NCBI GenBank assembly: GCA_021307315.1
Contig: JAJSPD010000033.1
Location: 248,001 to 312,000 of the forward strand
From: Bisporella sp. PMI_857
Lineage: Eukaryota; Ascomycota; Leotiomycetes; Helotiales; Helotiaceae
Direction: 5' to 3'
Length of the DNA stretch: 64,000 nucleotides
How positions within the stretch are numbered: the stretch's first letter is position 1; the number at the start of each line of letters is the position of its first letter. Below the pieces are notes generated by a model. That model was not told the DNA's origin. It ran no database searches and was given only the letters and a program-made list of their open reading frames with translations. A program made the position numbers and the translations under genes. This document shows, in pieces, positions 1 to 64,000 of this stretch.

Positions 1-1147
1 GCTTTTCCGAAGCACCTCCCCTATACCACGCGCACGCGCACATACACACCGCCATAAAACCGTAAACAACGACTTTGACAGTAGCGTGCACATGACATTA
101 TCCCGTCTCGCGCATGTTTCACAGGGATCCGACCTTAGACTATCGAGCACAGTGGGTCACGGGCATCTCACGGAATCAAAGTGGCGCAAAACTACGCCTT
201 TAGGGCTCTCACCTGCATTTAGCTCTTCTCTCTATTGCCTTCATGCAATACAGCCACCAAACGAGGCTTCTTCTAAAGGCTTCTAGCGGCTTTCTAGAAG
301 CCCGCAAAAGAAAGATTTCCCTTGCATAACGCCTGTCGCCTAACCACTCAGGGTTCCCACAACCCCTGTCCCTATATCGCTCTACCGTTCTCACTCTCGC
401 CGATGGACATACCCCAATAGCTTGGCCGACTAGGTCCATACCAAGGTCCCAGTTTGCATTTTCCGCTTCGATCAACCAGGATCTACGGGATCCCGTTTTA
501 TAGACCCCACCAATTAGACTAGCTAGGTGTTGCTCCACAAGCAACGCACCCAAGCCTAACCTTGCGCCGTTCCATCCCTACCCTCTCTTTTTACAATACC
601 GAACATATAACTTACGGATTTATGGCTTGATCATGGAGTATGAGTTCATCGCTTAAACGGGTTCAACACAGCTTAAATATTTTATCGTGACCCGTTGCTG
701 CACCACACCGCACTTACCCCTGAAGCTCAGACAGCGAATGGGGATTAACTTTTGCTTTTCGCTCTGCATTTGCGTTTGCAAAAACTGCAGCTAGAACAGC
801 TTCAACATTATTCATTGCTGTAAGCAATAAGCAGGGGAATGCTCACTAGTACTAGCCTCACAAAAGTCGGGGCTTGGGCTTCGCGACAATATATATACCC
901 CGCCAGACCACTTATCAGGACGCTCTTCTCCACACAGCATATATCGCCCCGCAAAGCGCCAGACTTCTTGCGCTTCTAAATTGTGCCTCAAACTTCTCTT
1001 GTGCGTTTTGCCCTGGTAGATGTCTTTTTGTATACTGCACGGTTCCAGCTTCGTCATTTACAACAACATTACTACTATTTCCTCTTGTGCCTCGTCGCGT
1101 TTGACAACACACTATTCTCCTTCCACCAGACACGTCAAATTACTAGT
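1..1147. other. Non-coding leader region upstream of the bZIP gene
   Basis: No gene is recognised here. The open frames on either strand are short and show no known domain. A TATA-like AT run lies at about 889-897, roughly 250 bp before the bZIP ATG at 1148, and pyrimidine-rich sequence lies between; this may be the promoter and 5' leader of that gene. The promoter reading is inference from position only. Confidence 0.4.
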
Positions 1148-2594
1148 ATGGCCTCTAGCAGAGATGCCATGTCGAGAGCACGCAGTTTGGGGAGTCCGGC
1201 TCTAGAGGATTTGAGGCAACCCAGAAAGAACGGTCTGGTTACCTACTGCACAGCAACTGGAATTGAACTAATGACTGGCTATAGAAGCACGAAAAGGCAA
1301 ACGAGCCGTCACACATCTTAGTGAGGTTCAATTGGCGAGGAAACGCGCAAATGATCGAGAGGCGCAACGGAATATTAGAGCACGGACAAAAGAGTACATC
1401 GAGACTCTTGAAAAGAAAGTGAAAGAATTCGAGGCCTCCAGCAGGTCGAGCAGTGTAGAGAGAATCATTAAAAGGAATGAACAGCTGGAAGTGGAAGTTG
1501 AGGAGCTTAGAGCACAGCTCGCCCGGACGCAAACCGGGACCTCAAGAGAACAACTCTCGAATATGCCGGAGGAACTTGTAATTCCACACAGAGCTGGATT
1601 AGAGTGGCTGCCAGAAACAGAACTCGGGACCACCTTACGAATCCATAGAGCGCACCAGGACCCCTCTATAGATAATTCCGGACCGCCGGCTCAGATGGAC
1701 AACGACGCCCAACATTTCCTAGAGAATCAGCTCTATCCACCATGTGTAAGCAAATACGAAGACTCTAAAACCCCCCAAGACCCATATGCTCTATCAGCAA
1801 TTCCAGCATGGAATGATCAAATTGCTTCCGGCGAAAACTCACAAGGCTTGCTGAGGCCAACCCTTTCCTGGATACCATTCCATCCGGCACTTTCTCAGCC
1901 TCTCGGATATGCGGATCTGAACTCGGCCAACTTCTCAGAAGTAAGTCAACAACAGTTAAAGCAGGTCGACTAGCAGCTGATTGCTGGGATAGGTCATCAG
2001 CACGCCAGCATATCCCAATACAACATGCTAGCTCTCAGCCTTTCGTATACGCTTGGCAAATATCTGCCAAGCTCAAGACGCCAGTAATACTTGTAGATAG
2101 GTTAATGTTTTCCGATCACCTACTCTCAGCGTCACTTTTACATGACATAAAACGTGGGTAAGAAAAGCTTGATCAAACCTGAGTGTATATTAGTCAAACT
2201 TCTACAAAAAACAATTCTAACTATTTCCTAGATGCCGTCCGTGAATGTTATCTTTGGCCAGCTTGATCCAGCCAACCCAACCTCCACATTAACTGAGACA
2301 TGGCACGTTACGCGGCTGCCCCTTCTAACCGTGGCTTCGTGCTATTTCCCGAAAACCTCTCATGTGCATGCACCGCTTCGTACAGAAGCAAATATCACCG
2401 GACTACAACATTACAAAACTCTACGTGACCAGCAAGCTCATTGCGGAACCCAGCTATCCATCATACACCCAGTATCGGTAGATCTTCCGGTTTTGGCTTT
2501 GTTCCGTGACAAGGTCATCCGGAACCAGGCACGTTACAATAACATAGTTTCAGAGAGACTAGCTACCAACTTTTCTGTTAACTTCCCTACATAA
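1148..2594 (+). CDS. bZIP transcription factor with C-terminal DUF3425-like region (multi-exon)
   Basis: Likely nuclear DNA-binding regulator. The basic region starts near 1335 (RKRANDREAQRNIRART) and runs into a heptad coiled coil to about 1530, as in fungal bZIP proteins of the DUF3425 group. The open stretch 1322-1940 ends at a strong donor (GTAAGT at 1941). Splicing to the acceptor at 2007-2008 opens 2009-2157, which encodes FVYAWQISAKLKTP and SLLHDIKRG, typical of the DUF3425 region. The last segment, 2232-2594, follows an acceptor at 2230-2231 and encodes HP..VDLP, RDKVI and NFSVNFPT, matching the family's C-terminus. Two points are unsolved: the first exon (ATG 1148, intron ending near 1321-1325) and the last junction. 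There the donor at 2158 and acceptor at 2231 give the wrong phase, so a one-base frameshift or another splice site is possible. Domain identity is firm, the exact protein is not. Confidence 0.72.
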
Positions 2595-2697
2595 TCATGT
2601 AAAGGCGTGAGTTTTTCAGGGTGGCCAAATATGGCCAGTCAGATAAAGGACCGGCATCTAAGCAATATCAAGAATATGAGTATCAAACGCCTATTTG
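2595..2697. other. Short spacer between the bZIP gene and LTR-A
   Basis: Nothing recognisable. It ends at the TG terminus of the LTR. Confidence 0.3.
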
Positions 2698-2932
2698 TGT
2701 TACGGCCCTGGCCCTGTCTCGCTTAAAGCCCCTTGCGGCTCGGCCTTCTAGAGCTCGGCCCCTGACACCACAGGGCTCGCTTACACTGGCCCCTGGCCAG
2801 TCTCCTGTATATAAAGCACTGCTTCCTTCCCTTCTTCTGCCTGTAGCTTGTTCTCTTCGTTATAGCAATTGACAGTCGTTCACACCTTTGAGTTCCTCTT
2901 CCTGAGATCCCTGTTCGCCTTGAGTTGTTACA
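2698..2932 (+). repeat. LTR-A copy 1 (solo LTR)
   Basis: Dispersed repeat of about 235 bp that starts TGTTACGGCCCTGG and ends GAGTTGTTACA, so it has the TG...CA ends of an LTR. It carries a TATA box (GTATATAAAGC) in the same orientation. Six other copies lie in this window at 24525, 27635, 32900, 36065, 41750 and 47731, on both strands. The flanks ATTTG and CTTTG resemble a decayed 5-bp target duplication. No internal retrotransposon sequence is attached, so this is a solo LTR. Confidence 0.85.
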
Positions 2933-3094
2933 CTTTGCGTTCAAGTATCCAGGGTTTAAGCACGTAGTCGATTTATTAGGTTTAACCAATTGTATATAAG
3001 TAACAACTGTTTTGGGTTTTTCTATAAAGGAACATCAATATAATACAGTCTTCAATTTCGCTCTCAGATTCATCCATAGCTTCTTCTTCAATAT

Positions 3095-3223
3095 TGTCAC
3101 GTCCCGTGCTCTGGAGCACACGTGACCTATATTAGCCGAGCTCTCCGGGCGCCTCGTGTATATATAGCCTGCTCTCCTCGAGCCCCTTTTCCTTCCTTAG
3201 CTATAGATTCTCGTATGATACCA
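3095..3223 (+). repeat. LTR-E fragment, copy 1
   Basis: The 129 bp from TGTCACGTCCCGTGCTCTGG to the motif CGTATGATACCA recur at 10647-10765 with small indels. The sequence contains a TATA-like GTATATATAG upstream of a CT-rich stretch, as in an LTR promoter. It lies about 35 bp beyond the truncated 3' end of the HMG-box gene and may have been involved in its truncation. Confidence 0.6.
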
Positions 3224-3257
3224 GAGCTAATATTTACATCACAGCCAGGCTAAGAGA

Positions 3258-4414
3258 TCAATCATGTTCACCTAGGTATCGTCGACCATTCTCGTACCAC
3301 ATAACGGCCATCTCTGCTGCTTCTGTAGGAGAAGCTTGATAACCCAGAGCAAGACAGATGCACAATAAAGACAAAACTGCGTTCGATGTTTCACTATTTT
3401 CGTCCGAAGCAGAATTCCAATAGTTCCAAAGATTATCGGGATTGATCAGGAAATAAACTGAGTTTATATTCTGCAGAGAGCTTTCTAACGTAGCCTTTAT
3501 TACCGCTGTAGGTTGAAGATCGAAAGTATTAATAGCTTGAACATGGAAGTTTCTCGATATTGTCGAAGACTGTATCCTACCCGATATAAATTCATTATAG
3601 CTTAGGTGCATAGTGGAAATATTCGGATTTGTGTCTTGCATTTGAAATATCGCTTGCCAGACACTTTCGATAAGCGGCACATACATCTTTGCGTCGGCGC
3701 TTTCGAAAACTGAACTTGCAGGAGAGCTAGGATTGCTTAGTGCCGACGTCGCCATTGAATCCACTGTTGTGTCAATGATGAATCTTAGGGGATATGTGGC
3801 GAAGATCAACGTACAGAAGCAGTGGAGCTACGATGTGCCAACTCAGACTCAGTCTGGAGAGTGTCTATTGAGTCATTGGGGAAGCCCTCGGTCAACTTGC
3901 CTTTGTCAATAGGCGAAGGCAAATCGCTTTCGCTACATGGGAAATAGTTTCCAGGAGAGGCACTGTCGTGATAAACAAGCAAATCTAGAGTTAGCGTCTT
4001 TGACTTAAAGGCGTCGCAGAACACCCGATACTCATCAGTCTGACGATACCTTACGAAGGCGGAAGTATATTCTTCTCTCTCTCTTGCGGCAGTCCTGATC
4101 CAGATTCCTTTCACCGTGCTCGAAAGATATGACCATTGATATCCGAGGAGTTTGGCGATCTCGATGAAGGAAAGGCTGGCTATCTCAGGATCCTGGCGCA
4201 TAAATTTGACATACGCTACATAAGCAGTATCTGGTCTGATAGGAGCGTTAGGATCTCGTGGAGGATGTCTTCTGTACCTCCCCTTTGAATGACTTGAGCA
4301 TGCTATACACTCTCTGCTACCAAGGTCTTCCTTCGTGTTTCCTACTACGGGTCGTGTAGCGACTAGCGGCGCCTCGGTAGCATGAACTAAACGGCGCGCG
4401 ATCTCTCGCTGTAG
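3258..4414 (-). CDS. HMG-box / fungal regulator-like protein, 3'-truncated and with unresolved 5' exon
   Basis: Reading leftwards, the open stretch 4414-3806 encodes an HMG box from about 4265 (PRDPNAPIRPDTAYVAYVKF) through the SFIEIAKLLGYQW segment to about 4030. An intron of about 50-70 bp ends at an ACACAACAG acceptor near 3755-3760 and leads to an exon running to 3258. That exon contains LSLLCICLALGYQ and MWYENGRRYL, which resemble the middle region of fungal transcription factors, and it stops there. Members of that regulator class normally continue well beyond this point, and the LTR-E fragment begins about 35 bp away, so the 3' part looks lost. No in-frame ATG precedes the HMG box before a stop at about 4417, so an upstream exon is expected. 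An HMG box joined to this C-terminal region is uncommon. The function is inferred to be DNA binding; it may be a pseudogene. Confidence 0.6.
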
Positions 4415-7243
4415 CTTTCATCTGTGGCCTAATTTCACCCCGAACGATGCCAAATCTACTTCACTGACGCCAGTAATGCTATCTCATGAATTAAAGCCAT
4501 TTTCCATGAAGCAGCCAAAGTACTCCTGGAGACCAATGCCTTCCAGAACCACTCTCAGTTCTGACATCTGTGTGCTCGCCTCATCGGTGGTTTTGCAAAA
4601 GGGAGGAGTTTAGACGAGGTTTCACGTTCCATATGCCCCACCTGTGCCGTTTTCACTGAATCTGTTGTATTAATTTGAAGGACGAGCTGATGGATTGGTC
4701 GAGCACGTTAGGGAAAATTCCACAAATAAGGTGTTTTTACACAATCTATGCTAGCATGTACGGTTTAGACTATTTGACAGCACCGCGCACCGTTCTTGAA
4801 CGGCCGATCTATTCAGCTATGTTGAATATAAATTAAGGTGATTCGTGGAACAGAAGAATGAGAACGATGAATTTGTTAATTACCATGGATGAAAGTGGCT
4901 GTTCTTTTGGCGAGAAGTGAGCAGTCAAAAAGGTGTCTTTCTCGGTGGCCGCACGAGCCTATGACTCTCTGGCGGCTGGCGGCGGATGCCGCGTCAGCAT
5001 GCCTGTTAAGGGTGATCACTTCCATTTGCGCCAGTTAAAATCCTGCGGCGATACGTCAGAGAGTTCTCCAACGGCACATGATTTGCCCGTTTAACGGGAG
5101 GTGTCAGAAATAGGATCTATTGGCAGAGGAATCAATTGGAGGATCTGTGAAGATATCACGGCGATAGAATACAGGCTTGTACTGTAGGAGCGTTACGGGT
5201 GATGAGATTATCTACAATTACGGCTGTAATCCGTGTGTGCGTAAAGTGCTCTAGCTCCTTGGCCTAATTACGTAAAGCCGATTCCTGACAGGGGGTAACT
5301 TTTGGTTGGCGACTTCTGCCAGATTTAAGACAGGTGAAGAACGGCTGGCATGTATTTCATCAATACAGAGATCTCTTGTCCAACGGTACCAAGCAGAGCT
5401 TCGAAGAATCGCGATTCAGTCGCATCTCTTGTCCGTTCAAATGACGTCGATTTCCCCCCCAGTTCATAGCGGTCTTGGCTCTGCACATGCCCTTGCCCCA
5501 CGAATATTTTCCCCAATTTTCTCAGATACGCTCCATGTGGTCCTCAAAATTCCTTCTTGAAATTTAAGTTTCTGTTGGTTCCTTGCCCTGTCGCGTGGGC
5601 ACGGGCGCGATGTGGGATCTGACTCCACGATGACGGTGTCCGACTCCGCGTCATGCGATGGATCCAATAGCCGTAATTCCCGCGCTGGGAGATCGAGATG
5701 AACAGCAATCGAGTTCGGAACTGGGATACACCATACGTCATGGGTCACAGTCGATGTGGTGTGTCGCTATCGCTATCACTATCGGCACCCCTCATGGCGT
5801 GGTGCTTCTGGCACAGTAAATGGTCATCAGGTGGTGACGTAGGGAGGGATTTTATACTACATATGGCACCAAAGAGGGCCATCCAGATCAGCCAAATAAA
5901 TGCATTCATTACCTTAGTGGCTGGATCCAAATTGGTTTGTACTCACCAATTGGTACCTGAAACCACAGCCGGCGCCACAAACCTATGCAACCCATTATAG
6001 GATTCTTTTTTCTCGTATGTTGAGTGCGTTGCCTATAGAATGCTTTTGCCTTCACCAAGATATCTGAGTTCTTCCACATACCTATTATCGTCCCTCTTGG
6101 TAATTTACATGGACGGCAATTCTAATCATGCCTAAACCGAGGTTAGCGCTGCGGTGGGACCCCTGTCCCTGGTTTGATCGAGAAAACATTAGCAATTGCA
6201 TATGCAACGGAGGTGTGAGCAACTTTCCCATTTGCACCCCCATTCACCCGGATGACGTAATTCACATCAAACCACCGCACATCCAACGAGATCAGATCTG
6301 GCTTAACCTTCCTCTCTTCCTTTGACAGGCCACCCGCATCCTCATCTTCGTCTGCGTCTGCGTCTACCTAACAATCAGTCGTTTCCTGCATCTTGCTCTC
6401 AAATGGTAGTGCGCCACTAGCTTCTCTCGCCACGACCACCAGCTCCAACCCAGCTGGCCAAGGTATAGTGCTGTTGCTACCGGTCCCGATTAAACCCTTG
6501 TACTATCCCACGGCCCTTGACCTATAAGTTCATTTGCAGTCGTATGAGGCTGCACTCTGTTGTCGTACCAGTGCCCACCATTGCAATACTTCATGCCTCT
6601 CTTCATCGACCTATTTCATCGAAATTGTTTCGTCTCGAAACGTCTCGCTTCGGAGAGACATCTTAACAAGCTAATTACTCTGGCGAGGGAATTACTCACC
6701 TTTTGCCGCCCACATTCTACGGCGGTTGTCACACTTTTGTTCTATCTTATTCATTAGCCATAGCGACTCCACGGACCAATCACCAAGCTAATTAATAGTG
6801 CAATTCTTGAGGATTTTCTATTCGCCAACACTATAATGTTACCTATCTGGAATAGGACGCCACAGCATAGCAAACACGATTTCCACGCTCAGTTAAGAGA
6901 CAACAACTTCATAAACGTCTGCCACCAATCAAATTGAGAACTCCACTATACTTGCTGCTTCCGTGAAGGAAATATAGCAAAACCTGTATGTCATGCTTTC
7001 ATTTATGTCATGGGGCAGAATTCTAACTCTCTGTTACTAGACGCTGTATGCCAAACAGCCTCGAATATACATGGCACCGGCATTCGCATGGCAATAGGAC
7101 TTAGATACAACGCAGAAATCACCCTCTCAAAGGTTACTGTCTCGGTTTTCAAACTTGAGCGCGTAATTTCCTACTCTCAAAATATAATTGCTCATTACAT
7201 AATTCGTTGCATCTACAAGACAGAATATCGATCCGCGCTAAAC
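4415..7243. other. Intergenic region between the HMG-box and second bZIP genes
   Basis: About 2.8 kb with no recognised gene. The open frames are short, overlap on both strands and show no domain. It may hold an unresolved first exon of the HMG-box gene near 4420-4700 and the promoter of the bZIP gene near 6900-7240. CRE-like TGACGT cores occur near 5440, 5837 and 6252, but their significance is unknown. Confidence 0.35.
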
Positions 7244-7924
7244 ATGGAACTGAATTTCCTAAACTTCGGTGACGATGCAAGCATCGACACCGGGGCAGAA
7301 GCTCTTTCTAGCACGAACTTGATGGTCTCCGATTTAGCCACAATTTTCGAGGATCCGAACTCAGCTCTCAGCTACATAATTAAGACTGGCCTCGCGCCAC
7401 TAAGCTTTGAGGATGGTGGGGATTTGAACACCGTGGCTCAATATAACTCTTGGATTTACCTAGGCTCTCTCAATCAACCATCCAACTACTTTCTAGAAAT
7501 GCCACAACAAGATAGCCAGACAGATATTTCGCCTGTCACGCTTAGTTCACCAGAGAGCAATGACAAGCCCACACCGCTGGCAGCGTCTGAGGCATGGGAA
7601 GTGTTGACAAAGCCAAAGAGAGGTCGGCCACGGAAAAGCAAAGCAAAAAAGCAGCTCACTCCACATCAAGAATATGAGAAGCGCCAAAGATTTCTGGAGC
7701 GCAATCGTCAGGCTGCGAGCAAGTGCCGAGAGCGGAGGAAAAACTGGATTTCGAAGCAGGACGAAAAAATGAAACAAGAACAAGTTATGAATGCGGAGCT
7801 CAAGATAGAATGCGATGCGCTTAACCAGGAGGTCAACAAGCTCTTGCTCATCCTTCAACAACATGCGGATGAAGGTTGCAATAAGGATCAGCTCCAGGCT
7901 TTCTTGGGTTCAAAGTCGGGTTAA
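7244..7924 (+). CDS. CREB/ATF-type bZIP transcription factor
   Basis: Predicted nuclear transcription factor of about 226 residues. A basic stretch KRGRPRKSK near residue 124 resembles an AT-hook or nuclear localisation signal. The bZIP basic region follows near residues 148-168 and contains LERNRQAASKCRERRKNW, with the diagnostic N-x7-R spacing and the A-A-S-K-C-R core of ATF/CREB-family fungal proteins. A leucine-zipper coiled coil then runs to about residue 208. The N-terminal half is acidic and polar, as in an activation domain. The reading frame extends upstream to 7010, but that part is low complexity and unlike the family, so the internal ATG at 7244 (MELNFLNFGDD) is the preferred start. 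The bZIP lies at the very C-terminus, as in Atf1-like proteins. No introns are needed. Confidence 0.82.
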   Translation: MELNFLNFGDDASIDTGAEALSSTNLMVSDLATIFEDPNSALSYIIKTGLAPLSFEDGGDLNTVAQYNSWIYLGSLNQPSNYFLEMPQQDSQTDISPVTLSSPESNDKPTPLAASEAWEVLTKPKRGRPRKSKAKKQLTPHQEYEKRQRFLERNRQAASKCRERRKNWISKQDEKMKQEQVMNAELKIECDALNQEVNKLLLILQQHADEGCNKDQLQAFLGSKSG

Positions 7925-8722
7925 GTCTGGTTAGTTCTTAAATTTTCTGAACTATTGGAACGAAGGCTTTTCGGTGATCCACGCATCGATTCAGAACCTA
8001 TCAATGATGCAGAAGCTGGGTGAAATGTCGTGCGAGGGCCTGTAAGGCAGTAATGCAAACAAACTCCGCAATCACCAACATGGGATGTTAATGAGGTACC
8101 ACTCCACTTGTAGCAACGCCGCGTACTTGATACGTGGTTGCTGGTAAGTAGAATGTGGTAAATTGTTCATGATTGTTGCTACTACTACAAGGCGTTCTCT
8201 TATATGCTACAGGTGGGTCATGTGACCGAGTTCTTTATTCACTCCCCCATTCACTCCTCCATTGACTCAGGACCTAACATACCAACAGTTAATCTAGCAC
8301 CACCGGGATTTTGCGAAAGAAGAGGGATATATAGAGGATAATGGGTGGTCATGAGTGACCGCGGCGCTCTCCCTACCGAGGACTTCTCTCTATGTGTATA
8401 CGACGCAGCCCACCTTGTATATCCACCACCAGATTAACAATGTGCTTTTTATCGACTTGGATGACGATTCAAGCAATTGCGCCGCTTAAGATGCAGTTAC
8501 ACGAACTCAAGCCGTTGGCCTGTTGGCGAGTAGTTTCGGTGCTTTTGGGGGGGAAACTAAGGTCGTTAACAACATTAGGAATAGATAAAAGGTATTATAT
8601 CCCTTCAACCGTCATTGTGATACAGCCCTGTAATTAATCACATGACTCTACCGCATCAAAATAATAGAATATCGCATTTTTGACCTTCATGCAACAACAG
8701 CTTTATCACAACACCGCAAACC
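7925..8722. other. Intergenic and element-border sequence before the piggyBac relic
   Basis: No gene is recognised. The stretch 8108-8279 starts TGTAGCAACG and ends CCTAACA and could be a small LTR, but no second copy was found here. The AT-rich sequence at 8580-8720 probably belongs to the 5' side of the piggyBac element. Confidence 0.3.
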
Positions 8723-10463
8723 ATGCTTATTAAAGATACTATTGCTGATTCTACTGATCCAGGAACCTTAAGACCTGATATCCCTCCTACTACAACGACT
8801 GGCAAACAGTTTATACCTCTCGAATGCCCTCAATTCGACTGTAATATCACGCTTCCTACACACGTTACGCCAGGCGACGCATTAGCTATTTGGAGCCTGT
8901 TTTTTACTCAGTAACAGCTGGAAGTGATAGTTGAGAATACAAATGACTATATATCGAAAGAGAAACTTTATAGTCCTCGAACAAAAGGTGCACGCGTTGT
9001 CCAGCCTATCACGATTGCTGAGTTGTACGGATATATGGGAATATAGATTTATATGGGATTACATATAGAAAACAATGTTCGAACGTATTGGAGTACTTTA
9101 GAATCGATGCCTCGACATACAATAGTTACTCAAACAATGGGTAAAAATTGATGGGAAGATATACATCGATTTTTGCAGCTTTCTAGACTTGATACGTGTG
9201 ACGTATTTCAGAAGGTTTGAAGCAACTTTTTCCTGTATTATATAGTAAACTGACTTTGCTTTTACTTTAGGTTGAACCTTTAAATACGCACATTCAGTCT
9301 ATTTGCACGCAACTTTGGATGCCTGGCCGCGACTTAGCTGTCGACGAGGCTATGGCCCGACTTACTGGCAGATCAAAAGATACTCTTACAATACCTTCTA
9401 AACCTATTTTAGAGGGTTATAAAGTGTGGTGTTTAGCTCAAAAAGGCTATTTACTTGTATGGTGTTTTCACAAAAAGGAAAAGGCAAAAATCGAGGACCC
9501 CAAAGCATTGTACTACCAACGGAGCTTAAGACGAATCCTACAGCCGCTGTCGTTCCGTACTTAATTTCAAAGCTTCCTACAGCTAAATTCAGGTACTGCG
9601 TGTACCTGGATAACCTTTTTACGTCTACAAAGCTGTTGAAAGTACTTCGAGACCGGGGAATAGGTGCTACCGGCACATGCCGAAGAATTTTAGGCATATC
9701 GGAGGATCTAGTACAAAAAATGGCTATCGACAAAACAAAAGATGAAATCCCTTGGGGGGCCTTGATTATCCGACTTTCGGAAGACCAACAAATCTTTTTT
9801 TTGACCTGGAAAGATAACGCATTAGTCCATTTTTGGTCTACAATATCAGATGGCCAAAGTACGATTATTCGAAAACGCAAACGCCCTTCTGAAACTTCTT
9901 CCTCAGCTAGAACAGCTAGAGTTCCTTTTGGTGATTTACCTACAAAAAAGCTATCAATGCCACGATTCGTCGACGATTATAATCACCAAATGAACGCTGT
10001 TGATCAAGCTGATCAACTACGATCATACAACTCTGGTTTACGACGTATTCGCAAAGGAGGGTGGCATGCTATTTGGCACTTTCTATTCAACGTTGTTTTA
10101 GTCAATTGCTATCTTCTTTCTTTCTATTCTGAAGCTTCTAATACGCAAAAGTTTACAACTCAAAAAGCGTTCAGAATAGAACTTTCTACAGCTCTAATGA
10201 AAAAAGCTCAAGAAACGCCACGCAAAGGAAAAGCCTTTATATCACCAAATATCAATTCAAATCACAAATTAGAGTTTGCAACTAGCTGTCGAGACTGTTA
10301 TGCTTGCAAGGCGAGAAGTTATGTAAGAGTACTTTCAAAACGCAGGATTCCAGGGGATATTACAGGCAGTTCTTCGCAAAACCAACGTCCCCCTGCATCG
10401 AGGTATGCATGTATTACATGCCAGGCACTTCTTTGTTCAATAAGCGTTAGTACAATTAGCTAG
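8723..10463 (+). mobile_element. piggyBac-type transposase relic (DDE_Tnp_1_7), inactivated
   Basis: The broken frames together encode a PiggyBac-family transposase, a nuclear cut-and-paste enzyme. The conserved acidic positions are visible: LAVDEAMARL near 9345, VYLDNLFTSTKLL near 9605 and the FVDDYNHQMNAVDQADQL segment near 9975. Upstream, NDYISKEKLY and ITIAELYGYMGI are the usual N-terminal motifs. A probable intron with a TTTAG acceptor ends at 9270. In-frame stops occur at 8912-8914, 9044-9046 and 9149-9151, and the frame shifts near 9475, between the LLVWCFHKK and KGKNRGPQ stretches. The cysteine-rich C-terminal tail is still partly present near 10290-10430 (CRDCYACKAR, ACITC). Terminal repeats and TTAA targets were not identified. 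The family call is secure and the copy is dead. Confidence 0.85.
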
Positions 10464-10646
10464 AGCAGGTCGCGTGCTCATGCACTTGAACGAAGAGTGA
10501 TCAGGAACGGGGTTATATATACTCGTAGTTTCACCATAGTTAGAACTTCACTCTCAATCAATCACTCATTCAAGAATACAATAATCGCTCACGTCAGGAC
10601 GTGGTGGTGCCCCGTATTAGAGTGAACCCACACTAGCTGACTTTTC
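10464..10646. repeat. Possible LTR-like promoter/leader segment
   Basis: This stretch has a TATA-like GTTATATATACTCG followed by repeated CAATCA/CACTCA-rich leader sequence and ends where LTR-E begins. The structure resembles the U3-R part of an LTR. No other copy was found in the window, so the call is tentative. Confidence 0.3.
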
Positions 10647-10765
10647 TGTCACGTCCCGTGCTCTGGAGGACACATGGACTATATTAGTCGAGCCCCTCGT
10701 GTATTATAGCCTGCTCTCCTCGAGCTCCTCTTCCTTCATTAGCTATAGATTCTCGTATGATACCA
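10647..10765 (+). repeat. LTR-E fragment, copy 2
   Basis: Second copy of the repeat at 3095-3223. It starts TGTCACGTCCCGTGCTCTGG and ends CGTATGATACCA. It is slightly shorter because of small deletions around the TATA region. Same orientation as copy 1. Confidence 0.6.
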
Positions 10766-11855
10766 CCGTTGCCCTCTGTATCTGTAGATCCACAGCGCGT
10801 TTCGTGACAGTATCTGCCACTTATGCGACGGTGCTTTCCGTCTTTGTTTCTAATTTTTCTTGATTCACGGAGAACCGGGATTAGAAGAAAAATATTTGTA
10901 CTTGTGAATTTTAAAAACAACCTTCTAGCAATATTTTCATTGCACCGGATTTCTCAACCGGGCAGCCGCCATTCCTCAGTTAGTGGCCAACCAATCACGT
11001 CGCCCCATTCGATCCCTTGCTTTCCTTCCGCTGAACCACGCATGAAGTCACCTGCAAGATATCATCTTATATGCCCCATCCCGATTAGTTTGACTATCAC
11101 CTCCTTCATTCCCACTTTCTATCTACGGCTTACTATTTCCCATGCTTAAGAATCTCGAACGAAAGGGTGCTTCGACACTGCTTCTAGTCTCATAATGGGT
11201 CAGAAAGAGAAGAAGGACGGTCACGCGGATACCGCCGTCGCAGGCTATCTCGCGCTAACAGGCCTTTCGTTCAAGCGTCGTAGGCGCTTACGATCAAGGG
11301 TACGCGACAAAGGATAGCAGATAAAGGACCTGCAATGCGGAAATTTGTGGCCTCTATATATCCTTCGGCCTCTTCATCCTCACAAGTTACGCCTTCAATC
11401 ATTCGAGGTCCTGGCCACGTGTTCCCATATCATAAAGCGTAACTTGTCTGGTAGCTTCAGAAATAGGCGGAAGGTGCTGGCAGGTTGGTGATCGCCACAC
11501 CCATGACTGTTTATCGTACGCACACAGATAACTGAGTGAAGTGTAGGAAACATGTGAACGTGCAGTTATGTGTTGAATTGAGTACAAATATGATCACAGC
11601 CACGTGGCTTCCAGAGAGTATGGGGTAAATCAATGAATTGTTGAAGGTTGTCAAACTACGAACTACAGGAAAGAATCTCTTTACTTATGGAGATGTGATA
11701 CTCACACGTGAGTATCACATACGACGTAACGCATACGTCAGTAGATGCATCATCAACGCTTAAATATGTATGTGCATACGCATACGTATCCGGAACTTCC
11801 CCAATAGGCTAGGTATGATCCTTAGATCTAGCCTGTTCAACAGAGTGCTCTCTTG
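10766..11855. other. Intergenic region downstream of the first Zn2Cys6 gene
   Basis: No gene is recognised. The region holds several short inverted repeats, the most regular at 11694-11719. Confidence 0.35.
11694..11719. promoter_or_regulatory. 26-bp palindrome with central CACGTG
   Basis: Two perfect 12-bp arms (TGTGATACTCAC and its complement) flank a 2-bp spacer, creating a CACGTG E-box core near the centre. It lies about 135 bp beyond the stop codon of the Zn2Cys6 gene. It could be a binding site for a dimeric factor, an RNA hairpin near the transcript end, or a transposon footprint. Confidence 0.5.
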
Positions 11856-14394
11856 TTATACATCCTCAGTCATGGTATTCTCCCAGCGGGTCTGATTTGG
11901 GGGGTCGGGTCTCAAAAGAGAGTTAAAAAACATATCGTCCACCCCTTGAAAGGCCCATTCTAGTACACTATCAAGAGTGTCGACCTTTTCTGGCTCTTGC
12001 ACTTCTTGTGGATCGCCGTTAATACTAGATTTAAAGGGTTCATTGGCATACAGCCATTGTTCTTGCTTGTTAGCACTGTCGTAAGTTTGCTCACTTGGTA
12101 GCGAGGCATGGTTACCTTGTGGTCCAAAAGGCTGTAATAAGTCTGACTCCATCTGCGATGGGAAAGGGCTCCGATTGGAAGAGCTATTGGCCCCAGATGC
12201 AGGCGTTGTTGTATTGTCTGAACACGGCAGCGAGGTAGATGGACGTGACTGGCCACTCTGCAACAATATTGGTGATGGTAGCATCTGAGTAGATATTTCC
12301 TGGGCGACATGAACTGTCCCGAAGTATGGTATCTTTATATTTAGCCCAGCGGGCGTATTCAGAGCTTCGTTATTGGTGTGCGGATCAGCTACAGCGTGAG
12401 TATTATATGTGGATTTACCCGCCGCAGCCTCTGATTCGACAGACAGCAAGCTTCTCGCAAGCAGCGCCGTCTGGTGAGAGACTGGATCGTTGTTCACAAG
12501 GTCGAGCTGGTCCATTGTCGCCAAGGCCCTCTCAAGCAAAGCACGATCCTCTAGACGCTGAAGAGCCAAGGTATTCTCAAAACTGCCCAGCCGAAACTCT
12601 GAGGTGCGGCTCTGGTGATTACTCAGATGGGCTAGCAACAGTGCCAGCGAGGCTGTAAATGCGCAAAAATCCACGAACCTGCAGCAATATACCACCCTCA
12701 TGAATGAGCGAAAGGAGATAAATCGGCTTAGAACCTCTCGGCAAGATGAGACGCAAATTGTTTTGCTACGGTCGAACGAACGTGCTAGTGTATTGCTTAG
12801 CAGATATGGCAGGTGAAGAACAGCTCGGAAGTTGTAATGAATTATTTGCGCCTGAGACCTAAGAACATCTGCCATGAGCCGGTCAGGAGAATTTGCTACA
12901 TCACGAACGAGCTCCATGAAGTTGGGCGGCGCCCACCATGACGGACTCAAAGTTTTGGCAATGCGCTCAAAGCCGGCGTCGATTTCTGCAGTGGCAGCCA
13001 TTTCATGCTCATCTCTGTTCTGGTTCCTCTGAATGATTTGACCCGCTATTGCCGCGTGGAATAGGTCTAGTTTCTCAGCTGGTGAGCGTCTAATGCTGGC
13101 GTTGTTCGCCTCAACAATGTTGGTGCCGTCACCCACAACTGGTATTGCGGTAGGCACACCAAGAAGAAGGGCTACATATCGCTCTATGCACACTATGCGG
13201 TCCCAACAGACAGCGCCTGACACTCGAGTATTTGGATCCAGTGCTGACGGAAGGGCTAGTGTTGGGTTGGGGAGGTGGAGACCCAGCAACTGAGCCAGAG
13301 TTAAGCATCGCCTAACGTGGAGCATTGCCTGGCGTAAATTTCCCAAATTTACAAGATATAAGCATTCAAGGATAAGACATTCGAGTCCTTCCAGGGAGTC
13401 GATGACTTGGTTGCTTGATGTAACCAGGCTCCTGGCAAGTTGGAAGTACCTATCCATTGCTTTACGAGGTGGCTCAGAGAGGCGAAGTTGTGAACAGTCG
13501 AATGAAGGGTCGAATTGCTGTATCGAGCTAGCGAGCCGTAGCAAAGCTCGAGCAAGAAGTGTGGGATGGTCTGACACATTGGGTAAGGCAGCTATAACCG
13601 AGGCAGGCTGGGGGTTTCCAGGCCAGAATATCTCGACGGAAGGGTTACATGTAATCTGGAGGAAGACGAAAGCCCGGCCTGCCCCAATGATCACGTCAGC
13701 ATCACGTTGTGATGGTAAGGCGGCGTGGAGAGTCTGTCGTATATTCGCGGAACCTCCACGACTAGGGAAGACTAACTGCGTGTGATCCGTTGAAATGATC
13801 GGTGCCTCAATCGTCAGACTTGGTTGATCAAAATAGGCCGTCGTGCCCGGTGCACTCTGGGAATTTGCTATATGGCCTGCTGTGCTGTAGGAGTTTTCAA
13901 TAATACTTCGACGAGACTGTGTCGTCAGACCAATACCACCAGCCATTGCTTCCGTACCCTTCTCTTGACTCATTTGGGGCTCAAGATTCGCTGACTCCCT
14001 AGACATCACCCTATCAATCATCATATTCAATAGACTTTCGAATCTTTCAAGTCTCTGTGCAATTTCATCGTCCTGCGTGCCACTGGCGATAGTTGAATCT
14101 GCTGACTCTGGGGATAACTCCTGGCCTCGACAGGCAATTCCTCGGCGTTGGCAACTAACGCATTTCATGTCGCCCCGCGAGAGGAAGAAGCATCTAGTCT
14201 TTCTCCTCTTGCCTACGGCTTCAAGTCAGCTCCAGATGTTGGAAATGGTTAAGGTCATGACGACCGGCTAATCTGCTTTCTAAGTTGGGGAAGGGTAGTA
14301 GCTAACATTCCAAGCAGCTGTGGGTTCCTTTACGCAGCGGGCGCCGGTACGAGGAAATTTCCTCTCGGGAGACGGGTGACCTTGGCGTGGCCAT
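11856..14394 (-). CDS. Zn2Cys6 transcription factor with fungal_trans domain (two exons)
   Basis: Complete regulator of 814 residues. Exon 1 (14394-14307) starts MATPRSPVSREE and ends inside the zinc finger. Intron 14306-14213 has GT-AG ends. Exon 2 runs from 14212 to the stop at 11856. Splicing restores C27-x2-C30-x6-C37-x9-C47-x2-C50-x6-C57, with the basic run KRRKTR, and codon 30 is split by the intron. A reader using only the long frame would start at residue 46 and lose half the finger. The middle region matches fungal-specific transcription-factor domains (ARALLRLASSIQQF, CLTLAQLLGLHLPNP, VCWDRIVCIERYVALLLG). The C-terminal 200 residues are polar and end in an acidic stretch (DSVLEWAFQGVDDMFFN) that could activate transcription. 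It should bind CGG half-sites as a dimer. The target pathway is unknown, and no adjacent enzyme gene points to one. Confidence 0.9.
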
Positions 14395-15038
14395 TATGCA
14401 AAGCGTTTATGGATGCAATCTGAATAACTATGTGTAGCGCGATGAAATCAAGACGCTTTCGCAGTCGGTAGTGGAGTAGCGGTGGAGCAGCGGTGGACTT
14501 CACGACGGCTAGATGTGTTAGTCTTAGCTAAGATTGTCAGATGCAAGAGAGGGAGCGCCAGAGGTGCTGTAAGAAGTGTCGTAAGAGAGATAATATTGAG
14601 CTTAAACAGTAATGGAAAAGGTTTCAAGCTGTGAAACAGCGACATTGGTGTGCGCACGATCTATAGGCTAATCTCATGGCACTATTACTCATACACGTAA
14701 TCCTTAGCTGACATCGATAAGCTTAGCGTTGCTATAAGCGAGGGGGGCCTAGAGAGCCCATTTGTTGCTTACAAGCGTATGCGGCGGAGAGAACGGGAGG
14801 TAACACCGAAACTCTTAGTTGTTCCGCCGCTCATTGTCCCAGAACGCTGGGATGAATGAGGATCCACAATGTAAGCCAAGAATTACTCGACTTAATAAAG
14901 TTACCGTGTGAAATTTTTCCTACCGATTACGATATGCTTCTCATCTGTCGTCTTCTAATCCCCCTCGTGGTAGCAAGCGCAAGGCAGCATTAGTGCTAGC
15001 TAGCCAGACATCTTGGCCAGTATTTCCACGCAAGAGAT
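14395..15038. other. Divergent intergenic region between Zn2Cys6 and 2EXR genes
   Basis: This 644-bp stretch separates two genes that start away from each other, so it should contain both promoters. No clear motif, repeat or RNA gene was seen. Confidence 0.4.
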
Positions 15039-16157
15039 ATGTCGTCAATCACTTATGACTTTCCCCAATTCGCTCTCCTGCCTGCAGAGCTACAAGCACA
15101 AATCTGGGAGGCAAGCTGTCCCCGGCCCGGAATGAACATATTCGACGTCTGCAGTCCATCTATCACGGGTGAAAGCCGCATTGCTCGGGCGTTCAAAGGT
15201 AGAGATGGGAGAGTTAGTGATGAAGAGCGGTACGATAGCTATAAGAGCAGTGTATTCCTTGACGCTCTGGACGTCAATATCGGTCACAGCGAGCTGACTA
15301 ACAACCCTGGGAATACTTCCACATGCAAGCTTAGGCACGATCCTTCTATATACAAAGTTGCTGCCCAGCTTCGGGCAACTTGCGTCGACGCCGCCAGTGC
15401 TGCTACGGTCTCTTCCAGGACTCCTACTATGTCGAGTAAGGGCTTCACAGACGCAGACAAGAACGTGGATGTGAACTCAGTGTACCTTCCTGGAAAAAAC
15501 AAATGGGTATATTACAATAATACAAGCGACGTTCTGTGCCTGCAGTTTGGACCATCGGGTTCTATTTCAAATGCTACTTCTGATGCACCGTTCGGAGATC
15601 ATGACGACCACCGAGCCTTCAGTAGCGGTTTATCAGATGCGCTCGGTGGCATCTGGAGTACCGAGATAGCGGCGACGCTGCAAGGAGCCCGGCGAGTTGC
15701 CATCGATATTGCCGAGACATTGGCTGCGAGCGGTGTCCTGGAGATAGTTTTTGAGGAGATATCATATCTATGCTGTTGTATACAAAGGAATCTCGAGGTG
15801 TTGTATCTCGTAGATCACTGCATTGGACGATGTCAACGGCGCAACAAGAACCAATTGAGTAGTAAGAAACTACAGACGGTAGGCGAATTAGCGAAAGAGT
15901 TGGGTTGTCTATCGGACAGGGAGCCTAACGTGATATACGGTGCTAGCAGAGCTTATCGTGAAATTTTTGACTTGGAGCAGTTTGGTTGGCATCATGATCA
16001 TCCGACGTTTGTGCTCGCGAAGATGTTTGATAAGGCCATTCGAAGTCAGCAGGGGAATCAGTTAGTATTTCAAGGCGTTAGAGTGTTAGTGTGCGAGGAT
16101 GAGGCGATTGATGGGTTTGACAGCTCCTACTGTTCAAGCGTTGCAGTTGAGATCTAG
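15039..16157 (+). CDS. 2EXR domain-containing protein
   Basis: Intronless reading frame of 372 residues. The N-terminus carries the hallmark of the fungal 2EXR family: an aromatic-rich F-x-x-F start followed by LPAELQAQIWEASCPRPG at residues 14-31, the family's L-P-x-E-L/R-x-x-I-W core. These proteins form large families in Pezizomycotina and have no established biochemical role. Some resemble F-box-like adaptors, but no F-box activity is claimed. The rest contains a segment with GKNKWVYYNNTSDVLCLQFGP, also typical of the family, then a less conserved helical C-terminal half. The ATG at 15039 is the first in frame and gives the expected length. It is transcribed divergently from the Zn2Cys6 gene. 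No damage is visible. Confidence 0.8.
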   Translation: MSSITYDFPQFALLPAELQAQIWEASCPRPGMNIFDVCSPSITGESRIARAFKGRDGRVSDEERYDSYKSSVFLDALDVNIGHSELTNNPGNTSTCKLRHDPSIYKVAAQLRATCVDAASAATVSSRTPTMSSKGFTDADKNVDVNSVYLPGKNKWVYYNNTSDVLCLQFGPSGSISNATSDAPFGDHDDHRAFSSGLSDALGGIWSTEIAATLQGARRVAIDIAETLAASGVLEIVFEEISYLCCCIQRNLEVLYLVDHCIGRCQRRNKNQLSSKKLQTVGELAKELGCLSDREPNVIYGASRAYREIFDLEQFGWHHDHPTFVLAKMFDKAIRSQQGNQLVFQGVRVLVCEDEAIDGFDSSYCSSVAVEI

Positions 16158-16486
16158 TCTTTGCGACTTGAATAGTTTAGGGTGGCTAGACTAGATAAAC
16201 TTACCCCTTCATTCTAACCCTAACTTGACTTCGGAATGAACTCCTCTAAACTGATTGGTTACAACCCTGCGTCTCTTCTAAGATTACTAAGAACGCGGTC
16301 AAAGTATAGCGAATACAGGCCTCTATGGCCCTGTACGGTCCGTAAATACGGGGTTACATCGAGATTAGTGCGCTGTCAGCATTACTCCCCAAACCCCAAC
16401 CTATACTACCTAATCCTCTTTTTATCTGACCCTGACACACTTAATAAGCAACTTGCTCGTCTAAGCAACTTGTGCACATCCCACTA
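16158..16486. other. Spacer between the 2EXR gene and the MITE
   Basis: No gene or motif recognised. It ends at the TA target dinucleotide of the MITE. Confidence 0.3.
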
Positions 16487-16660
16487 CAGTCCGACCTGGA
16501 TATTTCGGAACTCTCGGTTCCATGCCTATACTCCGATATACAGAGGTTTCCGATGTAAGGAGGTTCGTTACAGCCACTTAATGCCTGGCAGATCCAGAGG
16601 TTTATTCCGATATGTAGAGGTTTCCGATATAAGGAGTTCCGAAATATCCAGGTCGGACTG
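16487..16660. mobile_element. 174-bp MITE of Tc1/mariner-pogo type
   Basis: Begins CAGTCCGACCTGGATATTTC and ends with its inverted complement; the arms match for about 27 bp. TA dinucleotides flank both ends (16485-16486 and 16661-16662), the duplication expected for Tc1/mariner insertions. Inside the arms are two facing copies of a CCGATAT...AGAGGTTTCCGATRTAAGGAG motif. No coding capacity. The same arrangement of motifs is seen at the left end of the pogo-like relic at 20187. Confidence 0.85.
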
Positions 16661-16662
16661 TA

Positions 16663-17724
16663 TTTTCAACGCGTCAGCCACGATGTTTACAACAACCAAT
16701 TGAATTAATTAATATAAAAATATATACATTTCAAGCTACTTTCCGCAGGCATGTACGAGCCGTATGTTCAAGTGGTTTACATATACTACAGGTAAGAGGC
16801 GCACGGATTCATACGGAAGCTTGCGGTCTTATAACTTTTTTACAGGCCGTAAATCAACTTTTTAGACTCGATTTCACTTTTTGTTAAACTATTAAAACAC
16901 TTTTTCAACAATTTAAACCCTTTCTTCACTTTCTTTCTTTTTTGTCGAGTAATTTCGGCCTGTAATTGCTTATTTTCTTTCGTAAAAGGAATAGCTGAAT
17001 GCATCGCTATTTAACAACTTTTGACTAGCTGGCCTAAAGCTTGTATAGTTGGACTTTGTGGGCTAGTCGTACGATGGCTAATACATTCCTTGATTGCTTA
17101 GGCTTGAAGCTCTAATTGAGAGATATTGTGAAGTGTGTCGGGTATTTAAAAAGCTCGAATAGAAAAAATGTTAACAGGTGGAGTTAGAGTTCGTACGTGA
17201 TTATTAAACTTTGAAAGCACTCGTTCGGGGTCAAAAGGAACAGACCTCCCAGTGGAGACATAGCGGTTGACTATATAATACGACCTTGCTAGCAAGAATA
17301 TCCGTGCTTAGTTAGGTATAATAGTAATTATACATTTCTAACCCAACTATTCCCCACCTCGCATCAATTTTTATCATCCTTTCTTATTCTACTCCTGCTC
17401 CACTCACTATCAAATTTCTTCTAGCGGTGATTTTTTTGTGCTACCTGTAATGGAAGGATGCCGAACACGGCGGCGGGAAGGACGTGATTAAGCTGAGAAA
17501 AATTTCGTCATGTGATTAAGTTGAATCTAATGTTCTACAATTATTGAAAAAAATGCTTTCGAGGCCGTTGCCAAAGCCCCGCCCTACTTGTACTCAAAAG
17601 TGCGCCTTTTAAGCATATAAACGTCACCTCAAATGTTTCGCCACCCACTGGAAAGCTGCTGTGCTAACAAAGAGAAAACAACACTCTAGTCTCCAGAGAC
17701 CCTGCAAACTTCTTAAGACGTCCT
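16663..17724. other. AT-rich intergenic region downstream of the membrane-protein gene
   Basis: No gene recognised. The stretch is AT-rich with many homopolymer runs (for example 16855-16960), no tandem repeats or other inverted repeats of note. Confidence 0.35.
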
Positions 17725-18687
17725 TCAAGTAGTGTCATTAGAGTCTGAGCTTGATGGCAGGCCATCATCCGCCCTGGTAACTGCCTTGAGGAGGTAGAAA
17801 ACGAGCAATCCTATTTGAACTCCAAGTCCGACCGCCCCAAGCCAGAAAGTTAAAGCTCCGTTCCAAGCAATCGGCCCACTCTTAACGCAATGGACACCAA
17901 ATGCTGGGTAAAAGGTAAATGTTATGGCAGTATTTACCCATGCGACCCAATGTGGAATGAGAGGATGTGAACGTTTGTCGCTGAAAATTCCGTATGACAC
18001 AAGGAAATCCTGAGCCACGAAAGGTGGGAAAGGCATAGTGACAGCTAGCCAGCTTAAGTCGCTAAGTAATTGCGTGAGCTCAGGTGCTCTATCGAGTCTG
18101 AAGATAGTTACACCAAAGAATATCCCTGGCTATAGGAGATGTCGGAGTTAGTATTACCAGTTCCAGTAACGATTGGGGCTGCCAGGATTGATTCAGGATA
18201 TGGAAAGCATGTCTGAGGGAAACAGGTCTCAGACTTCCCGCATCGACGTGGAAGAGGCATAAAGGACTTAGGTAATACGTACTACCATCATAGTTACGGA
18301 TGCAAGGGCACCGGTGGCCAATTGTGCCCACAAAAGCGTTGGGCTGATACCTGGGATCCGAGCGAGCTGGCCTGATATTCCCGCTGAAAAGACAGGCCAG
18401 AAAGCCCCAGAGGCTAGCATGAAGGGGATCCCAACCTTCATTCCGTTTTCGTTCTTTTTATAGTGATTGACGATCCATTCGGGTGACTTTGAGGGGCTAG
18501 GTGGAGGAAGTTGCAAAGAAGCTGGTAGGAATATAAAAAAGAACAAGAGAGCGATTGGTCCACACAAGATAGTGAGTCTCTCAAACGCTTTCCATGATGG
18601 TCCATATCTTGATGTTGGCTTTCCTTCGCGCACTCCGCGAATGCTCCGCTCTGATGTTGGCCATTCCACTACTTTTGTCGTTGCCAT
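17725..18687 (-). CDS. Polytopic integral membrane protein, unknown function (two exons)
   Basis: Predicted protein of 269 residues. Exon 1 is 18687-18283 (starts MATTKVVEWPTSE). The intron, 18282-18130, has donor GTACGT and acceptor CCTATAG. Exon 2, 18129-17725, starts PGIFFGVTIFRLDRAPE. Both exons are 405 bp and the junction is in phase. Hydrophobic segments are at about residues 39-57 (LTILCGPIALLFFFIFLPA), 86-108, 115-140, 165-185, 205-222 and 230-252, so about five or six membrane spans are likely. The conserved-looking core is EWIVNHYKKNENGMKVGIPF followed by an FxPVFSAGISGQLARIPG loop. The pattern resembles a family of small fungal and bacterial membrane proteins of unknown role; no transport or enzyme function is assigned. 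The longer frame upstream to 18882 is probably not translated, because the ATG at 18687 starts the recognisable protein. Confidence 0.8.
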
Positions 18688-19298
18688 GATGAAGTTGAAG
18701 TGTAGCTTGGGTTGCGCCAGGATGGATGAATGTGATGGGTCAGAGGACTTTCTGGTCGCAGCGCGACTCCAACCTCTTAAGAAGATGAGGACGGCTCCCA
18801 CCCCATGGTTTCGTCCGCAGTAGTCGGCGCCCTCTCCTTCTTCTGATTGGTTGTTGGTGTGATGTGCTAGAGGAAATGACAACTGTCCTCCAGGGTCCGT
18901 TCGGTTCCGCCGGCTTACTGCAACTTCGGCGGAAAAGTCGTCAACTACTCCGTAAGTCTTAATCTTGGTGGACTAGTAATAAACGAGTGAGCTGCTAAAA
19001 TTGGGTACGATTGGGCCGTTTCAATCGCACCCCTAAAATTGCAGCATCAGAACACAAGGGTTCAAATATCAAGGCGGCATTATAGGGGTCATGGTCTGAA
19101 CCTACGGGGTTGTCGCTTTCGAATATGTCATAGAAGAGTTCCTTATTGAGACTGAATTTTAAGCGACGTATGGGGTAGAATATATTCAGGAGATGTTACA
19201 TTCTATAGCCTGCTACGTACGAGCAACACTTTCGAGATTTTTAGGTCATCAAGTCAATAATATAGAAAATTTATCTACAAATACGAAATTTATATATT
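18688..19298. other. Upstream region of the membrane-protein gene
   Basis: About 610 bp with no recognised gene. It should include the promoter of the minus-strand membrane-protein gene. No clear motif is seen. Confidence 0.3.
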
Positions 19299-19472
19299 TG
19301 TCGGAATACCTACCACGTAGCAAAAGGCGTAATAGCTATTGACTACGCTCTTGCTGGTGTGGTTCTGGTATTTGTTGATTTATTGTTCTAAGCTACGATA
19401 TCGCGAAGTTGTAGGTCCTGAAAGGACCCACAACTTCGCGTTTACGTGATTCTATTTACATGCGTTCCGACA
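19299..19472 (-). repeat. LTR-C copy 1 with internal hairpin
   Basis: A 174-bp repeat bounded by TGTCGGAATACC and ...TGCGTTCCGACA, so it has the TG...CA form and a short inverted end (TGTCGGAA/TTCCGACA). Similar sequence occurs in part at 36604-36694, 40403-40444 and 53041-53221. This copy has an extra near-perfect inverted repeat at 19404-19442 (CGCGAAGTTGTGGGTCC arms). The flanks ATATT and ATATC resemble a decayed target duplication. Confidence 0.65.
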
Positions 19473-19788
19473 ATATCATATTGTACTATATGTACTGAAA
19501 TATCTTCAAATATTGAATATTTATCAGCAACTTATATCATATCTTTTAAGAATTAGAAACTTCGATAAGCAAAAATAAGGTAGTTTAACCAAATGACTGA
19601 ATCCCATAAGCGAGGTTTCTTCAGGTGTACTCTCTTTCTGGCCGTCTGACATGCTCACACGACGATTGCATTGGATTTCCTTTCTTGCCTTATCTGCGTA
19701 TTAAAATTAGCTAAATAATATTTGTATTTATATACTTCTTGTGCTGGCATGGTCCCGCAATATAACAGCCGCACATGTATATCGCCAG
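19473..19788. other. AT-rich spacer
   Basis: No gene or repeat recognised between LTR-C and the tandem repeat. Confidence 0.3.
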
Positions 19789-20003
19789 CGCTTACCTAGG
19801 TGATACTTGGCATGCATAAACGACGGTTGCATAGTGGGTGATACCAACAAGGCTTTTTTTAAGCGCTTACCTAGGTGATGCTTGGCATGCATAGACGATG
19901 GTTGCATAGTGGGTTATACCACAGTTTCTTTAGCGCTTACCTAGCTGATGCTTGGCATGCATAAACGATGGTTGCATAGTGGGTGATACCACAGTTTCTT
20001 CAG
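19789..20003. repeat. Tandem repeat, three units of about 70 bp
   Basis: Three direct copies, each beginning AGCGCTTACCTAG and containing TTGGCATGCATA and GGTTGCATAGTGGG, start at about 19789, 19862 and 19933. The copies differ by a few substitutions and by the length of a T-rich tail. A fourth start (AGCGCC) follows at 20002 and then diverges. It looks like a minisatellite. Confidence 0.85.
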
Positions 20004-20186
20004 CGCCGGGTTTGATAAGGACTGGGCTGGACACGGCATGTGAGTCGTATTGAAGAAATTGAATGGTGGTAAGACCTTTGGGCTCGATACTTACGAATCC
20101 TGTAGCTCGAGGGATTGATAACTCGGGTGATAAGGGCTAGGCGTTGTAGCAATAAGTGATCGTGGTCAGCAGAAACCAAACAAGTA

Positions 20187-21232
20187 CAGTCGAAACTGTT
20201 TATATGGGAACGCTTGGTTCCAAGCCCTGATTCCCATATATAGGGGTTTCCCAATGTAAAGAGGTCTTATGTAAGCAAGATTATACTTCATTCTAGAAGA
20301 ATTTCTAGTGATATATACACCAAAATCGTTTGCGGCGTTGCAGTTCAGAGTCCAGTAGATATTATCAATCTCCTTGATAGCCTGGCTAAGAAAAATAATA
20401 CCGTAGATCCGTTTCTTTTGAACTTTTCCACTTGAATTGACAATCCAGCAACTTTTTCTTATAGTCTCGAAGCATTTGCTAAAGCTCTTTTTTACTAAGT
20501 CGTACTTTTGTTGCTTTTCGTAACGCTTCGATTGCTGAAGACAGGTAGAGCTTCCTGAGGAGTAATTGCTGGCGCAAGCTCTTTTTCATCACTTGACTCT
20601 TCCTTTACTTCAGGATTATAAGTGTCTGCGATTTGTTAAACTAGATCGATGTCAATCTGATTATGTATCTCTTTATTCGTAAGTGCTATAAAAGCTTTAA
20701 TGTTGTCCACGTAGTTGATTGCTCCCCGGTTTTAAAGATCCTGAAATGCCTTTTTCATATGCGTAATTGGGCCTCCGCTTCTTTCCACCGATCTCCAACG
20801 TCTACTACTATTGTATCAAGATATGCTCGATGATATTGGCCAAAATCGTAGCACTGAGAACGCGCCCAACAGTTTTGTGTCGTCTCCTGTGTAACGTTAT
20901 TCTCCCAGGCTGATACACACTATCGAATCGCTTTTAAAAAGTCCATTTGATGAACAAACTCGAGGCATGCGTCAAAGTTCTGAACCATAAATCGAACCTG
21001 GTGTGATCGTACATGCGATTTGAAGCATTGTATAATACCTTAATCGAAAGGTTGATGAAGGGAAGTTGCGTTAGAAGGGAGCCTTAATATTAAAAAGGTC
21101 AGTCATGTAATACAAGTTACCTTTCAATATTATATCACTTACTACATCACCTTAGTGTTTTGCAACAACTCTTCTTTTGCAGCTTTTTGACGGCAAACTC
21201 ATGCGCGCTGAAATTATCCATTAAAAGAAGTT
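20187..21232 (-). mobile_element. pogo/Fot1-like DDE_1 transposase relic
   Basis: Read leftwards from 21232, the sequence gives a LLLMDNFSAHE motif (second catalytic aspartate), then LPSNATSLHQPFD and GIIQCFKSHVRSHQ, the standard C-terminal half of a DDE_1 pogo/Fot1 transposase. Further codons give QNFDACLEFVHQMDFLKAIR and VSAWENNVTQET. In-frame stops interrupt it, at least two at glutamine-like codons (after QPFD and after KAIR). The left end at 20187 (CAGTCGAAACTGTTTATATG after a TA) has the form of a terminal repeat. The N-terminal half is missing: LTR-B starts at 21233, directly after the codons for LLLMDN. The element is dead. Confidence 0.75.
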
Positions 21233-21793
21233 GTAACAAATAGAGAGCAGCAGGAGGGATTGCAATATAGCGGGTGAGGACACGTATGTTATAAAAGCAC
21301 GTGATAAGAGATGCAAATGTAATAGTACTGTATTGATATGAGATGTAGGTCTTTGAATCTATGGAAGACTCAAGCTTGCCATCCTTCAAAGAGTTCCAGC
21401 TTCCTTTTATGTTTCCGCCCCTCGACTGTTATTGTATTCTTCCTTTACAGCCATCAAGCTTGTGATTTGCTTGTGATTTGAATATCTCCGAAAGTATCTC
21501 AACAGCTGAAGCCCACGACATTCTAGGTCCCTCGCTCTTATAGTAGCCGCAAGCCTGTGACCGCTGTAGCTGCAAACTTGTAGCTGGCCATAAACTGGTT
21601 ATTCCGTTTGCAGCCGTGAAAGTACTGCAGCTAAAGCCTACGACGGTCTGGGTCATATTCCGTTTGCAGCTCCAAAAGTACTGCAGCTGAAGCCTACGAC
21701 AGTCTAGGTCATGCTCTCTCGTTGTAGCTGCAAGCCTATGGCTGGCCATAGGATGGTTATTCCGTTTGCAGCCGTGAAGGTACTGCAGCTGAA
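21233..21793 (-). repeat. LTR-B copy inserted in the pogo relic (5'-truncated, internally duplicated)
   Basis: Starts TGTAACAAATAGAGAGCAGC and is the reverse complement of the LTR-B copy at 59056-59525 over most of its length, including the CACGTG-TTTTAT segment and the GACTCAAGCTTG block. The distal part holds two or three duplicated units of a TTCCGTTTGCAGC...TACTGCAGCTGAAG block. The outer terminus is missing. Its junction with the pogo coding sequence shows that it is a later insertion. Confidence 0.7.
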
Positions 21794-21972
21794 AATCTTA
21801 ATTTCTACCGTAAGGACTTTTATTCTACGACAAATATCTCATATACCACTTTTATGGTATTTGAGATATACGTCAACAAACATATGGTATATCAGATATT
21901 CGTCAACACGCACTGTAAAGCCTGTAATACAAGCGTTATAAGCTTATAATCAATATCATTCTTTCTAACTCT
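21794..21972. other. Short palindromic AT-rich spacer
   Basis: Contains a hairpin-like inverted repeat around 21835-21872 (ATATCTCATATACCA arm, later TGGTATTTGAGATAT). It may be a border of the MULE element. Not otherwise identified. Confidence 0.3.
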
Positions 21973-23677
21973 CTATCCCTCGGCTTGTATTCCATATTCT
22001 CTTCCAGACCTTGTAACGTATCGCAAAGGTATTTCAATGTCGACGAGATCCTGATTCGCGAATATTTCACTATTGACCTCTGAAGGCTCGCCGTCGCTAT
22101 CCAGTTGATCAACCTCCTCTATTTTTATGCTCAATTCTCGATTAAGACGCTCTTGCTCATTCTCATTCTCCTCATTCTCCTCATCCTCCATTTCATCTAT
22201 TTCATTCTCTCCTTCATCCTCGGACTGTAGCCATTCCCAAGCTCGTTGTCGACGTCCGCTAGCAACAGGCTGGTTCGTACAACAACGACGATTATGGCCC
22301 CAATCAAGGCAATTGCTACAACGCGTTTGCTTCTTATTCCAAGTGCCTTTGCGTATTCGTTTGAATCGAGGTCGGCCGATTGATTTTCGTGCTATAAAAG
22401 GTTTGATTGAATTATCGCAAGGCAGATCTATTGTCGATACTAGTAGTAATGAATGTCGATAAGTTTTGCGATATTCCTCAGCTGTAAACCAATCGACAAA
22501 GTAGGTAATTGGATCAATACAAAGAATCCTTGCAGCTGCAGTAGCGTGAGAACAAAGCGACTGAAACTGATAAAAATCTGCACAGTCGCAACGCTTTCTA
22601 TCGAGATCAACCACCCACCTACGGCTTGTTTCTGGATCTTTAACTTGCGCAATACTATTACTCGAAAGATAAACGCGATATCGACGAAAGGCTTTCAATC
22701 GAGCCTTAAATCTGGCCATAGGTGCGCCGGCGAATCCCCTAGCTCTGCTCCCTCCTATACGTTTTCTGAACCACATTTCTAGAGTCAAAAAATAAATACC
22801 ATCTAGCAATCAAAAAGGAGGCATCTGGCAATATTTGTTCTAAGCTGAATTCAAAGATTTAACAATATTCAAAGTATTGTAGCCAAATTGAGGGTATTGC
22901 GAGTAAGTTTTAGTTTAAAGCTTTTTGTCGATATTAGAAAAGTAATTGTAGGAAGTAGGGGTTTACGGATCCACATACGACCCACCAGGTCACGTGGTAC
23001 ACACAACCCCCATTTTGTAGAATCTAGAGTAGAACCTAATACAACAGCAATTACCATATCCACCAAGAGCAAGAGCGCGGCCTATGAGCTGTGCCTTTTG
23101 CCCCGTGGAAGGTAAGGAGGGGACACCAACAGTAATTAAACGCGTCAATACTCAATTCTTTCATTTTCATCATTTCAGCTTGATACAACTAAAGTGTTTT
23201 TGCTTCACATACTCTCCAAAACAAAGGCTTTACTTTATTACCAAATCTTTGCTGTAAGTTATCTGCAATATGCTGACAACAATGAAAATGAATAGCCTCA
23301 GGAAATAGCTCTACAACAGCGTTTGCCATTCCTTTCTCGCGATCAGAAATAAAAGTATGCTGGCCTTGTAAAATAACAAAAAAAGCAAGCTTAAAGTAAT
23401 GTAAAAACCACTTCCACCAGTGTTGATTTTTAACAGGTACTAATCCCCAGGCTAAAAGAATAACTTTCTCGTTAGCGTCGATTCCACAGCAAATCATCAA
23501 TATCATACGATACCGTGATATTGTATAAGTTCCATCAATAGCAAAAAACTGGCGGGATGCTTAGAAGCTTTACGAAAAGGGCCTAGGGCAAAAAAGCTGC
23601 TTGGAATACCTCATCCGCTTGAGTTTGAAGTGCAGCATAATTGCCTTCGTCAGCTTTTTTAAACGTCTTGATATAGC
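21973..23677 (-). mobile_element. Mutator-like (MULE) transposase relic
   Basis: The minus-strand frames give, in order, FFAIDGTYTI (first catalytic D), LAWGLVPVKNQHWWKWFL, FISDREKGMANAVVELFPEA with CCQHIADN (second D and C-x-x-H) at 23506-23189, then NIVKSLNS at about 22840. The long frame 22809-21973 holds a SWIM finger (CDCADFYQFQSLCSHA) and a zinc knuckle (CSNCLDWGHNRRCC). This is the full domain order of a fungal MULE transposase. In-frame stops replace tryptophan-like codons near 22820-22845, and the frame breaks at 23500-23600. LTR-D is inserted at 22947-23131, and LTR-B abuts the 5' side at 23678. The element is dead. Confidence 0.85.
22947..23131 (+). repeat. LTR-D copy 1, inserted in the MULE
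   Basis: A 185-bp repeat starting TGTAGGAAGTAGGGG and ending ACACCAACA. GTAAT flanks it on both sides (22942-22946 and 23132-23136), a perfect 5-bp target duplication. A second copy is at 41234-41418. The TG...CA ends and 5-bp duplication identify it as a solo LTR of an otherwise unseen retrotransposon. Confidence 0.8.
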
Positions 23678-24064
23678 TGTAACAGCCACAATCGGTTCAA
23701 AGAAGGTTTACAGCGGTGACAGCCAGAGCCGGTTAGGGATGGTTTTACAATAGGCCACAATCGGTTTAAGGATAGTTTACACTAAAGTCGGTTAGAAATG
23801 GTTTACAGCATCACAGGTCGGTTTAGGTCGGCTACAGGCTCCTTTACAGAAGTGCCGACTTCTGTAAAAGTACAGTACTGTTAAGCATCGTTAAGGGATA
23901 TAAGAAACAGCTAGAGCTTTCTGGAGAAGAGTAAGCTTGAGTTTTTCTCTTTAGACTTACAAGCATACTTCTAATATCAATACATTACTATTGCAACCAC
24001 AGCGCTCATCAAGTGTTCTCACCTGTTATATTGCAATCCCTCCAGCTGCCCTCTATCTGTTACA
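23678..24064 (+). repeat. LTR-B copy (near full length)
   Basis: 387 bp bounded by TGTAACAGCC and CTGTTACA. The 5' part contains four degenerate direct units of a CGGTTxAGGxxxGGTTTACA motif. The 3' part has the family's conserved block GATATAAG, CAAGCTTGAG, CATACTTCTAATATCAATAC and TATTGCAATCCCTCC. Confidence 0.75.
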
Positions 24065-24120
24065 ATAGCCAGGAAACAGCGCAAAAAATCCAGTTTCATC
24101 ACTATAAAGCTTTTCTAAAA

Positions 24121-24383
24121 CAGCTCCGATTGATAGAATGCTTTTCGGGGACACCGACCTCTAGAACTCGGTGGTTCCGTAGGTCAAGGATACAGCACTG
24201 TTGAGCACTGTTATGGGATATAAGGAAGAGCTAGAGTTCCGTGGAGGAAGGCAAGCTTGAGTTTTCCTGTTAGACTTACAAGCATACTTCTGATATCAAT
24301 ACATCACCGTTGCAACTGCATCGCTAGTCACGTGTTCTTACCTGTTATATTGCAATCCCTCCTGCTGTCCTTTTTCTGTTACA
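24121..24383 (+). repeat. LTR-B partial copy (variant subfamily)
   Basis: Starts inside the LTR (GCTCCGATTGATAGAATGC) and continues to CTGTTACA. The 5' half matches the copy at 61762-62130 better than its neighbour at 23678, so it represents a variant subfamily. The 56 bp between the two LTRs are unidentified. Confidence 0.65.
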
Positions 24384-24524
24384 CTAAGTAAGAAGTTAGC
24401 AGTAAGTTTAGATTTCTATTCTTCTGTTCATCGCAAATATACACTGAAAACACTGCATTTTCGAAATCATTGAAGTTGAGGAACTATATAGTACTAATAA
24501 ATAGAATACAAGGCTGGCATACGC

Positions 24525-24760
24525 TGTCACCGCCCTGGCCCTATCCCGCTTAGAGCCCCTTGGGGATCGGCCCTTGACACCACAGGGCCTCGCTTAGAGT
24601 GGCCCCTGGCCAGTCTCCTGTATATAAAGCGCTGCTTTCCTTCCTTCCTTCTATATGTAGCCCGTTCTCTTCGTTATAACAATTGATAGTCGTTCACACC
24701 TTTAAGTCCCTGTCTCTGAGATCCACGGATCGAGATCCCTGTTCGCCTTGAGTTGTTACA
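24525..24760 (+). repeat. LTR-A copy 2, next to copia sequence
   Basis: Begins TGTCACCGCCCTGGCC and ends GAGTTGTTACA; 236 bp with the family TATA box. Ty1/copia-like pol fragments in the same orientation follow downstream, so LTR-A may belong to that copia family, though no complete element is present to prove it. Confidence 0.8.
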
Positions 24761-25600
24761 CGCAACACGTAGGCTTTGCACGCACGAAAGGACGGTAATT
24801 TTAATTCCTCCGCAGGAATGAGATTTGATAGAGTTTGGTATAAGGTCACGAACACGATCCTATAAGCCTGGAAAAGCGGGTTGTAAGTACTTCAATACGA
24901 AAATACTAAGGAGAAGAGGTGGAGCTCTGGAAAAAAGCTCTCAACAAGTCTGGCTCTCAGCCCATGTGCTGCTAGTCCCAATTAGGGAACACACACGAGC
25001 TAATCACGTGCTAACTTTGACACTAAACGCACTTACAGCTCCTTTTGAAGCAATTGAATTAGATGTGGCCACGCGAATGGACACTCCAGGCTGGCACAAA
25101 TCGATTCGCGAGGAACTCCAAGCGCTTTTTGATATGAGTACTTTTAATATAAGGAAAAGGAGAATACCGCAAGGTAGACAAGTATTATTACCCTGTCGTT
25201 TAGACTGAAAAAGAAGTTCAATACAAAAAGAGAAATCATTAAACTCAAGTCGAAACTTTAAATTAGAAAAAACAAGCAAAAACCAGGGATCGACCACTTT
25301 GAAACGTTTGCATCAGTAGTACGATACAACACTTTGCGATTCCTTCTTGCAAAAGTTGCGGAAGAGGACCTAGAACTAAAGCATATCGACGTCAACACAG
25401 CGTTTTTGAATCCAGAACTGAAAAATAGATTTGCATGAAAATACTCCAGTTCTTGGACGAAGTAGTCCCTGAACTAAAAAGGACTAACCGACCCTTACAT
25501 TAAGTTAAACAAGGCTCTTTATGGACTGAAGCAAATGCCGCGAGAATGGTTCAAGCTGGTCAAAGCGGAAGGATATAAGCTCAGAGCTTGTCGAAGGGCT
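24761..25600 (+). mobile_element. Ty1/copia pol fragment (reverse transcriptase region), decayed
   Basis: Translation in shifting frames gives typical copia reverse-transcriptase landmarks. They are PGWHKSIREELQALFDMSTF near 25090, LLAKVAEEDLELKHIDVNTAFLNPEL near 25345, and LNKALYGLKQMPREWFKLV near 25505. Stops and frameshifts separate them. gag, protease and integrase are absent between the LTR-A at 24525 and this piece, so the element suffered internal deletion. A related piece lies inverted at 27950-28250. Confidence 0.8.
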
Positions 25601-25989
25601 TGAGGCGACCTATCAAGGGAATCATTTGGGCGTGCGGTTACTCGAGAAGCGGGCAGGAGAAGGGAGGTTGAATACCTTGTTGGGTGGAGGGGTCGTCCGC
25701 GGAGCGAGATTTCATGGAAGAAAGAAGCTACTATCAGCCGTGAACGAATTATGGAGTTTGAGGCTAACTGAAAGAAACCCATCGCCTCTATTATGTCAGC
25801 AAAGTAGCCTGAGATAGGAACTCTGCCAATGACAGACACAGACGCCGCTTACCCCGCAATCCTGCCATGCCTGTCCCATATATAATAACTCCATCTCTTT
25901 CTCTCTTTCATCCACTTCCTCCCCGTTGAATGTAGCGCCTTTTATTTACCTCATTGTGACTACTACATTAATATCGCATCACTGCCACC
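25601..25989. other. Spacer between copia relic and C2H2 gene
   Basis: No gene recognised. AT-rich sequence near 25880 and a pyrimidine-rich run before 25990 could be the old promoter of the C2H2 gene. Confidence 0.3.
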
Positions 25990-27212
25990 ATGCTCCTCTG
26001 ATCTAACGCCAAAAATCTACCAGGCACTGCCCCCGCTGCGATCCCTCTGACAGCCACGAAGCGCTCCTTGAAGCTCACCTATCCCCCATCGACAAATACT
26101 CCTGTCCCGAATGCAAGTGGCGCTTCGCACGGAAGCCATCCCTCGAAGCCTATCAGCGAGAGAGTCTGCATGCCTACTGCTACAACTGCGGTATCCTCTC
26201 TCCTACGAGACTGCTACATGCACTACACATGTAATCACACGCCCCTGTCCCAGGGATGATGTCATCTTCCGCGACACAATTCTGATGCTGCAACTGCGAG
26301 CGCGGTTTCAGAAATGAAGGGGCACTCGCAGATCATCTTCGTTGTAGCAGGGTACACGGACCAGGGAAGGGGGGCAACAACAAGAAGAAGAAGAAGGAAC
26401 AAAAACAACAAGAGGAGGGCAACCCGAGAACGAAGTGTAAGAAATGCAAAAGGACTTTCAAGAATCGAGGTGCGCTAAAACAGCATCTAAGGTTAGTGCG
26501 ACATATACCGCTGAGCAATATCAAGTGTGTAGCCGATGCGAAATGCAAGAAGCAGTTTAATTGCCTGTTGGCGCAGTTGCACAATTTGGAGGCTGGGAGA
26601 TGTATGTCAGGGATGACGAAGACGAAACTGAATGCAGCTATTGCAGCGAATGATACAGAACGGATCATAACCTCAGGAGGAGTCACGGCACAGTGGCTGC
26701 TAGAGGACAATCCGTCTGCGACTTCAACATCGCAGATTCGGAGTCCGATACCCACCCCAACCCCGACCGAATTCCTCGACTCCTATCCACCCTCCTCGAT
26801 CCTCACACCCACATCCACTCTCTCAACTAGCACGAACTTCCACTCAATGCTTACCCTCTGGCCTCGCACTCGGAGTAGCTATCAAACATGCCCCATCTGC
26901 CCACCGTTGCGTACTCGCACATTCAAGCCTAGTGCACTTCGGCAATATCTGTCATCAAGCGTCCACGCTCAGGTATCAATGTCCTTGCCCTTATCAGTAC
27001 CCGATGAGATATCATTCCATTACCCGCGTGCCTTGGTAGGCGAAGGGAGCAAGAAGAAGGTTGTTAGGCAATTCTCGACTGTGAGCGGGCTGGCACAGCA
27101 TCTTGAGAGCGGTGCCTGTGATGGAGGGAAGGTAACTTTTAGGCGCGTGGTAGAGTATGTGCAGGAGGAGATGAAGGGTATGGGGTTTGGCGGGCTGAAA
27201 TTGCTAAGCTAG
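25990..27212 (+). pseudogene. Degenerate multi-C2H2 zinc-finger protein gene
   Basis: Resembles fungal proteins with several spaced C2H2 fingers. Finger-like segments appear in order: CPECKWRFARKPSLEAYQRE near 26105, CCNCERGFRNEGALADHL near 26288, CKKCKRTFKNRGALKQHL near 26435 and CVADAKCKKQF near 26527. The frame from 26286 to 27212 is open, and its C-terminal part (FSTVSGLAQHLESGACDGG) matches the usual end of the family. The 5' part needs an intron (a possible GTATCC...CCCAG at 26192-26259) and still meets a stop just before the second finger, where a tryptophan-like codon is TGA. The presumed start ATG at 25990 stops after three codons. The gene is therefore most likely broken, although a different exon structure could rescue it. 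Confidence 0.6.
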
Positions 27213-27634
27213 AGATTAGTATTTCTGTAGGTCCACGGTGTTCGTTGGGTCATTAGACAACTACCTGTTATATAACTACTTGACTACTTGTTGCGCAACC
27301 TGATTATTTCTGCCCCGCCGGAGGTAGGACTTTTTCATGTTTGTGAATTGACTGCATAGATTTCCTAGTGTTCTAGAATGCTCGAGGCTAGGAGGCCGTG
27401 ATGTATAGTATAATGTCATTGGAATTTCTGGCCCCGCCTGTGGGAGCCCAATTGCTTTCTGTACTATTTGATTTCTCTTAGTCCTGTAGTGAACCAACAC
27501 CATACAATTTCTTAATTCTCGCTGTTACTCCTCCCCTGTCACCTCAGACATTGCATCTTTGCTCTTCATATTTGTGCAGAGACTCGCTATACAGAGGGAG
27601 CCAAAAGGGATTCCCATAAAAATAGATATCCTTG
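27213..27634. other. Spacer before LTR-A
   Basis: No gene or repeat recognised. Confidence 0.3.
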
Positions 27635-27883
27635 TGTAACAACTCAAGGCGAACAGGGATCTCGATCCGTAGATCTCAGGGAGAAGGACTCAAAGGTGTG
27701 GACGACTGTCAATTGTTATAACTAAGAGAACAACCTACAGATAGAAGAAGGGAAGGAAAGCAGTGCTTTATATACTGAAGACTGGCCAGGGCCCAGTGTA
27801 AGCAAGCCCTGTGGTGTCAGGGGCTGAGCCCTAAAAGGTCGAGCCTCAAGGGGCTCTAAGCGAGATAGGCCAGGGCCGTGACA
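27635..27883 (-). repeat. LTR-A copy 3 (solo LTR with perfect TSD)
   Basis: Begins TGTAACAACTCAAGG and ends GGCCGTGACA (249 bp, minus orientation). CCTTG occurs on both sides, at 27630-27634 and 27884-27888. This perfect 5-bp target duplication shows a solo LTR left by recombination, separate from the copia fragment next to it. Confidence 0.9.
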
Positions 27884-27888
27884 CCTTG

Positions 27889-28260
27889 AACAGTTCCAGG
27901 GTCTAGAAATAACCCCGTAGAGCGACGTCTCATCACTCCAAGCTATATAGTCAGTTCAATTATGAACATACCCAAATCTATCATAAAAACCAGTGGCTTT
28001 GCCTCGACCAAGCAACCAAGATCGCGCCAGATGGAGGACGAAATGCCGCCAAAAGTTTCAGAGTGGCACGGCCAGCACGTGACCAACCACTCCTAATTGG
28101 GACTAGCAGCATATGGGCTGAGAGCCAGACTTAGTTGAGAGCCTTTCCAGAGCTCCCCTCTTCTCCTTAGTTTAGTATTTTCGTATTGAAGCACCTACAA
28201 ACCGCCTTTCCAGGCTCATAGGACCGTGTTCGCGACAGACATTACAGGTGCGCTACTCAA
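27889..28260 (-). mobile_element. Inverted copia-family fragment
   Basis: The stretch 28080-28245 is the reverse complement of 24845-24992, with scattered differences. Shared landmarks are the CGAACACG...CCTATxAGCCTGG block, the GAAGAGGxGGAGCTCTGG block and the CTAATTGGGACTAGCAGC block. It contains no long open frame. The piece is a second, older relic of the same retrotransposon. Confidence 0.6.
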
Positions 28261-29035
28261 CAAAGCCGAAAGGTTAATGATGCTGGATGTCATTGCTCCT
28301 ACTGCCTCACCCTCGTTGGGATAGTCAGATCCTGGGAGGTTAGTTCAGGTAGACTTCTCTGCAAAGTTTGGCAATTGAGCTAGCAATTCAGATTTTGTCA
28401 CAGGAACGTGATACAAGGAGATTGTTGATTCGTTTCATTCAGTTCATTTAGTGTCGTTGCCTTCTCCCGACATACCTGGAGACCGACACTCTCCAGCCAG
28501 GTTCCTTGTTCAAGAAGCGTAAGAGGGTAGTCGAGGGTCTCCAGAACAATGCTCCAGAGCCGAGTCGCATTTCCAAAAGACTAAAGCAGTCAAGCGAGCG
28601 ATCCAAATAGGCCTCCTGGCGCCAAGCGCTTCCAAATCATCTGGCTGTGATTCAAATTCTAGATAGCTTTCTTAGGTAAATTGATTCTTCACAGGTGAAA
28701 TAAAAGGTGTATTTTAGGGTTAGCCATTTGAAATGTTTTGTTGCATGTTGCAAATAGCGCATTGCAGACTCCGCAATTTTGGCACACGATTTCCTAGTGT
28801 TACGTTGAACCCCGCAGTTCTACAGTACTCCGATAAAGAATATCCGGAGAGCCTCATTTTACCCCTCTTTTTCCACCTAGTCCAAATGCTCTCACGTTTC
28901 CTGGACCTAGGTTCTAATGGGAGACAACTACGTTCCCGTCTGATTTATGGCCTTTAGCATCCGTGGGGTAGTATCCTCATCGAGCAATTTTAGATAGCGT
29001 TCTATGAGTGATTAAAACTAATTAGCCAAACGTTG
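28261..29035. other. Probable decayed transposon and spacer sequence
   Basis: No gene recognised. Sequence up to about 28620 sits directly next to the copia fragment and may be more of it. From 28650 onwards nothing is recognisable. Confidence 0.3.
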
Positions 29036-30736
29036 TCAGTCACTTGACGTACCTCCAGCATGCCATCGCTGGCTTATCAACCTCAGAGTATTTCGGAGAG
29101 ATCTCAACGACTGAACACTTTTCTCCGAGCCATTGCCCATCCTTAATTTCTCGGTGAAAATAGATGCAGCTTTGTAAACAATATATGTGATAAATGGCGT
29201 CACGGGACGAGCGTTGCTAACCACTTTGCCTTCGTGAAATGGCTCAGTCGTCTTCAAAATATCCTCGAGCAGAGACTCTAAAGCAATCACTGAGGGAGCC
29301 CAACATTGTCTTGCTTCATCATCACTAGAACTTCTCCTACTTCCTTTCTCAAAACAGAGAAGCAGTGCGCTAGTAGCAAGTGAGCTTCAGATCAACAGGA
29401 GGCTATCAGGGAAGACTCACGTACTGGAAAGTGCCAGGCTGCTCGTATATAGCCTTGACTCGTGTTGATTCTCACGGCGCACGAATGCCTCAAAAGATGT
29501 AAGAGTCTTCAAAAGTATTGACATCTCTTCGACATTAAATGACTGTTGCGATAACGGCTCATAAAGAGCTATATGTAGTTTGTCTAAAAGCGTTGAGGCA
29601 TCGAAAAGCTGTGAAATTGGGGAAATTTCTGTTTGAGCTACCTCAGAAATGGATGAATGGATGATTTGAGATAGGTTAGGAAGTGTTCTGCCTCTCGTAA
29701 CAGGTGGCCATTTCCCATTTTCAATCGCAATATGCCTTCGATTACAATGCAGACAAGTCAGCATAACACTTCCCACAGAGCATACGTCGAAGAAGATTAG
29801 TAGCAACTGACCTGTCAACCACTAGGATAGCGCACCAGGTCATCATGTATTCCTGTCTTTGCTCAAACTTATCCTCATCTTTGGACTTGTACGGGGGTTC
29901 GTCTTGTTCTGCAGAAACGACGAGTGCATCCGCAGCTCTGACTGTAGAGCTGATTGATATCCAGGCTGCCGGGTATTGGCCATGTAATAGTTCGAACAAA
30001 GTAATGAACAGCCTTGATTGGACCATTTCAAGAGAACTGAACCCTGCCCCTTCCAGGACCGATAGCCAGCTCTTGCCCGAAAGGTAGAGAGACCTGAATG
30101 AAAGCGACGAGTTCTTGTCTCCATCTGAAGGCTCGGGACTAGTACTCAACAAAAAGATGGTAAAGCATAAAAATACAAATTCGACACCCGCATCAATCCA
30201 TGTCACCGGAAGTCTTCTGCGCAACGCTCTGTCCGAGAAGATAGGAAACCACGGATGAATTACACGAAGATAGGTTGAGAGAATATCTCCAGGCTCATTA
30301 CCCGAGAGTCCCTGAGTGATCGCCATCTTGATACGAGACAGCAGAAACACCTCGTCGTTCGGAGGAAGATCGGAAAGAAGATCTCCAGCCGCAACCGACA
30401 CGTCTGCAGAGTTGGGTGGCGTTGTGAGTTCGTACTCGCAACTATAGCTGCCACTACACAAAAACCTATCAGCGTCTTATCTTCACAATAGGTAAGCGCC
30501 CCAGGGTAGAAAGGTTGCTGAATTTGTAGGGTATTAATCACCGAGTACAGAGTGAGCATTTCGGCCGAAGCTTGTCGCATTTCCTCTTGTGAGTTCTGCA
30601 GCGTGTGCATGATTGTTTCGTCCCCGCCATGCTCAGCACTGTCCGCAAATGCAGGAATGATGGTGTACAAGTGAGGTACCAAGTCTACTGTACTGTGCGG
30701 GCATCGGCAAGGGGGATCATGAAGTGTAGATGTCAT
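29036..30736 (-). CDS. Fungal transcription-factor-domain protein (multi-exon, no zinc cluster seen)
   Basis: Read leftwards from an ATG at 30736 (MTSTLHDPPCRCPHS), several exons give a fungal_trans-type regulator. The best-preserved part, about 30440-29820, contains ILSTYLRVIHPWFPIFSDRALRRR, then SLEMVQSRLFITLFELLHGQ, ISSTVRAADAL and QEYMMTWCAILVVDRSVAT, all landmarks of the fungal-specific transcription-factor domain. An intron near 29750-29815 leads to the segment ending near 29430. Another intron leads to the last exon at about 29290-29036. The junction near 30450 changes frame and its donor was not settled. No C6 zinc cluster is visible upstream, so it may be a regulator without a DNA-binding domain or have lost that exon. 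It is divergent from the NmrA-like gene at 31141. Confidence 0.62.
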
Positions 30737-30795
30737 GATAAGGTTTGCCCACATCCGAAACCAGGGGTTGCCTCCGGAACTAAGCCACCGCTATT

Positions 30796-30899
30796 GCCGC
30801 AATTTGTCCGCAAGCCCGCTCCGCAGCTGCTGATGTAATGCCGCAAACTTGTCCGCAAGCCCGCTCCACGGCTGCCGACGTAACACCGCAAACTTGTCC
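30796..30899. repeat. Tandem repeat in a shared promoter (2.3 units of about 44 bp)
   Basis: Two direct units start at 30796 and 30840, each with GTCCGCAAGCCCGCTCC followed by a GCTGC/GCTGCC and GAYGTAA block. A partial third unit begins at 30885. The array lies in the 404-bp gap between the divergent starts at 30736 (minus) and 31141 (plus), so it may hold repeated regulator-binding sites. Confidence 0.7.
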
Positions 30900-31140
30900 T
30901 TCGACGATCACGCTAGCAACGTACAATCAATCGCGGGAATATTCTTGAGATAGCTTGGTGCCTTCGATGCTCCTCTAGGTGAATTAGCAAGCCATTTCCG
31001 GATTAGAACTGAATGTGTGGAAGGATATGCCGATGTCCCTTCTTAGAAAATCAATATATATTTGAGAGCCCCGGTGATGCTCGCATCTTCATGTGTATAC
31101 AGGCGAGTACTAGACCATTTCAGTCTACTCATCAGAAAGC

Positions 31141-31933
31141 ATGCCGCCAAAAACCTTCTTGATCATTGGTGCCACAGGTGCAGCAGGTATCCAGGTGATT
31201 GAACACGCACTGGGCACAAAGCACAAGGTTGTCCTTTACGTTCGGAATCCATCCAAGCTGCCATCTAAGATCGCTGCGGATGCTAATGTTACTGTAAGAG
31301 CAATATCTGTGCCTATGTTTTTCTAAACCTTTTTTGGGGGGGTATTTGAAAGCTACATGTCTCGTCTCTGTTATGTGCATAGATGATCTCGCATAGGTAC
31401 TGACACTTTGAGAGGTTCTGACGGGCAACCTCGAAGACAACGCATCCTTCGAAAAGGCATTTCACGACATTGATGCCGTCATTTCCCTCTTGGGGCCCAG
31501 TGGACCTTCCGCAAGCCCGACTGCTCCACACTACTCCTCAATCCTTCGATCGATGCAAGCCGCCGGCGTCCAACGTCTTATATTTGTATCCACAATTACA
31601 GTATCTCAGCCGGAAGATCGATTCTCAATCTCTGCCTCTTTCGTGCTCTTCGTCGGCAAATTAGCGTTTCCGAAGGGGATGAAGAATTTCATGGATACCC
31701 ACAAGTCTGTAGTCGAGAATGGCTCTGACCTTGACTGGACGGAGGTCAGAGTTGGAATGTTAAAAAACGAAGAGAAGGCGGGAGAGAAATTAAATGTGGG
31801 CTATCTCGGTGGTCCAGGTTACAACATCTCTATACTACGGAAACACATTGGGGAGTTTATGGTAGCCGAAGCAGAAAAGAAGGGTTCGGAAAGCATGTGG
31901 AGAAAGAAGAGTCCTACCATTTGGACGTCGTGA
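31141..31933 (+). CDS. NAD(P)-binding NmrA/atypical-SDR-like protein (two exons)
   Basis: Exon 1 is 31141-31293, intron 31294-31414 (GTAAGA donor, GAGAG acceptor) and exon 2 31415-31933. The spliced protein has 223 residues. The N-terminus MPPKTFLIIGATGAAGIQVI carries the Rossmann GxxGxxG fingerprint. VLYVRNPSKLP follows, where an arginine usually contacts the NADP phosphate. LEDNASFEKAFHDIDAVISLLGP is the usual adenine-side strand, and GVQRLIFVST marks the position of the third strand. The protein lacks the long substrate domain of full-size NmrA relatives but matches small NAD(P)H-binding proteins of 210-260 residues. Its role may be redox sensing or reduction of a small molecule; the substrate is unknown. 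It shares a promoter region with the divergent regulator, which may control it (inference). Confidence 0.85.
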
Positions 31934-32899
31934 ATAATCGTTTGCATCATCTTACGATTTTGCCAACATTCTAAATTCTGCGTTCTTCGATCCGAATTCT
32001 CTACAAAACTACACTGTTTTATATAAGCAGTTACTGTACATGGAGAGATCAAAACGGCTACAGGATTACCTGAGAAAGAGGGTGACGGATCGTCGGTTTC
32101 AAAGTTAATAGGGCAGAATGAGCACGGCTACGTGACAGTGATCTGTAGATAATTGGCTCTCAATCTACTACTTGTTGATATGCGCATAAAGTTTGAGATG
32201 CCTAAAGCCAAAGTAACCTTACTTTTTTTTTTCTCGGCACAGCGGGTTTCTCGCTACATAGGGAGGGACGTTAGTTTAATGTATGTAATTAGCTCTTGGT
32301 TCACTACCTCCTCCGTAGGTGAGCATCTCCCGTTTGAACCAATTGAAAACCTTTATGAATGCCACCACGTTATAGCCTTTCCAATCAACAGTACCTTGAT
32401 TCTTGGAGGCATTCTTTTGATTCTTGCGATGTATGGGTATTGCCCAGAAGTTCCAAAGATTTGCTAAGCTTGCTTGGTGGGGTGAGATTGAATTAACTCG
32501 CGATTCTATTCTATATTTAGAACTCTTTGGGAACCACTCCTCCCGGTCGGCGGTGTTGGTAGAGGGAGAGGAGGTAGGCGCGACTGCCGACGAGGCGCGT
32601 GATGGTGTAGAGGTCTTCAATAGTGAGGCGGTGTGTGATGGTGATGCGGGTTGGTTCCCTGTTTCTCGCCAAGGTGGAGAGTTGGGAGACGTTCACATCG
32701 CCAGACCCGTCAGGGAACTTGGGACCTGGACAGAGGAAGCAGAACGGACGACAGGAAGGTGGCTATGCTGCTCGGCTTTGTTTTTCAGTCGCAAGTCACT
32801 ACACCGAAAAGTATCGGAGGTGAAAGTAGCTTTGCATGGTAAAGTTAAAAATACAGTAAATGCAAGTATTTCGCATGGGAACCCAGCTCGACAACTGCC
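31934..32899. other. Intergenic region up to LTR-A copy 4
   Basis: No gene is recognised. Longer open frames exist at 32424-32890 but they run into the LTR and show no domain. Considered non-coding. Confidence 0.35.
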
Positions 32900-33188
32900 T
32901 GTCACGGCCCTGGCCCTATCTCGAGCTTGGCGCCAGACACCGCAGAGCTCGGTAAAGCTTGGCCCCTGCTACCACAGGGCTCGCTTCCCAGAGCTTGGCG
33001 ACCGACACTACAGGGCTCGCTTACACGGCCCCTGGCCAGCCTCCTGTATATAAAGCACTACTCTCCTTCCCTTCTTCTGCCTGTAGCTTGTTCTCTTAGT
33101 TATAACAATTGACAGTTGTTCACACCTTTGAGTCCTTCTTCTACCTAGATCTACGGATCGAGATCCCTGTTCAGCTTGAGTTGTTACA
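32900..33188 (+). repeat. LTR-A copy 4 (solo LTR with perfect TSD, expanded)
   Basis: Begins TGTCACGGCCCTGG and ends GAGTTGTTACA. CTGCC flanks both sides (32895-32899 and 33189-33193), a perfect 5-bp target duplication. At 289 bp it is longer than the other copies because a unit containing AGCTTGGC and ACAGGGCTCGCTT is repeated in the U3 part. Confidence 0.9.
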
Positions 33189-33842
33189 CTGCCCACCGTT
33201 GCATAACTTCCTAATGTCCACTGCCGATATAATTCATCTCCATATCTTCATCAAACCAAACATAGTAAGACTATCACCCAGTATTATACAGCCAGGGCCA
33301 GCCAGGGAGGCATAGTAGCACAACGCTCGGTATCATCCTTTTGGAAACCGTCGTTGTTGCAGAAGACGGGAAGTAAGATCTTACATGCGGTATTATATCG
33401 CAGTCGTTCTTCAAACGTATGCCATCGATTAGGGACGTAAGAATATTCGAGGGAGGGGTGTGTTCGAGGGAGTGCAAGGTAACTCGAGTGTGCAGAGAGA
33501 AGAGCCTTGATTGCTCATGATGTGAGTATGAGAATATGTTCCAGTGTGGAGTTTCGAAAAGTGTATGGCGGTCCGGGCCAAAAGTGTTGAAGGTAGTTCG
33601 AGGTATAGCCCTACGGGCAATTAGTGATATCAGACGTAAAAGATGAGGGAGTGGACCAGCTTCTCCCCCGAACGGCTAGCGTGTTGAACATGAAAGGAAC
33701 ATGATTAAGCGCAAAATCCCCGGTGATAGTTGGCAGGAGGGGTAGGGGTATTGATTGATTGGTAAGGAGAAAAGTGCATGTCACTCCCAGCCTCCCAGAT
33801 ATCAGACCAAATGGCCAGGAGACATAAGAAGACAACTCCACC
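33189..33842. other. Spacer between LTR-A and a MITE-like element
   Basis: No gene or repeat recognised. Confidence 0.3.
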
Positions 33843-34138
33843 CTCTAAAGAGAGAGTGATACATGCCCTCCCCCTCCTTGTCTTTCTCCAGTTTTCTTGC
33901 GATTTTGCCAAGTGTCATGTGATTTCTTTTAAAAAAAAGTTACAATTTCAACTTCTAAGTAAATTAAAGTCTAAAGTCAATGGTTAGGGTTAGTTTCGGG
34001 GGGTTGGGGGGTCAGACACCCCCCATATTAGTATATATTTAACAAAAAGTTGAAGTTGAAGTTGAAGTTGAAGTTGGAAGTTGAAAAAAGACAGAAGGGG
34101 AGGGGGGGGGGAGGTCGTGTATCACTCTCCCTCTGAAG
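33843..34138. mobile_element. MITE-like element with imperfect terminal inverted repeats
   Basis: About 296 bp. The left end contains GAGAGTGATACATG and CCTCCCC; the right end contains the complement with three or four differences (GGGGAGG, CGTGTATCACTCTC). Inside are an AT-rich region, a poly-G stretch, a single GGTTAGGGTTAG and a GAAGTT hexamer array at 34047-34085. No coding capacity. No flanking duplication was identified. Confidence 0.5.
34047..34085. repeat. GAAGTT hexanucleotide microsatellite
   Basis: About five to six units of GAAGTT/GTTGAA with one interruption, inside the MITE-like element. Confidence 0.8.
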
Positions 34139-34332
34139 ACTTTTAAAGTTTCAGGCGGGCGAAACATACAGCACGAAAATGCGAATACGAATATACGAGC
34201 ATCGGATTCGGCTCAAAATCACGCCGAGCTCTTCGAAATGTCTCCGAACTGGAAGATATAAGTATCTTCATCGCGTTTGACTTCACGCCTCCTCAATGCA
34301 ATTGCGCTGATAATTCTGCAAGCTCCCTCATC

Positions 34333-35352
34333 ATGGCGTCAATGATGAAGGCGTGGCAATATACTACTATTGAGGATACCCTAGAAAAGTCGATCTATCT
34401 CACTCAAACTATCCCCATGCCCACAAAGTTGTCCCTTTCCAAAGACCAAATACTCGTCAAAGTCCTCTCCGCAGCCCTCAACCCGGTCGACATCAAGCTC
34501 CCCGAATCAAGCATCGCTTCATTCATGGTTAAGCCTCCTGCTACCCCAGGCCTTGACTTTTGCGGCCGAGTTGTTGAAGTACATGATTCGAACAGCACAT
34601 TCAAGTCAGGCGAGCTGGTGTTTGGTGCCTTCAGCCGCGCAGCAAAGCAAGGCACACTCGGTCAATACATTACCATTTCGTCCTCGGAATGCGCGCCGCT
34701 TCCAAAGGGTGTTAAGGTTGATGACGCTGCAGCCATAGGGATGGCTGGGGTCACTGCGTATCTGTCCCTGCTTCCAGATGTGGTTAAACCAGGAGCAAAG
34801 GTCTTTATCAATGGCGGGAGTGGTGGGGTTGGGACGTGGGCAATTCAATTTGCGAAGATAAGAGGTGCTAAAGTCACAGCAACTTGCTCAACTGGCAACG
34901 TCGAGCTTTGTAAAAGCCTCGGCGCGGAAAAGGTGCTGGATTACAAGGAGGTGGACATTGTATCGGAATTGGAGAAATCTGGACCGGGGTACGATTTCTT
35001 CGTTGACAATGCAGGGTCACCAGCCGGCCTTTACGAGCGTAGTGACAGGTTCCTCAAGAAGGATGGGGCTTTCATGCAGGTTGCCACGGCAATGACACCC
35101 AAAGCAATGGGTACTGTGGCTAGGAGGATGATGTTACCTCGAGTGCTGGGAGGTGGACCAAGAAGGTTTCATTTTGTGCAGACGAAGAGTACAAGGAGGG
35201 ATTTGGAGCAAATTGGGACATGGATGGCAGAGGGAAAGGTCAGGAGTGTAATTGATAATGTCTTTAGGTTTGAGGATGTACCAGTAGCTTTTGGGAAGTT
35301 AAGAGAAGGGAGGACAAAAGGGAAAATTATTGTTCATGTAGACAAGGAGTAA
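34333..35352 (+). CDS. Zinc-independent medium-chain oxidoreductase (quinone-reductase-like)
   Basis: Intact, intronless protein of 339 residues, the usual length for the family. The N-terminal GroES-like fold contains SAALNPVDIKLPE near residue 50 and TPGLDFCGRVVEV near residue 71. The NAD(P)-binding half has INGGSGGVGTWAIQFAKIRGAKVTATCST at about residues 158-186, including the GGSGGVGT phosphate loop. SLGAEKVLDYKE follows, and the C-terminus (VPVAFGKLREGRTKGKIIV) closes the fold. The cysteine cluster that binds structural zinc in classic alcohol dehydrogenases is absent, which points to the quinone reductase/enoyl reductase branch. It should reduce an alkenal, quinone or enone with NADPH in the cytosol; the physiological substrate is unknown. 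The first ATG at 34333 gives the expected N-terminus. No partner gene is close enough to suggest a pathway. Confidence 0.93.
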   Translation: MASMMKAWQYTTIEDTLEKSIYLTQTIPMPTKLSLSKDQILVKVLSAALNPVDIKLPESSIASFMVKPPATPGLDFCGRVVEVHDSNSTFKSGELVFGAFSRAAKQGTLGQYITISSSECAPLPKGVKVDDAAAIGMAGVTAYLSLLPDVVKPGAKVFINGGSGGVGTWAIQFAKIRGAKVTATCSTGNVELCKSLGAEKVLDYKEVDIVSELEKSGPGYDFFVDNAGSPAGLYERSDRFLKKDGAFMQVATAMTPKAMGTVARRMMLPRVLGGGPRRFHFVQTKSTRRDLEQIGTWMAEGKVRSVIDNVFRFEDVPVAFGKLREGRTKGKIIVHVDKE

Positions 35353-36064
35353 ATTATTATTAGCACGACAGTAGCTAAGACCACAGAGCCCAAGATATTA
35401 GAGACTCCATCCAGATGCGGAAAATACTTTAGTACTAACATTCTTAACGTACAAATAATATTTGAGTACTAAGGAAACGTTAGTACTACTGTTTTCACAG
35501 ATCGCCATCAGAATTATGCACCCTCCAATTCAAGGAGTGGTCGACCTGTTCCTCACATGAAGTCCTGGAAATAAATGGAGTATAACTTACTCACCGCCTT
35601 ATTAAGCTTAACACATTGTTGATTATTAACAACTTATAACCTCTCAAAATCCTGCTGTTAAAAATTTTACGTCAGGGTCTTTAGTGTACTCCCTAGCTAT
35701 TTTTGAAAAAGGTATGCTATCAATTTTTGATGGGGCAAGCTGCGATTATATCCCTGATCTACATAATGGGCCAGCCTGCATGTCCAAATAATAAGCTAGT
35801 ACTTAATAGTCGGCTGATCACTATTATCATGCATCCAGATTCAGAGCTTATCACGGTATCACTTGCGCAGGCTTACTACTTGTGCAAGCTTACTACTTGT
35901 GCTAGCCCACTATTTAGAGAGGAAGTTAACATCGGATTGCTATAGGTGGCATTAAGCTTTCACGCTTACATAATAGTGTTTTTATTCTACGTGACTCTAA
36001 CAGCTCAGCTTATTCGGAGCCGGGATTGTGCCAATGACGTAGCTTTTAAGCATGTGTTAAGCAC
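35353..36064. other. Intergenic region with a short direct repeat
   Basis: No gene recognised. A short direct repeat (GCTTACTACTTGTGC and variants) lies at 35868-35905. Confidence 0.35.
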
Positions 36065-36285
36065 TGTAACAACTCAAGCCGAACAGGGATCTCGATCCGT
36101 GGATCTCAGGAAGAGGGACTCAAAAGTGTGAGCGACTGTCAATTGTTATAACTAAGAGAACAAACTACGGACAGAAGAAGGGAAGGAAAGCAGTGCTTTA
36201 TATACAGGAGGCTGGCCAGGGGCCAGTGTAAGCGAGCCCCGTAGTGTCAGGAGCCAAGCTCCAAGATAGGGCCAGGGCCGTGACA
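36065..36285 (-). repeat. LTR-A copy 5
   Basis: Begins TGTAACAACTCAAGC and ends GGCCGTGACA; 221 bp, minus orientation, with the family TATA box. The flanks AGCAC and GCTCG do not match, so the original target duplication is lost or the copy arose from recombination between elements. Confidence 0.85.
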
Positions 36286-36603
36286 GCTCGAGTCGAGCCG
36301 ATAGCTTTTCGGCATTCTCGGCTTGTAAGGTGCTGGGGTAGTGTGCACAAGTCAACTGCAATTTGATACAAGACTAATCTCTACCCTTTCTACTACGTCC
36401 CGAGTCCCCTTATACCCTCCGTACCCCTGGCGACACTCCACGTGCCCATACATGCCCAGCATCAGGGATTTTACAAAGTCCCCTCCTTGCCTCTTAGCAC
36501 GTGTCATCCTGGCACCTGACAGTTACCTACTGGGTTGGCCACAGTCTATACATGCATTCCAGCAATCGGTTACTATCACTTACACCCACCTGGCAATAGG
36601 CCG

Positions 36604-36694
36604 TAACTTAGAACCGAATACAACGAATACCAGAATCACCACCGCAAAAGCGTAGTCAATGGCCACTGCGCCTTCTGCACTGTGATAGGTATCC
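36604..36694 (+). repeat. LTR-C partial copy
   Basis: About 90 bp that match the 3' part of LTR-C (AACTTAGAACC, CGTAGTCAATGGCCACTGCGCC, GTGATAGGTATCC). The 5' terminus was not identified. Confidence 0.5.
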
Positions 36695-38126
36695 CAACAC
36701 TGTTAAACATCATTGCGCCTTAGCGCAAACCTCGGTCATCATTTAATGACGACACCCTTTTTCGAGCGCTACTGTGCAAGTCCACTCTGGAGCCCCGCTA
36801 TTAACAGCTAGCTCCAGATTATGATAGTAAAAAGTGCTAAAAAAATAAAAAAATAACTAGCTACAGAATCCTTGGCATGAATGCCTGAGCCAAAGCCCAA
36901 CAACAAGGCTCTGTATGTGGCGTACTGGGCTGCAAGGCGATCGCCAGCAATACAATTTTTTGTAAGTAAGAGTTGTGCTAGTTTGTAAAACTGTGCTACA
37001 GGCTGATTTGAATGGTCAGCACTGTGACTGGTTAAGTTGTGAGGTATGGAAAAAACACATCACCCTACGTAGAAGTTTGAAGTTTCGGCATAGCCCCATT
37101 TAAAAGCCACTCCACAAGCGCAATTAGTAAACTAAAGTTGAATTATTAAAAATATTATTGGTTGTTAATATTAAATTTAGTTGTAGTATAATATTATTGA
37201 GTAAATTGGCTGCAAAAACGGCGAGTTTTGGTGTAAAATTGCGAAAACGCGAAGACTTTTGGACTAGTACTGTATATAATGAGCCAAGCAGGCCTCACAA
37301 TTTTACCGCTGGTAAATGCCGTCAATATAGAGGCCCGTTGTTTGAGACTTCTCGAGCCATGACAACACATTGCGAGAACACTCATAGATTAAGTGATTTA
37401 TTATAATTGATCCTCTTTACGCTTCTATCTTCTTTAGTTGTTCCTCGTAGCCCTGTTGCAAGACTTTCCAGAGTTTGGGAGACGGCATAGCTGAGCATTA
37501 CGAGATGGATCTATTTATACTGTATCGACATTCTTACTGTTTTCGCTAATTACCTGTTAAAAAGATCAGATGTTCTCCATTTTGGGAAGGCTTCATATGA
37601 GTTTAGGAGCGGGATTATTTTGGTGCTAACTGAGTACTTGCTCGACCAGAATCTCTTAATTCTTTCACTACCCCAATCTGCTTCTCCATTCCCTCCGCCC
37701 CAGCCAATTCCTGCAAAACCATCTCATTCTCCTCTGCAACCTTTCGGTGGGAGGCTAGAGTATCGGGAAGGGAGACGGCTCGCCCTATTTATGCATTGGG
37801 ATTGCGTTGCACTCTGAAATTTTGATTGTTAAGAACTGTTCGACCTGCTTTCGACGCTTGTCATGAGGCAGGTATCGCTTTTCGCAATCAAAGTTTGGAT
37901 TAGCTAGATCCCACTTCTCGCCTGGAAAATCGATGCTCCGACAAATCTCTGGTGTGCATCCCTGAACACGTTAGATATAGTGTAGTAGAATCAGCTTGAT
38001 CTTGGGCGGAAAGTTCATCAGCCCGATCAATGTCTCAGTCCCGAACCGGCAAACCTACCAAGGAATTGTTTGCTAATTTTGCGCCACCGGCATCTCCCAA
38101 CCACTCATCTCAATGAATTACATATC
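36695..38126. other. AT-rich intergenic region with a possible BED-finger relic
   Basis: No complete gene. The plus-strand frame ending at 37406 encodes FTAGKCRQYRGPLFETSRAMTTHCENTH near 37300, which looks like a BED zinc finger of a hAT transposase (a C...C...H...H pattern with one residue in place of the second cysteine). It is short, AT-rich around it, and no catalytic domain follows, so it could be a relic or chance. The rest to 38126 is probably promoter and leader of the next gene. Confidence 0.3.
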
Positions 38127-40205
38127 ATGAGCTACCACAACTGGAGCTTGCCTGACGCCAGCACAGACAATATTTCAGCTTTCGACTGTCCTGTTGCACA
38201 TCGCTTTGTTGATCAATTGAAAACTTATCTTCGTCGTTTAGCACTGAATAATCCTCAAGCGCCCAAAATGCTCTCATCCACCTCCTATTTCATCGCCTCT
38301 AGTATCTCAATCTACCACAATGCAATCAAATCGCTCATATTCACTGCAGCGCAGCTGCTCTTCGCAATGAGCGTGTACAAGTTCTTCTCCCTTATCGCGT
38401 CCAAAGCCAACCTATTCACATCCTACCTTATGTTCATGGAAGACTTCGTCCAAAAGGTCTACTTTATCTTCTCGCGTGGATTCTCTCCAAACAGCGTCAT
38501 GGTGCTGTGTTTTGCCGTTGTATACGCCGCAGCGGGCCTGTATGGAACTTTACTCTGGGGACTAGATGCTCCGGGATATATTTTTCAAGGTAAAAACGTG
38601 TCTGCTTCGACGCTGAACAACTCGCTGCTAGGGGAACCTGCATATATCCTTTACCTTGATGCGAGACGGAACAACCTAGCGATGCTCGATAAGGAGTTGC
38701 CACACATGATTGGTGCTAACCTGTTCAAGCCTGGCGTAAACTTCACCTTGACTTCAGAAGTCAATCGAGGCGTGCCTCAAGTCGTAGCGCCCACGCGGTC
38801 CAAGGTTGGAGGCCGCGTATGGCTGGATACGGAAGGGCTCTCCGTGTCACCGGATACCCAAGTCATGGTGTCGTTCAAGAAGAATGACACGGGGCCATTA
38901 ATAAACATGGATTGTCCGGTGCTAGAATCGGGTAAGGGCGTGGCACAGTTCTGGAACTGCACTTTCAACAACAGCTTCGTGGATCCACTGCTCACCACCA
39001 TCATTGGCATACCAGAGGTGCATTGGGACAATCCGTCTGACTTATTGCATGACTCGCGGTATATCAAACCGGATCGGAAAAAGAACATCTGGGCTGCGTT
39101 TGGACAGGGTGGCGGTACGGCTGTGATGAAGCAGATGTTTACGGTGACGAAAGGGACGAGGCGGTATAGTTTCATTGAGACCACATTCCGTTGTACGATG
39201 TTGACGATGCCCGGCGTACCGTTTTCTTCTTATGAAGTGGCGGACATACTGAAGAGGACATGGAGCACAAATGCAACAGAGCAGCAGGCTCCACTTATCA
39301 AGCGCCTATCTAACTCTATTGCTAGGGCGCAAGATCAAAATCAGAGCTTCTTGTTCGGGGTAAATGACGCCACGGATTTGACAACTACTCAGGTCAACTG
39401 GGAGTATTTGACATCAGAGCTCGAGGGGAGTCCGTTATTCTCAGTACTTCGAGTCTCGATAACCAACATCACTCTTGTCAGATCAGAGACTATTGCAGTT
39501 ACTCCCACGCCATTCGCATCATGCGACACCTCTATCCAGAATTTGGCGTATGCGGGAGTAGTTTCAGATACCGACTGTGCAACAGCAAAGCAGGGTATGG
39601 GCTCCGTTTTCTATGGCCAGGTAGATACCTCCGCCGTCCTTATCTTATACGGCTTAGGGGATGGGAGATCGAACATCAGTTCAATCGCGTTAGATGAAAA
39701 AATCTATGAATGGTCGATCGAGAGCTCTAGGCGCATGGATGACTTGCTAGTGTCGCGTGGTTTTATCGTCAGTGTCAACGCATCTCTAGTCACACTAGAG
39801 GTGAGTGTACTCAGGCCAGCTATATCATACCTACAGATGGTCCTCGTCCTTCTCACCGTCTTATTGGCTGCCCTAGGGTGGATATGTCTCCGACTCTTTT
39901 CATCGTCACATTGGTCAAGCTCCCTGCTTTCAAACCTTCTGGCTCCAACCGGCATGACAGATGATAAGAAGCAAAGTCCTGGATACATCAGCCCAGTTCC
40001 TGATATACGACTTCAAAAGGCGGGGTCAAGAATGGCAATTATGGTGGACAACACAATATTCAAGCTTGATGTCGACTCCCCCACTAGGGTCGAGACATCG
40101 AGACACCTTATGCCTTCCTCTCAGCAACCTGAGGTCGAAATATGTGAAAGTAAATCGCAGTTGCCACAGCACAACCATAATCCGCAAATTTTGCAAACCG
40201 GATGA
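38127..40205 (+). CDS. Large fungal membrane protein with ectodomain, unknown function
   Basis: Intronless frame of 692 residues from the ATG at 38127 (MSYHNWSLPD). The frame extends a little further upstream, but that part has no ATG. Three clear membrane spans are seen: residues about 75-97 (LIFTAAQLLFAMSVYKFFSLIA), 126-147 (VMVLCFAVVYAAAGLYGTLLW), and near the C-terminus, 602-622 (LQMVLVLLTVLLAALGWICLRL). Between spans two and three lies a domain of about 450 residues with several N-x-S/T sites (NVSAS, NFTLT, NNSFV, NATEQ, NQSFL, NITLV, NISSI, NASLV). It is therefore probably extracellular or luminal. A cytosolic tail of about 70 residues follows. The plan resembles fungal DUF3176-type proteins, as does the gene at 59594-61575, but sequence similarity is not obvious by eye. 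Function unknown. Confidence 0.75.
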   Translation: MSYHNWSLPDASTDNISAFDCPVAHRFVDQLKTYLRRLALNNPQAPKMLSSTSYFIASSISIYHNAIKSLIFTAAQLLFAMSVYKFFSLIASKANLFTSYLMFMEDFVQKVYFIFSRGFSPNSVMVLCFAVVYAAAGLYGTLLWGLDAPGYIFQGKNVSASTLNNSLLGEPAYILYLDARRNNLAMLDKELPHMIGANLFKPGVNFTLTSEVNRGVPQVVAPTRSKVGGRVWLDTEGLSVSPDTQVMVSFKKNDTGPLINMDCPVLESGKGVAQFWNCTFNNSFVDPLLTTIIGIPEVHWDNPSDLLHDSRYIKPDRKKNIWAAFGQGGGTAVMKQMFTVTKGTRRYSFIETTFRCTMLTMPGVPFSSYEVADILKRTWSTNATEQQAPLIKRLSNSIARAQDQNQSFLFGVNDATDLTTTQVNWEYLTSELEGSPLFSVLRVSITNITLVRSETIAVTPTPFASCDTSIQNLAYAGVVSDTDCATAKQGMGSVFYGQVDTSAVLILYGLGDGRSNISSIALDEKIYEWSIESSRRMDDLLVSRGFIVSVNASLVTLEVSVLRPAISYLQMVLVLLTVLLAALGWICLRLFSSSHWSSSLLSNLLAPTGMTDDKKQSPGYISPVPDIRLQKAGSRMAIMVDNTIFKLDVDSPTRVETSRHLMPSSQQPEVEICESKSQLPQHNHNPQILQTG

Positions 40206-40402
40206 TGGGAGCAACTATGGGGACTCGACTGATGATGATGGCAGGAAGATTTCTGTCGGGAGGAATTTGGACTATTGAAAGATGACTTTGAGGCTTGAGC
40301 GGCTTCTCCGATTTTCTGAAGGAACTTATTAGTGCCCATTACGGCATGATACAGCCATGCGCCTAACTAGTGTCAAAACCATGATTTCCCCAAATCTCAA
40401 AT
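40206..40402. other. Short 3' flank
   Basis: No feature recognised. GAT/GAC-rich sequence follows the stop codon. Confidence 0.3.
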
Positions 40403-40444
40403 TGTCAGAACGCATGTAAATAGAATCACGTGAACACCGGATTA
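40403..40444 (+). repeat. LTR-C 5' end, interrupted by LTR-B
   Basis: Starts TGTCAGAACGCATGTAAATA and continues GAATCACGTGAAC, matching the ends of the LTR-C copies at 19472 and 53041. LTR-B begins at 40445, so the younger element cut or replaced the older one. Confidence 0.6.
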
Positions 40445-40725
40445 TGTGACAGCCTAACAACCAGCCGAAGGCTTTTCAGCTGTAGTGCTTTCAGGGCTGC
40501 AAGCGGCACGCTCTGCCCATGGCCAGCCACAGGCTCACAGCTACAGCACAGTTAAAAGATATAAGGAACAGCTAGAGCTCTCTGGAGAAGAGCAAGCTTG
40601 AGTTTTTCCTGTTAGACCTACAAGCATACTTCTAATATCAATGCATCACTATTGCAACTACAGTGCTCGTCACGTATTCTCACCTGTTATATTGCAATCC
40701 CTCCTGCTGCCCTCTTTCTGTTACA
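40445..40725 (+). repeat. LTR-B copy
   Basis: 281 bp from TGTGACAGCC to TTCTGTTACA, with the conserved GATATAAGGAACAGCTAGAG, CAAGCTTGAG and TATTGCAATCCCTCC blocks. Flanking pentamers differ. Confidence 0.75.
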
Positions 40726-41055
40726 GCAGGCCTGTTCATAACTTTTCAGTCGCGTTATTCCGCCAAATCGCAGTTGAAATAACTAAAACTCACTTGCATC
40801 TCAAGTGTTTTCAACAACCTAAAAAACTTTTATCCGACTAAGCAATTCATCGGATTTTTGTATAGCAAGCGAAGCATTCGATTGCGCAAAAAAAGCAAAG
40901 CTACGGCTTGAATAGCGATTATCCGAATCGTTTACAGCCAGCGTTGTTTCGGCAATACAAAAACGTGTCGATCGCATAGCACTAGTAACTCGAGATTGAT
41001 CAGCTAACGGTTCAAAAAAAAATCGACGAAAATTCGGAAAAAAGTAAACAATAAC
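40726..41055. other. Unidentified, possibly formerly coding sequence
   Basis: Both strands have frames broken by a few stops that look coding-like in composition. One reads through RLSESFTASVVSAIQKRV on the plus strand. It may be the 5' part of the BTB-like gene or a transposon piece; it was not identified. Confidence 0.25.
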
Positions 41056-41706
41056 AGCTAGCAGTTGGTAGCTCGCTAGCTCAAGTATTCACCAAGCGTC
41101 AGCTCTAAACAACCAGCATTTCGTAACCGATTCGACAATGAACTGCAAAGAATTCGAATTATCGCCGATAAGTTGCGTGCATGTCCGATATACGTATTTG
41201 CTGATACTTATTCAATTCTCCCTTTGAAGAATGTGTAGGAAGTAGGGGTTTACGGATCCACATACGACCCATCAGGTCACGTGGTCCGCACAAACCCCAT
41301 TTTGTAGAATCTAGAGTAGAACCTAATACAACAACAATTACCATATCCATCAAGAGCAAGAGCACAGCCTATGAGCTGTGCCTTTTGCCCCGTGGAAGGT
41401 AAGGAGGGGATACCAACAAATGTCTCGAAACATAAAATAATCGCCTACCTGAAGAAACTGGAGCATTCAAAGGATAATCATAGAGAGGCTATTCTCGACC
41501 TTCTCGAATCTGCTTTTTCGCATCTTCCGGGCTCTGATTCTTTTCTCGACTGGTTGGGAAAATATGCTAGCTGGAAGCTAAAAGACCTTCAACAAGACTC
41601 TTTAAGACTTGAATGTTTGATAGCAGAAAATGATGGATGCTTTGCTAAACTCTTAGTTAAGCACGTTCCGCCGAGCCAGAGAAATCCTTTCCCGCTTAAT
41701 TCCTAG
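41056..41706 (+). pseudogene. BTB-like protein gene disrupted by LTR-D
   Basis: On both sides of LTR-D (41234-41418) the same reading frame continues. Upstream it gives NELQRIRIIADKLRACPIYV and FADTYSILPL; downstream VSKHKIIAYLKKLEHSKDNH, then AILDLLESAFSHLP and CFAKLLVKHVPPS. The YVFADTY-x-I-x-x-L followed by a helical C-terminal region is typical of the segment after the BTB/POZ fold in fungal BTB proteins. The BTB core itself (sequence before 41056) was not recognised and an in-frame stop occurs near 41053. The open frame 41371-41706 on its own is an artefact, because its first residues are LTR sequence. The product, if it was made, would have been a protein-interaction adaptor. Function is inferred from fold only. 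Confidence 0.55.
41234..41418 (+). repeat. LTR-D copy 2, inserted in a BTB-like gene
   Basis: 185 bp, more than 90 percent alike to 22947-23131, from TGTAGGAAGTAGGGG to ACCAACA. AATG occurs on both sides, so a 4-5 bp target duplication is likely. Removing it restores an uninterrupted frame in the flanking gene. Confidence 0.8.
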
Positions 41707-41749
41707 TTAGTTGTACAGATATTATCAAATGAGAAATAAAATTGGAATC

Positions 41750-41971
41750 TGTCACGGCCCTGGCCTATTTCGCTTAGAACCCCTTGGGGCTCGGCCTCTG
41801 ACACCACAAGGCCTCGCTTACACTGACCCCCGTATAGAAAGCACTGCTTCCCTTCCCTTCTTCTATCTGTAGCTTGTTCTCTTCGTTATAACAATTGATG
41901 GCCATCCATACTCTTGAGTCCTTTTCCTGAGATCTACGGATCGAGATCCCTGTCCGTCTTGAGTTGTTACA
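41750..41971 (+). repeat. LTR-A copy 6
   Basis: Begins TGTCACGGCCCTGG and ends GAGTTGTTACA, 222 bp. The TATA region is shortened (CCCCGTATAGAAAGCAC), so this copy has probably lost its promoter core. Flanks GAATC and TAAAC do not match. Confidence 0.85.
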
Positions 41972-42029
41972 TAAACAATCATTAAATACTTCATTTTCGT
42001 ACCTAAAATAAGGTCAATCGAATACTAGG

Positions 42030-42310
42030 TACGGAGGTCGCGGCCAAAAGTCATGGGACTCTTGGCATTAGGCGGAAAAGTGCCAAGAAAGGAACCCCAA
42101 TCACCTAGCAACGGCGATAGTGACTACTACGCTAAAAGGGTGGGAGATTCTAGTGGACATAGTGATGCTCTATAGGGCTTTCAGCTTCTTGCAAGCCTGA
42201 AACTGCCCTGTAATTATAGGTACCCTACGTTGCTATGCCAGAAGTGTGGCGTGCTTAGCCATTTTCAGTTGGCGCCAAGAGTCCTATGACTTTTGGCCGC
42301 GACCTCCGTA
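42030..42310. mobile_element. 281-bp MITE with 37-bp terminal inverted repeats
   Basis: The left arm from 42030 (TACGGAGGTCGCGGCCAAAA then GTCATGGGACTCTTGGC) and the right arm ending at 42310 are near-perfect complements over about 37 bp. If TA is the target dinucleotide, the element proper is 42032-42308. No coding capacity. It lies about 280 bp beyond the stop codon of the NLR gene. Neither the arms nor the interior matches the other MITEs here. Confidence 0.85.
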
Positions 42311-42592
42311 GCATTTCATATTATCCTGTAATTTTGGGCATATTCTAATAAATATTGAACCCTGCTCTAATAGCTGGAATAGAGATGATTTTGGTGTTCT
42401 GGAGGCGTTGAAATAAAGCTCTGTGATTAGTCTAAACCATTGGTTTAACCAATGCCCAGGCCACATTGCCCCACTTTCAAAAAGTGCGAGCTGTGGCAGC
42501 AAAAGGGATAAAGGCAAATGCTCCCTTTGGCCCTCATGAAATAGAAAATAAGAAATCATATATTATATATATAATGTTCACAACCTACGCTT

Positions 42593-45500
42593 CTATACAA
42601 GTCTTGACGTTCCTTTAAATCTGAGAATAGATATTCTCCCTGATGAGTGTCCTAATACAATGACTTTGTCCCAGACAGCCTCACAAGTCGGACGATAATC
42701 AGGAGGAAGCCAGAGAATATTTGTCCCTCCTTCTACTATCCAATCATTTGCTACAAATAAAGCTAGCTCTGCTCTGCCGTCTTGCAAGAAGGCCACAGAT
42801 CCGACCGAGCGCGAGTGGCCCTCGAGCGTCTGCAGCGCCGCACCTGTGACGGTGTCCCAGAGCCGTACTGTTTTATCGTCGCCATCTGACACGACCTGAT
42901 TGCCATCTGGCGAGAAAGCCACAAAAGTGACCCGGCTAGAGTGGCCTTCGAGCGTTTGCAGCGCCGCACCCGTGACAGCGTCCCAGAGCCGCACTGTCTT
43001 ATCTTCGGACCTCGACACGACTTGTTTGCTATCGGGTGAGAAAGCCACGGAAGTGACTAAACCCGAGTGGCCCTCCAGCGTCTGCAGTGCTGCACCCGTG
43101 GTGGCGTCCCAAAGCCGCACTGTCTTATCGTCGGATCCCGACAAGACCTGCTTGCCGTTGGGCGAGAAGGCCACAGATTCGACTGAGCGTGAGTGGCCTT
43201 CGAGCGTCTGCAGCGCCGCACCTGTGACTGTGTGCCAGAGCCGTACTGTCATATCGTAGGACCCCGACACGACCTGCTTGCTGTCAGGTGAAAAAGCTAC
43301 GAACGTGACCCAGCCCGAGTGGCCCTTGAGTGTTTGCAACGCCGCACCCGTGATGGCGTCCCAGAGCCGCACTGTTTTATCTTCGGACGTTGACACAACT
43401 TGCTTGCCGTCAGGTGAGAAAGCCACGGAAGTGACCCAGCCCGAGTGGCCCTCAAGCGTCTGCAGCGCCGCACCTGTGGCCGCGTCCCAGAGCCGCACTG
43501 TCTTATCATAGGACCCCGACACGACCTGCTTACCGTCAGGTGAGAAGGCCACGGACCTGACCCAGCGTGAGTGGCCCTCGAGCGTCTGTAGCGCCGCACC
43601 CGCGACGGCGTCCCAAAGCCGTACTGTTTTATCGTCGGACCCCGACACGACCTGATTGCCGTCTGGCGAGAAAGCCACAGAGGTGACCCAGCCCGAGTGG
43701 CCTTCGAGCGTCTGCAGCGCCGCACCCGTGACAGCGTCCCAGAGCCGCACTGTCTTATCGTAGGACCCCGACACGACCTGCTTACCGTCAGGTGAGAAGG
43801 CCACGGACTTGACCCAGCGTGAGTGGCCCTCGAGCGTCTGTAGCGCCGCACCCGCGACGGCGTCCCAAAGCCGTACTGTTTTATCGTCGGACCCCGACAC
43901 GACCTGATTGCCGTCAGGTGAGAAAGCCACGGAAGTGACCCAGCCCGAGTGGCCCTCAAGCGTCTGCAGCGCCGCACCTGTGGCCGCGTCCCAGAGCCGC
44001 ACTGTCTTATCATAGGACCCCGACACGACCTGCTTGCCGTCAGGTGAGAAAGCCACGGACTTAACCCAGCGTGAGTGGCCCTCGAGCGTCTGTAGCGCCG
44101 CACCCGCGACGGCGTCCCAAAGCCGCACTGTTTTATCTTCGGACCCTGACACGACCTGATTGTTGTCTGGCGAGAAAGCCACAGAGGTGACCCGGCTCGA
44201 GTGGCCTTCGAGCGTCTGCAGCGCCGCACCCGTGACAGCGTCCCAGAGCCGCACTGTCTTATCGTCGGATCCCGACACGACCTGCTTACCGTCAGGTGAG
44301 AAAGCCACGGACTTGACCCAGCCCGAGTGGCCCTCCAGCGTCTGCAGCGCCGCACCCGTGACGGCGTCCCAGAGCCGTACTGTCATATCGCCGGATCCTG
44401 ACACAACCTGCTTGCCGCCAGGTGAGAAGGCCACGGACGTGACCAGGTACGAGTGGCCCTCGAGAGTCTGTAGCGCCGCACTCCAATCCGCTTGCACTTT
44501 CGATTTCCTCTGGATCCAAGGTGAGATAGACCCCTCAAATCGTCTCTGAACTATACTCTGTTCTGGAGCGAAGACAAGGGCTGAAGAGTAGAGCTGTAGG
44601 GGTGCTTGTTCAATCACCGATCGATTGTATAAGGCGAATCGCTTTGCATCACGGATGAATGCATGTAGATTAGGACTTTTGTCAGCCTTTGTGGGATAGA
44701 TTAGTTAGGGTTCCTTGGTAAATCATAAAATAAAGCTTACTGGAATGAGTGTCTCTAAGGACAATATCGCAAAAATCCCTTCAGAAGTCTTCCTCATCCA
44801 GCCAAGGGCCTCAAGCCAGTGAAGCAAATGGTCTTGGAGGAATTGGTGAACTTGGTCATAGAGTTGAGCACCACTCCTTTTCAGATGCTGGACCCAGTAT
44901 AGGCATGCATATTGAAGCTCTGCAGGAAGATATTTTTCTACTTGATCGCTCTCTATATTATTTGCAAGTACTCCAGGGGCCTCTAGACCACAGATGTTTT
45001 TCTTAAGAGAGATTGATAGAATCTGTATACAGCTCGTAGCTAAAGCATGATGTGCTTCCTCCTCGACCACTTGGAAGTCTAGGTCACGACATCTATCCTT
45101 ATTAAGCAAGAAGTCACGAAATGAAGGATGGTGGAGACGGAGCGGGTGGGTTTGATTCTCTGGGATATCTAAGATCGCATGAAGATCCTCTAGTATTTGG
45201 TCAACTTCCCCTTTTCGGAGATGGAGTAGCCTACTCAATGAATAGGCAGAGAGGGGTGAGAGCAAAACTACTATACTCCCGAGTGTGTGTCTTAGCATGG
45301 CAAATAACTCTCTTTTCTCCTCGTCTGTATATTCCGAAGAAACGGAGTGCTTAAGGACAGTAATATATATCTGGTCGAGGTGCTTCTCTGGTGCTATAAC
45401 GGCGCATCCACTACCCTGAAGAATTGTATCCAGTCTTTTGAGTGCGAACCGCTTCCCTTCGCGGACAAATCGACAGGCAGTTGCAGCCCAAATAAAGAGG

Positions 45501-47091
45501 CCACCAGCATTTAGAACTAGCTGTTTAAGAGTCTGCTCACCTGGCCAGCCAGCTCCAAGGGTCCATTCCTGCCCAATTATCCCTAGGCTGTATTCCAGGA
45601 ATAGAGAGATGTCATGGTTGATAATTGCCGGGGGTATATTTTGGAGTACGAAATCTTTGTGTTCAGTTTGCGGGATACGGTTTATACCATGTCGAATTGG
45701 AATCTCAGGTCTGCTCGTCAGAAAGATCCGAAGCCGTACCGTCTTCAGCGATTGAGCTTCAGTTAAGAGTTGTAGAATCATCTGAATGTCATCCTTACTA
45801 TCACACTCATCAAGGGCGTCGATTATAAGCACATACGAGGAAGGAGAAGAGCTGCTGTCCAGCCTTGCTAACGGACGGAGGACGAGCTGGCGCCACTGAT
45901 CACCGAAAGACTGGTTCGCTATATCATTCTGCTCTATAGCAGCATTGGAAATGAACCGTCGGATTTGTGGTACGTTACGCGCAAGCTGCCTAGCAATAGT
46001 CGTAAAAAATTTGCCTGCATGTCCAACATCTCCACCGCCTCTTGAGAAGAAAAAGCTAGCCCCAAGTCGCCTTTGATCAAAGTATCTGCGGGCTACGGTG
46101 CGCGCAAGCGTCGACTTTCCTGTGCCGGCCAAGCCGTTCAACCAGAAGATGCACCGCTTATCTTGCCCATCAGCCCAGGTATATATACTCCGAAGAAGCT
46201 CAACACGGGTGTTTGGGAGACAGGAGGGCGAGTGCTGCTTTGCATACGAATTAAATGGCGCCTCAACAGCGTATGGTAGACGATCGATTCCTGAGTGGTT
46301 AGTGCTCGTTTTGATGGTAGATATCAAATTGAAGTTGTGCGCTCACCCTTTGAAGGTTTGTCGATCTCATCCCGGAGTCGGATAAACGCATTATCACTCC
46401 CCTCCCCATAGATAAGCGGCATATATATGTCAAATATGCCTAGTAGCGAGTACGCCTTGTCTTCTTTCCGCGTGGTCTGGCGATTTTCTGCCCACAATAA
46501 GCGCTCTTCAACTTCGAACTGAGAAAGAGGAGCTCCTTGAAGCGCTGAAATAGCAATCCCTGTTATCTTGTGAATTTGTCGCTCTAGAGTTCTCTTATCA
46601 CCTAGCCGACTGCCTTCCTGGGAGAAGAATTCAACCGAACCTGGGGCAAGGAGCTCTTGAAGGGTCCAACCCCGTGTAAACCATCTGCTTGCCCGAAAAG
46701 CCGGTTCCCAAGTAAGATCGGAGACTTGATTGCTTGCTTCCCTCTCAGTAATCGAAACATCTGATAGATAGACGTAGCATTTAGCCGCATTGTGATACCA
46801 GCGAAACATAGAGTTGATGGCCTCTGCGAGCTCGTTGTTATTCGATTTGTCGATGCAACATGTATCAACCCAAAAATATTCTAAGCCGTCGTGTCTAGCT
46901 TGTTCTCCGCAGAACCGAATTTTGTCATAGCCAGCCTTGCTCTTGCCCGCCCCATCTATCAAATCCCTAAAGGTCACCTCTTCGGTATCAAGGCCCCATG
47001 TGTGCGAAAGTATGGCATACAGGGGAATATCATCGCCGAAGTCCTTGGTCAGGCTGAACTCGCCATCGCTGTTGCGTTCTAGAAGACGCAT
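42593..47091 (-). CDS. HET-NACHT-WD40 NLR protein (HET-E/HNWD type), intact, three exons
   Basis: Signal-transducing NTPase of the fungal NLR class, expected to act in heterokaryon incompatibility or xenorecognition and to trigger regulated cell death. Exons are 47091-46347, 46290-44741 and 44686-42593. The introns (56 and 54 bp) have GTGAGC/CTCAG and GTAAGC/AAAG ends with CTAAC branch sites. The 1462-residue frame is unbroken. The HET domain (residues 23-222) has LYAILSHTWG, EYFWVDTCCIDK, RGWTLQELLAP and KAYSLLGIFDIYMP. The NACHT domain has Walker A GLAGTGKST (301-309), Walker B YVLIIDALDEC (401-411) and the FLTSRPE motif (439-444). Exon 3 encodes 13 full 42-residue WD40 repeats (842-1387), each GHS...VAFSPDGKQVVSGS.DKTVRLWD...GAALQTLE, then a degenerate one and a unique tail. 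The start MRLLERNSDGEF precedes the HET core at the usual distance. Related genes are known as het-e and hnwd in Podospora; orthology is not claimed. Confidence 0.95.
42821..44458 (-). repeat. Array of 13 near-identical 126-bp WD40 repeats
   Basis: Thirteen in-frame 126-bp units inside exon 3 of the NLR. Units 3-8 form three copies of a 252-bp dimer: the motif CCCAGCGTGAGTGG recurs at 43560, 43812 and 44064. The nucleotide sequence is highly conserved between units, with differences clustered at a few codons. Confidence 0.95.
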
Positions 47092-47730
47092 TTATTCGAC
47101 CGGATTCGAGGGCCCTGGAGGAAAGGGGTTCTCAGTGAGTATCGAGTCGCCGAGTCGGCATGTTTGTGACGTTGTTTGTTGAGTTGGGAGTGGAGGTTGG
47201 ATCTAGGTTGACACTCATATCAACTCAGCTGAAAGGAGCCTTGTGACAAGCGTGGAATCATTGGGCATCGCTGCAGCCACGCAAATTTAGCCAATCACGG
47301 GTAAGATGCTGCAGGAGATCATGGTGACTGTCTCAACTATTCGAAGTTCATGCTCGATTGAGCCATAATTTGTTTTCGTCACTGATGCACATCTTGATTG
47401 ATGTTAAAATCGCCGATATCAGTTAAATATTTAGCAGTAGTCGCGAATTGGCACATATGTTCGAACCACTGGCGTATTATTGGCGACATAAGCGAAGGGC
47501 AGATGGGAATTGAATGTATTGCCGTTTGCCGATGTCAGCTGATCCTGGGCGGAGTTGACAGGAGCAGGGGGAGGTTGGCCTGTGTACTCGGGAAAAGTGG
47601 GGCGACCTTTCAACGATTAAGTTTTTAATGCGAAGCCGATTTCGAATTCTACTGTAGTTGTTCCGGGGTGAATTGAACAACGCATACCTGCATATTTGAG
47701 GCAATCACATCACATGGGGCTGCTGCTCTC
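47092..47730. other. Upstream region of the NLR gene
   Basis: This 639-bp gap between the NLR start and LTR-A should contain the NLR promoter. No repeat or motif is clear. Confidence 0.35.
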
Positions 47731-47952
47731 TGTAACAACTCAAGGCAAACAGGGATCTCGATCCGTAGAGATTTCAGGGAGGAGGACTCAAAGGTATGAA
47801 CGGCTATCAATTGTTATAACGAAGAGAACAAGCTACAGACAGAAGAAGGGAAGGAAAGCAGCGCTTTATATACAAGAGACAGGTCAGGGGCTATCGTAAG
47901 CGAGTCGCCGAGACCTAGGGGTCATAAGCGAAGTTGGGCCAGGGCCGTGACA
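47731..47952 (-). repeat. LTR-A copy 7
   Basis: Begins TGTAACAACTCAAGG and ends GGCCGTGACA; 222 bp, minus orientation. Its TATA (in GCGCTTTATATACAAG) points in the same direction as the NLR gene and lies about 740 bp upstream of its ATG. Flanking pentamers CTCTC and CTGGC differ. Confidence 0.85.
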
Positions 47953-50095
47953 CTGGCTGACATACCCAGTCACAGCCATGGCCCACCAGCCTTGTCAGGA
48001 TTTGAGGATCCAGGTCGCTGACATGTCTCTAACAAAGCAGAGGACACTAGCGCGGAAGACTTTTCTCACATAGATCACAACAGATCTGTATGCTAGACAC
48101 ATAACATAGAGAGCTAAATAGTATCACCAATACCTTCTGATTATTACTGTGTATTCCATGTTCTATCACCCACGTACCTCTAGCCACTGTTGGCCTTCAT
48201 GCCTAAGGCTTTACAAATTAAAGTTACAGCGGAAGTATTACCCGGTTATGGGAACGTGTGGGGTCGTTCCGCCCAAACATCGATAGTTGTTTCGATGCGA
48301 GGTACCGATCAGCGTGGCGATCTTGCATGAATGTGCACGCCACGGCAGCCATAAGCTTGTGGACGATTTCCCGCATAGTAGTGGGGTCTTAGCTCCCTGC
48401 AGCCGGCCGGGGCCGGCCCCCCACAGTTAACCGAATTACCACATGGCTTTATGTTCTAGAATGCGGTAATGAGAAAGACATGTTCTTACAATTTCACATC
48501 AGGAGTATCGAATCAAACAAGTCAAATCATGATTTGCTGGCGCCAAAGGGTTTGATATGTAATGGTACCCAAACTTAATCTTTGAAAATTCCTTAAAAAT
48601 GATCACTTGTTCTACATCGTTAGGTCTAAATGGACCAATAGTGCCAACCATCAATCACATAACCAGAGAACCCCGCTAATTTCTGCTTGATAACAAGAAG
48701 AATGAAAAAGTATAGTGTGCTTTTATACAATATATGGTAATATCACTAGAATAATAGTATACTAACTATAACTTCATACACTTGCAAGAAAAAAATCTCA
48801 GACCTTTGAATTATAAGTCTTGGCACGTGAGGGAGGGACGTTAATGCGTTTGGTGATCACCAGGAACAGTTTTCCGGAAGCACGCGTCTACCTCGACCTT
48901 TATTAGCTTACTTTAGGCTTAGTGTAATGTATAGCCATTGCTTTTCCAATCGATAATAAAATTGGCGTGTTGTCATCTTTGGCTTGTGATTTGAACAATC
49001 AATTCGAGTTAGCATTAACGCGAAGCGCCGAGCACTCCGCTTGGCTATGGACCAATCCATTCTTGCAGGATTTTAAGCGCCAGTGAGCATGAAATGCGAC
49101 ATGCACGATGCAAATTAGCTGATACGGCCGATATTTTGGGCCAAGCAATACTTCCTGGCCGGTGATAAATGTGAACTTTTATTTGCCGTCTGGTGCAAGT
49201 TTTCATATAAGCATTTTCATTGGAAATATGATTCCGTGGCATACGAACCTTGCTATATGGCTATGAATGAATTGACTGCGTGACAGCCAGGAACCATGAA
49301 CGATATAGTCATGAATTAACTACGTAACAGCCGGTAAACATGGCCGTGAACCAATAAGTATCGGTAGTATAACACTAATAGATCGGCAACCCGCCGGGTT
49401 ACAGGGTCAGGTCGAACCCGCTGGATTGGGTCGAAAGCATATTAACAACCCAGCCAACCCAGCCCAGCCCAGTTCAGTCCGCAGTCTAGCCGACCCAGCA
49501 AAGCCACATCTAGCAGACAAAACGACCAAATCGCCATTTAAGCATGTGCAGAAGCGCATGTTACGCAGCAGTTGCTTCACGAAGTGTTATTTGAACCAAA
49601 GCTGGCATCAAAAAAAGCTTTATGTACAAACGCGCACTATGGCGATGGCCCCAACCCGCCACCGCAGACCTATCCAAAGGCTTTCTCGTAATCCCAAACT
49701 CCTCATCCCCCTCCACTTAGTCCCAATCGTGAATTCGTTATAAATCTCATATTAATCTGCCCAAAACTTTGTATCAAACGTTTGAAGATATCCCAAACCT
49801 TGTATAAACACCCAGGACCCTTTCGCTCCCTGCTGTGAGAAACAATTAACAGTCACGTCACTCTCAAAAGGAAACATTCGCAAAAAAAAAGGAAGAAAAA
49901 ACAAGCTCTTGCTGATACGAAATTCTTCAACAACAACAAAATCGCAGGTACACGGTCCGGGACTTGGAACAACTATCTCCCATGTAGCGCCTGGTATCGT
50001 TAAGTTCACGTGGTTATTCGCAAGCTAAAGTCTGTCAAGTGGTCGACCGGTGCCAACGGCGGTCTGGCACAAGTGGCAGGCTGTAGCGAGGGGTC
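47953..50095. other. Long non-coding stretch between the NLR and a Zn2Cys6 gene
   Basis: About 2.1 kb with no recognised gene. It includes a GC palindrome-like run near 48398-48420 (GCCGGCCGGGGCCGGC) and a stretch of CCCAGC-rich sequence at 49380-49500 that resembles the subterminal parts of fungal hAT elements. Neither is firm. Confidence 0.35.
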
Positions 50096-52521
50096 TCAGT
50101 TTGTGTTTAGTATGTTGCGGACTTGCATAGGGCTGTGACTGTCACTCTCTTCCGTCGAACGGGGGCCATGCCCACGGGGACTCAAGGGAGGCTCATGGAA
50201 ACCGAAAGCCGCAGCATCGAGCTTCCAGTCGGCACAAAACGTAGGGGAATATCTGTGATGTATCTCGCCGCTTGGCTGGACATATGAGTGTCTGGTGCAG
50301 GCGTCTACCACGTCATCGATTCGATATGATCGCGCAGAAGATCGGCCATGCCTTTCGCGAAGTTGGTTACCGTCCAGGCGGATTCCGCTTTCTCTTGCGG
50401 TCTTCTGTAGCATTTCCAGAAGCGCACCGGCGACAGGAAAGCCCTCTCGAGACTCCGCCAGCGACTCTAATCCGAATTCTATAGCGCTCGGCCCATCTTT
50501 TCCGTAGCCTTGCACCCCGCCAGGAAAATATCTTACGACAACATCGGCGAAGTGTAGAACAGCAAACATTTGCAGGACCGTCTGATAACGACAAGTATAT
50601 CGAGCCCGGTAATGCTCATCGAGAAGACATAGTCCGCTTTGTGTATGCTTCCATATAGTTTCTTCGATGGTGGAAATGGGAAACCCATCAATGTCCATCA
50701 GAGGACGGAGCAAGTGTACTACTGCATTTTCATAAAGGATGCTATCACCATCGCGTTAGCAGCTCGATGTCATAAATCCTGGGCCAGGCTTACAATAGCG
50801 CCAGCACATGAGGGAGGGCTTGACTGCTGTCTGTTCCGAAATTTCGGATGGAGCTAGGCAGCTCCGTCCGCCAGGCGACAAACCTGCTGTAGTAATTCAA
50901 GATGTGGCGAGCTTGTATAGGCGCACTGTTTGGGGCATACATCCTGGTTGTGACCTCATGAATTATGCTGACCAGTTTCGACTTTTGGTGATTTGTTATG
51001 CCTAGCAGTCCTGGCCATGCAAGACAGTGACTGTGAGGTTGGCGGTAGAAATACCACCTTGCCTCATCCAGCTTGGTTTTACCATAATCGATATTTTCGA
51101 AGTGGTTATACTGCACGGTAGATGGAACTTGAAAGGTTACCTGTGCCCATTCACTGAGCGTGTCAGCTTGGTAGTGGAAAAGCAGGGACACGACTAACCT
51201 GTTCAGATTTTGCAAGCCTCGACTTGTTTGTATCCACACTTCTTGAGAACTATCATCGACACCCAAGTATCCTTTTTTCGATAGCATGGCGGTGGCGATC
51301 TTCAGGTATGAGGTAGCACGTAATGCTTCGGCGCGTGCAGAGCCTATAAGGTACATGATCGCGAATGCTTGTATTGTGGTGATGCTCGTATCTTCGCTAT
51401 CGATGCCCGAGCGAACCGCATCACTAAATTCCTGGCCGAGCTGCACAAAGTCCACTCTCTCTCTATCAGATGCGGAATGCAGATGGCATGCCATTGCGCA
51501 TATCGCATCAACGAGAATAGTTGAACAGTAAAGACTCGACCGGCGCTGGTAAGAATCGACAAAATGCCCTTCGCTGAACAAGGTGTGTACAGGATGGACC
51601 CAGGCAAAGTACAGCTGAAACAAATGGTCGATAATTGCAGGATCTGAGGTTACTAATGACCATTGAGATGCTGTAGCATTTGAATTATCCACATCAGGAC
51701 CCCGAGGGTCGAATTGAGAGTCGAATATGGACTGACGAGGCGGGGAACTATCTAATTCAAACTCTCCATCTTCCTCCAAGGACGAGCCGCCCAACCATGA
51801 CCCAATAGTTTCGTATGTCTCACCAGATCTTAGGCGGCTTAGGGTTTCGGGAGCCTGGTCTTCAGTGCAAAGTGCCTGGATGATCTGATCCGCCAAACGC
51901 TCTTTAGTGGTAAGTTCTTTAATTTGATCAACAAGGTCTTTTTTTGCGTGCCTAGTATGACTCTCGTAGATACATTCCGAACTATCTTTTCGTGACGCAC
52001 ACCTTTTGCATGGCTTCTTACCATCACACTAGAAGCTATCAGCATATTGTAACTCAGATGGCCGCGTGTATCCTGGAATGACACGAATAACAAGCATGAC
52101 AATGCTGGTGCATGCTGTGTCCAGTACTTACTTTAGCCCGGCTTTTCTTGCATCTCAGACACGCGTTGCGGGTTACAGAGTCTGGCACTCGACGTCTTTT
52201 GATAGGGATGCACCCCGGCTCAGCGCTTGTTGTATTGGGAGGATTGGATCCACTAGCAGAGCCGGATAAGGATTGATAGCCTTGACTACCGGCGGGGAGG
52301 CTATCATCCCCTAAGGCTGGGCGAGATGACACCGCCGAAGGGGCTATAGCACGATACATTTGTAAATTGAACGCGGAATGTTTGTTGCTGAATGCCTTGC
52401 TGCTCGGGGTGCTAAGTTTGGGGTTGTGGGGTTGATAAAGACATATAAAGATATAACCAGCTCCTGGTGGGGATTGACTGTAGTTGTACTGGTTCCTGCC
52501 TGAAAAATATGGGGTCGACAT
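50096..52521 (-). CDS. Zn2Cys6 transcription factor with fungal_trans domain (three exons)
   Basis: Predicted regulator of 756 residues. Exons: 52521-52132, 52028-50794 and 50741-50096. The introns (103 and 52 bp) have GTAAGT/CTAG and GTAAGC/GATAG ends and keep the frame. The first intron lies inside the zinc finger. Splicing gives C121-x2-C124-x6-C131-x5-C137-x2-C140-x8-C149, with CLRCKKSRAK in exon 1 and CDGKKPCKRCASRKDSSEC in exon 2. A short coiled coil follows (DLVDQIKELTTKERLADQI). The fungal_trans region contains LFQLYFAWVHPVHTLFSEGHF, LVDAICAMACHLHSA and AFAIMYLIGSARAEALRATSYLKIATAML. The second junction gives a phase-correct ALF-ILYENAVVHLLRPL. The start at 52521 is chosen as the first ATG giving an ordinary serine/proline-rich N-terminus; another small intron around 52390-52440 is possible. 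The general architecture resembles AmyR/XlnR-like regulators, but the target is unknown. Confidence 0.88.
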
Positions 52522-53040
52522 CCAACCAATTGTGTATGATGCATCTATTTGCTTTTTCCTAAAACTAAAATTAGGGCTTCTTTTGCAGCTGCAACTCTTG
52601 AATGAGTACCTCTGTGAAATGGTAATCAACGGCCACATCAACACCCTCGATGCATCCTTCTATTGCAAACTTCGCTTATCAATAGGGGGAGCTGTATTTT
52701 GAAAATCGTGCGCTCTCTGTTTTCGTCAATGCTTTGATATTTCTTGCCGTAAATTTCGGAATCAGATCTCAAACGGAGAAAGATTGGACGGCTCTTTAAT
52801 TCGCGGGCCAGCAAGTACTCCGGCAAGCCACGAAGATGGTCATTTGTCTTAAAAATCCATATGACCCCCTCTTTATTTCTTTTTCTGCTTTCATTTGTGA
52901 GGCTGCGTAACCCCCCCAAAGTTGGGACGAGGCTCGATTCTTTGAAGCTCTCGCATCATTGTTCTGCGATTATCGAAGTTCTGTAAACGTTTGAGCTCTG
53001 TTTCTAGATTGTTGAGCCTATATATAAACTTCTTTTTCTC
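52522..53040. other. Upstream region of the Zn2Cys6 gene
   Basis: About 520 bp with no recognised gene. Short minus-strand frames here are lysine/glutamate rich but show no domain. Probably contains the promoter. Confidence 0.35.
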
Positions 53041-53221
53041 GTTCGTACGCATGTAAATAAAGTCACGTGAACTACCAGGAACAGGTGAATTGTGGGTGCC
53101 CAGGCTTACAACCCCGCGCGATAGACGGTGGCTTAGAACCAAGAATCGGGAACCGTAATCATACCGGCAAGAGCGTAGTCAATAGCTACTACGCCTTTTG
53201 CTACGTGATAGGTATCCGACA
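53041..53221 (+). repeat. LTR-C copy (nearly full length)
   Basis: About 180 bp from the CGCATGTAAATAAAGTCACGTG block to GATAGGTATCCGACA, matching LTR-C at 19299-19472 in inverse orientation. The hairpin present in that copy is not formed here; a shorter, diverged segment stands in its place. Confidence 0.6.
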
Positions 53222-53949
53222 GTTTCGGCAAGAAAAGAAATGCATCTTTACATTTCATAGGCTGTTGCGAACCGTGAATCGGAACGCCAATTTTAGTATA
53301 TGGGTTTTTACAATTCTATCGATGAATTGATGGTGATGCTGTGGCTGGAGGTAGAGATTTAGCGAAAGTTTTATTGCACGACTCAGTTCCCTACTGATTG
53401 ATGGCTGAATTTGGTGGCTTTTGACCGGCACATCCGACTGGTGCACTATAATTTTAGGTGGCATTCTACGATCAAACGGCTCTTTAAATAGCATATATGT
53501 TTAAGTGCCGAATACGGCACCTGATTAGTTTTTGGTTTTCAGTCCGTCACCGACATCTGTCACGAATCCAAATCCCGGCGCTGATGAAGCTAATATGGAG
53601 GTTCTATTACGAGGATTCTAAACTACGGAGAAGATACCGCGAGAGAATCCTCAACCAAGTCAAGCATGTGGAATACTAGTCCTGAATATGAAAGTATATC
53701 CGAGTGATCATGTGGTAACCGTGACAAAGACAGCCAAAACGGTCGCTACTTTCTCACCACTCAACGATCCACATACAATTAACTTCCTTTCGTCAGGTGT
53801 CAATCTACTCTTCTTTGCGCGATTTGGATTAATAGCCTTTGCAAAAACTTTACGTGGGGCGCCCATTTTGTGGTGTTGAAGGTAAAGTGAGGGGACACGC
53901 ACTCGTGATCTCAAGGAAAGAAACTTGTTGATCGGTGGGGCTTGGATAG
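53222..53949. other. Spacer before the DUF7924 pseudogene
   Basis: No gene recognised. May contain the old promoter of the downstream pseudogene. Confidence 0.3.
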
Positions 53950-55428
53950 CCAATCACGTAGAACCCCAACAGACGCTTCTCCGCCTCCAGGGCTTATAAT
54001 ATTGCCAGTCCTCCTCGCCTTCTCACCATGCGCAAACCCCCCTCTCATACATCCTTCTGATATCCCGTCGATCCTGATGAAGGGAGGCAGCAACGACAAC
54101 TTCGAAGCCCCACCAGTCTCGAAATACCACAAGGCAGAATCAACGCTACCAACTCCACCTTCCACTGCATCTCTCAAGGCACGCAGTGGCCAGCATTGTT
54201 GCGGTCAGAAATGAAGCCTTCGAAGAGAGCCTTTGCGACTGGCTGACGAACAGCCAGACGAATAGACCAGCAGACGTACAGACCGGCTGGTCGGCAGGTC
54301 GGCAGACTAATGAGGGTTCTAAAGTTGACCTTGCGCCAACGAGAAAGCGCTGTCGACCATCGCCAACACGGCCTACGAGCAAGCAACCCTTGCAAGCCTT
54401 ATCAGAGCCTCCGAGCAAGCGCTGTCGACGATTGCGAGCGGCTCCAAACTAAAGCTCTTGGTTCTCTATCGACGATTGGCTGAGGAAAACTCGTGAACCA
54501 AGATCGGTTCAAGGGAATGCTGAGGACAGCATTGTCAAGACTATTCCAACCATAGAGCCACTCGCTCCTCCATCTCAAACAGCTAGCCATCAGAGGTCGC
54601 AACGATATGGAGAAACTACTGTAGCGGGCTCGACAGCGTCTACTCGGAGTGGCAGGGCGAATCGTGGGGCACTGAGGATGAACGGGGTCATCATCGACAA
54701 TTTTGGGAAGGAGATACCACCGAATGTTCGAGGGCTGGTCGACGAGCACATCTGGAAGGAGCGTAGGTCGCCGCTATTGGGGGAAGACTAAAACGCTAAC
54801 ATCATCGAGCAGATTGAGGAGGGTTGGGAGGATGCTGAACCAACGTTATCGAATGTGATTCTCTGCACTCTCCTCTTTCCCCTTTAAGTTTCTGGCATTA
54901 AAGAGGGAGGCGATGCTATTTGGAGTACCCAACCAATACCTCGCAATGCCGACTACCCGAATCCGCTCCCTGCACCAAAGACTGACCGTCATTTCGGATT
55001 TCCCACCAGCTCAAAGTCGACCCGGGACCTCCAAGAACTTGCTGCGGCGGACCATGCCACGGTACGACCGTACTCGCAACCAACATAAGAGAATGTTTCC
55101 CTCCTTGCTTATGGAGGCGAAGTCGGAGGCATCCCGCGGCACATTGTACTCAGCAGAATGCCTACTCGCCAATGCTGGCGCCCATCGTGTCAACTCAATG
55201 ATGTGGGTGCTCCGCCGAGGTGAACCTTCGGGAACACATTCGAGTGCCGATGCTGTCGTTTTCTCAGCTGCTGTTACTCAGAGAGAAACCATTGCGTACG
55301 TCCACTACTACAAATACGGAAAACGAGCAGTTCTACATGTCCTACGTTCGTACTTTCCCATACGCGATGGATATTCAGGATCCCATGACTATTCCAAGAA
55401 AATTGTTGACTGGTTGGGGGAGGTTTAA
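53950..55428 (+). pseudogene. DUF7924-family gene, inactivated by frameshifts
   Basis: Several frames in order give the plan of fungal DUF7924 proteins. Near 54205 there is AFEESLCDWLTNSQ. Near 54675 LRMNGVIIDNFGKEIPPNV is followed by VDEHIWKERRSPLLGED. Near 54912 GDAIWSTQPIPRNADYPNPL leads to APKTDRHFGFP. Near 55100 comes MFPSLLMEAKSEASRGTLYS, then ANAGAHRVNSM, DAVVFSAAV and IAYVHYYK, and finally KIVDWLGEV. The landmark FP-x-x-x-E-x-K-SEA and the A/G-rich AH-V-NS motifs are typical. The frame changes near 54470, 54790 and 55080 and a stop follows GED. The last change occurs without intron-like signals, so the copy is probably dead, though one or two breaks could be introns. Family function is unknown; a nuclease-like fold has been suggested for this type of domain. 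Usually such genes vary greatly in copy number between fungi. Confidence 0.65.
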
Positions 55429-56217
55429 CAACCGTTTGTCAGAGAACTAATGGCGAAGTTGCATCCACCAACAAGACTTGGAAAAAAGGTCGCCCTGCCA
55501 GCTCCATTACAGGTTTGGCTGAGTCGTTCACACCCAGCAAGAGCCAACGAACAGGTGAGGAGTGGAAAAGCTGGAAATGCGCACGTGTTGTCCCGTATAG
55601 ACAAGTAGTACAAGAATTGATTGGCTTTGATCTTCTGGTAGAATATTTTCTGCCATTGCATTCAATAAGTAAAACCCAATGAACGTAGTTCAAAGTTTTG
55701 TACCAGCCGAATAAGTCCTTTTCTCTCAAGGTATGTGTCAAATGCAGGCATTTTACTATGCATTTTTTCTATCCTTCCCTTCTCTGGTTCGTGCGAACTT
55801 GTCAAGAAGACACACAAGGCTAGAGTAGAAGCCGCGAAAAGCGGGGAAGGGGTATTAGAACATGGAAATACACAGTAGCGATTAGGAGGAATATTGGTGA
55901 TGCAATTCAGGCTCTCTCTATAGCATGTGTGTGCAGCATACAGATCTCTAGTGATTTGCATTCGTGACAACATCGGGAATGATCCATCCTGGCATGTGAC
56001 CAGCCACAGCAAGGGTGGAATTGTAAGCGATGCGGGTGCCGGTATATCAAGCGGCGGCTGTACTAGCGGGGTAAAAATATGGGTCACAGCATCGTGATCA
56101 GACCGCACGGCAATCGGGTTCACATCAGATGAATATGGATGGTAATAGGCTAACGGGAGGTCAGGCAAGTGTCCCATGCAAACCTAATTTACTTGTCGTT
56201 TAACGTTTACCTTATAG
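55429..56217. other. Spacer between DUF7924 pseudogene and regulator fragment
   Basis: No gene is assigned. A 171-codon frame exists on the minus strand (56177-55662) but it has no recognisable domain. The missing 5' exons of the regulator fragment were not found here. Confidence 0.3.
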
Positions 56218-56734
56218 GCTTGGCCTACTTTGTCCAACCGCGGCCAAACCAGCATTCACAACTTAAGTCCAGAAACAATCTTGCTCCTGATACGATTTTA
56301 CGAACGGAATATTAATATGAAGTATCCCATTTTCGCTTCCGGAGAGCTGGATTCTCTGGTTCAGGGATTCACGGCTGGACCACAATCGTCGATTGAGAGT
56401 GCACTGGTCTTTTTGATCCTCGCTCTCAGCGCGATCTGTGGCGATTTTCACTTCAAGGAAGACTACCTCGCAAGCGCAATATCCATGTTACAAAACGGTG
56501 GAGACGAAATCAGTCTCTGCAGCCTACGGGCGTACATAGTGGGAAGCATTTATTTAAAAGAGACGGCCCAGCTTTCACGTAGCCGCCTTTGCCTTAACCA
56601 CGCTGCTCAAATACTCATAGAATTCCTGCCAAGGTGTGCACATACACAAGATCAATGTGTCGAGCTAACGTACATCCAACCAGCGACGACCGCAGAATTC
56701 AAATCGCGTACTGGACTCAGCAAGAGATAGAAAG
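56218..56734 (+). pseudogene. Fungal transcription-factor domain fragment
   Basis: After an acceptor-like CCTTATAG at 56217 the plus-strand frame reads LSPETILLLIRFYERNINMK then YPIFASGELDSLVQGF, ESALVFLILALSAICGDF and YLASAISML. This is the start of a fungal-specific transcription-factor domain. A probable intron (GTGTGC near 56634 to CGCAG near 56696, with a GCTAAC branch site) leads to RIQIAYWTQQEIER, the expected continuation, followed by another donor (GTAATT). No zinc cluster or bZIP was found upstream and no further exon downstream, so the gene looks truncated at both ends. A full gene with long introns cannot be ruled out. Confidence 0.55.
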
Positions 56735-57251
56735 GTAATTTTTCGTAGCACGATGAACGACCCTTGTTAATTGGGGGACAGCGAACTGGCGGCCACTAAC
56801 CCGCCTCCTCCACAGTTTATGCTTGATGCGTGGCAGCAGTTGGTTCCCGTGCCGGAGTTGTCGCCTCCCGTTCCACAGGCAACTGAACAGCAGGTGGCGG
56901 AAGACAACCCGGGGGTTCGTTTCTCCATGTCAGTGTAATGGATGCGGTTGGCCGGTTCATGGTGGCCATTAAAGCGTTTGCTGCAATGTCCCGCTATGCC
57001 AGAGCCTGATCGTCCCGTTTCCTGAAGCCGATGAAAATGTTCCGTCCGATGAGAAAGCAGCGGAACCGTCTGGACACGAGCCACCGTCCACGGTGTGCGT
57101 ATAAACTTTAAATAGCATTATCTAGTTTCCGTCAGTGGCACATAGAAGATATACGAGGATAGGGGTATTTATACTTAAAAATATATATATTTAACTGGCC
57201 TGTACTTTCGTATTATGATTCCAAATATCGCCTCCCACATCATATAACCTA
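56735..57251. other. Spacer
   Basis: No gene recognised. An AT dinucleotide-rich stretch lies at 57175-57195. Confidence 0.3.
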
Positions 57252-57367
57252 TCAGTCATCCACGTCGATCAGTGTGTTGAGATTATAGTATTTGCCCTCC
57301 AAAGCAAAAAGCTCGACGTGACTTCCGTCCTCGAGCACCAGGCTCCCTTTATTTATAAATATTAGGG
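57252..57367 (-). pseudogene. C-terminal tail of an ABC transporter ATPase domain
   Basis: Read leftwards from 57367 the frame gives LIFINKGSLVLEDGSHVELF then ALEGKYYNLNTLIDVDD and a stop. This corresponds to the last strand and helix of an ABC exporter nucleotide-binding domain, where I-V-L-x-x-G-x-I-V-E-x-G-x-H-x-E-L is standard. Further upstream DTNSIRHGL, in another frame, corresponds to the preceding switch region. The Walker motifs and membrane domains are absent from the window, so only the tail of the gene is left. Confidence 0.6.
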
Positions 57368-59055
57368 TCAAAGACCATGTCGGATACTGTTTGTATCACT
57401 CTCGTTGAGTAATACTTTTTGTTTCTGATAACTTGCAATTGCTCAAGTCGGCATCCACTGGGCACGCAGCACCGCGATATTGCGTAGTGCTAGTATGCCC
57501 GTTGTAGGTGGTGACTTGTTCTTGATGATAGTTGTTATTTGTTGGCACTAAGGGAATATAATGGCATAGCAATTATTCAGGCTTTGGCACGTAACATGGC
57601 AAGTGGAACGATACCGTATTTTAGACCTCATTCACTTAGCGAGAACATGCAAGACTTACAACCATACAACCATGCCCAAATCTAGTTTTATAACCGGCCC
57701 TCGTGCACCATGCGCGCCGTCCAAAGAATCCGTCTGAGGGATAGCAGTCCCGGTTGACTTCCCGCCTTGCACGATGTCAGGAATCGGCTTCCGTAAGTAG
57801 GCCAAGGAGCTGGAGCGCCTCACGCGCCATTAAAGTCTTTTCAAAATTCGGAGCACTTGAGGAAAGGTTATATAACAAAACAATATGGCTCTAAATTTCG
57901 AAGATACTTAAACGACGAAAATAATGCAATCCGGGAGTTACTCCGGTGTGAGGAGAGGGGCATAAACGCCACATGTTTTAGCTTCAGGATTTAATGCTTA
58001 TTAATGTGTATTAGCCTGGCCACAATATTCTGTATATTTCCGGGCTCGCTATATTTTACTCAGCTATTATTTTTAGGCTTAATCATGTGCGTGGCGAAGA
58101 ATGTTACGCGTGTGGCGTAGTAGCACGTTTCTCGAACTTTCCATGGGCAGGTGCGCGGCAGCACGTTGGTGCGTCTTCTTCCACATTACCATTGCGACGA
58201 TAATATAGACAGAGCCAGTCAAGTATTGGCGCAAGGCGTGCCCCCTGGCGTGCCTCTATCATACCGTGCTTTTGCAGATCATGGCCATGTCGTTACTTTA
58301 CACTCCATCATCGTGCTCGCGGACGACGCTCGATGGAAAAGAAAGGCCAGAGCCAACAACACTTCACTCCGTAGGAGGAGGATCCACAGCGCGTGTCGTG
58401 ACACGGGGCCTCTCACAGGGGCGCTTAGTGGCATGCCCGCTGAAGGGGGGGGGAAGAGCATGTGCAATGTAAGGAGGCTTCAAAGAGAGCTCCTTGCTTT
58501 GACTACGTTCTTACTATTATTATTATTTCTATTTTACGTCTTGGTAGGGGGATACGTTGCAAGTGCTACATGGCCCCCTGAGCTCCGAAACCGAAGAAAG
58601 GGCGCTAGAGGATAGGCCTCTGGTATGGTACAGCCCTTGGCGTGAGCTGAAAGGGTAGAGGGTGATATACAGATACTAGCGTTGTGCCTTAACTGCTAGC
58701 ATAAAGAGGGGTGACATAGGAAATCTAAGCTTATAGACAATCTAGAAAATACAGGGGCTTTCCGTTGTGCGCTGCTCTTTTACGTACCTTGGCCACAACA
58801 ACGACAATTTATTATTATGTATTAAAAATTGTAAAAGCACTAAACAAAGCACACCGGCCTAGTCTAGGCTAGGCAGGCAGAGCGAAGAGAGTTCCTTAAA
58901 AAAGCAGGTCTTTTTCCACTATTAAGTAAGCCTACAGGCTTTTTCAGGGGTGCCGAGAAGCTCGGAAAGGTCGTAGAGCGAGTAGCGTAAAAATAGAGGG
59001 TTTGTTGATCTACGGCGTGCTGTGCGGCAGAAAAAGAAGTGGGCAGGCGCCTAGT
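57368..59055. other. Non-coding region before LTR-B
   Basis: About 1.7 kb without a recognised gene. The 154-codon frame at 58151-58615 has one hydrophobic segment (LTTFLLLLLFLFYVLVGGYV) but overlaps another frame and shows no domain, so it is not called. Nothing else stands out. Confidence 0.35.
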
Positions 59056-59525
59056 TGTAACAGCCAGTGTAACAACCAGGGTCCGTCAAACTAATTCAAG
59101 ACCCCGTATATGGAATAAGTTTCCTTACGAGAGGAATTAAGGTTTCCAGCTGCAGTACTTTCAGGCCTGCAAACGGCGTACCCAGCTCATGACCTGCCAC
59201 AGGCTTGCAGCCACTACAAAGGTGTAGGACCTAGAATGTCGTAGGCTTCAGCTGTTAGGGCACTTTCGGAGATATCCAAATCACAAGCAAATAACAAGCT
59301 TGGTGGCTGTAAAGAAAGAATACAACACAGTCGAGGGACGAAGGACATAAAAGGAAGCTAGAACTCCTTGGAGGAGGTCAAGCTTGAGTCTTTCATAGAT
59401 TCAAAGGCCTACATTTCATATCAATACAATACTATTACTTTTGCATTGCTCGCCACGTGCTTTTATAGCATACGTGTCCTCACCTGCTATATTGCAATCC
59501 CTCCTGCTGCCCTCTGTTTGTTACA
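59056..59525 (+). repeat. LTR-B copy (longest)
   Basis: 470 bp from TGTAACAGCCAGTG to TTTGTTACA. This copy keeps the CACGTGCTTTTATAGCATACG segment also present in the inverted copy at 21233. The flanking pentamers CTAGT and TACTC do not match. Confidence 0.75.
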
Positions 59526-59593
59526 TACTCTTAGCTTAATTAACTAGAATCATTTAGTGCTGTTACTATCCTAGTTTTGTTAGCGCTCCTTTC

Positions 59594-61575
59594 CTACGGG
59601 TTACGGACCCATTTTACATCTCTGTCTCCCTTATTTTTAATTAGCTTCTCAACCTCCATATCCGGTTCATTAGCCGTCTCTATGTCCAAAGCGAATTCCT
59701 GAAGCACTCTGCTGGTTTCCAAAGGGCTGAGGGTGACCTGTCTTTTCAAAGCTGTAAACCCCCACAACAATGAAGATGAGCAGAAAAAAGCCAGCAACAT
59801 GAAGGTAAATGCAGCCCAGAAGATACCGAAATCCGACTGATACATCAGGGTTGGTGACACATTTCTCCAAGAAGTGGCATTGGCGGGTTGGGAGCCTTCT
59901 CGATGCGTTAGACGACTCAAATAAGCAATCAAATCATTCATCTATGAAGAGAATACTTGCCGTTTGAAACTGCTAATCCCATTCGAAACACGACTTTATG
60001 CAAGTCCCATAAAATCTCCTCAGTCGCGTCCTGCCATTGGAATGCACATGACCCATAGTGAGATCTTCGATAATCTGCATATTGTATAACTAGACTGCCA
60101 TGTCCGGGTTCGACCCAGTAGGTACCATCCGTGTTGTTTCGGTATATTGATCCATTCGAGCGGAGATAGTAATAGCCAAAGTAGTCGAGTCCTGCTAGAG
60201 GACCAGCCGGAAGATCATCCTGGGCATCGACCGAGTCTCCATCCGAGATTTCAGTGGAGAGAACTAGAGGTTGGTAGTCCGTGTCAATATTTACGATATC
60301 TTCTTGCTGTATGACCATATACCTAACGGTTGCCATTCGGATAGCGCAGGTCTGTATTTGGATCGTCGCATTACATTCTCCGTCTACGGCTGCCGCGTAC
60401 AGATATCTCATATTCAGTATTGGTTCTCTATTCTCACCCTGCGTTCGATTGAACATCAAATCAAACATTGTTGCGTTTCCGGACCCTAACGATGGAAGAT
60501 CTTGATAGCGAGTTTCTCGCGAACAACTAGTGGCAATCCCTACCCCTTGTACTTCACCCATGCATGTGCCGTTACAGAAGGTGGTGACCTTCATCGGCCG
60601 GTCCAAGTACCAATCTTGCAGCATCTCGTCGAAGAAGCCATTCGCAAATAGGGATGCTGGGGCGTTGTGATCCACGGAGCCGGTCCATCCAACGGGAATA
60701 TTTCCGGGAAGCGCCCACTGAACAGAATACTCGGTAACAAGATTTAGGAAGACAGATTTGGTTGCCCGTTGAAGGAGTGGACCTGTGACAAAATTTGCGA
60801 CTGAAATAAGGCACACCACAAGCATCAAATATTTAGTTCGCTTGCTAGAGGACCACGCCCGAGAAACTCCATTGAAACTGTTCCATTCTCCCTTGTTCCA
60901 GATGTAATGTAGGTTTTTGAGTTTTGTGCCCTCGCGTGCAGTGCGCCACCACAAAATTGTGACCCCGTATGTAAGCAATAGATTTTGGAAGGTCCTAAAT
61001 GTCGATGCTAAGATGGATAACAGCACGGACGGTTGCACTGAAGGCGTTGATGGAACCCAGTCGCCGACGGCGCGGTCGTGCGAGGAATAAATGACCACGG
61101 CGGTGCTAATAATGCACAGCGCTGAACCGAACGCAAGCAGGAACGCTGCTACAGGTGTTGAAGATGGCTCGGAATCCGGATCCCGCTCCAATCGACGTTC
61201 CGCTTGATGCTGTCCATTTTCTAGTTGACGAGATCCAGTTACTGATTCACTAGATCCATTTTCCGTTTGAGGAGGCATATTCTCCATTTCACGAAGTTCG
61301 CTTTCCGGTCCTCTTTCCATATTCGACATACCAGTGTCACATGGAGAAATATGAATGCTACCGCGGGGTAGGAGGCGGTGCTCGGCGAGGCTGGGAGATT
61401 GAGGATGATCGCGATATATGGGAGGTTTTATATAAGACCAAAAGCTCCTGGAAACCCTCCAAGATAGAGCAGAATGTGCAGGCGAGGCTAAAAGAAAGAG
61501 CAACAGTAAGCATGCGAACAAGTCGACAAATAATAAAAAGTCTTCGTGCCTAGAATTACAACTACATGGCTGCAT
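59594..61575 (-). CDS. DUF3176-like integral membrane protein (two exons)
   Basis: Predicted membrane protein of about 650 residues. The first coding segment (61575 to about 59955) contains membrane spans at roughly residues 12-32, 143-163, 180-210 and 246-266, then a large domain with N-glycosylation sites (NGTCM, NATMF, NRTQG, NATIQ, NGSIY). The second segment (about 59920 to 59594) has one more span (FGIFWAAFTFMLLAFFCSSSLLWGF) and a tail with VTLSPLETSRVLQEFALDIE and VEKLIKNKGDRDVKWV. This tail is typical of DUF3176-type fungal proteins (L-S-P-x-E-T...L...G-x-R-x-V-K). The intron lies around 59900-59955; the exact donor and acceptor are not settled. The true start could be an internal ATG near 61331 (MSNMERGPE), since the first 80 residues differ in composition. 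Function unknown, plasma membrane likely. Confidence 0.75.
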
Positions 61576-61761
61576 AAAGGGCGCTCTCAGCCTGCCAGTG
61601 GAACTCTAAGACGGCGCTTGCTGAGGGCTCGCGGGATGGATCGAGCCGCTCTGGCCACATCCTTGCAAGACGGGAGTTAGAACTTACATGCATACATACG
61701 GGGCAGAGCGAACTCTGTAAGCTAATTTGTTTTCAAGCTTCGTTGGCTCATGTCGGCGTAG
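61576..61761. other. Short upstream flank of the membrane-protein gene
   Basis: Nothing recognised; probably promoter sequence up to the LTR. Confidence 0.3.
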
Positions 61762-62130
61762 TGTAACAGCCAGGGCCGGTCAGGGGCGGTTACTGTAACA
61801 GCCAAGGTCGGTCAGGAACGGTTACAGGCTGTAAGCGACCCTTCAGGTAACACATGCTAGCCGACGGCCAGTCGAAGGCTTACAGCCACTATGAAGGCGT
61901 ATAGTCTAGACTATCGTAGGCTCCGACTGATAGAATGCTTTTCGAGGATACTGAACCCCGAGCTTGGTGACTCCGTAAGTCAAGGAAACAGCACGGTTAA
62001 GGGAATAAGGAAAAGCTAGAGTTCTCTGGAGAAGGGGAAGCTTGAGTTTTCTTGCTAGATTCGGAAGCATACTTTTGATATCAATACATTACTATTGCAA
62101 CTACATCGCCAGTCACGTGCTCTTACCTGT
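61762..62130 (+). repeat. LTR-B copy, 3'-truncated
   Basis: Starts TGTAACAGCCAGGG and shows two direct units of a GTAACAGCCARGGxCGGTCAGGxxCGGTTAC motif at the 5' end. The conserved 3' terminal block (TATTGCAATCCCTCC...TGTTACA) is replaced after ACCTG at 62130 by Tc1-type sequence. Confidence 0.7.
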
Positions 62131-62581
62131 GATTGGTAGGTGTCGTCCCACTCTGTCAAACGCCTAATCGCATGGAGGCACGGTCCGCTTAAACATTTAA
62201 CATTTATAACTGTTTATATCATCCTGTGTGCCTTGGTACAAGAAACATTACAACAATATCCTGATTTGATCTTTCAACAAGATAACGCAAAAGGCCATTC
62301 TTCTACTTTACAAAACCTGTACTAGAAGTTATAGGTATTCAGCCTATAGTATAGCCTGCAAACTTTTCTAATTTAAATCCTATTGAGACTGTTTGGGATG
62401 AAATGAAGGACTATATTCAAAGGAAGTACTCAGAGGTTCATTCTTCATATCCAAGGTTAAAGAAAGTGGTTCAAGAAGCTTGGGATTCTATTACACATGC
62501 TACAATTAAGGATCTTATTAAGTAAATGGGTGATAGATGTATTGCAGTGATTCTAGCAGATGGAGGCTACACGAAATACTA
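62131..62581 (+). mobile_element. Tc1/mariner transposase 3' fragment (DDE_3)
   Basis: The first frame gives DLIFQQDNAKGHSS near 62262, the catalytic second-aspartate motif of Tc1-type enzymes. After a frame change near 62330, sequence corresponding to NFSNLNPIETVWDEMKDYI follows, with the final catalytic glutamate. TIKDLI and the family's terminal R-C-I-A-V-I motif end near 62560. The N-terminal DNA-binding part is missing, and the left end joins directly to truncated LTR-B. The element is not functional. Confidence 0.8.
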
Positions 62582-62915
62582 GAGAATTCACTTAAAACAG
62601 CATCGCCGAGCATTTCCAGAGCGCGGACTCAAAAAGCTGAAATATTAAGGCATGTATGAAGTATAAAACGAACCAGCAACTGCGCCTTGATTTCAAAGCC
62701 TCGCGTAGGCGCAGCGATGCCGACCGCATGTACAAGACGATGACAATCGAAGTAGTATCTGTCCCCAGAGCTGAAGCTCTTGAGCCCACGCTCGAGCTGC
62801 TGAACCGTCCTCCGATCATGTACCAATTGGCTCTTAATACGGACAAGAACATATCCACGAGACGCATACGTGCGCTCTAAGGCGTTATACCAGCCTCTGA
62901 AGGAGAAACAATATC
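62582..62915. other. Spacer before the APH-like gene
   Basis: No separate gene recognised. Short frames on both strands overlap here. The sequence may contain the promoter or a first exon of the next gene. Confidence 0.3.
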
Positions 62916-63985
62916 ATGGCTCTCGCGAAACACCACCTCGGTCTTGGTGACCGAGATATCTGCATTGTCGCCAACTCTCGTCAATGGATGCGAGGTAGCT
63001 TCAACGTGTGTATACCTGTTGAGGTTCAATCGCCTAGCTCATGCTGGAAACTTGCTCTGCGTTGCGCCATGCCTTATAAGCTCGCCGAATCTGAAAACCC
63101 TGGTAGCGTCGATGAGAAGATGGGTTGTGAGGTTAGAGCATACGCGTGGATGCAGGAGAAATGCCCCGACATTCGTATCCCACATCTATACGGCTTTGGA
63201 TCCTCTGACCACCGTCATGTACGGCTCACATTCCCCCTTTCCAGTTTCTCGGTACTGACAAACAGTCCGGAAGTTCACACACGAGGCGCACCATCCACTA
63301 TATGTGCGCTTTGCACGTTATCTGTGGCGCCTGCTCCGCAGCCTCGTTGGAACCCAACCCCCCTCTCATGCTACACTAGCCACCCAAACACTCACCGTTT
63401 GTCTACAGCATATATGTTGCTTGAACACATCGGTTCAGATACAAGCCAGATGCTCTCGAATACATGGGGAAAGCGGCGAGAGGATCCTGCCCGGAGGCAG
63501 AATCTGTTTCGAGGCATAGCTCGACCAATGCTCTCTCTCTTGCCCGCATTCCCCAGCCGCGGATTGGTTCATTTCGGTTCCACGACAACGGTACAATCAC
63601 GCTGACAAACCGCCCCCTTACCTGTTCTATCATAGTACTGGAAAACGACGGTACACCGAGGACCATACCGAGGAACAATACATATCCGTCCACCGAGCCT
63701 TTTATAGCAGACCTATTCACCTTCCATGATAAGCGCTTCCTTAGTCATCCAAATGCAATCTTTGACGAAAAAGACTGCCATAGTGAGATGGCTGCTAAGG
63801 CCATGCTTCGTGCTCTGGCACACCGTTACGTCCCGCAGGATCAATGGAACGGACCTTTCTTCCTCCAGCTCGACGATCTTCATGCCAGCAATATCTTTAT
63901 TGATGACGACTGGAACGTGACCTGCTTCATAGACCTAGAGTGGGTGTGTGCTCTACCTGTGGAAAACTTGTCCGTGCTGTACTAG
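62916..63985 (+). pseudogene. Aminoglycoside-phosphotransferase-like kinase gene, frame-broken
   Basis: Belongs to the fungal APH/protein-kinase-like phosphotransferase family. The first exon has WMRGSFNVCIPVEV, LALRCAMPYKLAESENPGSV, DEKMGCEVRAYAWMQEKCPD and IRIPHLYGFG, the usual N-terminal lobe with nucleotide-lobe motifs. An intron probably lies near 63220-63275. KFTHEAHHPLYVRFARYLWR follows. Further on come YMLLEHIG, RRQNLFRGIAR, PQPRIGSFRF, NRPLTCSII, then the catalytic loop LDDLHASNIFIDDDWNV with CFIDLEWVCALPVE, where H-x-x-N and D are conserved. Frames change near 63405 and 63520 with no intron signals, so the coding sequence appears broken. The stop at 63985 lies earlier than in the family, which normally continues well past this point. 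The sequence ends at the window edge, so loss beyond it cannot be judged. Substrate unknown. Confidence 0.6.
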
Positions 63986-64000
63986 GTAACGAGATGTACT

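Follow-up and report, generated by a model that had tools for sequence, protein, structure and literature searches.

The 64,000 nt window, taken from contig JAJSPD010000033.1 of Bisporella sp. PMI_857, contains a minus-strand gene (47091-42593) whose three exons and 1462 codons encode a HET domain, a NACHT domain and 13 near-identical WD40 repeats. The gene probably encodes an HNWD-type receptor of the STAND/NOD-like class that is still intact, and the mechanism proposed for it is as follows. Its two WD40 propellers would keep the protein shut and display a variable rim of loop residues, across which a matching non-self protein may bind. Rim binding would lead to nucleotide exchange at the NACHT NTPase and to oligomerisation of the presumably expressed receptor, bringing the HET domains together and killing the cell that has fused or been invaded. 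New specificities would arise as 42-residue repeats within the gene are duplicated, lost and converted, while selection acts on loop positions 13, 14, 16 and 32. The gene and its flanks are laid out as follows.

47731..47952: dispersed repeat of 222 nt, right copy, on the upstream side of the gene
46347..47091, minus strand: exon 1, encoding the HET effector domain (residues 1-248 and one further base)
Residues 140-148, minus strand: RGWTLQELL block in exon 1
46291..46346, minus strand: intron 1, phase 1, 56 nt, GTGAGC...CAG, with an in-frame stop if unspliced
44741..46290, minus strand: exon 2, NACHT/STAND NTPase module
46109-46135, minus strand: Walker A, GLAGTGKST, in exon 2
45803-45826, minus strand: Walker B-like motif, IIDALDEC, in exon 2
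44687..44740, minus strand: intron 2, phase 0, 54 nt, GTAAGC...AAG
44486..44686, minus strand: conserved linker from NACHT to the WD array, at the start of exon 3, residues 766-832
42848..44485, minus strand: 13 tandem WD40 repeats, each exactly 42 residues (126 nt)
43478..44485, minus strand: WD repeats 1-8, candidate eight-bladed ring in a predicted model
42593..42847, minus strand: divergent 84-residue tail, then the stop codon
42030..42310: MITE whose 37-nt ends are inverted repeats (97%), roughly 280 nt past the stop codon
41750..41971: left copy of the 222-nt repeat, LTR-like, with TGTAACA...TGACA ends, inverted relative to the right copy

The first-pass annotation had described three exons with canonical splice sites and an in-phase frame of 1462 codons, and splicing out 46346-46291 and 44740-44687 confirms this. 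In particular, the joined exons (47091-46347, 46290-44741 and 44686-42593) give 1462 codons with one terminal stop, and without splicing the HET frame meets a stop inside intron 1. The RGWTLQELL block is one we take to be a conserved HET block. Pfam places a HET domain in exon 1 (PF06985, E 8e-15), where residues 25-116 align to profile positions 1-93 of 146, and NPHP3_N/NACHT in exon 2 (PF24883, E 8e-32; PF05729, E 1.3e-8); in exon 3 it marks 13 stretches as WD40. Further, the NCBI protein P0001, "vegetative incompatibility protein HET-E-1" of Bisporella sp. PMI_857, is identical over all 1462 residues and is the product of the same gene; the gene and its model are therefore not new, and both lines of evidence agree with the earlier description of the gene as a complete HET-NACHT-WD40 receptor similar to HET-E/HNWD. 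The structure recurs across the genome: with the window gene counted, intron 2 keeps both its GT..AG ends and its exact codon position in 29 of the 30 loci that could be tested. For intron 1, 6 of 22 testable loci have exactly the same position, and 10 of 22 have it within 9 nt. Of the 33 NACHT exons compared, 32 keep Walker A and 31 keep DALDEC; the window gene has both. Searching the PDB by sequence turned up nothing related to the HET exon and, for the NACHT exon, only a weak match to an adenylyl-sulfate kinase (E 0.043); scanning the window with Rfam and for tRNA genes returned nothing.

The window gene is ordinary in kind within a family of about 30 relatives. Counting both whole and fragmented ones, the genome has 32 related NACHT loci with identities of at least 41%, and 16 of the 31 examined have open HET, NACHT and WD frames as these were defined here; intactness therefore does not set the window gene apart as an exceptional survivor. 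Against its eight nearest paralogous exons, approximate dN/dS values are 0.12-0.30 (HET) and 0.13-0.19 (NACHT), although synonymous sites are close to saturation; the values show that both domains have been under constraint over the long term. It had been proposed that an intact receptor here signifies ongoing selection; the long-term part of that proposal stands, and present-day expression or reactivity of this copy is conjectural.

The 13 repeats have mean pairwise identities of 83.5% in protein (up to 100%) and 84.1% in DNA. The protein mean, calculated here independently of that paper's program, falls just below the 85% cut-off for internal conservation of WD repeats given in the part of PMC4986451 consulted. 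Variation in the window gene lies mainly at repeat positions 13, 14, 16 and 32. For Podospora HNWD genes, whose functions are drawn here from portions of PMC2873952, PMC1805685 and PMC12222747, positive selection is reported at repeat codons 7, 9, 25 and 27, with codons 8 and 26 conserved between the variable pairs (PMC1805685). Based on that pattern and on HET-E numbering, these codons convert by +7 to columns 14, 16, 32 and 34 of the present alignment. Only 0.07% of all four-column sets are as variable as these in the window gene, and only 0.002% in 22 other loci. In a crude count that uses no tree, pN within loci relative to pooled pS (23 loci pooled) is 1.38-1.69 at columns 13, 14, 16 and 32, vs 0.44 overall. 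In the window gene alone, an overall repeat pN/pS of 0.27 counts against a reading of selection; relative to its own overall pS, columns 13, 16 and 32 slightly exceed 1, but column 14 does not. Columns 1, 30 and 42 also vary in the window gene and match no Podospora position, and column 34 (Podospora codon 27) varies little (K/M).

The repeats evolve in concert within loci. The repeat pool covers 30 loci, several with incomplete arrays, and leaves out other WD genes; across it, repeat DNA identity is 0.834 within loci vs 0.666 between loci, and 95.5% of 224 repeats have their nearest neighbour in their own locus, compared to a permuted mean of 3.5%. All 13 window repeats have their nearest neighbours in the window gene, with best matches of 96.8% inside it and 84.9% at another locus; being far closer to each other than to the repeats of paralogues, they indicate that homogenisation acts inside the locus. 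Among the 42-residue repeats of the 30 loci, no exchange from one locus to another was seen, whereas it has been reported in Podospora. Such exchange is a trait of the Podospora family's dynamics and does not define membership in the family. Otherwise, the P. anserina receptors HET-E, HET-D and HET-R have the same HET-NACHT-WD40 order, internally very similar WD repeats of 42 residues, divergent C-terminal blades and largely the same variable positions; they belong to a set of 10 NWD genes, as against some 30 relatives here. Both the large family (32 NACHT loci) and the fast repeat turnover would suit an open-ended set of targets, and a competing reading, raised in PMC2873952, is that the receptor senses parasites or bacteria instead of conspecifics, with any incompatibility a by-product. 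We hold this to be plausible at somewhat below an even chance, its ligand in Bisporella sp. PMI_857 being only conjectured.

Array length varies among the paralogues. The divergent tail of the window gene probably forms two cryptic blades, bringing its array, by our own reading, to 15 units of 42 residues (13 conserved plus 2), vs 11 + 3 in Podospora. Among 12 complete arrays, unit counts range from 11 to 15, the commonest being 14 (three or four of the 12; paralogue L043 is an example), and the 11 paralogues among them end in a matching divergent tail. The portion of PMC12222747 on Podospora het-d treats alleles as non-reactive when their number of conserved repeats is other than 11. The spread in unit counts would also be expected if the window gene were a non-reactive reserve allele, with an open frame and a 15-unit combination that now recognises nothing, kept by chance or as a stock of repeats. 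We consider this unlikely: HET and NACHT are constrained, and the arrays are not visibly shared between loci, which weakens a role as repeat stock.

Structure prediction bears on how these units may be arranged. A fold of exon 3 from a 25-sequence alignment reached a pLDDT of 72.6, falling below 50 in residues 539-593 and 623-641; a single-sequence fold (pLDDT 39) was discarded. In the predicted model, exon-3 residues 70-404 match eight-bladed structures at 1.4-1.6 Å, and residues 109-446 match them equally well in other rows, so the choice of the eight ring-closing repeats is ambiguous. Outside this one suggested ring, the prediction is poor. The first propeller may thus be eight-bladed, an uncertain assignment, vs 7+7 blades in the published Podospora model. 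For example, part of the model fits Tako8, an artificial eight-bladed design with no HET or NACHT part, at 1.6 Å over 318-319 residues; 2YMU, a highly repetitive propeller with near-identical WD blades and likewise no HET or NACHT, fits more poorly (288 residues at 3.6 Å). Apaf-1 similarly places WD40 propellers after an NTPase switch, a likeness matched here by exon 3 only; it carries a CARD in place of HET and an NTPase of another family.

HET exons of the window type occur on two NACHT lineages. At three other loci, a HET exon about 75% identical to that of the window gene sits on a distantly related NACHT, and exon 1 therefore acts like a module that can move. A single clade of L031, L034 and L036 is not rejected by the HET data (AU p 0.11), but one that also includes L043 is (p 0.017); the HET grouping is in turn rejected by the NACHT data (p 1.6e-44). 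As these groups were picked after seeing identities or the tree, the clade tests are not clean. Across 24 loci, HET identity to the window gene does not correlate with NACHT identity to it (rho -0.27, p 0.21), which is weak evidence alone. No case is made for exon shuffling at intron 2, as the jump in identity from NACHT to linker falls inside exon 2 in some loci. A broader reading is that these receptors are assembled from exchangeable exons, with a mobile HET cassette and a WD exon homogenised per locus, and that a propeller enlarged from seven to eight blades accommodates the extra repeats. It supposes DNA similarity confined to the HET exon, with the cassette moving between distant NACHT lineages, and would make repeat number a tunable trait of specificity instead of a defect. 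We regard it as rather doubtful: the ring repeats disagree among the structural rows, and in the protein test HET similarity ends near residue 249 also in several loci with an ordinary NACHT, because the frame changes at intron 1.

Remnants of mobile elements lie on both sides of the gene, as the first-pass annotation had claimed: the inverted 222-nt pair, presumably its LTR-A, and the MITE. Genome searches with the flanking repeats gave 558 and 444 first-look candidates, the second query including the MITE; among the 40 scored in each, the MITE has at least 2 other copies (97 and 100% identity). The flanking repeats are dispersed families, and neither 222-nt copy has an exact 5-nt target-site duplication. 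The proposal that they mark a rearranging segment holds as regards element activity nearby, but dispersed repeats do not demonstrate rearrangement of the window gene. The association of the LTR-like repeat with NLR genes was assessed at 72 places from 99 match rows, omitting MITE rows, duplicates of a place and some fragments; 32 were unusable, and merging and dropping the window pair left 34 points. Relative to a possibly incomplete set of HET/NACHT places, collected by hand from search matches on contigs of known length, the median distance was 7.8 kb vs 16.1 kb for random places (p 0.006; 34 points). At close range, however, only 3 of 34 points lay within 3 kb of a HET/NACHT match (5.0 expected) and 9 of 34 within 5 kb (7.7 expected, p 0.36). 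We read the association as shared compartments, with no mechanism implied.

The architecture shared with HET-E and HET-D, together with a single GLTP locus found in the genome in two neighbouring pieces, could point to a HET-C-like glycolipid-transfer protein as the ligand. This is improbable: the relevant parts of the literature report that the sister HNWD Het-r has a different partner, het-v (PMC2873952), and that het-d and het-e reached HET-C recognition by convergence (PMC12222747), and one GLTP gene would be an unlikely partner for some 30 receptors. Least probable of all is an assembly artefact in the array or frame; short-read assemblies of such highly similar arrays are described as unreliable (PMC12222747, in part), but each of the 13 units keeps the frame and a length of exactly 42 residues, any two of them differ by 3% or more in DNA, and the array precedes a tail shared by the 11 complete-array paralogues at 11-15 units.

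HNWD genes are textbook examples of fast-diversifying fungal immune receptors, and their genetics in the literature cited rests on one model species. Here, a genome from the Helotiales carries some 30 relatives, of which about half have open HET, NACHT and WD frames; it has much the same variable positions, and it separates homogenisation within loci from exchange between them. Moreover, its natural series of array lengths is usable for examining how many blades such a receptor tolerates. Overall, the window gene is a good illustration of how these self/non-self receptors diversify.

The HET-NACHT-WD40 receptor gene is read from three exons that join in frame:

47091-46347, minus strand, exon 1 (HET)
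46290-44741, minus strand, exon 2 (NACHT)
44686-42593, minus strand, exon 3 (linker, WD array and divergent tail)

The introns are 56 and 54 nt long, and the joined frame has 1462 codons with a sole, terminal stop. Pfam places HET in exon 1, NPHP3_N/NACHT in exon 2 and WD40 in 13 stretches of exon 3; the NACHT motifs include a Walker A (GLAGTGKST, residues 301-309) and DALDEC. The WD array comprises exactly 13 repeats of 42 residues (residues 833-1378; 42848-44485), followed by a divergent 84-residue tail; array and tail together equal 15 x 42 residues. A protein search returned an NCBI record of Bisporella sp. PMI_857 (Helotiales), P0001, with the same 1462 residues and the name vegetative incompatibility protein HET-E-1. 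The next best proteins share 70% identity over residues 1-830, and no close orthologue appears among the best 120 of 5591 matches. Across the genome's related loci, the codon position of intron 2 is identical in 29 of 30 testable cases, this gene counted, while intron 1 is exactly placed in 6 of 22 loci and at most 9 nt off in 10 of 22, within a linker of differing length. Because intron positions agree across loci and the public protein model is identical, there is little doubt about the reading frame predicted from the sequence, and the complete receptor with three exons in phase proposed by the first-pass annotation exists and was interpreted correctly. It belongs to a large family and to a type that was already known and annotated.

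A genome search with the 516-residue NACHT exon found 29 matches, this gene counted, that each span some 500 residues or more, the rest being 41-73% identical; three further NACHT loci are in pieces or truncated. Thirty-one of the 32 loci were examined, leaving out one on contig C88 with seven stops. When a locus was called open if HET and NACHT were each covered by a single match without stops and the WD frame reached at least 400 residues, 16 of 31 were open, including this gene. Some of these may not be working genes, since in seven the WD frame runs to the end of the DNA examined and in two (L012 and L038) no GT-AG pair that would remove intron 1 in frame turned up in a splice-site scan. 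The earlier reading of a complete, apparently functional receptor holds for the frame itself, but with 16 of 31 related loci open its intactness is unremarkable in this genome. HET is commoner than NACHT, with at least 150 matches (150 of 729 candidates scored). The C88 locus (G000:C88:28277-30649) has seven TAG codons in its NACHT match, and three TAG and two TAA in its HET match; an excess of TAG is the kind of decay expected from RIP. Separately, several HET and NACHT matches score identically or nearly so between contigs C241 and C263 and between C10 and C38, and the assembly may therefore contain duplicated stretches there; these contigs carry none of the 31 loci.

Against the eight nearest paralogous exons, approximate dN/dS was 0.12-0.30 for HET and 0.13-0.19 for NACHT, at high pS (medians of 0.59 and 0.67 across all exons compared). 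Of the ongoing selection proposed earlier, these low ratios indicate long-term constraint on both domains; they are no proof of present function.

Of the elements reported to flank the gene, a repeat that is presumably LTR-A was located on both sides and the MITE on one:

41750-41971 and 47731-47952, two copies of a 222-nt repeat, LTR-like at its ends, in opposite orientation
42030-42310, MITE, about 280 nt past the stop codon

Two more MITE copies, 97 and 100% identical (contigs C123 and C37), suggest that it moved recently. The 222-nt repeat has many dispersed genome copies, and its association with HET/NACHT genes is ambiguous. Elsewhere in the window, an open frame at 9423-10460 (plus strand) matches the DDE_Tnp_1_7 transposase (E 4.5e-18), which we take to be piggyBac-like.

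The 13 WD repeats have mean identities of 83.5% (protein) and 84.1% (DNA), the best single pairs reaching 96.8% in DNA. Repeats 4, 6 and 8 are 95-97% alike and repeats 3, 5 and 7 are 89-94% alike, and these alternating sets suggest duplication of two-repeat units. Pooling 205 repeats from 23 loci, each with six or more (divergent L037 excluded), the five most variable of the 42 columns were 32, 16, 14, 13 and 34. Four correspond to the variable Podospora codons 25, 9, 7 and 27 in the portion of PMC1805685 concerned, and among the seven positions that PMC12222747 uses is the counterpart of column 13. Within-locus pN exceeded pS, both pooled, at columns 13, 14, 16 and 32 (ratios 1.38-1.69) and slightly at column 1 (1.11), compared with 0.98 at column 34 and 0.44 overall; the gene by itself shows a similar but weaker pattern. 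Among 224 repeats following the 42-residue pattern, from this family alone and with several arrays incomplete, the nearest DNA neighbour came from the same locus in 95.5% (against a mean of 3.5% and at most 9.4% under label permutation). Identity averaged 0.834 within versus 0.666 between loci, and no repeat of this gene was more than 84.9% identical to another locus's repeat in the set. The family is thus homogenised within, and not visibly between, loci, whereas in Podospora, as described in part of PMC1805685, repeats of het-d and HNWD1, and likewise of het-e and HNWD3, are mixed, and identical copies can occur between genes. Third-position GC is 0.72 in the WD array versus 0.45 in NACHT and 0.41-0.50 elsewhere in the gene; paralogous arrays span 0.38-0.84.

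An alignment-based model of exon 3 (pLDDT 72.6, pTM 0.55) is mostly above 80 in pLDDT at residues 90-500 and below 50 at 539-593 and 623-641. Parts of it match the eight-bladed design Tako8 at 1.6 A (318-319 residues) and ODA16, also eight-bladed, at 1.4 A (334-335 residues). For seven-bladed designs the fit is 3.6-3.9 A (285-286 residues), and for the seven-bladed WDR5 about 2.7-3.0 A (284-293 residues). Most eight-bladed alignments begin at residue 70 (repeats 1-8) and some at about 110 (repeats 2-9), so the choice of ring-forming repeats differs between alignments; blades may also be superimposed on each other in the model. An eight-bladed ring, with the five other repeats and two cryptic units giving 8+7 = 15 blades, is a lead from this predicted model, because near-identical repeats easily bias the modelled blade number and the alignment is shallow. 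The published Podospora model has 7+7 blades, 11 conserved and three cryptic (PMC12222747). Array lengths vary among paralogues.

Lengths of 12 complete arrays under one counting rule (not among them: L018, L037, L044 and L046, with short or divergent arrays)
15 units: this gene, L042
14 units: L010, L012, L043
14-14.5 units: L014
about 13-14 units: L015 (extra residues beyond the tail)
13 units: L013
12 units: L039, L041
11 units: L011, L038

The HET exons of three loci (L031, L034 and L036) are 75-76% identical to exon 1 over residues 1-243, and their NACHT exons, where alignable, are 15-29% identical to that of this gene; in a tree they fall into their own clade, set apart by a very long branch (support 100/100). 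Their DNA similarity covers positions 1-742, 1-707 and 1-729, respectively, of the 745-nt exon 1; at the start of exon 2 all three lack the match that 28 of 34 other loci show, and they also lack one in the 5' flank, where a match is seen in only 12 of those 34. A close HET exon on a different NACHT lineage is, as read from these comparisons, a clear example of a movable HET exon. That fungal NLRs are assembled combinatorially is well established (a passage of PMC4986451). Because a limited literature search on exon shuffling in fungal incompatibility genes and NLRs led to algal cases (a review passage on brown algae; an algal paper cited in part of a Sordariales survey), we offer an example and claim no priority.

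The sole GLTP/HET-C family locus found in the genome, a weak candidate for the ligand, comprises two adjoining matches (G000:C178:127991-128469), one holding a stop in six-frame translation that may lie in an intron. By analogy with HET-E, for which the relevant part of PMC2873952 describes GTP binding and WD-dependent reactivity, the likeliest mechanism is that the propellers would bind a ligand, NACHT would then switch, and HET would drive cell death.
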